This document shows, piece by piece, positions 1-39,953 of a stretch of DNA of 39,953 nucleotides. The notes beneath the pieces are model-generated. The model did not search any database. It was given only the letters and a program-made list of their open reading frames with translations, and was not told the origin of the DNA. The first letter of the stretch is position 1, and every line of letters starts with the position of its first letter. This stretch comes from Planktothrix serta PCC 8927 (GTDB lineage: Bacteria > Cyanobacteriota > Cyanobacteriia > Cyanobacteriales > Microcoleaceae), in assembly GCF_900010725.2 (NCBI RefSeq), contig NZ_LR734879.1, positions 106,950-146,902 on the forward strand. The letters run 5' to 3'. A program made the translations under genes and the position numbers.

Positions 1-98
1 GATTTCATATTATTTTTTGAATCCAGAAATAGCAGTCAGAAAATTCTGCATTGTCCGATGCAATTTGATGGATGTTTATTCTCTTTGATTATATCTTT

Positions 99-145
99 AG
101 CGATCGCTATCTCTTGTAATATAGGGAGAGCGATCGCTATTTTTT
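99..145 (+). terminator. HIP1-pair hairpin with T-run
   Basis: Two copies of AGCGATCGCT (99-108 and 129-138) can pair as the arms of a stem-loop, with a short CTC/GAG extension inside (111-113 with 126-128). A run of six T follows directly (140-145). This is the layout of a rho-independent terminator for a + strand transcript entering from the left. No gene lies in 1-171. Each HIP1 copy is also palindromic by itself, so pairing between copies is inferred. Confidence 0.4.
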
Positions 146-171
146 AACATCCTTACAACCCTTGTAGAGTT

Positions 172-615
172 TTAGGACTGCCAATGCACTTGTTCGGCGT
201 GACCCCAGAAAGCTTCTAATTTATAAAAATCTCGTTCTTCAGGTAACAAAATATGAACAATTACATCGCCATAATCCATTAACACCCAATTACCATCATT
301 TTGACCTGCAATTCTGAGGGGAAGCCGTTCTAGTTCTACTTCTATTTGATCAGAGATGGCTTGAGAAATTGCCCGGAGTTGAGCTTGAGAAAAGCCCGTT
401 ACAATTACAAAATAATCTGCTAAATAAGAAATTTCTGATACGCACAGCACCAGAATATTATCCGCTTTCCGGTCATCTGCTGCGCGGGCGGCGGCCAGTG
501 CCGTTTCCTTGCTGGTATCGGGATCAGAATCGGCAGAGATGATCGCGGGATCAGAGGCGTATTTGGTTTTGGCGTGATCAAACATTAAGCTCTTGTATTC
601 CTCGTATATTGACAT
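172..615 (-). CDS. rsfS: Ribosomal silencing factor RsfS (Iojap family)
   Basis: RsfS binds ribosomal protein L14 and blocks joining of the 30S and 50S subunits, lowering translation when nutrients run short. The core from about residue 40 is typical of the family: AAxAADDRKADNILVL, then SYLADYFVIVTG, DYGDVIVHILLPEERDFYKLE and the C-terminal FWGHAEQVHW. The first 35-40 residues are not conserved in the family. ATG at 615 is taken as the start, but the ribosome-binding-like GGGGAGG touches it directly and belongs to an IS200/IS605-like end. ATG at 585, with AAGAG four bases upstream, is an equally good start and gives 137 residues. The gene stands alone here, converging with whatever enters from the left. 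The identification is firm; the start is not. Confidence 0.9.
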   Translation of the reverse strand: MSIYEEYKSLMFDHAKTKYASDPAIISADSDPDTSKETALAAARAADDRKADNILVLCVSEISYLADYFVIVTGFSQAQLRAISQAISDQIEVELERLPLRIAGQNDGNWVLMDYGDVIVHILLPEERDFYKLEAFWGHAEQVHWQS

Positions 616-644
616 CCTCCCCACCCTAGAAGTGCAGGGATTCC
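609..644 (-). mobile_element. IS200/IS605-type (tnpB element) end, remnant
   Basis: On the minus strand this reads as a GGAATCCC block, a CTTCTAGGG core, then GGGGAGGATGTCAA. That resembles the right-end signature seen after tnpB genes of IS605/IS1341-like elements. No tnpA or tnpB gene is present, so this is a solo end or remnant. It overlaps the start codon of rsfS. A related end lies at 39,819-39,870. The call rests on motif recognition only. Confidence 0.45.
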
Positions 645-802
645 AAACATCACTGTTTAGGTTTTCTCTTGAGAGCGATTAACCCTAAAACTAATGATTA
701 TTCTAATTATCTTAATCCTTATTTTTAATTTTGGACAATTCAGCTTTTGGAAAAGCGGACTGGATGGGGGACAGTTAGCCTGAAAGGGTGATCACCTCTA
801 AA

Positions 803-2080
803 TCATCGTCTCACAGATTCGGGCTGGGATTCTAAAAGGGGTGTAGATTTTGTTACCACTTCTGCAAATAAAGTTTCATACAGGCTCAACGCTTGTTCAA
901 TGCCATAATAGTCTTCAGCGTATTTTCGACCCTGTTTCCCCAAAGCTTCTAGCTGATCTGGATTTTTGTAAAGATGTGTAATCGCTTCAGCTAAACTCTC
1001 TGGGTCTTCTGGTGGCACCACAATTCCTCCTCCACTTTTGATAATGACTTCTTTAGCCGTTCCTGTATCAGGAACAGAGGCAACAATTGCACAGCCACTC
1101 GCTAATAAAACCGGAATTTTAGAGGGTAAATTAAAGGCTGTTACCTGTCGTTTTTGCACCACTAATCCCACATTAGCAGCCGATAACATCTCCGGTAATT
1201 TTTCACGCGGTTCTAATGGAATAAATAAAATATTTTGGGTTTGATAATCCTGGCGTAAATTCTCTAACTCTTGTAATGCTTCCTGTTCCCCGGCAATCAC
1301 AAAAGAGATTTCAGGAATATACTCTAATAAGGTTGCCGCTTTTATAACCGTTTCTAACCCTTGAGTTAAAGCAATATTCCCCGAATACAGAACTATAAAT
1401 TTATCTTGCAGTTGATACTTGATCCGAAAGGGATTATTCGTCTCCGGTAAAGGTCGAATAAAATTCGTATCTACCCAATTCGGAATATAAACAATTTTAT
1501 TCTCAGGAACCCCTTGCTTTACTAACTTATCAACAAAACTCTGGGCAATAACAGAAATTCGCTCAACTTTTTTGTATGTTAACTGTTCAACGGCTTGGGC
1601 TGTTTTAATCACAATCCCATCAGGATTAACTAATTTTACCCGCAGGGCGGCTTCTGAAACAATATCCTGAATATTGAGGATGACTGGACAACGGCGAACT
1701 GTTGCATAAAAAGTAACCGGAACACTCACCAATAAAGGCGGAACCGTTGCAAAAATTAGATCAGGTCGCCACCCATTAAACGCCTGAACCATACTCGTCA
1801 TAATAAAACTACCATCGAGAAGCAGACGATCCAATAACCCCGGCTTAGGGCCACGCACCCAAATATAGCTGCGCTGAATTATCACCCCATTGCGTTCTTC
1901 CGTCAGATAAAACTTATGCTGATAGCCCTCATAAATCCGGCGTTCAGGATAGTTGGGCATTCCCGTGACAACCCGCACTTGATGCCCTCGTCTGACCAAG
2001 CCTTCGGCTAGTTCTGTCATCAGAGGAGCAATACCAATGGGTTCAGGATAGTAGTTATAGGAATAAATTAATATACGCAT
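803..2080 (-). CDS. GT4 glycosyltransferase, WcaI/WbuB-like
   Basis: A 425-residue GT-B-fold glycosyltransferase resembling WcaI/WbuB enzymes of colanic-acid and O-antigen synthesis, which add a sugar to a lipid-linked or growing polysaccharide. The N-terminal domain has MRILIYSYNYYPEPIGIAP, LVRRGHQVRVVTGMPNYP and, near residues 105-140, DLIFATVPPLL and LNIQDIVSEAA. The C-terminal nucleotide-sugar domain has VLYSGNIALTQGLETVIKAA, FVIAGEQEAL and a late PEDPESLAEAI. The ATG at 2080 opens the conserved N-terminus. No strong Shine-Dalgarno sequence is visible. No other polysaccharide gene adjoins it, so donor and acceptor are unknown. Confidence 0.85.
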   Translation of the reverse strand: MRILIYSYNYYPEPIGIAPLMTELAEGLVRRGHQVRVVTGMPNYPERRIYEGYQHKFYLTEERNGVIIQRSYIWVRGPKPGLLDRLLLDGSFIMTSMVQAFNGWRPDLIFATVPPLLVSVPVTFYATVRRCPVILNIQDIVSEAALRVKLVNPDGIVIKTAQAVEQLTYKKVERISVIAQSFVDKLVKQGVPENKIVYIPNWVDTNFIRPLPETNNPFRIKYQLQDKFIVLYSGNIALTQGLETVIKAATLLEYIPEISFVIAGEQEALQELENLRQDYQTQNILFIPLEPREKLPEMLSAANVGLVVQKRQVTAFNLPSKIPVLLASGCAIVASVPDTGTAKEVIIKSGGGIVVPPEDPESLAEAITHLYKNPDQLEALGKQGRKYAEDYYGIEQALSLYETLFAEVVTKSTPLLESQPESVRR

Positions 2081-2461
2081 ACGCTTTGGGTAGACCTAAA
2101 AACGGTTTTAGCATGATTCGTCTTTAAACTTTAGACTCCTGGGCATGATCAAGAAAATATCATCTGAGCCTTGAGAATTCTAAACTATTTTAACCTGGGA
2201 TTTTTTAACGTTAGATTTTGGCTGTTCTAGCTACTTACCTAGATTCGTACTACTTAAAACCTTCAGTCTCAGCCAGGAGGAGGGATAAAAATCACAATTA
2301 GATGTCAAGGGATGAAGGCTATCCAGTCGGCAAGACTTAAAGTTAGACTCGTTATTTTTGCGCTTGTCTCATTGCACTCCCACTCATCGTACCCATATCC
2401 GCAGCCAAAATACTAGAGTTGAACAGAAAATCCTCGCCTCTGTCGCTTATGGCCTGTTGTC
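2081..2461. other. Intergenic region, no gene seen
   Basis: This 381-bp stretch upstream of the WcaI-like gene shows no convincing gene. AGGAGGAGGG at about 2275-2284 lies too far from the next ATG (2302, a 12-codon frame) to be a normal ribosome site. A 50-codon minus-strand frame ending at 2352 overlaps the end of the DUF3352 gene and has no credible start. Confidence 0.5.
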
Positions 2462-4105
2462 CTAGCTTTTCGGCTTCAGCACCAATACCATCTCCACTTC
2501 CACCTCTGAAGCATCAGGAAACCGGGCACTGATCCCGACACCTCGAATGGAATTGAGCATTGTCATCCGGTTGGGTTGTAGGGAAATAGCCGGGGACGCT
2601 AACAGATATCCCATCGCCCAAGCGGTAATTTTTTCCATATCTAAATAGACATAACTATGATGGGAATTGGGTAAAGATTTGCTAATCTCTTGGAATCGTT
2701 GGCTTTTGTTCAGGGGTTGTTGGGGTTGCTGGGTAATCGCTTCCACCACTGGCCCCCCAAAGGCGAGAAACATTAAATTGGGATTTAACCAACCATGCCC
2801 AAATAAGGTTCCTTGTTTGGGGTCATTCCATTCAGTGACGGCAATTCCGGCTAAGGTATTTTGTTCAATATTAATCGGAGGATTACTATTGGCAATAATA
2901 GTATTAAGTTTATTTAACATTCGTTCGGCGGCGGGGCGATCGCTGGTTTCTATTAACAATACTCCCCCTAATCCCAAGGACGCTAACACTCCTTTTTCCG
3001 ATGCGATCGCACCCAAAGCAAATTCCCCATCCATCCAGCCAAAAACTTCTGTATCCGCATCTAAATCAATCGCTTGCAGTCCCAAACGAATTTGACGGGT
3101 CAGATTCTCAAAATTGGGATTGTTTTTTCCTAATGTTAAAAACTGTAACCACAGTTGATCGAGATCATGGCTATTGACAAAGGCGACGGTTTCTGTGGGA
3201 AAGCGATTTACCATTTTCCCAAATTCTGGGGAATGCTGCGATACAGCACCATCGGGACGGAACTGGGCGATGGTTTTGAAGCGAATTCCTTCCGATTCTA
3301 CCCCAACCCCCAAAATAACGGATTGAATCGGTTTAAATGGAGATAAGGATTCACCGGATAAACGGGAAGCATCGGGCCAAGTGGTACTTAAATCTTTCAT
3401 AAAACCCTCATAGTCCGCTATAAATACAGTGACTAAGGGATTAGAGAGGTTTGCATTTTTAAAGAACAGGTCGGATTTTCCTGATAAACTAACAAGGGAC
3501 GGCGATCCTCTGAAGGTATCGATCGCCCGTTTCACAGGTTCAGGACGGGCTGCAATCACTAATTGATCATTCACAACCGCGACATTGTACTGTTTTCCGC
3601 TTTTTTCGGTGTAACGGGACAGGGTAATGCCTCGATATTGACTCTGTTGAGATTTGATATCCGGTGAAGCCTTTACTTTTTGGGCAAAATGCCATGCTTT
3701 CCATTGATTTTTAATTCCCACCACCATTAACAATTGCGGATCAGAGGCGGGTTTGACTGGATCGGGAGGGAGTAACGTTACCATCACCCCGCCGATCCAA
3801 GGTTGAATATCTCGATTGAAATTAATCGCTGTGCCTGCTAAACTTTGCTTTTGAAAGGCTTGAATTCCTTGTCCGATTAACGCTTGGGTTTCTGGAGTAC
3901 CAAAATTTTGTAATTGTGATAAGGCGTGAGGCGTGGGAGATACAAAGGTTGCCATGATCGCTTCACCCGGCACAAGTTTGCCCGTTTCTAAGGCACTATA
4001 GGCTTTGTACCGTTGATGAGTTAAATACAGGACGGTGGCGATACTCCCGATACAGGCGATCGCTGCAACAGCTATGATCAGTTTTGATTTTTTCTGGATC
4101 AGCAT
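2462..4105 (-). CDS. DUF3352 domain-containing membrane-anchored protein
   Basis: A 547-residue cyanobacterial protein of unknown function, recognised as DUF3352. It begins with a charged stretch and one hydrophobic segment (LIIAVAAIACIGSIATVLYL, about residues 8-27), so it is probably anchored in a membrane with a large exported or lumenal domain. The family pattern is visible in ETGKLVPGEAIMATFVSP, then the IQPWIGG region, VVNDQLVIAARPEPVKRAID and the C-terminal YVYLDMEKI. The ATG at 4105 is chosen because GGAAA sits seven bases upstream. The TTG at 4117 would add only four residues. It is divergent from the TIGR01777 gene at 4261 across a 155-bp gap that must hold both promoters. Confidence 0.8.
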   Translation of the reverse strand: MLIQKKSKLIIAVAAIACIGSIATVLYLTHQRYKAYSALETGKLVPGEAIMATFVSPTPHALSQLQNFGTPETQALIGQGIQAFQKQSLAGTAINFNRDIQPWIGGVMVTLLPPDPVKPASDPQLLMVVGIKNQWKAWHFAQKVKASPDIKSQQSQYRGITLSRYTEKSGKQYNVAVVNDQLVIAARPEPVKRAIDTFRGSPSLVSLSGKSDLFFKNANLSNPLVTVFIADYEGFMKDLSTTWPDASRLSGESLSPFKPIQSVILGVGVESEGIRFKTIAQFRPDGAVSQHSPEFGKMVNRFPTETVAFVNSHDLDQLWLQFLTLGKNNPNFENLTRQIRLGLQAIDLDADTEVFGWMDGEFALGAIASEKGVLASLGLGGVLLIETSDRPAAERMLNKLNTIIANSNPPINIEQNTLAGIAVTEWNDPKQGTLFGHGWLNPNLMFLAFGGPVVEAITQQPQQPLNKSQRFQEISKSLPNSHHSYVYLDMEKITAWAMGYLLASPAISLQPNRMTMLNSIRGVGISARFPDASEVEVEMVLVLKPKS

Positions 4106-4260
4106 GATGATTTCCAAGCGGGGGTTTTCAGGAATGTTTCTGATCAGAAAGAAAGCGGTTATTTCTCCCTATGTTAGCTTGCTACCCGCACAGGGGAAGT
4201 ACCAAAGATTTGATAATCTAAAGACACAGGTGCGACCATTCAGCTATTAAGAGTTATTTA

Positions 4261-5187
4261 ATGAAAGTAGCAGTTACAGGAGCAACGGGATTTGTCGGAA
4301 GTCGTTTAGTAGAACGACTACAACAGGAAGGCCATTCGGTGTTAGTCCTGACCCGCAACCCAGAACAAGCTAAACGAGTGTTTCCCAGTTCTGTCTCTTC
4401 CGGGTTAGAAATTGTGGGTTATACTCCGACGAAATCGGGGGCTTGGCAACAGGCGATTTCTGGCTGTGATGGCGTGGTGAATCTCGCTGGAGCCCCCATT
4501 GCGGATGAACGCTGGACACCCCAACGCAAACAGGAAATTTTAGAAAGTCGTTCAACGGCGACTCAAAAATTAGTGGAAGCGATCGCTCAAGCTGATTCTA
4601 AACCGAGTGTTCTGGTGAGTGCTTCGGCGGTTGGATATTACGGAACCAGCGAAACGGCCCTGTTTGATGAAAATAGTCCCAATGGACGGGATTTTCTCGC
4701 CAATGTCTGTCTGGCTTGGGAAGCCGCCGCCCAACAGGTAGAGGAAGTCGGAACTCGTTTAGTGATCTTAAGATTAGGAATTGTCTTAGGAATGGGAGGA
4801 GCATTAGAAAAAATGTTAACTCCTTTTAAACTGTTTGCAGGGGGGCCGTTAGGTTCAGGACATCAATGGTTTTCTTGGATTCATCGGGAAGATTTAGTCA
4901 ATTTAATTCTATTTAGTTTAACAAATTCCCAACTAGAAGGGGTTCTGAATGCAACCGCACCCAACCCGGTAAAAATGGAGCAATTATGTCACGCTTTGGG
5001 TGAAGTTTTGCATCGTCCTTCTTGGCTTCCGGTTCCTGATTTTGCCCTGGAAATGTTATTAGGAGATGCGGCGCAGGTAATTCTCCAAGGTCAACAAGTT
5101 ATCCCTAAACGTACCCTATCTTACAACTTTAATTATCAATATCCAACGATTAAACCTGCCCTAGAAGAAATTTTATCGTCTTCATAA
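4261..5187 (+). CDS. TIGR01777-type SDR epimerase-like protein
   Basis: A 308-residue extended short-chain dehydrogenase of the TIGR01777 group, a family often mislabelled as SulA-like or cell-division inhibitor; its substrate is unknown. The NAD(P)-binding GATGFVG lies at residues 7-13, and VNLAGAPIADERWT and SASAVGYYG carry the family signature, with a tyrosine in the active-site region. FSWIHREDLV and LNATAPNPV complete the pattern. The length matches full-length members. It is followed by a hairpin and a heptamer repeat and is probably monocistronic. Confidence 0.88.
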   Translation: MKVAVTGATGFVGSRLVERLQQEGHSVLVLTRNPEQAKRVFPSSVSSGLEIVGYTPTKSGAWQQAISGCDGVVNLAGAPIADERWTPQRKQEILESRSTATQKLVEAIAQADSKPSVLVSASAVGYYGTSETALFDENSPNGRDFLANVCLAWEAAAQQVEEVGTRLVILRLGIVLGMGGALEKMLTPFKLFAGGPLGSGHQWFSWIHREDLVNLILFSLTNSQLEGVLNATAPNPVKMEQLCHALGEVLHRPSWLPVPDFALEMLLGDAAQVILQGQQVIPKRTLSYNFNYQYPTIKPALEEILSSS

Positions 5188-5222
5188 ATGGGGTAATTTT
5201 GTCAGAGATAAAGCTTCTGTAA

Positions 5223-5241
5223 GGGCGAGGAGACCTCGCCC
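5223..5241. repeat. GGGCGAGG hairpin
   Basis: GGGCGAGG, three bases, then CCTCGCCC forms an 8-bp perfect stem. It lies just after the TIGR01777 gene and before the heptamer repeat. It could stop transcription by structure alone or be a dispersed palindromic repeat; no T-run follows. Confidence 0.5.
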
Positions 5242-5249
5242 CTACATCT

Positions 5250-5273
5250 CCCTGTTCCCTGTTCCCTGTTCCC
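5250..5273. repeat. Heptamer tandem repeat (GTTCCCT)n
   Basis: About 3.3 copies of the 7-bp unit GTTCCCT. The same unit occurs on the opposite strand at 16,658-16,685 and again at 39,930-39,953. This belongs to the short tandemly repeated repetitive sequences known in filamentous cyanobacteria. Confidence 0.85.
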
Positions 5274-5314
5274 TTTCTCAACTCGGTCATTTATTTTGCA
5301 CAACTACTTATATA

Positions 5315-6730
5315 ATGAATACTCATTTTAATCAAGCTCGTTCTAGTTTAAAACAAACCTTGGCGCGTTATCACCATTTACGACGTCAACGGCGGAGTTC
5401 TCATCCTGAATTACAAGCGACATTACAAAAACAGTTAGAAGTCTTATCAACGAATTTAGAAAAGCTGGAACAGGGGTTAATTAGAATTGCGGTATTTGGG
5501 TTAGTGAGTCGGGGAAAATCGGCAGTTTTAAATGGGTTATTAGGGGAAAAAATTCTCCAAACAGGCCCCTTAAATGGCGTGACACAATGGCCCCGTTCTG
5601 TGCGTTGGAGTGTACCTTTATCTCATATTGAAGAACCCAACCGGATTGATAATATTGAAGACCTAAATCCGATTTTAGTTGAGTTAATTGATACCCCTGG
5701 ATTAGATGAAGTCGCCGGACAAGTTCGGGGGGACATGGCAAAGGAAGTAACTCGCCAAGCGGATTTAATTTTATTTGTGGTATCGGGGGATTTAACCCGA
5801 ACGGAATATGATGCCCTTTTAGAATTACAAACTGCTCATAAACCGTTAATTATTGTGTTTAATAAAATTGATTTATATACGGAAATAGAACAGGATAAAA
5901 TTTATCGAAATTTACAACAATTAGCCAAAATTCCAAACCCAGAATTAGATCAGTTTTCTTCGTCTACTGAGATAGATATTCCTCAACATTCAACCCCATT
6001 TGAAATTGTTAAAGTATCAGCCGAACCCGCACCTGTAAAACTGAGAATTGAATGGCCGGACGGTCATATAACTTATGAATGGGAGTCTCCACCGCCCCAA
6101 ATTGATGAATTAAAACACATTCTTTTAAAGTTATTAAATCGAGAAGGGCGATCGCTTTTAGCGTTAAATGCGTTAGTTCAAGCAAGAGAAGCAGAACGTA
6201 TTATTGCGCGTCAAAGTATTCAATTACAAGCGGCGGAAGCGGAAGAATTAATCTGGAAATTTACGCGCTATAAAGCCTTAGCTGTAGCGTTAAATCCGAT
6301 TGCGATTTTAGATGTTTTGGGTGCAACGATTAGCGATTTGATTTTAATTCGTTCCTTATCTCGTTTATATGGTTTACCGATGACCAGTTATGAAGCGGGG
6401 AAATTATGGAAAAAAATTCTATTGAGTTCGGGAGGATTATTATTAGCAGAAATGGGAAGCGGTTGGATATTAGGATTTGGTAAAAGTGCCGCAGGGTTAG
6501 CAACGGATCTCGCTAATTATGCGGGAATTGCGATTACTCAAGCGTCTATTTCTGCCTATTTAACCTATACGGTGGGTCAGGCGGCGCAAGTGTATTTAGA
6601 AAAGGGCTGTACTTGGGGTGAAAATGGGATTGATACGACGATTAAAGAGATTCTAAATCAAGTTAATCGAGATAGTTTTATTACGCAATTAAAGCAGGAA
6701 ATTGAAGGCAATTCTCAACCTATCATTTAG
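5315..6730 (+). CDS. Era-like GTPase with DUF697-like C-terminal domain
   Basis: A 471-residue GTP-binding protein. An N-terminal helical stretch (residues 1-55, rich in R, K, Q and L) leads into a G domain with P-loop GLVSRGKS at 62-69, G3 DTPG at 126-129 and G4 NKID at 183-186. After about residue 290 comes a coiled segment (ALVQAREAERIIARQ), then hydrophobic stretches (ALAVALNPIAILDVLGATISDLILI and GGLLLAEMGSGWILGFG) typical of DUF697/YcjF-like membrane domains of cyanobacterial GTPases. It is therefore probably a membrane-associated GTPase of unknown cellular task. Its last eight bases overlap the end of the convergent DUF4359 gene. Confidence 0.85.
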   Translation: MNTHFNQARSSLKQTLARYHHLRRQRRSSHPELQATLQKQLEVLSTNLEKLEQGLIRIAVFGLVSRGKSAVLNGLLGEKILQTGPLNGVTQWPRSVRWSVPLSHIEEPNRIDNIEDLNPILVELIDTPGLDEVAGQVRGDMAKEVTRQADLILFVVSGDLTRTEYDALLELQTAHKPLIIVFNKIDLYTEIEQDKIYRNLQQLAKIPNPELDQFSSSTEIDIPQHSTPFEIVKVSAEPAPVKLRIEWPDGHITYEWESPPPQIDELKHILLKLLNREGRSLLALNALVQAREAERIIARQSIQLQAAEAEELIWKFTRYKALAVALNPIAILDVLGATISDLILIRSLSRLYGLPMTSYEAGKLWKKILLSSGGLLLAEMGSGWILGFGKSAAGLATDLANYAGIAITQASISAYLTYTVGQAAQVYLEKGCTWGENGIDTTIKEILNQVNRDSFITQLKQEIEGNSQPII

Positions 6731-7148
6731 AGGTAGATTGAGAGGTTTTAGGGTCTTTTGTGGGAAAGGTTAGAAAATTGCCAAACCCTCCTAATGTTTG
6801 ATATTTATATCCGGCAATCTCGGTGGTATAAACACTAAATAAAACCGTATTTTGTCGAGTTGTAGATTTATCAATCGTATCTTTAATTAAGTTGCGTTGG
6901 GTGGTAACTAAGGTATTACAAGTATTGACTAATGTATTAGAAAGTCCTTTTAAAAATTCCGGGACTTGGGACTCTTGACAAATCGATTTTTTAATTTCTG
7001 CGGATAATTGATCAGAAGCATAATTGAGATATTCTTCTCGCGGAGGATTAGTAAATGCCATTGTTCCTGCTAAAATCGTGAGTATAATTGCACCTTTACC
7101 GATATAACCTGAAGACGGTTTAGATTGAATAGTGTCAAGTTTCATCAT
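6723..7148 (-). CDS. DUF4359 domain-containing protein
   Basis: A small cyanobacterial protein of unknown function recognised as DUF4359. It has one hydrophobic N-terminal segment (GAIILTILAGTMAFTNP), then the family motif NPPREEYLNYASDQL, a central CQESQ with a second Cys about 25 residues later, and a C-terminal VYTTEIAGYKYQTLGGFGNFLTF. It is likely membrane-anchored, with the conserved part outside the cytoplasm. ATG occurs twice in tandem at 7148 and 7145; the longer TTG start at 7175 is less likely. It converges on the GTPase gene with an 8-bp overlap. Confidence 0.75.
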   Translation of the reverse strand: MMKLDTIQSKPSSGYIGKGAIILTILAGTMAFTNPPREEYLNYASDQLSAEIKKSICQESQVPEFLKGLSNTLVNTCNTLVTTQRNLIKDTIDKSTTRQNTVLFSVYTTEIAGYKYQTLGGFGNFLTFPTKDPKTSQSTSK

Positions 7149-7290
7149 GTTAGTTAGAGAGTGAGTTAGAACCAATACTAGAATATCTTTATTGTATCTT
7201 TCAAGGGTTCCTGTGTCGATTCAGGATTTCCGAATTTAGAAAATGTGATCAGGCTTTTTTTCCAAAAGTGCGATCGCTATCAAAATAGAT

Positions 7291-7296
7291 TATAAT
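7291..7296 (+). promoter_or_regulatory. Putative -10 box upstream of the PIN module
   Basis: A perfect TATAAT lies 57 bases before the antitoxin start at 7353. No good -35 hexamer is seen at the usual distance; a HIP1 site sits there instead. Candidate promoter only. Confidence 0.35.
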
Positions 7297-7352
7297 AGAA
7301 TAGCCCAACTTACTCGACAGATTAATAACATAATCAATTGAGGTTATTTTAA

Positions 7353-7562
7353 ATGAGATTAACAGCAACAGATCAAGGATTATTAATACCCAAAGAAATG
7401 TTAGGAAAAAATCAAGAGTTTGAAATCATTCAAGAACAGGAAAAAATTATTATTACGGGTATCAAAAAAGAATCTTCGATTTGGGATTTAGGTTCAAACC
7501 CTGTGGAATGTGATCTAAAAGATGGCGCAGTTAATCATGATCATTATCTGTATATTCCATGA
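7353..7562 (+). CDS. Small AbrB/VapB-like antitoxin
   Basis: A 69-residue protein that directly precedes a PIN-domain toxin and overlaps it by four bases (ATGA), the usual VapB-VapC arrangement. The N-terminal strand pattern MRLTATDQGLLIPKEML and EFEIIQEQEKIIITG resembles the swapped-hairpin AbrB DNA-binding fold. The C-terminal part should wrap the toxin and is acidic (DLGSNPVECDLKDGA). TTGAGG lies upstream of the ATG. It probably represses its own operon. The function comes from context and a weak fold resemblance. Confidence 0.6.
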   Translation: MRLTATDQGLLIPKEMLGKNQEFEIIQEQEKIIITGIKKESSIWDLGSNPVECDLKDGAVNHDHYLYIP

Positions 7563-7972
7563 AAAATATCTATTTTTTAGATACCAGCTATATTTTAGCT
7601 CTGGAAATAATAAATGAAGACGCTCATAAAAAAGTATTACAAAATTGGGTGGCTTTAGCAAGCTCCAAACCTTTTTTAGTAACCACAACATACATTTTTG
7701 ATGAAGTCGTAACTTTTTTTAATAGTCGCAACTTTCATTATAAAGCAGTTGAAGTTGGTAATCGTCTCTTGGAAAGTCGTGATATAGAGTTAATAGAGAT
7801 TGATCGGACTTTCTTTAATCAGGGATGGCAATATTTTCAAAAGCATAAAGACAAATCTTATTCCCTCACTGATTGTTTATCATTTATCGTTATGGAAGAA
7901 CGAGAGATTGTTACAGCTTTAACCTTAGATCATCATTTTATTCAAGCTGGATTTCAAATTTTACCATCATAA
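7559..7972 (+). CDS. vapC: PIN-domain ribonuclease toxin (VapC-like)
   Basis: A 137-residue PIN-domain protein, expected to be a Mg2+-dependent RNA-cleaving toxin. The acidic metal-binding set is complete: D8 (FLDTS), E49 (IFDEV), D105 (SLTDC) and D124 (TLDHHF). The length is normal for VapC. It is translationally coupled to the preceding small antitoxin through an ATGA overlap. It opens the toxin-antitoxin island that runs to about 14.9 kb. Confidence 0.85.
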   Translation: MKNIYFLDTSYILALEIINEDAHKKVLQNWVALASSKPFLVTTTYIFDEVVTFFNSRNFHYKAVEVGNRLLESRDIELIEIDRTFFNQGWQYFQKHKDKSYSLTDCLSFIVMEEREIVTALTLDHHFIQAGFQILPS

Positions 7973-8063
7973 CCTAACTGCAAATAACTTTTTATTTTTA
8001 TCCCCTAAAAGTTAGATGATAGTTCATGTATGATGGTTTCTAAGATAGCCATTTTCCTAATTG

Positions 8064-8084
8064 GGTTAGAAACCAGGTTTCTTA
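8064..8084. repeat. AGAAACC/GGTTTCT palindromic repeat
   Basis: TAGAAACCAGGTTTCTTA is an inverted-repeat unit that recurs, with a CCGGG centre, at about 14,880-14,894 and 14,934-14,949. It lies in the 372-bp gene-free gap after the PIN toxin, where I see nothing else of note. Confidence 0.55.
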
Positions 8085-8344
8085 AATTTTTTTGTTGAAT
8101 GATTAACTAAAATTTGAAATAGCAGATTGTCTAAGCAGGGGAGAAACCCTAAAGCGGGTTTGCTGTTGCTGTTCTTCGGGTTCAATGTAAGTCATATAAA
8201 TGTTTTCCTGTATTGGCAAAAACCAAGTTATCAGCTACAATACTTATCAAAGCGATTAATATTCCTGATATGCCTTGGATTTAACAAACATAAAAGGCAG
8301 TCAGATCGACATGAAAAAACTCAATTAGTTGATCGAGGCAAACT

Positions 8345-8842
8345 ATGACAACGCCAGCCTTATCTCCCGCCCAAGCTAACTTAAAATTAGCTCTCTGGCA
8401 AGTCGATGCAGATTCCATGAGTAGCAGTGATTTGTTTGTTTGGTTAAATGATAGCGGTTTACCTTTAGAAGTGACAACTCGTCTGCATCAACTTGTTACC
8501 TATACAAAAAAAGCTGGTCATAAAGTAATTGCAATTGGCAAAATTATTCTGATTAAAATTATCGAATTTGTGCAAGCTAATCCAAATTTAGTTATGGGAA
8601 TGGCTGTGGGTGCGGCGGTAGGAATTTTAGGATATTCGGTTCCTTTTTTGGGCCCATTGTTAGGCCCTATTACCACTGCATTAGGGGTGACTATTGGTGC
8701 GATCTCAGGTCATCGCTTAGATCAAGGACATCGCCAATCTGACGGTATTACGGGAGTAACTCAAAGTCTGATTGAAATTGCTCAAAAATTCTTTAAGCTA
8801 TTCATTGTTAGAACAACTAAAACAACAGAAAAAAGAAATTGA
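8345..8842 (+). CDS. Hypothetical glycine-rich membrane-associated protein (5' part, probably frameshifted)
   Basis: A 165-residue reading frame of a type seen in cyanobacteria but without known function. The N-terminal half is helical (LKLALWQVDADSMSSSDLFVWLNDSGLPLEVTTRL and a KIIEF helix). Residues 82-122 form a Gly/Ala-rich hydrophobic stretch (GMAVGAAVGILGY, FLGPLLGPITTALG) like a glycine-zipper membrane segment. GAGG precedes the ATG by six bases. The last 24 codons overlap another open frame (8772-9041) that has no proper start. The frame also ends in a low-quality tail (RTTKTTEKRN). A one-base insertion near 8,780-8,830 probably split one gene in two. Confidence 0.6.
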   Translation: MTTPALSPAQANLKLALWQVDADSMSSSDLFVWLNDSGLPLEVTTRLHQLVTYTKKAGHKVIAIGKIILIKIIEFVQANPNLVMGMAVGAAVGILGYSVPFLGPLLGPITTALGVTIGAISGHRLDQGHRQSDGITGVTQSLIEIAQKFFKLFIVRTTKTTEKRN

Positions 8843-9041
8843 AGCGAAAGAAAGAGCTTCTGAAGTAGAAGAAAGCGACAAAACAGAATTCATTTTTTGC
8901 CTAAAAGAACCTATTAAGCTTAATCTCATTAGTCCTAAAGATGCCCAACAATTAATCGGTGCTGTTGAATCTGGTCAACTGCCAATTAAGGAAGCCATTA
9001 AAATGGTTCAGGATGTTGTAGAAGCAGCCAAAGTTCAATGA
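8772..9041 (+). pseudogene. Continuation of the 8345 gene in another frame
   Basis: An open frame of about 89 codons with only TTG codons (8772, 8778, 8805) as possible starts and no ribosome site. It encodes a charged helix (LLEQLKQQKKEIEAKERASE) and a C-terminal domain ending in PIKEAIKMVQDVVEAAKV. Deleting one base anywhere in 8772-8842 would fuse it to the preceding frame. The merged product would run from the membrane segment through IEIAQKFFKL into this helix. Programmed frameshifting or a separate coupled gene are alternatives. Confidence 0.5.
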
Positions 9042-9104
9042 TTACAGTGATTTTTCGTGGGTTGATTTTCTACTATTGCTCACTATTTTAATTTGAAATA
9101 TACG

Positions 9105-9160
9105 GGTATCGCTCCTTTTTTATTAGGGGCGATCAGTTTTTGTTTAGAAGATGCGATCGC
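9105..9160. repeat. 56-bp dispersed repeat, copy 1
   Basis: Begins GGTATCGCTCC, continues through a T-run and ATTAGGGGC, and ends TTTAGAAGATGCGATCGC. A second copy at 13,794-13,848 matches over almost the whole length, with a handful of differences. Both lie between modules of the toxin-antitoxin island. Confidence 0.8.
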
Positions 9161-9212
9161 TCTTTTGATTTTTGATCGGGCGATCATTTTCAGAACATCA
9201 AAAATATTTTGC

Positions 9213-9218
9213 TATAAT
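9213..9218 (+). promoter_or_regulatory. Putative -10 box of the RelE module
   Basis: TATAAT lies 35 bases before the antitoxin ATG at 9253. The best -35 match (TTCAGA, 9189-9194) is 18 bases upstream and weak. Confidence 0.35.
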
Positions 9219-9252
9219 CAATTTAACTTTGATAAAACGACTAAATATTAAT

Positions 9253-9468
9253 ATGAACATCACTTTTAAACAAAATTTGATTAATACATTTGATAATTTA
9301 ACTTCAGAAGAACGAGATCAACTGATTGAGTTTCTGCAAAAACGCCGGCTAGAGTTACAAGAACAAGAAATACTAAAATCTGTCAAGCTGACACGAGAAG
9401 CCAAGAAAAATGGCACAGCTTTTTGTGGTACTGCGGAAGAAGCAATTGCAAATCTTTTGGCAGACTAA
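9253..9468 (+). CDS. Antitoxin of a RelE-type module
   Basis: A 71-residue protein starting MNITFKQNLINTFDNLTSEERDQLIEFLQ, a helical region that could form the dimer/DNA-binding part. It is followed by a charged helix (KRRLELQEQEILKSVKLTREAKK) and an Ala/Glu tail (CGTAEEAIANLLAD). It precedes a RelE-like toxin by three bases. The ATG at 9253 is chosen over an upstream frame start at 9172 because the extra residues look non-coding and a TATAAT box lies between. No antitoxin family is recognised with certainty; the role comes from context. Confidence 0.65.
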   Translation: MNITFKQNLINTFDNLTSEERDQLIEFLQKRRLELQEQEILKSVKLTREAKKNGTAFCGTAEEAIANLLAD

Positions 9469-9471
9469 TTT

Positions 9472-9759
9472 ATGAAAATAGTCTATGAAAATAGTTTTAA
9501 AAGGTCATTTAAAAGATTAGTAAAGAAGAATCCCCAACTGCAAGAAAAAGTCATTTCAGTAATAACTTTATTATCTGAAGACCCTTTTATCCCATCCCTA
9601 AAAACCCATAAATTAAAGGTAAATCTGGATGGTTTGTGGTCTTGCTCTGTTGCCTATGATTGTAGAATTATTTTTGATATGGAAACAATAGACGAGTCAA
9701 CAGGAGAGGGGATTTTAAACTTATATTATATTGGTAGTCATGATGAGGCTTATAGTTGA
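9472..9759 (+). CDS. RelE/StbE-type mRNA interferase toxin
   Basis: A 95-residue RelE-fold protein. The N-terminus MKIVYENSFKRSFKRLVKKNPQ is a basic helix pair. The family pattern continues with LSEDPFIPSLKTHKL, LDGLWSCSVAYDCRIIFDME and ILNLYYIGSHDEAY. RelE toxins cut mRNA in the ribosomal A site. Basic residues and the C-terminal aromatic/His region (YYIGSHDEAY) are consistent with an active toxin. It sits just after its antitoxin and converges with the ParE-like module on the other strand. Confidence 0.85.
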   Translation: MKIVYENSFKRSFKRLVKKNPQLQEKVISVITLLSEDPFIPSLKTHKLKVNLDGLWSCSVAYDCRIIFDMETIDESTGEGILNLYYIGSHDEAYS

Positions 9760-9829
9760 TATGATTTTGATTTTTGAAAGTGCGATCGCTCTTATTTTCT
9801 TCATTCCCCGATTTCAAAACAACTTGCCC

Positions 9830-10108
9830 TCATTCTGGATATTTTCTGGAAGCATGAAGAACCCGAATGATTTGTACAGTTTCCTCTTTTACTCGGTAAA
9901 TGACAAGATAAGGTGTATTAGCAATGACAAGTTCTCTAGTACCTTCTACACGACCATATCTTCCCATAAATGGATATTGTGCTAATTGATTCACAGTATC
10001 CTTAATCCTCACAATTGTTTGCCTTGCTGCGTCTGCATCGTCAGAAGAAATATATGTGTACACTATCTCCAGATTTCGCAGCGCCCTTCGCAGCCACTTA
10101 ATTTTCAT
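9830..10108 (-). CDS. ParE/RelE-superfamily toxin
   Basis: A 92-residue ParE-like toxin. It starts MKIKWLRRALRNLEIVYTYIS, continues with ADAARQTIVRIKDTVNQLAQYPFMGR and then the strand region TRELVIANTPYLVIYRVKEETVQIIRVLHASRKYP. The ending VLHASRKYPE is typical of the ParE group, which usually targets gyrase, while RelE relatives target ribosomes. Sequence alone does not decide the target here. It overlaps its antitoxin by 11 bases (10,098-10,108), so translation is coupled. Confidence 0.85.
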   Translation of the reverse strand: MKIKWLRRALRNLEIVYTYISSDDADAARQTIVRIKDTVNQLAQYPFMGRYGRVEGTRELVIANTPYLVIYRVKEETVQIIRVLHASRKYPE

Positions 10109-10340
10109 TGATTAACTTAGCAAAAACACCTTGAACTTCTTCATCGCTGGCAAAGTCATTTGCTTCTGCTTCACCAATACCTCTCTCGATCTCTGAACCT
10201 AGCCATTGATTAATGTCCAGATAGCTGTCAATCGCCTCATTAACTACGTCGCTGAAATCCCTTTCCATTAAGGTAGCGATCGCAGAAATTGCAGCTTTTT
10301 TCTCGCTATCCAATGTTAGCATCATGTTTTCTTTGTTCAT
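10098..10340 (-). CDS. Antitoxin of the ParE-like module (ribbon-helix-helix type)
   Basis: An 80-residue protein: a short strand MMLTLDSEKKAAISAIATLMERDFSDVVNEAIDSYL that fits a ribbon-helix-helix DNA-binding domain, then an acidic toxin-binding tail (EIERGIGEAEANDFASDEEVQGVFAKL). The ATG at 10,340 is used; ATGs at 10,325 and 10,322 would begin at the strand itself and are plausible. The adjoining upstream region holds a HIP1-linked repeat. It probably autoregulates the operon. Confidence 0.75.
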   Translation of the reverse strand: MNKENMMLTLDSEKKAAISAIATLMERDFSDVVNEAIDSYLDINQWLGSEIERGIGEAEANDFASDEEVQGVFAKLINEN

Positions 10341-10394
10341 CGTTTGTATGGTTATTATCAATAGTATGATGTCATTATAACATATCTTCCTTTT

Positions 10395-10421
10395 TTTTCC
10401 AAATAACAAAAGGTGCGATCG
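10395..10421. repeat. HIP1-linked repeat, partial copy
   Basis: TTTTCCAAATAACAAAAGG followed by TGCGATCG. It matches the start of the longer copies at 11,107-11,185 and 11,910-11,985. It lies between the divergent ParE-like and DUF433/DUF5615 modules. Confidence 0.7.
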
Positions 10422-10493
10422 TCATTCCTTAAGTTAAAATATAAGTTGTCATATCCGATCATATAACTGATCAGATTCATCAAAAGACAAGTT

Positions 10494-10718
10494 ATGCCTG
10501 TAAACTGGAGAGAACATATCGTTAGTACCCCCGATGTACTGCGAGGTAAACCAAGAATCAAAGGAACTAGAATTCCCGTTAGTCTGATTTTAGGATATTT
10601 AGCATCAAATAACACTGTCGAACAAATCATGGACGAGTTTCCAGATATTGTCAAAGAACAGATAGCTGCTTGTCTTGATTATGCTCGTGATTTATCAGAT
10701 TTTGAAACAGTTGCCTAA
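10494..10718 (+). CDS. DUF433 antitoxin-like protein
   Basis: A 74-residue DUF433 protein: WREHIVSTPDVLRGKPRIKGTRIPVSLILGYLASNNTVEQIMDEFPDIVKEQIAACLDYARD. DUF433 has a helix-turn-helix-like fold and is commonly encoded just before a DUF5615 (PIN-like) gene, as here. It is the predicted antitoxin and operon repressor. Its stop and the next start overlap by one base (TAATG). Confidence 0.85.
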   Translation: MPVNWREHIVSTPDVLRGKPRIKGTRIPVSLILGYLASNNTVEQIMDEFPDIVKEQIAACLDYARDLSDFETVA

Positions 10719-11086
10719 TGGGTTTAAGATTGTTCATCGATCAATGTGTTCCTAAGTCTATTATTTCAATCCTTCGTGATACCGAACATGAAGTTTTTGT
10801 ATTGGGAGATTACATTCCAATTGAATCTCCAGATATTATTGTCATTGCCAAAGCTCAGGAATTAAATGCCATACTTGTTTCTCTCAATGGAGACTTCGCA
10901 GATATTGTGACTTATCCGCCAAGTTCATATCAAGGAATCATTTCTATTCAACTGAGAAATCACCCGGAAATTATTCCTCAGTTGATGGCAAGGCTAACAG
11001 AATACTTATCATTGCACGATAGTGAGGAGCATTATCGAGGTAAATTACTACTGGTAGAAGTTTACAGAATTCGCATTCGAGAGTAA
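10718..11086 (+). CDS. DUF5615 PIN-like toxin candidate
   Basis: A 122-residue DUF5615 protein, a PIN-like nuclease family paired with DUF433. It opens with RLFIDQCVPKSII, where D8 fits the first acidic ligand. ESPDIIVIAKAQ and ILVSLNGDFADIV follow, then QGIISIQLRNHPEIIPQLMARL. The usual T-x-D-x-D-F block reads SLNGDF, with Asn at the first acidic position; I believe this is common in one cyanobacterial subgroup. Activity is therefore not certain. It is coupled to DUF433 by TAATG. Confidence 0.8.
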   Translation: MGLRLFIDQCVPKSIISILRDTEHEVFVLGDYIPIESPDIIVIAKAQELNAILVSLNGDFADIVTYPPSSYQGIISIQLRNHPEIIPQLMARLTEYLSLHDSEEHYRGKLLLVEVYRIRIRE

Positions 11087-11106
11087 AAATTGACAGCGAT
11101 CGCCAT

Positions 11107-11185
11107 TTTTTCCCAAATAACAAAAAGTGCGATCGCTCTTTTTTTACAAGATGCGATCGCGCTTATTTTCCGAAAGTGCGATCGC
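11107..11185. repeat. HIP1-linked repeat, copy A
   Basis: TTTTCCCAAATAACAAAAAG, then three GCGATCGC sites spaced by T-rich and AAGAT blocks. It aligns to 11,910-11,985 over almost its full length. It fills the space between two convergent modules (DUF5615 and VapC), where its paired HIP1 sites could also act as a two-way transcription stop. Confidence 0.75.
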
Positions 11186-11214
11186 CTCATATCAAGCTTT
11201 TACCCGTTACAAAC

Positions 11215-11613
11215 TCATAGCAATATGACAGGAATGTGCGATCGGAAATTCTCAAAATCTTTATCAGTAGTGAAAATGCTGTAGCCGCGACGATGAGCAA
11301 CGGCACATAGCAGAAAATCAGTATTTGAACCCTGAACGCCTTTAGTGCGACAGGTATTGAAAAACTCTGCGGCTAACTCATAATCTTCAGTTGTTAGCTC
11401 TAAATCAGGAAAAGCTCGAAGATACTCTTGCAAACGAACAAACTGTTCCTTATAGCGCACCCCAGAAAGCACCTCCTGACGAATAGCCCCTAGTAAAACA
11501 ACTCGTCCATCTACAATCAAATCGCGCAGAACATTAACGATCACGATCGCATCATTTGTTGTGTTCCGCCGCAATGCCAGCGACCAAACGGAACTATCAA
11601 CAAGAACATTCAT
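11215..11613 (-). CDS. vapC: VapC-type PIN-domain toxin
   Basis: A 132-residue PIN ribonuclease with all acidic positions: D6 (LVDSSVW), E47 (IRQEVLSG), D99 (GSNTDFL) and D117/D119 (TTDKDF). The SSVWSLALRR start and CAVAHRRGYSIFTTDKDF near the end are typical of VapC, which usually cleaves tRNA or rRNA. It overlaps the upstream antitoxin by four bases (ATGA). Confidence 0.9.
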   Translation of the reverse strand: MNVLVDSSVWSLALRRNTTNDAIVIVNVLRDLIVDGRVVLLGAIRQEVLSGVRYKEQFVRLQEYLRAFPDLELTTEDYELAAEFFNTCRTKGVQGSNTDFLLCAVAHRRGYSIFTTDKDFENFRSHIPVILL

Positions 11614-11810
11614 AAGGTTTGTCGCTGTTGCTTGTAGTTATAATCTTCATCGTAGTCAATAGCACCAAACAATTCCAATATTTTTAGTTGTTTACGACGT
11701 TGAATATACTCGCGTAAAGCTGCTTCAATTAATGTAGTAGGTGTTGAATGGTTACTCAAATCAAGAGCTTCTTGAAGAAGAGTTTTGTCAATTTCGAGCG
11801 TAGTTACCAT
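11610..11810 (-). CDS. vapB: VapB-family antitoxin
   Basis: A 66-residue VapB-type antitoxin. MVTTLEIDKTLLQEALDLSN and TPTTLIEAALREYIQRRKQLKIL form a ribbon-helix-helix DNA-binding part. The acidic/aromatic tail LFGAIDYDEDYNYKQQR is the usual toxin-blocking segment of this VapB type. The ATG at 11,810 is chosen because AGGAGG stands nine bases upstream. Translationally coupled to vapC. Confidence 0.88.
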   Translation of the reverse strand: MVTTLEIDKTLLQEALDLSNHSTPTTLIEAALREYIQRRKQLKILELFGAIDYDEDYNYKQQRQTL

Positions 11811-11909
11811 GTATTTTCCTCCTGCAAGTAGGGTATGACACAATTGCCACCAGACAATACTGTAATTCTAGTGTAGCACTGAAACTCCTTTAAGGGGCGA
11901 TCGCCCTTA

Positions 11910-11985
11910 TTTTCCCAAATAACAAAAGGTGCGATCGCTCTTTATTTGGAAGATGCGATCGCGTTTTTTCCAAAAGTGCGATCGC
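11910..11985. repeat. HIP1-linked repeat, copy B
   Basis: Second long copy of the unit at 11,107-11,185, again with three HIP1 sites. Here it lies between the divergent VapBC and BrnT modules. Another HIP1 is at 11,897-11,904. The rest of the 11,844-12,069 gap shows no gene. Confidence 0.75.
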
Positions 11986-12069
11986 GTTCTGAATTTAATT
12001 TCTGGAAGAAAGAAAAACCTAGTTTCGCTGATACTTTCGCTTTTCTCTAAATAATGTTAATATTGAAGT

Positions 12070-12363
12070 ATGGATAGTGTGTACAGACTACAAGGTATTG
12101 ACTTTGAATAGGACACAAACAAAGCCGAGAGCAACCTAGAAAAACATGGCGTTAGCTTTGAAGAAGCCGCAGAAGTTTTCTTCGATCCATTCTATCAGGA
12201 GGGAGACGCTACTGGCAGTGAAGAACCCCGCGATTTTATACTGGGTTATTCCCTTTCTCAACGCCTATTACTCGTAGTTTATGTAAAACGTAGTCTGCGA
12301 ATCCGCATCATTTCTTCCCGTCCTGCTACCCGCACTGAAAGGAAATTATATGAACAATCCTGA
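12070..12363 (+). pseudogene. brnT: BrnT-family toxin gene with in-frame stop
   Basis: Read from ATG 12,070, the frame encodes a BrnT-type toxin of 97 codons (RelE-like ribonuclease fold): a KAESNLEKHGVSFEEAAEVF core, a VVYVKRSLRIRIISSRPATR strand block and an RKLYE end. Codon 14 (12,109-12,111) is TAG, where the family has the Trp of FEWD, a single G-to-A change from TGG. The rest of the frame is intact to TGA at 12,361. The product would be a 13-residue peptide unless the amber codon is suppressed or is a sequencing error. It overlaps the start of its antitoxin by 14 bases. Confidence 0.85.
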
Positions 12364-12646
12364 AGCAGAAATAAAATTGCAATTGCGGCCTCGGATCACG
12401 GAAACAGTCTCGATTGAAGTCCCAATAGATACTTTAGAATCACTGACAAAAATAGCGACAATTCGAGATATGTCTGTAGAAGCGTTGCTGAAGTTTTATA
12501 TAGGACAAGGCTTACGGACAGACTTAACTAAAGCCTTTTCAGAACGCCTGTTGGATACAACGGCTCAAGTTCTAGCCAGACATCTTGATTCAGAAGAAGA
12601 AATATCCACGATTATTCGAGAAATTCAAGCTGAAACTGCACGTTAA
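12350..12646 (+). CDS. Antitoxin partner of BrnT (CopG/RHH-like)
   Basis: A 98-residue protein that starts inside the end of the brnT frame, the usual order for BrnT modules. It has a strand TETVSIEVPIDTLESLTKIA, a helix pair DMSVEALLKFYIGQGLR and a C-terminal helical part ending in EEEISTIIREIQAETA. This fits a ribbon-helix-helix regulator and is unlike classical BrnA. With the toxin frame interrupted it would be an orphan antitoxin, perhaps still useful against a related toxin elsewhere. GAAAGGAAATTAT precedes the ATG. Confidence 0.75.
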   Translation: MNNPEAEIKLQLRPRITETVSIEVPIDTLESLTKIATIRDMSVEALLKFYIGQGLRTDLTKAFSERLLDTTAQVLARHLDSEEEISTIIREIQAETAR

Positions 12647-12735
12647 ATGATAGCGTAATTACAAAAATAAATGCGATCGCTCTTTCTTTCCCAAAGCGCG
12701 ATCGCTTCTCTCTAACTTCTATTCCTCTTACGTTT

Positions 12736-12999
12736 CTAAGCAACAGCTAGTTCATATTGCAGAACTAAAATTTCATCTGCTTTTAAAATAGCCATAGCAT
12801 ATTCAATCCCTTGACTATCAGCAAACTCCACTAAATACCGACATTCCTTTTCCGTATCATACACTTCAACAATAGTTCCTACAAGTCCTACTGGTAAACT
12901 AGGTACAGATTCGTATTCCGGTTCCACTAGCGTTAACCGTGTATTTGAAATAGGCTTGAGAATAGCAACAGAATCGAAAAGTTTAAGGTGTTTTGTCAT
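12736..12999 (-). CDS. DUF4926 domain-containing protein
   Basis: An 87-residue protein recognised as DUF4926: LKLFDSVAILKPI, then LPVGLVGTIVEVYDTEKECRYLVEFADSQGIEYAMAILKADEIL. The pattern is a small beta-barrel (SH3/KOW-like) domain of unknown function. It is translationally coupled (ATGA overlap, 12,996-12,999) to the DUF6883 gene upstream, and I have the impression that the two families co-occur. Its role in a TA-like unit is inferred from setting only. Confidence 0.75.
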   Translation of the reverse strand: MTKHLKLFDSVAILKPISNTRLTLVEPEYESVPSLPVGLVGTIVEVYDTEKECRYLVEFADSQGIEYAMAILKADEILVLQYELAVA

Positions 13000-13328
13000 A
13001 GTTTAAGGAAAGCTGAAATCAAACGAGGATTAGAATTAGTTGAAGTAATTTCCCAAATTGTCCGAAGTTGAATCCCTGCTGTATTGGGTACAGTCCAATC
13101 AACTTTAAACTGTTGCCCAAAATCAGTAATATTTTGTTGGATAACTTCACCTTCAATAGCTGCTTTTTGAATAAGCTCTCGCAAAACCTCTGCATTGTTA
13201 GTGGTGATTCCCAAAACCGACGCAAAGACTCTGGCTTTGTGTTTGCCACTCGAATGCTCTTGATTTAAGCAGTAGCCGACCAGCTTTTGCAGAGAAATTT
13301 CAGCCTGATTACCATTGGGTAGTTTCAT
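12996..13328 (-). CDS. DUF6883 domain-containing protein
   Basis: A 110-residue protein resembling DUF6883: KLPNGNQAEISLQKLVGYCLNQEHSSGKHKARVFASVLGITTNNAEVLRELI and a C-terminal VDWTVPNTAGIQLRTIWEI. The conserved NxEHxxGKHKARVF block, with His and Lys residues, looks like a catalytic or nucleic-acid-binding motif. No activity is known to me. A strong GGAGGAG precedes the ATG. It lies 12 bases after the DUF433 gene and overlaps DUF4926, so the three form one operon. It could be the toxin of the set, but that is inference. Confidence 0.75.
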   Translation of the reverse strand: MKLPNGNQAEISLQKLVGYCLNQEHSSGKHKARVFASVLGITTNNAEVLRELIQKAAIEGEVIQQNITDFGQQFKVDWTVPNTAGIQLRTIWEITSTNSNPRLISAFLKL

Positions 13329-13340
13329 TATAACTCCTCC

Positions 13341-13658
13341 TCACCTCCTAATTAGGATCAATTTTTCTTGTAACGGAGAGGGTGGACTATTGCGCTTTAA
13401 TTCTTCTACCCTAGCTCGACTTTCAGCCGTGCGGCGATCAATTTCTTCTCTATGATCGTAATAATAAGTCATTGCTGCATGAACAGAGGCTAGAGGCAAA
13501 TCATACTTACCTGCGATTTCTTCTATAGAAATTCCCATTTTGAGATACATTTCGGCGATGTGTGCTACAGCAATTCGATGACCTGAAATGCACGGTTTAC
13601 CACCAAGTACCCCAGAGGTGATTTCAATATGTTCTGTGATGACAGATTTCTTAGACAT
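13341..13658 (-). CDS. DUF433 protein without a DUF5615 partner
   Basis: A 105-residue DUF433 protein (IEITSGVLGGKPCISGHRIAVAHIAEMYLKMGISIEEIAGKYDLPLASVHAAMTYYYDH) with a longer C-terminal tail (RRTAESRARVEELKR). DUF433 normally precedes DUF5615; here DUF6883 and DUF4926 follow instead, 12 bases away. It is probably the regulator/antitoxin of that operon or a leftover antitoxin. The first 30 bases of this gene are nearly repeated at 14,831-14,860. Confidence 0.85.
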   Translation of the reverse strand: MSKKSVITEHIEITSGVLGGKPCISGHRIAVAHIAEMYLKMGISIEEIAGKYDLPLASVHAAMTYYYDHREEIDRRTAESRARVEELKRNSPPSPLQEKLILIRR

Positions 13659-13793
13659 TATAGTAAAAGACTCTTAATAGTTAATGTTTAATCTCTTTAA
13701 TGTTAGCACAAATAGATGTAGTGCGATCGCCGCTAAAAATTTAACTACTTACCAATAGTATTAGCCGAACTCTAATTAATGAATAAATGTGCT

Positions 13794-13848
13794 GGTATCG
13801 CTCCTTTTTTATTAGGGGCAATAATTTTTATTTAGAAGATGCGATCGC
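13794..13848. repeat. 56-bp dispersed repeat, copy 2
   Basis: Matches 9105-9160 from GGTATCGCTCC to AAGATGCGATCGC, differing mainly in the middle (ATAATTTTTA against GATCAGTTTTTG). It lies between the DUF433 operon and the NCFAWA gene. Confidence 0.8.
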
Positions 13849-13854
13849 CCTTCC

Positions 13855-14295
13855 CTAATTTACTGCACGTTTGAGAATTTGAGCGACAACTCCGTACCTA
13901 TCCCCCGTCAATCCATCCAGTTCGTGTTCAATATCTTCCAACCAGCCCAGCTTACTCGTCCACTTACCATTTGCTAATTGTCTAGCTGCATGAGTTGGAA
14001 TACCGCTTGAGTCAATATATATCGCTATTTTCTCATATCCAACTTCTAATCCATCGCCCTGACAAATTTCATATCCCAGTGTTTTATAAGCCTGAATATA
14101 GGCTGCTATCGTCTCCTCTTGCGGCACACCTTCTGGCCAATAAAATTGCTCTCCAGGTATCGGTTGCCACCAACGATCATTTTCCGCCGCCGCCCATGCA
14201 AAGCAGTTATATTCTTGAGATTTGGGGCTGGTAACTTGATAATCCGTGCGAGATAAATTTTGCCACTTAACTTCAAGTTCTGGTCTTCTATACAT
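13855..14295 (-). CDS. NCFAWA protein, predicted papain-like Cys/His fold (DUF7689-like)
   Basis: A 146-residue protein of unknown function resembling DUF7689. The block around YNCFAWAAAEN places C31 at a helix start, and THAARQL gives H102 after an aliphatic strand (GYEKIAIYID). KLGWLEDIEHELDGL supplies D121. This C...H...D order fits a papain-like or transglutaminase-like enzyme, a prediction not shown for this family as far as I know. It starts eight bases inside the end of the upstream RHH-domain gene, so the two are co-translated. In the setting of this island it is a candidate toxin or effector. Confidence 0.65.
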   Translation of the reverse strand: MYRRPELEVKWQNLSRTDYQVTSPKSQEYNCFAWAAAENDRWWQPIPGEQFYWPEGVPQEETIAAYIQAYKTLGYEICQGDGLEVGYEKIAIYIDSSGIPTHAARQLANGKWTSKLGWLEDIEHELDGLTGDRYGVVAQILKRAVN

Positions 14296-14776
14296 TATCT
14301 TCGATCGCGTAACCTTGATTTTTACCCCACTCTATCCAAGCTGATGCCATCTGTTTTACCCGACCCCTTTGTTCTGATTTAATCGGATTTTCACCCGTAA
14401 TTGCAGTCAACGCTGATAACCAGTAAAGCGGATTATTTTTGAGTTCTAATAGCAAAATCGGCACTATTTTAGTTCCCATATTAATAATTTCCTGATAGGC
14501 TGGATGCTCAGACATTTGAGCAGTTGAAGACAGTCCAGAAACCTCTTTCTCCCAATCGGAGGCTAGTGCATAAAATTTTTCAACTACCTCTGTGGAAATT
14601 TCAGCATTGTTGTTAAGGCTATTTTTAGCAGTATTTGGTGAAGAAAATTCTCCCCGTGCGAGAAAGTTTTCTATCCCTATTAAGACTAACTCTTCTATCG
14701 ACAGATTCAGTTCGTTGGCAACTTGTTGTAATTTGAGAAGGCGCTCATCTGAAATAGAGATTGAGATCGTGTTCAT
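14288..14776 (-). CDS. RHH-domain protein with HPAYQ-type C-terminal domain
   Basis: A 162-residue two-domain protein. Residues 1-42 (MNTISISISDERLLKLQQVA through SIEELVLIGIENFLARG) fit a ribbon-helix-helix DNA-binding domain. A linker leads to a C-terminal helical domain: SEHPAYQEIINMGTKIVPILLLELKNNPLYWLSALTAITGENPIKSEQRGRVKQMASAWIEWG. This resembles small bacterial proteins of unknown function. It overlaps the next gene (NCFAWA protein) by eight bases. The order DNA-binding protein first, possible enzyme second is that of toxin-antitoxin operons. The function is inferred. Confidence 0.65.
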   Translation of the reverse strand: MNTISISISDERLLKLQQVANELNLSIEELVLIGIENFLARGEFSSPNTAKNSLNNNAEISTEVVEKFYALASDWEKEVSGLSSTAQMSEHPAYQEIINMGTKIVPILLLELKNNPLYWLSALTAITGENPIKSEQRGRVKQMASAWIEWGKNQGYAIEDNV

Positions 14777-14788
14777 CTGGATTACAAA

Positions 14789-14860
14789 CTAGCATAATGC
14801 CTTGAGTGTAGCAAAAAAATTACTGACTTTATGTTTTGTGATGACGGATTTATTAGACAT
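14789..14860 (-). pseudogene. Truncated 5' end of a second DUF433 gene
   Basis: From ATG 14,860 the frame starts MSNKSVITKH and stops after 23 codons. The first 30 bases differ from the start of the 13,658 DUF433 gene (MSKKSVITEH) at only three positions, after which similarity ends. It is the leftover of a duplicated or recombined DUF433 gene. Confidence 0.7.
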
Positions 14861-14875
14861 TGGTTTCTTGCCATC

Positions 14876-14961
14876 GGGCCCAGAAACCGGGTTTCTCTCC
14901 CAGAGTTAATGATATTAAAGCTAGATTAATACAGAAACCCGGTTTCTTGAATTTTGGTTTC
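14876..14961. repeat. AGAAACC/GGTTTCT palindromes
   Basis: CAGAAACCGGGTTTCTC and ACAGAAACCCGGTTTCTT lie about 55 bases apart and are nearly mirror-symmetric; GGTTTCTTGA occurs once more beyond them. A related unit is at 8064-8084. This is a dispersed palindromic repeat lying between the island and the M48 peptidase gene, where it could also mark a transcription end. Confidence 0.6.
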
Positions 14962-14970
14962 TTGAGAATA

Positions 14971-15930
14971 TTATTTAGATTTCATCCGATTAATTTGATT
15001 TTGTAACTCCTCAATTTGGCGACGTAAATCATCGACTTCATCTTGAGATTTTTCGGCTTTAACATTCACTGAACCTTCGGCGGTTGCTCGTTGATATTGA
15101 CCGGAGCGAATTTTTCGATATTCCGCAGAATCAGCCCATTCTCGTAAATATTGAATCCGTTCAACGGGAAAGGGATGACTTAACATCATGCTTTGACCGC
15201 CATTATACAATAAAAATTTATAGACTTGATTTAAACCATCTTGATCTAAATCTCGATATTGTTCTGACTGACGAATAAATTCATCTAAACTACATTCTTG
15301 AGCATATTTTGTACTGACTCCCGCTAATTCCATCATGGATTTCATCACACATTTAAGATCATCTGTCACTAATAATGCCGCCCGGTCTGCGGATAATTCG
15401 GCTTTTCTACGCCATTCATAAAAGGCATAAATTAAACCACTACTGACTAAATTTCCTAATCCAAAGGTCATTTCTCCGATCATTGAAGCTACACCCATTG
15501 CCCAAATTGCCATCTGATTTAAAATTGGATGACCGCATTTAATATGGCCTAATTCATGGGCTAAAACCGCTCGTAATTCTGCTTCATCTACTAAGTCTAA
15601 AAGACCTGTATTCAGAATAATATAAGGGTGTTCTTGTCCCAGAGCAAAACTATTAACTTGGGGATTTTGAGAGACAAATAAACCGGGTTCAGGATAAATA
15701 TCTAAATCTCGCACACATTCTCGAAATAGATGATAAATACTCGCATATTGTCTCGGCCCAACTTGTATACTATTGCCCATTAAGTAAACATATTGAGGCC
15801 GTTCATAGACAAATTCTACAAATTTACTGGCAATTAAATCAAAGCCAGGAACACTGCGTAAAGCAGCTTCTGCTTCTTGATCAAGGGGATGACGAAAGGC
15901 TTCGCTAGAAATTCCGGTGTAAGTGGGCAT
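14971..15930 (-). CDS. M48-family metallopeptidase
   Basis: A 319-residue M48 peptidase. Zinc site HELGH at 125-129 follows LRAVLA, and the third ligand is probably the Glu in RRKAELSADRAALL. SFALGQEHPYIILNTGLLDLVDEAELRAV and SHPFPVERIQYLREWA are typical of the family. There is no clear signal peptide. A moderately hydrophobic region after the zinc site (AIWAMGVASMIGEM) may contact the membrane. The C-terminus is a coiled coil (DEVDDLRRQIEELQNQINRMKSK), probably for oligomerisation. Its substrate is unknown. It marks the return to ordinary chromosome after the island. Confidence 0.88.
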   Translation of the reverse strand: MPTYTGISSEAFRHPLDQEAEAALRSVPGFDLIASKFVEFVYERPQYVYLMGNSIQVGPRQYASIYHLFRECVRDLDIYPEPGLFVSQNPQVNSFALGQEHPYIILNTGLLDLVDEAELRAVLAHELGHIKCGHPILNQMAIWAMGVASMIGEMTFGLGNLVSSGLIYAFYEWRRKAELSADRAALLVTDDLKCVMKSMMELAGVSTKYAQECSLDEFIRQSEQYRDLDQDGLNQVYKFLLYNGGQSMMLSHPFPVERIQYLREWADSAEYRKIRSGQYQRATAEGSVNVKAEKSQDEVDDLRRQIEELQNQINRMKSK

Positions 15931-15977
15931 AATAATAATTTACAAGGTAATGTTAGAAAGTGGATTTACAATGTTTT

Positions 15978-15999
15978 GAAGCCCTGAAGGGCTTACTAC
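15978..15999. repeat. GAAGCCCTGAAGGGCTTAC repeat, copy 1
   Basis: A 22-bp unit containing the AGCCCT/AGGGCT hairpin, identical at 29,948-29,969. It lies between the divergent M48 and CpcT-like genes, just before the latter. Confidence 0.85.
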
Positions 16000-16014
16000 G
16001 GTTTGGATGTTCCG

Positions 16015-16692
16015 ATGATTAAATTATCTCCCATTTCTATTCTAGGGGTTGCTATTATTTTCGGTGGATGTGTGACTCAACCTGATCCGATGTCTGGTCA
16101 AGTTCAGGAAGTGGCATCTTATTTGACAGGGGTAATGGAGACTTCAGCACAGGCTAAAGCGATTCCTGATGCGCCCAGTGTTCGGATGACGACTTGTGAG
16201 GTGAAATTGAACAATACAGATGGTTCTGTTCAACATTCTAACGGGGTTTTTCTCTATCAAGAACAGGCCTTAACTCGTGATTTATCAAAACCCTATCGTC
16301 AGAGATTTTTAGAAATTATACCAAGTTCTGAGGGAAACAGTGTGGAGTCCGTTAGTTTTAAACCCATTAACCCTAAAAATTGGATTGGTTTGTGTGAAAA
16401 ACCGCTATCAGAACGGGTGGTTAATTCTCAAGAAATTGATAATCTTAATTGTCGTGTATTTTTAAAACCTGTCGGAACTCAATATTTAGGTGAAACGCAA
16501 CCGGGAGGATGTGTTACTAATTTTAAGGGAGCGGTTAAAGTCACGAATACGATTAAGTTAGATCAAAAGGGAATGGAAACTCAAGATCGAGGGTTTGATG
16601 CGAAAGGTAAACAAGTTTGGGGGGCTGAAAATCGTTCCTATCAATATCAGAAAGTTAGGGAACAGGGAACAGGGAACGGGGAACAGAAATAA
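16015..16692 (+). CDS. CpcT/CpeT-family protein, predicted lipoprotein
   Basis: A 225-residue protein of the CpcT/CpeT family, whose known members attach phycobilins to phycobiliproteins. Recognisable parts are VRMTTCEVKL, GVFLYQEQALTRDLSKPYRQRFLEI, ESVSFKPINPKNWIGLCEKP, NLNCRVFLKPVGTQYLGETQPGGCVTNFKGAVKVTNTI and RGFDAKGKQVWG. Unlike soluble lyases it starts with a lipoprotein signal (ISILGVAIIFGGC, C19). It is then probably exported and lipidated, and is unlikely to be a normal cytoplasmic lyase. The last residues (REQGTGNGEQK) are encoded by a heptamer repeat. The ATG at 16,015 is preferred over TTG 16,003 because it opens the signal peptide. Confidence 0.75.
   Translation: MIKLSPISILGVAIIFGGCVTQPDPMSGQVQEVASYLTGVMETSAQAKAIPDAPSVRMTTCEVKLNNTDGSVQHSNGVFLYQEQALTRDLSKPYRQRFLEIIPSSEGNSVESVSFKPINPKNWIGLCEKPLSERVVNSQEIDNLNCRVFLKPVGTQYLGETQPGGCVTNFKGAVKVTNTIKLDQKGMETQDRGFDAKGKQVWGAENRSYQYQKVREQGTGNGEQK
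16658..16685. repeat. Heptamer tandem repeat inside a gene end
   Basis: Four copies of GGGAACA (one imperfect), the complement of the GTTCCCT unit at 5250-5273. It lies inside the last codons of the CpcT-like gene, and the stop codon follows directly. Confidence 0.85.
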
Positions 16693-16787
16693 AAGAAACT
16701 TCACCATAATCTTTTAGGTTTGCTACATTATTAAATACCCTAGTTTTGTGACTGCTATAAACTTTAAACCCTTTGATTTCTATTAAA

Positions 16788-17411
16788 ATGATACTCAATC
16801 TTTTAATCATTAGTTTATTTTGGTCAGTGGGACTTTTGCTCGATTTATGGGATATTGCCCGCTATGTTCCTACTGTGGATATCTTAACCTCCGAATTACT
16901 GCAAGAACGGATTCTTGTTGGTGCAGCTTGTGGATTAATTGGGGGATTAAGTGTGGGATGGGGTTTGAAAAAAGTTATCCCGTCTTTAAGTGGAATTCGT
17001 GTCGTTATTATTGCCTTAATGTGGGCGATCGCCTTCGCAATTGGAGTACAACTTAGTGCTTATATTAATGAATATGATCTGGCTTTTAATCAGTTACATT
17101 TAGATTCCTTTACATTAGGTTCAATTCGTCAATTAATTAATTTTACCATTGCGGGTTTAATTGGCGGTTGTTTCATGGGTCTTGTTGTCAAAAAAATTGA
17201 TCCTTCAATTTCTTTTTTAAAAATTATCTTAATTATTGGGTGTTGGTGGAGCAGTTTAATTTTAGCCGCAGGCTTGATTTTTATTATTCCTTGGCAAGGT
17301 GGAACCGGAATTTTACGTTCATTTTTAGCAGGATTAAGTATTGCCATTTTAGGGGCAGGAATTATGTTTTTACAGGTTAAATTTTTACCTTCTGAAGAAA
17401 TATCGTCTTAG
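16788..17411 (+). CDS. Hypothetical multi-pass membrane protein
   Basis: A 207-residue protein with about six hydrophobic segments: LNLLIISLFWSVGLLLDLW, the ILVGAACGLIGGLSVGWGL and VVIIALMWAIAFAIGVQLS regions, FTIAGLIGGCFMGLVV, IILIIGCWWSSLILAAGLIF and LAGLSIAILGAGIMF. Glycine-rich GLIGGxxxGxxxKKxxPS occurs twice (near residues 55 and 133), suggesting internal duplication into two three-helix halves. Function not recognised. The ATG at 16,788 is preferred to TTG 16,773. Confidence 0.7.
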   Translation: MILNLLIISLFWSVGLLLDLWDIARYVPTVDILTSELLQERILVGAACGLIGGLSVGWGLKKVIPSLSGIRVVIIALMWAIAFAIGVQLSAYINEYDLAFNQLHLDSFTLGSIRQLINFTIAGLIGGCFMGLVVKKIDPSISFLKIILIIGCWWSSLILAAGLIFIIPWQGGTGILRSFLAGLSIAILGAGIMFLQVKFLPSEEISS

Positions 17412-17596
17412 GTAGTAAAAATAATAGTGTAGCAACATCAAGTAGAAAAATTAATAATAAAATTAAAAAAATCTACCTTTAGGGATATGCTGATTCCTGA
17501 TAAAACTGGATAGGATTTGATTTTGAAAGTAGTATTCTTCATTCCTCTAACATGGGGATGTAACATTATTAAACCCTCTCCCCTGGAGTCAACGCT

Positions 17597-19720
17597 ATGT
17601 ATATTCCTTTATGGCCGGGTAAACCTTATCCATTAGGTTCTCATTGGGATGGAAAAGGAACAAACTTTGCTTTATTTTCCGAAAATGCGACGGCTGTTGA
17701 ACTCTGTTTGTTTGATCAAAAAGGAAAAGAAACTCGTTTATTTTTAACAGAAGTTAGTAATTTTATTTGGCATGGTTATGTACCCAGTGTAGGGCCAGGT
17801 CAACGCTATGGTTTTCGAGTACACGGCTCCTATAAACTTCATGAAGGTCATCGTTTTAACCCTAATAAACTATTAATTGATCCCTATGCTAAAGCTATTG
17901 ATGGGGATATTCAAGGGGGAATAGAAACGTTAGGTTATATTGCAGAACACCCCGATCAAGATTTTTCCTATTCTGAAGAAGATGATGCTCATTTAGTCCC
18001 GAAATCCGTTGTAATTAATGAAGCTTTTGATTGGGGAAAAGATCAACTTTTACGCATTCCTTCCCATGAAACCATTATTTATGAAGCTCATGTCAAAGGG
18101 TTTACTAAACTAAATCCTGACATTCCTGAACCCTTACGCGGAACCTATGCAGGAGTCGGACATCCCGCCAGTATTTCTTATTTACAATCTATTGGAATAA
18201 CAGCCATAGAATTAATGCCTGTACATCATTATTTAGCCTATCCCGGCTATTTAGTGGATAAAGGCTTAAAAAATTATTGGGGCTATGATTCCATTAACTA
18301 TTTTGCCCCCTATTCGGGTTATAGTTCCAGTGGCACATTAGGGCAACAAGTAACGGAATTTAAACAAATGGTTAAAGCCCTTCATCAAGGGGGAATTGAA
18401 GTCATTTTAGATGTGGTTTATAACCATACCGGAGAAGGCAATCATTTAGGGCCGACGCTATCTTTAAAAGGCATTGATAACGCAGCTTATTACCGTTTAG
18501 TGGATGAAGATCCTCGCTATTATATGGATTTTACAGGCTGTGGAAATTCCCTGAATGTTCGCCATCCGCAAGTGTTGAAATTGATTATGGATAGTTTGCG
18601 GTATTGGGTGTTAGAAATGCACGTCGATGGGTTCCGATTTGATTTAGCTTCGGCTTTAGCACGGGAACTTTATGCTGTGGATCGATTAGCCGCATTTTTT
18701 GATATTATTCATCAAGATCCGGTGTTATCTGACGTGAAATTAATTGCTGAACCTTGGGATATTGGAGAAGGAGGATATCAAGTTGGTGAATTCCCCTTAT
18801 TATGGTCAGAATGGAACGGAAAATATCGAGATAATGCCCGCAATTTCTGGCGAGGAGAAGACCAAACTTTAGCAGAATTTGCCTATCGTTTTACAGGAAG
18901 TTCAGATTTATATCAGTTTAATGGTCGCCGTCCCAATGCGAGTATTAATTTTATCACGGCTCATGATGGATTTACGTTGAATGATTTAGTCAGTTACAAC
19001 TATAAACATAATGAAGCTAATGGAGAAAATAACCAAGATGGGGATCATCATAATAGCTCTTGGAATTGTGGAGAAGAAGGCCCTACAGATAACCCTGATG
19101 TGTTGAAACTTCGCAACCGTCAACGACGGAATTTTTTAACCACTTTGATGTTATCTCAAGGGGTTCCGATGATGTTAAGTGGAGATGAAATTGGGCGATC
19201 GCAACAAGGGAATAATAATCCTTATTGTCAAGATAATGAAATTTCTTGGCTAGATTGGAATTTACAAGAAGAAAATTCTTCTTTATTAGACTTTACCCGT
19301 CAATTGATTTATTTCCGTCGTCAACATCCGGTTTTTCGCCGTCGGAAATGGTTCCAAGGTCGGGCAATTTATGGTTCAGGAGTGACCGATTTGGGATGGT
19401 TTAACCCCGATGGCGGTGTGATGACTGAGGAACAATGGAACATGGGATTTGCTAAAGCTATTGGTGTATTTTTAAATGGTGAAGAAATTCTCACACCAGG
19501 AGAACGGGGAGAACGCATTATTGATGATAGTTTTTATATCCTGTTCAATGCTCATTATGAACCCCTAGATTTCTTTCTCCCTGAAGCCATGGCAAATCGA
19601 GAATGGCAAGTTATAATTGATACGAATCAATCTCGTTTTGTTAAAGATGATATTCGTTATACCTTGGATAAACCCATTACGGTAACTGAGCGATCGCTAA
19701 TGGTTTTAAAACGGTTGTAA
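17597..19720 (+). CDS. glgX: Glycogen debranching enzyme GlgX
   Basis: A 707-residue isoamylase-type GH13 enzyme that cleaves alpha-1,6 branches of glycogen. The N-terminal CBM48 domain (GSHWDGKGTNFALFSENATAVELCLFD) precedes the catalytic barrel with DVVYNHTGEG, the nucleophile D349 in DGFRFDLAS, the acid/base E385 in AEPWD and the third carboxylate D457 in TAHDGF. QGVPMMLSGDEIGRSQQGNNNPYCQDNE is the typical GlgX block. The length is normal. The ATG at 17,597 has GGAG ten bases upstream. malQ, which works on the released linear chains, lies 2.5 kb downstream in the opposite direction. Confidence 0.95.
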   Translation: MYIPLWPGKPYPLGSHWDGKGTNFALFSENATAVELCLFDQKGKETRLFLTEVSNFIWHGYVPSVGPGQRYGFRVHGSYKLHEGHRFNPNKLLIDPYAKAIDGDIQGGIETLGYIAEHPDQDFSYSEEDDAHLVPKSVVINEAFDWGKDQLLRIPSHETIIYEAHVKGFTKLNPDIPEPLRGTYAGVGHPASISYLQSIGITAIELMPVHHYLAYPGYLVDKGLKNYWGYDSINYFAPYSGYSSSGTLGQQVTEFKQMVKALHQGGIEVILDVVYNHTGEGNHLGPTLSLKGIDNAAYYRLVDEDPRYYMDFTGCGNSLNVRHPQVLKLIMDSLRYWVLEMHVDGFRFDLASALARELYAVDRLAAFFDIIHQDPVLSDVKLIAEPWDIGEGGYQVGEFPLLWSEWNGKYRDNARNFWRGEDQTLAEFAYRFTGSSDLYQFNGRRPNASINFITAHDGFTLNDLVSYNYKHNEANGENNQDGDHHNSSWNCGEEGPTDNPDVLKLRNRQRRNFLTTLMLSQGVPMMLSGDEIGRSQQGNNNPYCQDNEISWLDWNLQEENSSLLDFTRQLIYFRRQHPVFRRRKWFQGRAIYGSGVTDLGWFNPDGGVMTEEQWNMGFAKAIGVFLNGEEILTPGERGERIIDDSFYILFNAHYEPLDFFLPEAMANREWQVIIDTNQSRFVKDDIRYTLDKPITVTERSLMVLKRL

Positions 19721-19747
19721 TCGCAATTAAGGCTAGGATTAAAGCGA

Positions 19748-19801
19748 TTTTTTTAACCTTTGTAGAGGTACAATCTGGTATTTCTATAAAGGTTAAAAAA
19801 A
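19748..19801. terminator. Two-sided inverted repeat after glgX
   Basis: A T7-AACCTTTGTA arm (19,748-19,764) pairs almost perfectly with TATAAAGGTTA7 (19,785-19,801): 17 bp with one G:T-type mismatch and a 20-base loop. The T/A runs are part of the stem, as in bidirectional intrinsic terminators. It ends the glgX transcript before the glycosyltransferase. Confidence 0.65.
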
Positions 19802-19834
19802 TAAAATAAAGTTAGGAAATGAGGAAACAGAACG

Positions 19835-21031
19835 ATGAAATCCTTAAAGTTGGTCTTACTTCCTGGTTTAAAAGTCAAAAAAGCATCAAACCATCAAATG
19901 ATCATCACTCAAAAATTTATCGATGGTGTTTTTGAGTATCAAAAGTATTGGCCAGGCTCCATAGTAGTCCTCATTGAGGAAGATGAGGGTTTAAATAAAA
20001 ATCTTGACAATAGATTAATTAATGTTGATGAATTACCTTTTGACATAGAAATTATTAACTTTGATTCTATACCCGAACGTCAAGAATTACACGAAAATTC
20101 GGTTTTTCTGAGCAGTACCAGCTTTAGACACAATCAGATCAGTAAAGTTTGTAAATCCCATAATATTCCCTGTATTTATATTACTGAATACAGCTTAAAA
20201 ACCCGAATGCAAATTATCAATGCGACGACTCAAAATCCGATTCTAAGGCTGAGAAGATATGTTTGGCAAATTTTGCAAGAGTTTAAACAACGAAAAGCGA
20301 TCGCCATCGCTAATGGAGTTCAGTGTAATGGTGTTCCAACTTACAAAGCTTATCAAAAAATTACCCCCAATCCTTGCCTTTATTTTGATACTCGAATTAC
20401 AGAAGATATGATAGTTAGCCCTGCTAATTTAGCGACAAGAACCGATCAATGTCTAGAAAAAAAACCTCTGCGTTTACTCTTTTCTGGACGTTTAATTAAA
20501 ATGAAAGGTGCAGATCACTTAATCTTAGTTGCTGAAAATCTTAAAAAGCTTGGGGTTAAATTCGAGATGTTTATTTGTGGCGATGGTGAATTGAAAGAAA
20601 CAATGCAACAGCAAATTGAACTGAGGGGACTTTCTGATTCTATTAAAATGCTAGGGGTTCTGGAATTTAAAACAGAATTGGTTCCTTTTGTTCAAAAAAA
20701 TGTGGATTTATTTATCTGTTGTCATCGCCAAGGTGATCCTTCTTGCACCTATTTAGAAACGATGAGTTGTGGCGTTCCCATTGTGGGATATGACAATGAA
20801 GCTTTTGTTGGGGTTGTTCACCACTCCCAGGCGGGTTGGTTTGTGAAGATGAATCGACCGGATTTATTGGCTGGAAAAATTGCCGAGTTAAATCAAAATC
20901 GGGAAGCAATAGTTGCTGAATCTTATCAATCTCTTGAATTTGCCAAACAACATACATTTGAAAAAACATTTCAAAGAAGGATTGCTCATATTCAAGAAAT
21001 AGCAGCTATTAGAGAAGACTTTGTTTCTTAA
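19835..21031 (+). CDS. GT4-type glycosyltransferase
   Basis: A 398-residue GT-B glycosyltransferase. The C-terminal half is clear: RLLFSGRLIKMKGADHLILVA, FEMFICGDGELKETMQ, IKMLGVLEFKTELVPFVQKNVDLFICCHRQGDPSCTYLETMSCGVPIVGYDNEAF. The EGxP-like signature has become DPSCTYLETMSCGVP. The N-terminal half is variable and fits an acceptor-binding domain. It is 102 bases before a GT61-like gene on the same strand, so both may build one glycan. The substrate is unknown. GAGGAAA precedes the ATG. Confidence 0.82.
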   Translation: MKSLKLVLLPGLKVKKASNHQMIITQKFIDGVFEYQKYWPGSIVVLIEEDEGLNKNLDNRLINVDELPFDIEIINFDSIPERQELHENSVFLSSTSFRHNQISKVCKSHNIPCIYITEYSLKTRMQIINATTQNPILRLRRYVWQILQEFKQRKAIAIANGVQCNGVPTYKAYQKITPNPCLYFDTRITEDMIVSPANLATRTDQCLEKKPLRLLFSGRLIKMKGADHLILVAENLKKLGVKFEMFICGDGELKETMQQQIELRGLSDSIKMLGVLEFKTELVPFVQKNVDLFICCHRQGDPSCTYLETMSCGVPIVGYDNEAFVGVVHHSQAGWFVKMNRPDLLAGKIAELNQNREAIVAESYQSLEFAKQHTFEKTFQRRIAHIQEIAAIREDFVS

Positions 21032-21133
21032 GGGGAGTTATGCTAGACTAAAATAACGCTCTGATTCCTGATTAAAACCTGAAACTTACCCCAGGGTTAA
21101 AGATATTAAACAACAGTATTTCATCGAGATAAT

Positions 21134-22180
21134 ATGATCAATTTAGCTCTCTTAAAACAGCGTGGATTGCGTCTTTTAAACGGACGAAAAAGCTATAAAG
21201 ATTTATCTGACAAGCAATGGACTCTTTCTCCGGGTCAGAGTTTAATTTCTCCACCTGCAATCTATTTACCTGGAGAACTTGATAAGGTGACAGGTGTTCC
21301 CATAGAAACAACCTATGCAAATGAATTGCAACGAATACAAGGGGGAATAACTCAACACGCAGCAACAACAGCTTATCGACTAAGTGATGTACAAATTCAC
21401 AGGGGATATATTTATAAAGGAGCCATGAAATTCCCTTTGACAACGACAAAAGAATCGTGGTTTAATCAAAGTGAAACAGAGTATATTTCTGAAGCAGCGC
21501 TGGCTTGTACCTTTTGTGGAAACCTTTATTTTGGTCATTGGATGACCGATGATGTTATTTTGAATTTGGCGGCGCGGGAATTAGCAACAGCCATCAGAAC
21601 AGATCAGAAACTTAGTCCTAATCAAATTGAATATAGCCATCTGTTTGAGATTAATTCCACTCCTGTTAACCACGCTAAATTTAAGGAATTGATCATTATT
21701 GAAGATTATGGACAAAATCAATTTAAACGCGAACGATATCAATATATCCGAGCTAAATTAAAACAGCTATATTCGCCTTCAGTCCGTCCCGGTGTGATGT
21801 TATTGCGGGGAAAGTCAGGTATTCAAAGATATCTATTAAATGAGGATGAAATTGCTGAATTTCTGAGAAATCAAGGCTTTACTATTATTGACCCAGAAAA
21901 CACCCCCGCACGGGAAATTGTGCGTCAAACTTTAGGGGCAAAAATTATTGTTGGGGTTGAAGGAAGCCAATTAGCAAATGGATTATTTACAGTAGCAGAA
22001 GATGGCGTTATTCTCACATTACAACCGCCTTATCGATTTAATAATGTCTATAAAGGTCGATCAGATTGCTTAGGAATTCAATATGCTTTTGTGGTCGGTA
22101 AACAGGTGGATAGTGGATTTGAAATCAGTATAGAAAACTTGACAAAAACTCTGGATAAAATTAATTCAAGACGGGTGTAG
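21134..22180 (+). CDS. GT61-family (DUF563) glycosyltransferase
   Basis: A 348-residue protein of the DUF563/GT61 type. The FCGNLYFGHWMTDDVI region fits the family's conserved N-H-W/H-W block. RPGVMLLRGKSGIQRYLLNEDEIAEFLRNQGFTIIDPENT and GAKIIVGVEGSQLANGLFTVAEDGVILTLQPPYRF correspond to the sugar-nucleotide part (IVGxxGSxLxN). No signal peptide is seen. It follows the GT4 gene and converges on malQ with a 28-base gap. The acceptor is unknown; an exopolysaccharide or glycolipid is likely. Confidence 0.8.
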   Translation: MINLALLKQRGLRLLNGRKSYKDLSDKQWTLSPGQSLISPPAIYLPGELDKVTGVPIETTYANELQRIQGGITQHAATTAYRLSDVQIHRGYIYKGAMKFPLTTTKESWFNQSETEYISEAALACTFCGNLYFGHWMTDDVILNLAARELATAIRTDQKLSPNQIEYSHLFEINSTPVNHAKFKELIIIEDYGQNQFKRERYQYIRAKLKQLYSPSVRPGVMLLRGKSGIQRYLLNEDEIAEFLRNQGFTIIDPENTPAREIVRQTLGAKIIVGVEGSQLANGLFTVAEDGVILTLQPPYRFNNVYKGRSDCLGIQYAFVVGKQVDSGFEISIENLTKTLDKINSRRV

Positions 22181-22208
22181 GTGAACTACCTACACCCCAG
22201 ACCTACTT

Positions 22209-23717
22209 TCATCGACCATATAGTTGATTTAACTTTAACAACTGATGGCTTAATTCTTCAGTTAATAACTCAGAACTTTGATAACGCCAACGCCAATTTC
22301 CATCGTTATGACTGGGATCATTCATTCTGGCACTATGCCCTAAATTTAACATATCTTGTAGGGGAATAATGGCTAAACTAGCAACAGAACTTAAGGCTAA
22401 ACGAATCATCACCCAGTTAATATTTGTGATGTCATCTGGGGAAGAATACCCTAAATATTCTGCTAAATGTTGTTTTTCTTTTGCACTTGCAGTTTCCCAC
22501 CATCCCAACGCCGTATCATTATCATGAGTTCCCGTATAAACTAAACAATTTTGAACATAATTATGGGGAAGATGCACACTATTAGCATCCCCTCCAAAGC
22601 CAAATTGTAAGATTTTCATCCCCGGAAAATGGTAATGATCTCGTAATTGTTCAACTTCGGGAGTAATAATTCCTAAATCTTCCGCTAAAACAGGTAAATT
22701 TCCCAGTTCTTGTTGAAGTAAATCAAAAAATTCATAACCCGGCGCTTTAATCCATTCTCCATTCATTGCATTTTTGTCGCCTCCCGGAACACTCCAATAA
22801 GCTTCAAAGGCTCGAAAATGATCAATGCGGACATAATCTGCATATTGCAGCGTAGTTTTAAATCGTTCAATCCACCAAGCAAATTTTGTTTTTTGCATTT
22901 CCTCCCAATTATAAATCGGATTCCCCCAAAGTTGTCCCGTTTCACTAAAAAAATCGGGGGGAACTCCGGCAATATACAAGGGTTCTAAGGTTTCAGGATG
23001 CAGTTGAAATAGATCGGGATTTGCCCAAACTTCAACACTATTATGGCAAACATAAATAGAAATATCGCCAATAATTTTAATCCCTTGTTGATTGGCATAG
23101 CGACGCAATTCTTCCCATTGTTTAAAAAAGATAAATTGCAGGAATTTATGATATAATATAGGTTGTTGTAGTTCTTCTATTTTAGCGTTTAAGGCATTAG
23201 GATCTCGATGGGCTAAGGCAGGTTCCCAATAATTCCAGGCTTTGCTTTCATTCGCATCTAATAAAGCCATAAATAAGGCATAATCGTTTAACCAAGAAGC
23301 GTTTTTTTGGCAAAAAATTTCAAATTCGGCAGGGGGTTGATGATCGAATTGTTTTTTAAAGCTAGTGTAAGCTTTTTGGAGATAGATGGTTTTGTGAGGA
23401 ATAACTTTGTCAAACTTAACTTGATTTCGGTCTTCTTCTTCTAAGGGAATAATTTCTTCAGCTTTTAATAATCCTTCTTGGGCTAATTGTTCTAAATTAA
23501 TCATTAAAGGATTACCCGCAAAGGTACTATAATTCATAATATAAGGAGAATGTTCATCTGTTGTTGGCCCCAAGGGTAGGATTTGCCAAAATTTATGACC
23601 ACTCCGCTTTAAAAAATCAATAAATTCATAAGCTGATTTTCCCAGATCTCCAATTCCATGTTGACTAGGAAATGAGGTCGGATGAAGTAAAATCCCACTG
23701 GAACGCTGAAATAACAT
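22209..23717 (-). CDS. malQ: 4-alpha-glucanotransferase (amylomaltase) MalQ
   Basis: A 502-residue GH77 enzyme that transfers alpha-1,4-glucan segments between maltodextrins. The start RSSGILLHPTSFPSQHGIGDLG is diagnostic. The nucleophile is D299 in VRIDHFRAFEAYW, the acid/base E346 in LAEDLGIIT and the third carboxylate lies in YTGTHDNDTALGWW. The length is that of bacterial and cyanobacterial MalQ, related to plant DPE1. The ATG at 23,717 is directly preceded by GTG, another possible start. With GlgX it completes short-chain recycling from glycogen. Confidence 0.95.
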   Translation of the reverse strand: MLFQRSSGILLHPTSFPSQHGIGDLGKSAYEFIDFLKRSGHKFWQILPLGPTTDEHSPYIMNYSTFAGNPLMINLEQLAQEGLLKAEEIIPLEEEDRNQVKFDKVIPHKTIYLQKAYTSFKKQFDHQPPAEFEIFCQKNASWLNDYALFMALLDANESKAWNYWEPALAHRDPNALNAKIEELQQPILYHKFLQFIFFKQWEELRRYANQQGIKIIGDISIYVCHNSVEVWANPDLFQLHPETLEPLYIAGVPPDFFSETGQLWGNPIYNWEEMQKTKFAWWIERFKTTLQYADYVRIDHFRAFEAYWSVPGGDKNAMNGEWIKAPGYEFFDLLQQELGNLPVLAEDLGIITPEVEQLRDHYHFPGMKILQFGFGGDANSVHLPHNYVQNCLVYTGTHDNDTALGWWETASAKEKQHLAEYLGYSSPDDITNINWVMIRLALSSVASLAIIPLQDMLNLGHSARMNDPSHNDGNWRWRYQSSELLTEELSHQLLKLNQLYGR

Positions 23718-23821
23718 CACAATTTTTTATTAATTTTTCATCTTTACAAAAATAGCATAAATTGAACTACTCAGCATCTTTCTAACGATAGGGAAGTGTT
23801 TAAATCTGCTATCCCCTTCTG

Positions 23822-23843
23822 GAGACGCGCCATGGCACGTCTC
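23822..23843. repeat. GAGACG...CCATGG...CGTCTC palindrome
   Basis: A 22-bp near-perfect palindrome centred on CCATGG, with arms GAGACG and CGTCTC. I recognise it as a dispersed cyanobacterial repeat type, but only this copy is in the window. It lies in the 250-bp gap between malQ and the secreted protein. Confidence 0.5.
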
Positions 23844-23967
23844 TACTCAATTGGTCGTTTAAATGTATCGTTGCTTCAACTTCCGGTTACTGTCGAGCAG
23901 AAATTGATATGATTAAATGAGTAGTCTCTTAATCAATAGCCATCTTATTCAACACAAGGTTAAATTT

Positions 23968-24438
23968 ATGATCAAATTTCTTAATCTTTTTCCTAGCTTT
24001 TTATTAACAGGTTGTTTCAGTATCGGGAGTATTTTTTTATCCTTATCCTCTGTCCAAGCTCAAGATGCTGTGGATATTCCAGTAATTCAAGGAACTCCTG
24101 CCCAAACCTATACGCCGGGGGCTTGGCAACCTGTAGCAAGAATTAATCCCAATCAACCTGTAACCGTTACGATTTTGAATCAAACTGGATATAATTTAGA
24201 AACTGGATTAACGACCGGAAAAACTAACACCCAAATTGCTCCTAGTGGCAGTTATACGATTAATAATGTCCCGAAAAATTCTCATATTGTGATTAATTCT
24301 ATAACGAGGGCTGCTGTTCTCGATTATAGAATTGATGTGCAGGATAATGTCGTTAATGTTACTATAAAAACGGCGGCGGGTGTGGCGGGAGATAATGCGA
24401 TTAATATCCAAGATACCGGAGCAATTTATATTTATTAA
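23968..24438 (+). CDS. Hypothetical secreted protein
   Basis: A 156-residue protein with a signal peptide (MIKFLNLFPSFLLTGCFSIG, then IFLSLSSVQAQ with probable cleavage after AQA/Q). The mature part is rich in beta-strands, Asn and Thr: VIQGTPAQTYTPGAWQPVARINPNQPVTVTILNQTGYNLE, SGSYTINNVPKNSHIVI, DYRIDVQDNVVNVTIKTA. This looks like a small periplasmic or cell-surface beta domain. The ATG at 23,968 is preferred to 23,917 because it opens the signal peptide and AAGG precedes it. No function recognised. Confidence 0.65.
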   Translation: MIKFLNLFPSFLLTGCFSIGSIFLSLSSVQAQDAVDIPVIQGTPAQTYTPGAWQPVARINPNQPVTVTILNQTGYNLETGLTTGKTNTQIAPSGSYTINNVPKNSHIVINSITRAAVLDYRIDVQDNVVNVTIKTAAGVAGDNAINIQDTGAIYIY

Positions 24439-24456
24439 TCGCTGTTTTTGGGACTG

Positions 24457-24517
24457 TAGAGTTTGGGACGGAACTGACTGATGACGCTGTACGTCAGTTC
24501 AAAACGCCTAAACTCTA
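24457..24517. terminator. Long imperfect hairpin after the secreted protein
   Basis: TAGAGTTT (24,457) pairs with AAACTCTA (24,517), and inside it GAACTGAC (24,471) pairs with GTCAGTTC (24,500), giving a long interrupted stem. It lies 18 bases after the stop of the secreted-protein gene. There is no clear T-run, so it may be a repeat-type hairpin rather than a classical terminator. Confidence 0.5.
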
Positions 24518-24612
24518 TCTAAAGAATTCAGTCACTAGGATGAGGAAAAAGTAGAGGATTTTAGGCATACTATAGCCAAATTAACTCAATAAACCCTTTA
24601 CTAAAATTTAAT

Positions 24613-24765
24613 ATGAAACGTTTATATTATGTCGGGTTATTCACAGCAATCATGATCTTCCTATCGGTATTACCCGGTATTGTTTATCAAATCTTTTTTT
24701 CATCCAAATCTGAAATTCCGGCGCAGCTTGATTCCCCTCATCATGCCGTTTCTCCCCAGGTTTGA
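24613..24765 (+). CDS. Small single-pass membrane protein, 50 residues
   Basis: An ATG-started frame of 50 codons in an otherwise empty gap. It encodes MKRLYYVGLFTAIMIFLSVL, PGIVYQIFFSS and then a short polar tail (KSEIPAQLDSPHHAVSPQV). The pattern is positively charged residues, one hydrophobic helix and a soluble end, which is typical of real small membrane proteins. No clear ribosome site is seen. Unrecognised; support comes only from composition and position. Confidence 0.4.
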   Translation: MKRLYYVGLFTAIMIFLSVLPGIVYQIFFSSKSEIPAQLDSPHHAVSPQV

Positions 24766-24954
24766 CTTGATCAATCACTTGATTCTCAGTAACAAATTAC
24801 GGACTCAACCCCCTTCAATCAGTTGACGACTGTACCCTTATTTGATATGAATATTAAATAGGGTAATTAATAACCCAAAGTGAATAGAAACACACCAGGA
24901 TGAGAATTGCCTGTTGTGGTGTTGGTCAGAATTAAACTTTTTTAGGGGATAGAA

Positions 24955-25896
24955 ATGCGAATTTTAATCATGGGCGGAACCCGATTTATCGGAGTTTATT
25001 TAACGAAACTTTTAGTTGAAAAAGGGCATGATGTTGTTCTATTTAATCGAGGAAAAAAACCTGCACCTATTGAAGGAATTCAACAAATTCATGGCGATCG
25101 CACTGATTCTAACCAAATTCAAGATAAATTAGCCCATGAAGAATTTGATGCCATTTTTGATAATAACGGACGAGAACTTAATGATACCAAACCTTTAGCC
25201 GATTTATTCAAAGATCGGGTGAAACATTTTGTGTATATGAGTTCAGCCGGAGTTTATTTAAAGTCTGATCAAATGCCTCATATTGAAGGAGATGCTACTG
25301 ATCCCAAAAGTCGTCATTTAGGCAAATACGAAACCGAGAGTTATTTACAAGCAGAAAATTTACCCTGGACATCAATTCGCCCTACTTATATTTATGGGCC
25401 GTTAAATTATAATCCCTTAGAATCATGGTTTTTTGATCGCATTGTTGCGGGTCGTCCGATTCCTATTCCCGGTAATGGATTTCATCTCACCCAATTAGGT
25501 CATGTTCAAGATTTAGCAACAGCAATGGCAGCCGTTTTAGGAAATGAAAAAGCCCTAGGTCAAGTATATAATATCTCAGGAGAACGTTATGTTACCTTTG
25601 ATGGTTTAGCTAAAGCTTGTGCTGTTGCTGCGGGAAAATCCTTAGATTCTATTCAACTAATTCATTACGATCCCAAACAGTTTGATTTTGGCAAACGTAA
25701 AGCATTTCCGATGCGAGTTCAACACTTTTTTGCCGATGTTCATAAAGCGATAGAAGATTTAAACTGGAAACCTGAATTTGATTTAGTTTCTGGTTTAAAA
25801 GATTCTTTTCAAAATGATTATTTAGCCAGAGGACTCGATCAAGCGGAAGTTGATTTTTCGACGGATGATGAAATTATTAAGGCGGTTTCTGCTTAA
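24955..25896 (+). CDS. CSP41-like NAD-dependent epimerase/dehydratase-family protein
   Basis: A 313-residue extended SDR resembling the chloroplast stem-loop RNA-binding protein CSP41b and its cyanobacterial homologues. GGTRFIG at residues 7-13 is the atypical nucleotide-binding motif of this group. HGDRTD, FVYMSSAGVYLKSD, RPTYIYGPLNYNPLESWFFDRI and NISGERYVTFDGLA follow. Plant CSP41 binds and cuts RNA and supports ribosome and RNA stability; whether the bacterial form does so is uncertain. AGGGG lies before the ATG. Confidence 0.88.
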   Translation: MRILIMGGTRFIGVYLTKLLVEKGHDVVLFNRGKKPAPIEGIQQIHGDRTDSNQIQDKLAHEEFDAIFDNNGRELNDTKPLADLFKDRVKHFVYMSSAGVYLKSDQMPHIEGDATDPKSRHLGKYETESYLQAENLPWTSIRPTYIYGPLNYNPLESWFFDRIVAGRPIPIPGNGFHLTQLGHVQDLATAMAAVLGNEKALGQVYNISGERYVTFDGLAKACAVAAGKSLDSIQLIHYDPKQFDFGKRKAFPMRVQHFFADVHKAIEDLNWKPEFDLVSGLKDSFQNDYLARGLDQAEVDFSTDDEIIKAVSA

Positions 25897-26024
25897 GAAA
25901 TTGTGATTCTGGAGACAGTTTTAGGGTAGAGAGGCAAAATTTTAAGTCTCTACCCCCAACTGTCAGTTAAAATAAACCCAGGCGTAACTCAACGCTCAAC
26001 ATCCGCAATCAAAATTATCAGGAT

Positions 26025-28199
26025 ATGCTGGGAACTACACTGGGCGGACGGTATCACATTCTACAATCATTAGGGGGTGGAGGATTTGCGCGTACCTATC
26101 TCGCGGAAGATCGTCAACTTCCAGATCGCCATCAATGTGTGGTTAAACAACTAAAACCCCACGCCACGAACCCAACAACGTTACAAATTGCACGGCGTTT
26201 ATTTGAAACAGAAGCTCAGGTTTTATATCGTTTAGGATATCACGAACAAATTCCCCAATTGTTTGCTTTTTTTGAAGAAGATCAAGAATTTTATCTCGTT
26301 CAAGAGTTTATAGAAGGTCATGATTTAAGTCAAGAATTAATTCCGGCTTTTTCTATTCCTTCCACCCAACCGCCTCAACAACCATCGATTCATTCTAGTG
26401 TAACTCAAGTTATCCCAAATCCCCTAAAAGGACGATTTAATGAAGCGGAAACTATTATTCTGTTGCAAGATATTTTAAAAATATTAGATTTTGTCCATAA
26501 ACAGAATGTAATTCATCGAGATATTAGTCCTAAAAATTTAATTCGTCGTAAAAAAGATAATCAATTAGTCTTAATTGATTTTGGAGCGGTTAAACAAATT
26601 ACGACTCAAATGTTGAATTCTCCCGGACAAAGTTGTTTGAGTGTGGGAATTGGAACACCGGGTTATATGCCCAGTGAACAAGCGAGGGGAAATCCGAAAC
26701 CCAGTAGTGATGTTTATGCAGTAGGAATGATTGGAATTCAAGCCTTAACTGGAATTGCGCCCCATCAATTACCAAGTGACCCTGATACCGAGGAAATGAT
26801 TTGGCAAAATCAAGCGATTGTGAGTCCAGAATTTGCTGAAGTGATCAATAAAATGGTACGCTATGATTTTCGACAACGATATAGTTCAGCAACGGAAGCT
26901 TTAGAGGCAATTAAAAGCCTAAATCAACCCACTATGGCAACAATTCCAGCTATTCCTCTTTGGCTTAGACCGTTAAAAATTCAACCTTCAAAACCTAAAA
27001 TTTATGGGATAATTCTGTCAATATTAGGGTTAATTGGGTTAGGGACGGGAACCGGAATATATTTATGGCAATCTCTACAGTCTTCTAATGCAATAGGACT
27101 CCATCATCAAGGCAATACTTTATATCGATTAAACCGTTATCCAGAGGCTTTAAAACGGTATGATCAAGCTCTTAATTTAATGCCAACTTATAAAGAAGCC
27201 TGGAAGGATAAAGGTCAAATTCTCTATCAGTTAGAACAATATTCCCAAGCTCAAGAAGCTTATGATAAAGCCATTCAAATTGACCCGAATTATACGGAAG
27301 CTTGGATAGGTCGAGGGAAAGTTCTCAACGCTTTACAAAACTATCCTGATGCTTTAACCGCTTTTGAACAAGCAATTAAACAAAATCCCGATGCGATAGA
27401 TGCTGGGTTAGGAAAAGGGAATGTTTTACTCAGTTTCAAACGTTATGAAGAAGCAATTCAAGCCTATAAAGAGGTTTTAGATCGGTTTCCTTCTTCCTTT
27501 GAAGCTTTATATAAAACCGGAAAAGCTTATCATGATTTAGAAGATTATGAACAAGCTTTTAAAGCTTATGATCAAGCGGTAGAAGTTAAAATCAATGATC
27601 CGAATGCCTGGTATAATCGAGGAAATGTTTTAATGCAAATGAAACGCTATGGAGACGCCCTAGAATCTTACGATAAGGCGGTTCGTTTTAATCCTAATTT
27701 TTATCAAGCTTGGTATAGTCGGGGTAATGCTTTATTGAAAAAAGACAAGGAAAAAGAAGCAATTGAGTCCTTTCGACAGGCGGTTAAAATTCAACCCAAC
27801 TATTATCAAGCTTGGTATAGTTTAGGGTGGTCACTCCATCAACTTCAACGTTATGAAGAAGCAATTACAGCTTATAATAAGGCGTTGGAAATTAACAAAA
27901 ATGATCATTTAATGTGGTATAATATTGGGAATTCTTTATATAATTTAGGTCGTTATCAAGAGGCGATCGCATCCTATGATGAGGCGATTTATCAAAACAC
28001 CAATCATGCTGAATCTTGGTATAGTCGGGGGAATGCTTTTGTAAACTTAAACCAATATCCAGAGGCGATTTCTTCCTATCAAAAAGCGTTACAATATCGT
28101 CCTGATTATCGGGAAGCAACTCAAGCCAAACAACAAGCTGAAAAACAACTTCAAGAGCTTAATACAAGTCCCAATTCAACGAGTGAGACAGGCGGTTAA
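26025..28199 (+). CDS. Ser/Thr protein kinase with TM segment and TPR repeats
   Basis: A 724-residue Hanks-type kinase. Glycine loop GGGGFARTYLAED at 17-29, ATP lysine K41, catalytic HRD at 164-166, DFG at 185-187 and a GTPGYMPSEQARG activation segment. The catalytic loop reads HRDISPKN: Ser replaces the usual Lys, a variant also found in other bacterial kinases, so it may still be active. A membrane helix at about 326-350 (IYGIILSILGLIGLGTGTGIYLW) separates the kinase from about ten TPR units at 358-715 (repeated AxxxYDKALxxxPNYxxAWxxRG). This puts the TPR on the far side of the membrane if the helix is single. It is probably a sensor kinase with a protein-binding output or input domain. Confidence 0.92.
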   Translation: MLGTTLGGRYHILQSLGGGGFARTYLAEDRQLPDRHQCVVKQLKPHATNPTTLQIARRLFETEAQVLYRLGYHEQIPQLFAFFEEDQEFYLVQEFIEGHDLSQELIPAFSIPSTQPPQQPSIHSSVTQVIPNPLKGRFNEAETIILLQDILKILDFVHKQNVIHRDISPKNLIRRKKDNQLVLIDFGAVKQITTQMLNSPGQSCLSVGIGTPGYMPSEQARGNPKPSSDVYAVGMIGIQALTGIAPHQLPSDPDTEEMIWQNQAIVSPEFAEVINKMVRYDFRQRYSSATEALEAIKSLNQPTMATIPAIPLWLRPLKIQPSKPKIYGIILSILGLIGLGTGTGIYLWQSLQSSNAIGLHHQGNTLYRLNRYPEALKRYDQALNLMPTYKEAWKDKGQILYQLEQYSQAQEAYDKAIQIDPNYTEAWIGRGKVLNALQNYPDALTAFEQAIKQNPDAIDAGLGKGNVLLSFKRYEEAIQAYKEVLDRFPSSFEALYKTGKAYHDLEDYEQAFKAYDQAVEVKINDPNAWYNRGNVLMQMKRYGDALESYDKAVRFNPNFYQAWYSRGNALLKKDKEKEAIESFRQAVKIQPNYYQAWYSLGWSLHQLQRYEEAITAYNKALEINKNDHLMWYNIGNSLYNLGRYQEAIASYDEAIYQNTNHAESWYSRGNAFVNLNQYPEAISSYQKALQYRPDYREATQAKQQAEKQLQELNTSPNSTSETGG

Positions 28200-28338
28200 G
28201 TTAGGGTCTGGAGTTTACCCAGATATCCTGTTGTTGGCGACAACCTGTAGCTGTTCAAAACTGATGGAGGAATTTTGGGGCTGAAACCGTTGTCTGTTGA
28301 GGGTTTGAACTGTGTTGATTGTCTTTGGAGGTTGTCGT

Positions 28339-28381
28339 AACTCTTGAAAACCATACCATCCAAGAGTTTCAGCGTTTTTTT
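28339..28381 (+). terminator. Putative terminator after the kinase gene
   Basis: AACTCTTG (28,339-28,346) pairs with CAAGAGTT (28,361-28,368), and TCAGCG and a T7 run follow. It may separate the kinase transcript from the CRISPR leader. Confidence 0.45.
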
Positions 28382-28485
28382 GTTTTTGCCTCTTGTCAAG
28401 TCGAGGGCTGAAATGATATATTTAGATCAGGTTGCCGCGATCGCACCTTGAAAACTTCATAAATTAAGGGTTTCAGGAGCCTGCG
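28382..28485 (+). promoter_or_regulatory. Probable CRISPR leader
   Basis: This sequence adjoins the first repeat on the side from which the array should be transcribed. It holds a HIP1 site, ACCTTGAAAACTTCATAAAT and a GGGTTTCAGGAGC stretch just before the array. The orientation is inferred because repeats end in ATTGAAAC, the usual 8-base crRNA handle. Confidence 0.55.
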
Positions 28486-29902
28486 GTTGCAATAACCAAT
28501 AATCCCTATCAGGGATTGAAACGCAACGACTCCGAAAAGTAACAAAGATGGGGGCGGCGTTGCAATAACCAATAATCCCTATCAGGGATTGAAACTGGAC
28601 TGGCCGCAGAAAAACTAATGTATTGATTGTTGCAATAACCAATAATCCCTATCAGGGATTGAAACAAGAATTTCTCTTGCACACAGAGCCAACTCCTACC
28701 GTTGCAATAACCAATAATCCCTATCAGGGATTGAAACCTTCCAACGAAGGCGGAGCCATTTTTTATCGGGTTGCAATAACCAATAATCCCTATCAGGGAT
28801 TGAAACCAGTAGAACACTGGACTGCTTATTTATCAAATTTTCTAGGTGTTGCAATAACCAATAATCCCTATCAGGGATTGAAACCTGACTCTGTGAAGTA
28901 CAGTGTTTTGATCGTATAGAAGTTGCAATAACCAATAATCCCTATCAGGGATTGAAACAAACACGACCTGCTAAAGGCTGCGGTACGGGGTATGTTGCAA
29001 TAACCAATAATCCCTATCAGGGATTGAAACTTATTATGTAAACACAAGCCCATTACAAGTGTTGGTTGCAATAACCAATAATCCCTATCAGGGATTGAAA
29101 CTCCTTAACCGTATTTTTGTAATCCTGCGAAATATCCGTTGCAATAACCAATAATCCCTATCAGGGATTGAAACGTAATTCTGTTGTTGCCATATAATTA
29201 AGATATTGCGGTTGCAATAACCAATAATCCCTATCAGGGATTGAAACTTGATTTTGTTGATGTTTAGGGCTATAAAAAGAAAGTTGCAATAACCAATAAT
29301 CCCTATCAGGGATTGAAACAAAACATTAGCCCTGATTCCACTCCACAGAATCAGTTGCAATAACCAATAATCCCTATCAGGGATTGAAACCTATCTGCCG
29401 CTTCCCCGATTGAATGAGAGTTTTGTTGCAATAACCAATAATCCCTATCAGGGATTGAAACGGAATTGTGGCAACCGGAGTAGGTATCAGCAAATGGGGT
29501 TGCAATAACCAATAATCCCTATCAGGGATTGAAACAGACAAATCAGCTTCGGCAAACCAAGTACCTTTAGTAAGTTGCAATAACCAATAATCCCTATCAG
29601 GGATTGAAACTAAAGCTATTCTAGCCGACGCTTGCGGGGTCATTTGTTGCAATAACCAATAATCCCTATCAGGGATTGAAACTCTGATGAATTTTGAGAG
29701 ACTTCTGACGAGATTAGTTGCAATAACCAATAATCCCTATCAGGGATTGAAACAAAATCCGTTTGCAGTCGCGGGGGTCATCCCCTAGTTGCAATAACCA
29801 ATAATCCCTATCAGGGATTGAAACTTATTACAACCGACTTGCTTTATTCAATAAAAATTGAGGTTGTTGCAATAACCAATAATCCCTATCAGGGATTGAA
29901 AC
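28486..29902 (+). CRISPR. CRISPR array, 20 repeats and 19 spacers
   Basis: A 37-bp repeat starts GTTGCAATAACC, has the 7-bp hairpin AATCCCT-ATC-AGGGATT and ends ATTGAAAC. Copies start at 28486, 28559, 28629, 28701, 28770, 28848, 28922, 28994, 29065, 29138, 29211, 29283, 29354, 29425, 29499, 29574, 29646, 29717, 29788 and 29866. I see no difference between copies, including the last. Spacers are 32-41 bases long and all different by eye. The GAAAC end and the spacer size fit type I or III systems of cyanobacteria. No cas gene lies in the window, so processing must depend on cas genes elsewhere, if they exist. Confidence 0.97.
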
Positions 29903-29947
29903 TCTATTATTAAAATCCATTTAATCCGTGTTCTAAAAGGGGGAATT

Positions 29948-29969
29948 GAAGCCCTGAAGGGCTTACTAC
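29948..29969. repeat. GAAGCCCTGAAGGGCTTAC repeat, copy 2
   Basis: Identical to 15,978-15,999. It lies 45 bases after the last CRISPR repeat, and its end contains the stop codon of pgsA (TAG on the minus strand, 29,966-29,968). It could also serve as the gene's terminator hairpin. Confidence 0.85.
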
Positions 29970-30475
29970 TGTTGGGGTTGAGGAATCAAATAAATTAAAC
30001 CAGAAATTAGAGTGAATCCGACAGAAATCCAGAATAAAATTAAAGTATAAAATTGCCAAACTTCAGGTAAAGGAGCAATTAAAAAAGCGATCGCTAAAAT
30101 TTGACTCACTGTTTTTAATTTACCCCAAATATTCGCCCCAGAAATTTGAGTTTGATTCACCCGCCATCCCGCAATTGTAAGTTCCCGTGCTAAAATTAAA
30201 AAGACTCCCCAAGCGGGAATTTGTCCTAATTCTATAAAGGCTAATAAAGGCGCGAAAACTAATAATTTATCAACCAAAGGATCAAGAAATTTTCCTAAAT
30301 CTGTGACTTGATTGAGTTTTCTAGCTAAATATCCATCTAACCAATCTGTACTCGCGACAACCAAAAAAATTCCTAAACAAATCCAACGATTAGTAACCGT
30401 TGGATCATGTAAACCATATAATAAAAAGGGGACTCCGAATAAACGGGAAACTGTAATCCAAGTGGGTAAATTCAT
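29966..30475 (-). CDS. pgsA: CDP-diacylglycerol-glycerol-3-phosphate 3-phosphatidyltransferase
   Basis: A 169-residue integral membrane enzyme that makes phosphatidylglycerol phosphate, the precursor of phosphatidylglycerol needed in thylakoids. The CDP-alcohol phosphotransferase signature is complete: DWLDGYLARKLNQVTDLGKFLDPLVDK. Hydrophobic segments fit four to six helices (WICLGIFLVVAST, FLILARELTIAGWRV, ILAIAFLIAPL, FYTLILFWISVGFTLISGLIYLI). The start MNLPTWITVSRLFGVPFLL is typical. The stop codon lies in a dispersed repeat, and AGTTATC heptamers precede the start. Confidence 0.93.
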   Translation of the reverse strand: MNLPTWITVSRLFGVPFLLYGLHDPTVTNRWICLGIFLVVASTDWLDGYLARKLNQVTDLGKFLDPLVDKLLVFAPLLAFIELGQIPAWGVFLILARELTIAGWRVNQTQISGANIWGKLKTVSQILAIAFLIAPLPEVWQFYTLILFWISVGFTLISGLIYLIPQPQQ

Positions 30476-30478
30476 AAA

Positions 30479-30512
30479 TCAGTTATCAGTTATCAGTTAT
30501 CAGTTATCAGTT
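30479..30512. repeat. Heptamer tandem repeat (AGTTATC)n
   Basis: About five copies of AGTTATC directly upstream of the pgsA start. Related units are at 30,578-30,592 and 32,384-32,434, on both sides of the ASKHA gene. Confidence 0.9.
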
Positions 30513-30573
30513 AAGAAGCTTACAATTGATTAACTCTTAACTCCTAACTTTTAAATCTTACACTAATCAGTGA

Positions 30574-32376
30574 TTAATGATAACTGATAACAGATTGTGG
30601 TTCTTCCCAGGTTTGATGAGAATTCCGGGTTAACTGGCTTAAATATTGCCGAGTGATATCTGCACGGTCTAAACTTAGAAAATAATTGTGATCTACATCT
30701 TGATAAAATAACGCACCTTCGAGTAATCCTTGATAATCAGGATTTTCTTGAGATTCTTGAGTTAACCAAATCGCCTCAGAAGTTGAAGGAATTAAACCTG
30801 GGGGTAATTTTCCCTTTAAAATTGCCACAATTCGATCCTGACAAGAACGGGTATTTATTCCTCGACTTTCTAACAGTTGATTCACTTCGGCTAAAGATAA
30901 AGGTTGTTCTTGAAACACCCGCAAAAGTTCAGCTAAAAGAAAATAATCACTGTATTGATGTCGGGACACATCCAAAACTTGAAAATAAAGGGGTAATACC
31001 GCCAAACCCCAGGCTAATCGACTACAATGGGAATAATTATTATCCTGATTTTCTGGCTCACGGGGACTATCTTGAGTAATCAACGCATTCGGTAATTTTT
31101 GGCGTAACCAACGGCTAAACGTCGGCCAAGTGCCATTTCCTCCGGTACAAATGGCTTGATTAATTCCCACAGAAGAAATCCCTTTAAGACTCAAAAGATG
31201 ATTCAGTTCTCGATTTAACTGTTGTACAAAGGGAATCAAAACCTTTTGTTCTAAATCCCGTTGAGAAACCTCCCAAGAATCCCCATTTAGTGTTAAAATA
31301 TAGCGATCGCTGTGTTGAAGTTGAGATTTTAAAATTTCTGCTATTTCTAATAACTTTAATCCCCCCTCGGAACTGTGTAAAAGCTGTTGTAAACGATAAC
31401 GTTTTTCTAAATCCGGTTGTCCGGGTTGGGGAAATTCTAAATCAGAAATCTCGAACTGTTGGAACGGTGAACCCTCTGGCTGAATCAACAATTGAGTGAT
31501 AATATCCTGAGTTAAAGCATCTCCACCATAAACTAAATTATGACAAACTACCTGGGGTGTTGCTGTTAAATTTTGGGGGAGGGTTGCTACTGCCATTTCA
31601 GTTGTTGTCGCACCCATATTAATCATTAAAATTGTGCTATTGGGTTCAGGAGGATTGAGGTAAAATTGATATAATAAAGTAGCGATCGCATCCTCAAGAA
31701 TAAAAATCTGTTCGGGATGTTTGACAATTTCAGCCGCTAATACAGCCTCCCGAAGATTAAACCGATAGGCCTCTGTTGCTCCCACCGGACAGCCTAAAAT
31801 AATTCCCCCTAAAGCCATTAACGCCTGCTGGAATTCACTGCCATCAAGTCCCACAGCACCGAGGCGATAAGTATTCGGTAAAGCCATCAGGGGAAGGGTT
31901 TCCCGGTTTCGTGACCTAATGCCAGAGGTGCCCCGACCCTGCAAAACCCGACTGGGATTTAACGTAGATAATAAAGCCGTCCACGCTTCCCGAAATCCCC
32001 CCAAGAAGATAGACTGTTGTTGCGACCACTGAATCATCGGAACCCCCGTTAACCCAGAGACATCAACAGATTGGTGATAGGGAATTGCCAGATTTAATAA
32101 GGGTTTAAAATGTTGTAAACGGGTGGGAGTTGCCTCCTCCTGAGAATCTAAATAATAGACTTGACACCGAAGACGAAATGTGAACGGAAAATCCTCAACT
32201 TCCGAGAGTTCCGTCTGTTCCGCTTGCCAATAAATCGGATAAACTTTGTGAGTTTCCCGATGTAACAAAGCGGCGGATAATCCCGTCGTTCCCAAATCAA
32301 CTCCCAAATACCATTGAGTCTGTCCCCTCGACAATTGTAAAACGGAAATATCCGTCTCCATACCAAAATCCGGCAT
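30574..32376 (-). CDS. Hsp70/actin-fold (ASKHA) ATPase-like protein
   Basis: A 600-residue protein with the ATPase motifs of the Hsp70/actin superfamily: phosphate-1 at 24-34 (LGVDLGTTGLS), phosphate-2 near 248-262 (ILMINMGATTTEMAV) and adenosine motif near 408-420 (AICTGGNGTWPTF). There is no Hsp70 substrate domain; the C-terminal 130 residues are a different helical region (LAEVNQLLESRGINTRSCQDRIVAILKG). The exact role is unknown. The last residues (VISYH) are encoded by an AGTTATC repeat. It follows the acidic coiled-coil gene by 62 bases, so the two are probably co-transcribed. ATG 32,376 is used; ATG 32,361 is also possible. Confidence 0.75.
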   Translation of the reverse strand: MPDFGMETDISVLQLSRGQTQWYLGVDLGTTGLSAALLHRETHKVYPIYWQAEQTELSEVEDFPFTFRLRCQVYYLDSQEEATPTRLQHFKPLLNLAIPYHQSVDVSGLTGVPMIQWSQQQSIFLGGFREAWTALLSTLNPSRVLQGRGTSGIRSRNRETLPLMALPNTYRLGAVGLDGSEFQQALMALGGIILGCPVGATEAYRFNLREAVLAAEIVKHPEQIFILEDAIATLLYQFYLNPPEPNSTILMINMGATTTEMAVATLPQNLTATPQVVCHNLVYGGDALTQDIITQLLIQPEGSPFQQFEISDLEFPQPGQPDLEKRYRLQQLLHSSEGGLKLLEIAEILKSQLQHSDRYILTLNGDSWEVSQRDLEQKVLIPFVQQLNRELNHLLSLKGISSVGINQAICTGGNGTWPTFSRWLRQKLPNALITQDSPREPENQDNNYSHCSRLAWGLAVLPLYFQVLDVSRHQYSDYFLLAELLRVFQEQPLSLAEVNQLLESRGINTRSCQDRIVAILKGKLPPGLIPSTSEAIWLTQESQENPDYQGLLEGALFYQDVDHNYFLSLDRADITRQYLSQLTRNSHQTWEEPQSVISYH

Positions 32377-32383
32377 AAAATTA

Positions 32384-32434
32384 ATCAGTTATCAGTCAAC
32401 AGTTATCAGTCAACAGTCAACAGTCAACAGTCAA
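32384..32434. repeat. Mixed heptamer repeat (AGTTATC / AGTCAAC)
   Basis: About seven units, partly AGTTATC and partly AGTCAAC, filling nearly all of the 62-base gap between the coiled-coil and ASKHA genes. Confidence 0.9.
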
Positions 32435-32438
32435 AGAA

Positions 32439-34934
32439 TTACTGATGAAACTCTTGACTCAACGCTTCCAACGAGAGTGAATTTTCCTCCCCTTCGGTTT
32501 CCCAGTGCAGGGGTTGTTCCTCAGCCAGATTCAAACTATTGAAGACATCATCTAAAGTTAAATCCGAGAAACTTTGTAGAGATACCAAATTCTGCGCCTC
32601 CACCGATGGTTTATTCACAGATTCAATAGCAAGAGAAGGAACAGATTGAGCCGAACGAGGTTCCATACCAATATCCCGAAATAAATCCTCAAAGGTAATC
32701 AATTCTTCGGGTGGGGATACTTTTGGGGGAACCGCTTCCACCCTTGGCTTTTGGGGTATGGGTTGAGGTGGAGAAATCGTTAATTTTTCGGGAGAACGTT
32801 TAGGGGTAGAATTCGTTTCCGGTTGTTCTAAATTAAACAGATCCACCTCTAAATATTCCAAAGTATTGCGATCTATTAATAAACGAGAATCCACTTGATC
32901 GCTATCTTCATCTAACTCGATCGGCAGTAAATTTTCATCTGGGGACGCTTGAATATACTCATCCGTCTCCAATCTAGCCGTCCTGTTCTCAGGAGAGGAA
33001 GACTCCACCGGAGTCGAAACCCCCGTGAGCATTTGTTGGGTTTTGGCAGATACCACACTGGAAACGACGGGGGAAGCGTCCTCAAAAGTAGGTTCTTCAA
33101 AAATATCACTTAAATCTGCTAAAGTTTCCTCAAACGGATTAGGCGCAGAAGCAGCAGGGGAAGCCGTCAGTTGCTCCATTACTAGGGACACCGATTCAGC
33201 TTCCTCTGGAAATAAATCCTCAGATTCTAAGGATGCAGATTCAATAAATTCTGTCGTTAGGGGTAACTCAGATTCTATCAACACCTCTGGGTCAGATTCA
33301 TTAAACAGATCCAAGGCATTCAAGGGACTCTCATCAAGGGCTTCCGGGGAAATATCCTCCGGTTCTAGGGGTTGGATCGCCGTGGCGGCGGTATCCTCAA
33401 ACAAATCTTCCGTGTCTAAACTGACCTGCGATTGATCCTGATCCCAATCAGATCCTGCATCATCCGTTTGCGTTTCCTCATCTAACAATAAGGTTTCCAC
33501 ATCCTCGGAAACCTCATCCTCATCGTAGCCCTCAACAAATGCAGCGTCTTCGTCAAAGAAATCAATCTCTGCTGGTTCGACAACAGAAGCAACGGAGGAT
33601 TCTTCCTCCTCAACCGAAGCAACATCCTCCCCAAATAAATCAATTTCCGGTAGTTTCGCAACAGAAGCAACAGGAGGTTCTTCCTCCTCAGCCATATTAA
33701 ACAATGCTTCTAAGTCTAAATCATCTTCAGAACGCGACTGTTCTAATCCAGACTGATCTAAATCTAAGGAAAAAGCAGGTTCTTCCGGCATCAGATCTAA
33801 CTCATCCTGACTCGGAAGAGAAGACAGTTTTTGTACGGACTCAAATTGAACCTGTGGTTGATCCGTTGTTTTCGGTCGTTGCGGTTTATTTTCCTTGCTA
33901 TCAGAGAGATTGACAGGCCTCGCAGGTTGTCTAGGGAGTTCTGCCCCCGCATAAGGTAAAAGTTCCTCAAACGTTAAAGGTAAATCCTCCGATGGAGCAA
34001 CCGAGGGGAAATCACTCTCAGTGGGAGCCGGAGGAGCAATCGTATTAGCAGGGGGTTCGGATTCGGTTAATTGTAATGAAGATTGTAAATAGGAAGACGT
34101 TTCTTGACCGACCTGTTGGGCCAGTTGGTTCACCAAGGTTGTAAACATGACTTCCCCTTGTTGGCCCAAACCGTGCATCCGTTCCAGACTTTGAGATAGG
34201 GAGTCAGAATAGGTTTGTAGATTCCGTTGCAACGATTCAAAGATCACACTCAGACTGGAATCCAAGGTCATCAACAAATGATCCGATTGTGTTTGCAACT
34301 GTCGCATCTGTTCTAAACGTTGGGCCGGAGTCAGACTCGCCAGAGACGTTCGGGGTCTGTCCACAGGTTCGGCCGCCAGTGCCGGGAGTGAGTTTGATTC
34401 CGTCAATAAAACCGAATCTAAAAATCGAGTTTCAATATGATTCAGGGTTTCGGTAACGTTATGAATCAGACTATCCTGTAATCGAGTCATGAACTCCTGC
34501 AAAAATTCACGACTGAGTTGTTGTTGATAGGATGGCGACGGCTGGATTTGCGCCAGGGTTTGGGCTTTTCGGGCTTCTAATTGTTGAATTTCTTGGACTA
34601 AATTGCGTTGTTCCGTGCGTAAGCGATCAACCTCATCTTGAAGGGGTTGAGTTAAATGGCTCCGCAGATAAATCATTTCCCGCCGGATTGCTTGCCACAA
34701 AGGTTCTCGCATACCAGGAGATGACGGTTGATTGGTCTCCATCGGCGACAGGAGTGCCCCCTCGTCCACCTGTTGCTGAAGAACGACCAAATACTTTCGG
34801 ACACGCTCTAGGACTTGACGGGAGCGTGTGACGGTTTCCCCAAAGACAACCCAAGGTAAACGCAAGTTGGGCTGGCTTAGAACATCGTCAATTTCGGCGA
34901 TGAGTGCCTGAATCTGATCCTTCTGAACATTCAA
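32439..34934 (-). CDS. Acidic coiled-coil protein, function unknown
   Basis: An 831-residue protein. Residues 1-280 are helical and predicted coiled coil (DEVDRLRTEQRNLVQEIQQL, EARKAQTLAQIQ, then QRLEQMRQLQTQSDHLLMTLDSSLSVIFESLQRNLQTYSDSL). Residues about 290-830 are disordered and very acidic, with many Asp/Glu/Ser/Pro runs and short LF/DLF motifs (DLFNESDPEV, EDLFPEEA, LEALFNMAEEEE, ITFEDLFRDIGM). A 26-residue segment is tandemly duplicated (EEEEPPVASVAKLPEIDLFG and EEEESSVASVVEPAEIDFFD). There is no signal peptide. The start is TTG at 34,934, with GAGAGGG seven bases upstream and a stop just before. It may be a scaffold or partner for the ASKHA ATPase. Confidence 0.7.
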   Translation of the reverse strand: MNVQKDQIQALIAEIDDVLSQPNLRLPWVVFGETVTRSRQVLERVRKYLVVLQQQVDEGALLSPMETNQPSSPGMREPLWQAIRREMIYLRSHLTQPLQDEVDRLRTEQRNLVQEIQQLEARKAQTLAQIQPSPSYQQQLSREFLQEFMTRLQDSLIHNVTETLNHIETRFLDSVLLTESNSLPALAAEPVDRPRTSLASLTPAQRLEQMRQLQTQSDHLLMTLDSSLSVIFESLQRNLQTYSDSLSQSLERMHGLGQQGEVMFTTLVNQLAQQVGQETSSYLQSSLQLTESEPPANTIAPPAPTESDFPSVAPSEDLPLTFEELLPYAGAELPRQPARPVNLSDSKENKPQRPKTTDQPQVQFESVQKLSSLPSQDELDLMPEEPAFSLDLDQSGLEQSRSEDDLDLEALFNMAEEEEPPVASVAKLPEIDLFGEDVASVEEEESSVASVVEPAEIDFFDEDAAFVEGYDEDEVSEDVETLLLDEETQTDDAGSDWDQDQSQVSLDTEDLFEDTAATAIQPLEPEDISPEALDESPLNALDLFNESDPEVLIESELPLTTEFIESASLESEDLFPEEAESVSLVMEQLTASPAASAPNPFEETLADLSDIFEEPTFEDASPVVSSVVSAKTQQMLTGVSTPVESSSPENRTARLETDEYIQASPDENLLPIELDEDSDQVDSRLLIDRNTLEYLEVDLFNLEQPETNSTPKRSPEKLTISPPQPIPQKPRVEAVPPKVSPPEELITFEDLFRDIGMEPRSAQSVPSLAIESVNKPSVEAQNLVSLQSFSDLTLDDVFNSLNLAEEQPLHWETEGEENSLSLEALSQEFHQ

Positions 34935-35720
34935 GGCTGAACCCTCTCAATAATCATCAGAAAAAATGGGTAGAAACCCCTAACTTCTAGTTAGGCTTTA
35001 TATTTTTTCCCCTTTCGGGGAGGAGGGTATGGTTGCCCTCCTAACTCCTATTTCTAGGGTAAAGTTAGCTTCGCCAAGGTTTTAAGAGCTTGTTAGGCTA
35101 GTAGCACTTCCTTAACCCGATAAAGATGTTTAACTACTAACGACAGAGCCAGGGACTAGCTACGCATCCACAGGGTGTCATGACTCAAAAAACGTAGTCA
35201 ATTAAGACTTAGGCTGGTCAACTATCACTGAAGGTGAGGCACCAGGCGCGAAGCCTGCGCTTCGCGCCTGGTGCCCCGTCGCTTCAGTACGGGGTGCTGA
35301 CGCTAACAGAATGGGACTGGTTGATGCGTTCTGTACGTTCCTAACTTCACAATCGCTTGATCTTCAGGATTCCCTAGATTAAAGCAGTTGTTATCTACAT
35401 AATATGTTAGGCTTCAGAAGCACTCAAGTAGCTAAGTTAGAATTTTGGGTGGATTGGAAGATCGAGGAGCAGGAGCAAGACAGTTAAAAACTAAACCAGT
35501 TTAACTTTTTTGGGGCCTAATCGCTCTAAAATATAAAGTTGCTCAGTCATTTGTGATTCCTGTGGGAATTAACAGAGGCGGAATCTTAGTTAATAAATAG
35601 AGGAAATTTTAGGGTGATTGACCACTCAGAGCGCAAATTCTCCTTTCCTGCAATCCACTAAAAACCCACTCTTTTGATTAGCTACGGATCAACGCGAATT
35701 TATAGTAGTACGACAGCCTC
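34935..35720. other. 786-bp gene-free region with several hairpins
   Basis: No credible gene in any frame. GTTAGG (34,990) pairs with CCTAAC (35,045), AGGAGGG (35,021) with CCCTCCT (35,042), and CCCC-TTTC-GGGG lies at 35,009-35,020. Together these suggest a structured 5' region of the coiled-coil gene transcript. A large hairpin follows at 35,227-35,288. 35,300-35,700 shows nothing more, except TATAGT at 35,701-35,706 close to the next gene. An unannotated small RNA is possible but unproven. Confidence 0.5.
35227..35288. repeat. Large GC-rich hairpin
   Basis: GGCACCAGGCGCGAAG (35,238-35,253), a 6-base loop and CTTCGCGCCTGGTGCC (35,260-35,275) form a perfect 16-bp stem. ACTGAAG (35,227) and CTTCAGT (35,288) extend it after a small internal bubble. 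The GC content is far above the surroundings, as in REP/MITE-like palindromes. Confidence 0.8.
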
Positions 35721-36428
35721 ATGGAAGATCGGTATTTCTCCCGTGACAATCAATCTGATATTCTCAAGATGATCCGCTCAACGCCTTTCTTTGAAGGCTT
35801 GCCCCCAGAGGCGGCGGACAAAGCGACATCTCATATTGTGGGTCGAAATCATCCCGCAAACCAAGTTATTTTGTTGGAAAATGACTGGGGAAGTTCCGTT
35901 TATTTTATTTTGGATGGTTGGGTCAAAATTCGTACCTATAATTTGGATGGTAAAGAAGTAACGCTGAACATTTTGGGTAAGGGTGAGCTATTTGGAGAAA
36001 TGGCCGCATTAGATGAAGTCCCCCGTTCTACGGATGTGATCACATTAGCACCCACATTAATTGGGAATATGCCCGCTCAGGATTTCGTGGAGTTAATTAC
36101 AACCGAACCCCGTGCTGGAATGCGATTGGCTCAGTTAATGGGACGACGTTTACGCCAAGTAAATCGACGTCTACGATTGCGTGAATCGGATAGCACCTCA
36201 AGGGTTGCTGATATTTTACTGTTTCTGGCAGAGGGTCAGGGAAAAAGTTCGGATCAAGGAACACAAATTCCTAACCTTCCTCATCGGGAGTTAAGTGGTT
36301 TGAGTGGTCTAGCGCGGGAAACGGTAACTCGCGTTCTGAGTAAACTAGAGAAGAAAGGGTTAATTCATCGGGAACGGGATATCTTAAGTATTCCCGATGT
36401 CCACGCCCTGGAACGGATTTTAGTCTAA
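35721..36428 (+). CDS. Crp/Fnr-family transcriptional regulator
   Basis: A 235-residue regulator. The N-terminal cyclic-nucleotide-binding barrel (FFEGLPPEAAD, VYFILDGWVKIRTYNLDGKEVTLNILGKGELFGEMAALDEVPRSTDV) contains FGEMA and PRS, matching the Glu and Arg that hold the phosphate of cAMP in true CRP proteins, so nucleotide binding is plausible. The C-terminal helix-turn-helix is LSGLSGLARETVTRVLSKLEKKGLI. It is not NtcA: the NtcA N-terminus and its SRxTVTRLLGDLR helix are absent. It is followed after 46 bases by the DUF2232 gene, possibly in one operon. Confidence 0.9.
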   Translation: MEDRYFSRDNQSDILKMIRSTPFFEGLPPEAADKATSHIVGRNHPANQVILLENDWGSSVYFILDGWVKIRTYNLDGKEVTLNILGKGELFGEMAALDEVPRSTDVITLAPTLIGNMPAQDFVELITTEPRAGMRLAQLMGRRLRQVNRRLRLRESDSTSRVADILLFLAEGQGKSSDQGTQIPNLPHRELSGLSGLARETVTRVLSKLEKKGLIHRERDILSIPDVHALERILV

Positions 36429-36474
36429 CCTTAAACGCTCACGCTCTGAGTGTCACAACCCTATTCCCGATTGC

Positions 36475-37221
36475 ATGAGTGATTCTTCCCCATCAAGTTC
36501 CTATTTTGACCCGGCGACCTCTGAATCTGACGATGAGGGAATTACATCTCCCGATTCAGATGTCCCATCTCCTTCAAATTCAACTCGTCCTCCTCATCAG
36601 CCTTCTGGTAACGCCCTAATTCTGGTTGAAACGGCTTTTCTGGCCAGTGCAGCCAGTTTAATTTGGTTTGTTAATTATTATTTCCCGATGGGGCCAGTGC
36701 TGCGGCTATTTTTCTCTTTGCCGATGGCCTTATTGTATTTACGTTGGGGAAAACGAGCTTCAGTTATGGGAGCCGTGGCTTCATTTTTATTATTATCGGT
36801 GTTAATGGGGCCGACTCGCAGTATTGTGTTTTTGATTCCTTATGGCTGGTTGGGTGTGGTCTTGGGGGGAATGTGGAAACGGGGCAAGGCTTGGTGGATG
36901 TCGATTAGCGTTGGGTCTGTGATTGTTGCGATTGGTTTTTTCTTTAAGTATTGGTTACTGTCAATTCTTCTGGGACGAAATCTGTGGGCCTATGGCACTG
37001 TTCAAATTGCTTCCCTGGCAGAATGGATTTTTATTAAGTTAGGGATTTTGGCTCAACCGAGTTTAATGTTAGTTCAAGCGATCGCTGTTTTAATGATTTT
37101 TATTAATAGTATTGTCTATTTATTTGTGGTTCATCTCGTATCTTTGCTGTTATTAGATCGCCTTAATAGCCCGATTCCTCGCCCGCCTAAATGGGTACAA
37201 GTTTTATTAGATTACGAGTGA
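36475..37221 (+). CDS. DUF2232 domain-containing membrane protein
   Basis: A 248-residue integral membrane protein of the DUF2232 (YybS-like) family. Residues 1-45 are a polar Ser/Pro-rich N-terminus. Six or more hydrophobic helices follow: ALILVETAFLASAASLIWFV, FFSLPMALLYLRWGKRASV, AVASFLLLSVLMGP, IVFLIPYGWLGVVLGGMW, SIGSVIVAIGFFFKY-like and VQAIAVLMIFINSIVYLFVVHLVSLLLLD. The central FFSLPMALLYLRWGxRA block is typical of the family. Transport of a small substrate is often suggested but not proven. Confidence 0.8.
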   Translation: MSDSSPSSSYFDPATSESDDEGITSPDSDVPSPSNSTRPPHQPSGNALILVETAFLASAASLIWFVNYYFPMGPVLRLFFSLPMALLYLRWGKRASVMGAVASFLLLSVLMGPTRSIVFLIPYGWLGVVLGGMWKRGKAWWMSISVGSVIVAIGFFFKYWLLSILLGRNLWAYGTVQIASLAEWIFIKLGILAQPSLMLVQAIAVLMIFINSIVYLFVVHLVSLLLLDRLNSPIPRPPKWVQVLLDYE

Positions 37222-37237
37222 AACTATTGGAGAATAT

Positions 37238-38338
37238 TTAAACCTTAACCTTGGGTAACTTGATCATAAAACTTGTCCCCTTCCCCTCTCCACTTTCAAC
37301 CTCAAGAGTTCCTTGATGCGCTTCTGTAATACTCTTGGCTAAAAATAACCCTAATCCCCAGCCTGTTTGATCCTCAGCACAAATAGTTCGACGAAATTGT
37401 TGAAATAGGATTGATTGAGCGTCTAGGGCAATCGGCTCGCCTTCATTATGAATAGTTAGGTTAATCTGTGTTTCAGTTTGCTGAAGTGTCAGTGTAATCG
37501 GCGTACTCGGATCACCATATTTCACCGCATTAATGGCTAAGTTTTCAATCACCCGTCGTATTTCTTTGCGACTGCAATAAATCCTGATCTCAGAATCAGA
37601 GACGACAACAAATCGCTCTCCATACGCGAAGTTCAAATCCTCCACTACCTCCTGAAGGAGTACCTCTAAATTGCATTCTTCAAATTTCATTTTTAAGCTT
37701 TGTCCTGCCCGCAGCCGACTCGCATCCAGCAGATCTTGAATCATCAAATCTAGCCGATTGACTGCACCGAGCATTCTCGTCGCCACATCGATGTGGGTGT
37801 CTCCTCGTTCAAGTCGTCGCAGAGTGAGTTGAGTTCCCAGTTTGACCACATTCAGAGGCCCTCTGAGGTCGTGAGTGAGCGTTACCATAAATAGCTCTTG
37901 AATATCTCGCAGGGTTTCGGAGAATTGAGTTGCAGCGTCATTAACGGCTTGCTCAATAGAGCCGATAATAATATCTCGATCTTCTATTGCTAAAGGTGCT
38001 TCTTCTTCTAAAACTTGAAAGATGACTTGACGGAGGATGTGATACTCGAAAATGAGTTGACTCATAGAGTAGTCAGCATACCCGGCCCGTTCATGCCCAT
38101 GCAGCTTGCCAATGCGAGTGCTTTCTGCCTCGTCGGCGGTGATTCGGGTAGATGTCCTAACAATTCTATTTGAAAGTGCATCTACCAGTTGATTTAAGTA
38201 CAGAGGTAGGGAATTTTGCAAGACCAGAGAATCTTGATGGGTTGATGCACTGACTTCATCACGAACCCGCTTCTCCCACAGGTGCATAATTCTTTCAGCA
38301 TTGTGTTTAAGACGCTCAGATGCTTGGCTAGATATCAT
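37238..38338 (-). CDS. Sensor histidine kinase with RsbRD-type N-terminal domain
   Basis: A 366-residue cytoplasmic histidine kinase. The N-terminal 120 residues (ASERLKHNAERIMHLWEKRVRDEV, GHERAGYADYSMSQLIFEYHILRQVIFQVLEEE) resemble the RsbRD N-terminal / globin-like sensor domain. The dimerisation helix carries H156 in LTHDLRGPLNVVKLG. The ATP domain has N-box NLAINAVKYG, the G boxes WGLGLFLAKSITEAHQG and GEGKGTSFMIKLP. No transmembrane segment or receiver is present, and no response regulator lies nearby. The ATG at 38,338 is used; a TTG at 38,416 would add 26 residues. Confidence 0.9.
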   Translation of the reverse strand: MISSQASERLKHNAERIMHLWEKRVRDEVSASTHQDSLVLQNSLPLYLNQLVDALSNRIVRTSTRITADEAESTRIGKLHGHERAGYADYSMSQLIFEYHILRQVIFQVLEEEAPLAIEDRDIIIGSIEQAVNDAATQFSETLRDIQELFMVTLTHDLRGPLNVVKLGTQLTLRRLERGDTHIDVATRMLGAVNRLDLMIQDLLDASRLRAGQSLKMKFEECNLEVLLQEVVEDLNFAYGERFVVVSDSEIRIYCSRKEIRRVIENLAINAVKYGDPSTPITLTLQQTETQINLTIHNEGEPIALDAQSILFQQFRRTICAEDQTGWGLGLFLAKSITEAHQGTLEVESGEGKGTSFMIKLPKVKV

Positions 38339-38554
38339 TTTGGTTGTGGATGAGTCGCTGCGGAGAGAAGATTCTCTCTCTTTATTTAATACAGGTGTAT
38401 TGTGGTAGTACAGCAATCGTTATCAGGAGCGTATTTTCTGCCCAAATCCTCTAACGATCACCTCAACTGATAGCATACTGCATCGTTAATTGCTTCTAGC
38501 AAAAGATATGTTTTCCTGAAGCCCCGGTCATTTCTACCCTCCCACCTTATTTTT

Positions 38555-39676
38555 ATGACGGTTCGAGTTTACACCCAGTTAATCCAAGGAAATCAGTGGT
38601 TACATCGCTATCAAGGCAGTTCACCTGTATTTGCTTGTGTGTTGGGATTTACCGCCACAGCTTTAATTCCGGGGATTTCTGCGGCTGGATCGACACCAGA
38701 GTCTCGACAATATACGGCTGTGGCGGATGCTGAATTTCTCTACAATGGCCCCCAACCCCATCCTCACTATCCCTTACCCCCCTTAGATGCGGGAGCGTCT
38801 CCGGTCTTAATCTCCCGTGCTGTTGTGGAAGCGTTGCAGTGTCCTTTATATTTATTCAATGCGGGATTAGCTGTTAATCCTTCGGTTCCCACAATTGACC
38901 TCGGAGGAGTACCAGCACTGTGTTTAACATCCGGTACGGCTATGACCTTAGAGACGGTCAAACATCTATTAGAACAAGGGTTAATCTGGGGAGAACGATT
39001 AGCAAAAGAAGCTGAAAATAGTTATGTAATTTTATCGGAATGTGTTGTTGGTGGAACGACTACCGCTTTAGCCGTATTGCTAGGGTTGGGAATTTCAGCT
39101 ATGGGGAAAGTCAATAGTAGCCATCCCGATTGTAATCATGCCCAAAAATTAGCGATCGCCACAACAGGATTACAGCAAGGCGGGTTTTGGCCGTTATCAC
39201 CGACGGGATCTCAGGGTGTTGATCCGTTGCGGTTGGTAGCTGCTGTGGGTGATCCGATGCAAATTGTAGTGGCGGGAATGGCGATTGCTGCAAGTCGCAG
39301 CGTTGGGGTATTGTTGGCGGGAGGAACCCAGATGTTAGCGGTTTATCGTTTGGTCGATGCGATCGCCACTCAATATCATCTCCCTTGGTGTCCCGACCAA
39401 ATTGTTATCGGTACGACCCGTTGGGTCGCCGAAGATGCAACGGGGGATACTGTTGGGTTAGCTGAAACTATAGGAACTGTACCCCTATTAGCAACTCAAC
39501 TCAACTTTTCAACATCCCGTTACCCTCAACTTCAAGCCTATGAACAAGGATTTGTTAAGGAGGGAGTGGGGGCTGGTGGGGCTGCGATCGCCTCTCATCT
39601 CGCCCTCGGCTGGAATAACACCCAACTCCTAGAAGCCATTGAAGCACTAGCAGATCGGATAAAATTTGATCATTAA
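38555..39676 (+). CDS. CobT-like phosphoribosyltransferase (TIGR00303)
   Basis: A 373-residue protein of the TIGR00303 group, related to nicotinate-nucleotide:dimethylbenzimidazole phosphoribosyltransferase (CobT) of cobamide assembly. Typical parts are FTATALIPGISAAGSTPESRQYTAVADAEFLYNG, PLDAGASPVLISRAV, SECVVGGTTTALAVLLGLGI, FWPLSPTGSQGVDPLRLVAAVGDPMQIVVAGMAIAAS and AEDATGDTVGLAE. Whether it acts on dimethylbenzimidazole, or on adenine to make pseudocobalamin as in many cyanobacteria, cannot be decided here. It stands alone, with no riboswitch seen upstream. Confidence 0.88.
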   Translation: MTVRVYTQLIQGNQWLHRYQGSSPVFACVLGFTATALIPGISAAGSTPESRQYTAVADAEFLYNGPQPHPHYPLPPLDAGASPVLISRAVVEALQCPLYLFNAGLAVNPSVPTIDLGGVPALCLTSGTAMTLETVKHLLEQGLIWGERLAKEAENSYVILSECVVGGTTTALAVLLGLGISAMGKVNSSHPDCNHAQKLAIATTGLQQGGFWPLSPTGSQGVDPLRLVAAVGDPMQIVVAGMAIAASRSVGVLLAGGTQMLAVYRLVDAIATQYHLPWCPDQIVIGTTRWVAEDATGDTVGLAETIGTVPLLATQLNFSTSRYPQLQAYEQGFVKEGVGAGGAAIASHLALGWNNTQLLEAIEALADRIKFDH

Positions 39677-39699
39677 TGTCAAATTCTGCAAATCTCTGA

Positions 39700-39705
39700 T
39701 ATAAT
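39700..39705 (+). promoter_or_regulatory. Putative promoter of tRNA-Leu
   Basis: A perfect TATAAT lies 25 bases before the mature tRNA 5' end. TGTCAA at 39,677-39,682 stands 17 bases further upstream as a weak -35 box. Confidence 0.5.
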
Positions 39706-39724
39706 GTAATGCTGAACAATAAAA

Positions 39725-39807
39725 GCGGACATGGCGGAATTGGTAGACGCGCTAGATTTAGGTTCTAGTACCGTAAAGGTGTGAAGGTTCAAGTCCTTTT
39801 GTCCGCA
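39725..39807 (+). tRNA. tRNA-Leu (anticodon UAG)
   Basis: Acceptor arms GCGGACA and TGTCCGC pair over 7 bp. The D-arm region is TGGCGGAATTGGTAGACGC. The anticodon stem CTAGA/TCTAG encloses TTTAGGT, giving anticodon TAG at 39,759-39,761. A long variable arm (typical of leucine tRNA) precedes the T arm AAGGTTCAAGTCCTT. The discriminator base is A; CCA is not encoded. Confidence 0.96.
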
Positions 39808-39818
39808 TTGAATCAAAA

Positions 39819-39870
39819 TTGACATCCTCCCAACACCAACGATCAAGTTTATGGTGTGGGTCTTCTGGCT
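39819..39870 (-). mobile_element. IS200/IS605-type end, second remnant
   Basis: On the minus strand a CCCACACCA / TGGTGTTGG-type hairpin (39,830-39,838 with 39,852-39,860, one mismatch) is followed by GGGAGGATGTCAA. The signature resembles the element end at 609-644, with a different hairpin. It lies 12 bases after tRNA-Leu. No transposase is in the window; a body could lie beyond its right edge. Confidence 0.45.
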
Positions 39871-39929
39871 ATAGCGCTACGCATTACAGTTAGGACATTT
39901 CTAAATCCTGAAACCCTTTCACTTCTTAC

Positions 39930-39953
39930 TGTTCCCTGTTCCCTGTTCCCTGT
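39930..39953. repeat. Heptamer tandem repeat (GTTCCCT)n at window end
   Basis: At least three copies of the unit also seen at 5250-5273; the array runs off the window edge. Confidence 0.85.

Follow-up and report, generated by a model that had tools for sequence, protein, structure and literature searches.

Tse1/Tsi1 and staphopain/staphostatin are pairs of a cysteine enzyme and a dedicated inhibitor protein. In type II and Panacea toxin-antitoxin modules, the genes form an overlapping operon with the antitoxin first, and the antitoxin joins a DNA-binding or sensor domain to an exchangeable neutraliser. Antitoxins built of a DNA-binding domain and a separate, exchangeable neutralising element are described in PMC10440598, and the modular antitoxins of the Panacea/NetFlax network in PMC8832971 and PMC10440598. 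According to PMC11481870, AdfB of a lytic phage, an antitoxin-like protein without toxin, counters DarTG.

The locus described here matches the type II layout, consisting of two small, overlapping and co-directional genes. The first encodes a domain designated HPAYQ, which would be the exchangeable neutraliser behind a DNA-binding or sensor domain, and the second a DUF7689 protein. Judged from sequence comparisons, the pair is rather probably a toxin-antitoxin-like module, with DUF7689 as toxic part and HPAYQ as inhibitor, used in the conflict between phage and host. As far as checked, the pair is undescribed.

The two genes and their products

The window is a stretch of 39,953 nucleotides from Planktothrix serta PCC 8927, and both open reading frames are present on its minus strand as given in a preliminary description of this DNA. 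Gene 1 (14288-14776, minus strand, 162 aa, ATG start), the predicted antitoxin or inhibitor gene, combines an RHH-like N-terminus (about residues 1-50, minus strand) with a conserved, widely fused C-terminal module of about 100 aa (14306..14605, minus strand, about residues 58-157), named HPAYQ here after its motif. Gene 2 (13855-14295, minus strand, 146 aa, ATG start) specifies DUF7689 (PF24738), a predicted toxic thiol enzyme. According to the open reading frame coordinates, the genes share eight bases (14288-14295, minus strand), an overlap that would be consistent with coupled translation.

Gene 2 reaches 150.8 bits with the DUF7689 model, compared to a cut-off of 22.6 (E 3.4e-44, model positions 1-118 of 118). 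For HPAYQ, represented by an alignment of 73 sequences (A5), no model was found in Pfam, NCBIfam or PHROG, Pfam giving scattered weak matches only. The PADLOC defence models yielded zero families for either window protein (E up to 0.01). Searches of solved structures by sequence gave unconvincing best matches, ribosomal protein L28 for DUF7689 (E 0.14) and a designed protein for HPAYQ (E 0.18). Neither window protein was matched in 72,556 plasmids; in 50,697 phage records, one match to HPAYQ and none to the window DUF7689 were obtained. A viral DUF7689 (L255) as query produced no match in the same phage records and detected 12 Bacteroidota plasmids. A literature search for 'DUF7689' found no paper, so that the earlier statement of no described function still holds for the literature and model libraries searched.

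The RHH domain and the conserved C-terminal domain that had been assigned to gene 1 fared differently. The C-terminal domain is present, while support for RHH is indirect, the window protein staying below detection for RHH models in the Pfam scan. One member of the gene 1 family alignment matched RHH_1 at 0.003, and the start of gene 1 resembles short proteins of about 65 aa (best match 46% over 65 aa, E 3e-10). These short RHH-like relatives stand alone and are followed by a Doc-type gene in four of eight loci inspected (L217, L218, L221, L062); Fic/Doc was confirmed by a domain match in the one Doc-type gene checked. The window pair is therefore like RHH-Doc (Fic) pairs in its RHH-like start and unlike them in its HPAYQ C-terminal part and in DUF7689 at the place of Doc. 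A SocA_Panacea domain was absent from the gene 1 protein in the Pfam scan.

Fourteen sequences of each family, the window's included, gave a median dN/dS of 0.22 for HPAYQ (52 pairs) and 0.13 for DUF7689 (67 pairs). Chance open reading frames were ruled out, because these low ratios indicate purifying selection on both genes and because the pair recurs.

A cysteine, a histidine and an aspartate of DUF7689 in papain-like order, C31 (codon 14203-14205, minus strand), H102 (13990-13992, minus strand) and D121 (13933-13935, minus strand), had been proposed as catalytic residues. All three are at the positions claimed. In 68 DUF7689 sequences, C31 is a cysteine in 66 and a serine in two of one genus, H102 is present in all, and D121 is not universal, being an aspartate in 66. 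Y29, N30, G110, W112, S114, G117 and H124 (13924-13926, minus strand) are likewise invariant. H124, which had not been named before, is thus more constant than D121 (68/68 versus 66/68). In Bacteroidota proteins outside this set, the cysteine and both histidines are kept by eye, but not the aspartate. These patterns fit a predicted cysteine-histidine enzyme, in which a role of H124 would be no less likely than one of D121. The designation papain-like received no support at sequence level, since DUF7689 matched no peptidase family, solved structure or NlpC/P60 by sequence. Peptidase families were not detected with 52 DUF7689 members at E up to 10, and hhalign revealed no link to the single NlpC/P60 protein that the genome encodes (0.15% probability). 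The pair would resemble Tse1/Tsi1 and staphopain/staphostatin as a candidate cysteine enzyme with a dedicated inhibitor, but it differs from them in that no sequence relation of DUF7689 to a peptidase family or NlpC/P60 was found.

Recurrence, mobility and one-sided damage

DUF7689 is present in 23 of 386 cyanobacterial genomes, at 29 places in total, and gene 1 gave matches in 32 of these genomes, some through the RHH-like part alone. In 22 of the 29 places DUF7689 is intact; 21 of these have an intact HPAYQ gene directly upstream, and the 22nd (L023) is located at a contig end. The same survey revealed damaged DUF7689 genes behind an intact HPAYQ (L018, L026, L027, L031, L034), one protein with DUF7689 followed by a weak HPAYQ match (L033), and a remote DUF7689-like protein without HPAYQ (L028). 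The latter divergent protein (L028/L073) was considered and rejected as a DUF7689 relative; it reaches PF24738 at 7e-6, yet is only weakly like the cyanobacterial profile (2.5%). On viral contigs, HPAYQ lies upstream in 16 of 17 DUF7689 loci when its profile is widened with viral matches, L261 being the exception. Intact DUF7689 without HPAYQ therefore amounts to none of 21 readable cyanobacterial genes and one of 17 viral loci. In a survey of three genomes around a delta-proteobacterium, both DUF7689 copies of one delta-proteobacterial genome were paired with HPAYQ. The pairing is thus recurrent in Cyanobacteria, in one delta-proteobacterial genome and on viral contigs. The source genome itself harbors a second full pair, with a DUF433 gene, a PIN gene and a weakly matching DUF5615 in its vicinity, and one HPAYQ gene without DUF7689. 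Protein distances of HPAYQ and DUF7689 correlate (r 0.77, none of 2000 permutations as high; 69 of 107 pairs retained once near-duplicates were removed), which indicates co-inheritance, not contact. HPAYQ first and DUF7689 second are two co-inherited genes under purifying selection.

Comparison within the genus covered 10 genomes among the matches listed and defined a mobile unit of 1,046 bp (13785..14830). In one Planktothrix relative (G391), the whole unit with the same two ends is found at another place; in another (G261), it is absent from the matching site, where 83 non-aligning bases are present instead. In Planktothrix, the pair moves as one block of about 1 kb. Gene 1 is kept where DUF7689 has received a 442-bp insert (G253) or an internal deletion (G387), and it is reduced to a fragment in G390. 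The insert of G253 splits DUF7689 near the YNC motif (L223 2421-2862); it had no match in Rfam, and its ends look to be of the IS200/IS605 type, as we presume.

The toxin-antitoxin-like setting noticed earlier was confirmed, a ParE toxin, a VapB/PIN pair and a DUF433/DUF5615 pair being located within the same 5 kb as the pair. The toxin-antitoxin-type run at 9830-14776 of the window comprises ParE, DUF433/DUF5615, VapB/PIN, DUF6883, DUF4926 and DUF433. Its genes are separated by intergenic repeats rich in GCGATCGC, which may drive their shuffling. By eye, positions 14826-14860, 5' of gene 1, resemble the start of the DUF433 coding sequence at 13341-13658, which gives the impression that the unit inserted next to the beginning of a DUF433 gene.

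When 84,980 species genomes were scanned with a pattern, 250 HPAYQ relatives were identified, the best 80 of which were analysed; by their record titles, these 80 are cyanobacterial save one delta-proteobacterium. Among these best 80 of 250 loci, both genes are intact in 44. HPAYQ is intact in another 32, with DUF7689 partial in 16 and not found in 16. HPAYQ is broken in four, with DUF7689 partial in three and not found in one; a broken HPAYQ next to an intact DUF7689 was not observed. Hence, 36 of the 80 loci have a DUF7689 that is damaged or was not detected, against four with a damaged HPAYQ, in a sample that was ranked by HPAYQ match and is therefore biased towards intact HPAYQ. When grouped by sequence, the 32 discordant loci represent 15 clusters, for which a sign test gives 6e-5. 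The sample of 386 genomes, in which DUF7689 was searched first, agrees with the one-sided damage.

Several of these loci need a closer look. In L121, L132, L140 and L151, the partial DUF7689 is nearly whole and split between two frames, which could be sequencing error. Five of the 16 loci scored as 'not found' contain a short N-terminal DUF7689 remnant according to tblastn (L134, L142, L152, L160, L163), so part of the kept HPAYQ genes may represent young decay. L142 is not countable as a DUF7689 loss, because its contig stops 143 bp after HPAYQ. Subtracting the five leaves 11 of the best 80 of 250 HPAYQ loci with no trace of DUF7689. In L079 (4689-6270) and L128, HPAYQ without DUF7689 is followed by an apparent cytosine methyltransferase gene and a further gene, an arrangement resembling a restriction-modification unit by eye.

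HPAYQ outside the pair

HPAYQ without DUF7689 was also found in five records of phages or viruses, of which two are nearly the same. One is a record of 484 kb from an uncultured phage. Two are contigs whose HPAYQ proteins are identical and are encoded between genes for a DnaB-like helicase and a DNA primase, and the remaining two are contigs of 139.5 kb and 198 kb. The 198-kb contig (L244) showed scant phage signal in three genes checked, and its HPAYQ frame is long with an uncertain start. Since contigs of viruses may be incomplete, the lack of DUF7689 is most reliable in the 484-kb record. The HPAYQ proteins of L166 and L164 as queries detected no further virus. In L170, the full pair is flanked by portal and neck genes, and in L169 it follows a head-tail adaptor gene. 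Six viral HPAYQ proteins (L170, L253-L256, L260) have related N-terminal sequences that include a moderately hydrophobic segment, possibly a signal or membrane anchor. An RNA ligase gene is close to the HPAYQ gene in two large phage records (L164 3992-6862, L243 4992-6916), perhaps forming a small anti-defence cluster with it. A phage HPAYQ protein without toxin is reminiscent of AdfB and DarTG as presented in PMC11481870, with a function that is predicted in the case of HPAYQ; HPAYQ and DUF7689 are different proteins from these.

The N-terminal parts of HPAYQ proteins are diverse. An RHH-like start was counted by eye in 22 of the best 80 of 250 loci. In the 386-genome survey, HPAYQ was found behind DUF433 (L075), SocA_Panacea (L077) and GAF (L068). 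Wider scans revealed it with a DUF4325 STAS-like domain also matching DrmA (L109) and with a DrmD-like (DISARM-like) helicase (L115), and a viral protein (L251) combines it with Sigma-70 region 2. The starts of L064 (386-genome survey), L065 and L150 are Phd-like in our reading; Pfam gave no confirmation in L065 and L150, the two checked. Since RHH is one of many N-termini, and since the N-terminal part is nearly absent in many HPAYQ genes, it is not essential. Behind RHH, DUF433 and Panacea, HPAYQ occupies the position of an antitoxin's neutralising domain. It is HPAYQ's N-termini that vary and not its toxin, because DUF7689 is the sole recurrent partner identified in the loci read. The one protein with a Panacea domain constitutes a likeness to the Panacea network, whereas helicase, sigma factor and GAF proteins as hosts and a domain without model in the libraries scanned do not.

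Eight relatives of the DrmD-like helicase without HPAYQ end 2-18 aa past the shared region, from which it follows that HPAYQ was joined at the native C-terminus of the helicase. In GAF relatives of 608 and 620 aa that lack HPAYQ, we read the C-terminal parts as histidine kinases; HPAYQ occupies that place in the fusion. These fusions would allow another arrangement, in which HPAYQ would be a portable inhibitor repeatedly joined to unrelated C-termini. Each host (DISARM-like helicase, GAF proteins in the kinase place, Panacea, sigma factor) would then trigger the DUF7689 killer, and phages would carry HPAYQ-only decoys. We regard this as possible, if on the unlikely side; it would make the pair a plug-in effector module with interchangeable sensors.

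The helicase fusions also bear on whether the pair is simply a selfish addiction cassette landing at the 3' ends of host genes and borrowing their expression without a role in defence. HPAYQ does sit at a native C-terminus there, and the pair persists when the host gene decays. It is still present where the helicase middle is missing (52 to 921, L118) and where about 14-25 residues of the helicase start remain (L111, L113, L116, L117), with a remnant match of E 9e-7 in L111 and weak ones of 0.02-0.14 in the other three. The mobile 1,046-bp block of Planktothrix would be in line with this as well, but HPAYQ alone in phage records is unexpected of a pure addiction cassette, and we consider such a hitch-hiker highly improbable.

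In Bacteroidota, both domains can be part of one chain. In two plasmid proteins, what looks by eye like a lipoprotein signal is combined with DUF7689 (E 8.8e-27 in the one scanned) and an HPAYQ-like C-terminal domain. Profile comparison of three sequences related this domain to HPAYQ with 96% probability (E 3e-9), and L072 alone with 62%. A Parabacteroides protein has DUF7689 and HPAYQ behind secreted-type domains by eye, and on Bacteroides plasmid pBUN3 the HPAYQ-like domain occurs alone in a 139-aa gene with an apparent lipoprotein signal. A MAC/perforin gene is located two genes away from the DUF7689-HPAYQ gene of one conjugative Bacteroides plasmid (L264 3833-8054). The two domains are therefore found together in, and probably also out of, the cytoplasm. 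Secreted single-chain proteins of this kind are awkward for a toxin-antitoxin reading; with HPAYQ as inhibitor in cis, the Bacteroidota protein would be a zymogen.

Such single-chain proteins, in Bacteroidota and one cyanobacterium, and the existence of secreted forms would be expected if DUF7689 were a useful enzyme and HPAYQ its obligate partner, a helical subunit for folding, targeting or substrate binding, with the N-terminal domains positioning the enzyme. The strong constraint on DUF7689 would fit as well. This explanation is nevertheless unlikely, because an accessory subunit alone should be useless and HPAYQ is found without a trace of DUF7689 in 11 of the best 80 of 250 loci, in phage records and on pBUN3; moreover, damage on the HPAYQ side only was never seen in the best 80 of 250 loci. 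The apparent lipoproteins on conjugative plasmids two genes from a MAC/perforin gene, together with the HPAYQ-like gene with apparent lipoprotein signal on another plasmid, could instead indicate an effector-immunity pair, DUF7689 being delivered to rival cells and HPAYQ shielding the producer. The window DUF7689, however, is a single domain of 146 aa with no signal peptide visible by eye, and the HPAYQ gene precedes it, which makes delivery to rivals very unlikely here.

Proposed function

A toxin, DUF7689, with its inhibitor, HPAYQ, is favoured because of the one-sided damage, the antitoxin-like architecture, HPAYQ without DUF7689 in phages and the toxin-antitoxin neighbourhood. The recurrence of the pair, both domains in one chain elsewhere and the agreement of protein distances support the toxin-antitoxin reading further. 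It is weakened by several observations. One would not expect a toxin to carry its inhibitor permanently in the same chain, although a zymogen would be compatible with this; in one genus, two sequences have a serine in place of C31; antitoxins are not typically located behind a sigma factor, helicase or GAF, as HPAYQ is in some proteins; and G390 keeps a gene 1 fragment only, and viral L261 lacks HPAYQ.

In the proposed toxin-antitoxin-like module, HPAYQ would bind DUF7689 and keep it inactive, and the RHH part of the window copy would bind the promoter of its own operon. DUF7689 would act as a cysteine-histidine enzyme with C31, H102, H124 and perhaps D121, harmful to the cell once freed; as a guess, it might cleave or modify a protein. 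Release could occur, for example, when phage infection halts the renewal of HPAYQ or when a phage product disturbs the complex. HPAYQ alone in phages would serve as a counter-measure soaking up DUF7689.

For DUF7689, a domain of unknown function, the pair suggests a role that can be tested, and its partner domain, which lacks a model, now has a name. Nature also provides an experiment, in that the same presumed inhibitor ends very different proteins and occurs alone in phages. If the toxin-antitoxin reading is true, the pair would exemplify an addiction module carried along at the 3' ends of other genes, and DUF7689 would represent a new toxin family, with a probable cysteine-enzyme mechanism, in the phage defence of cyanobacteria.
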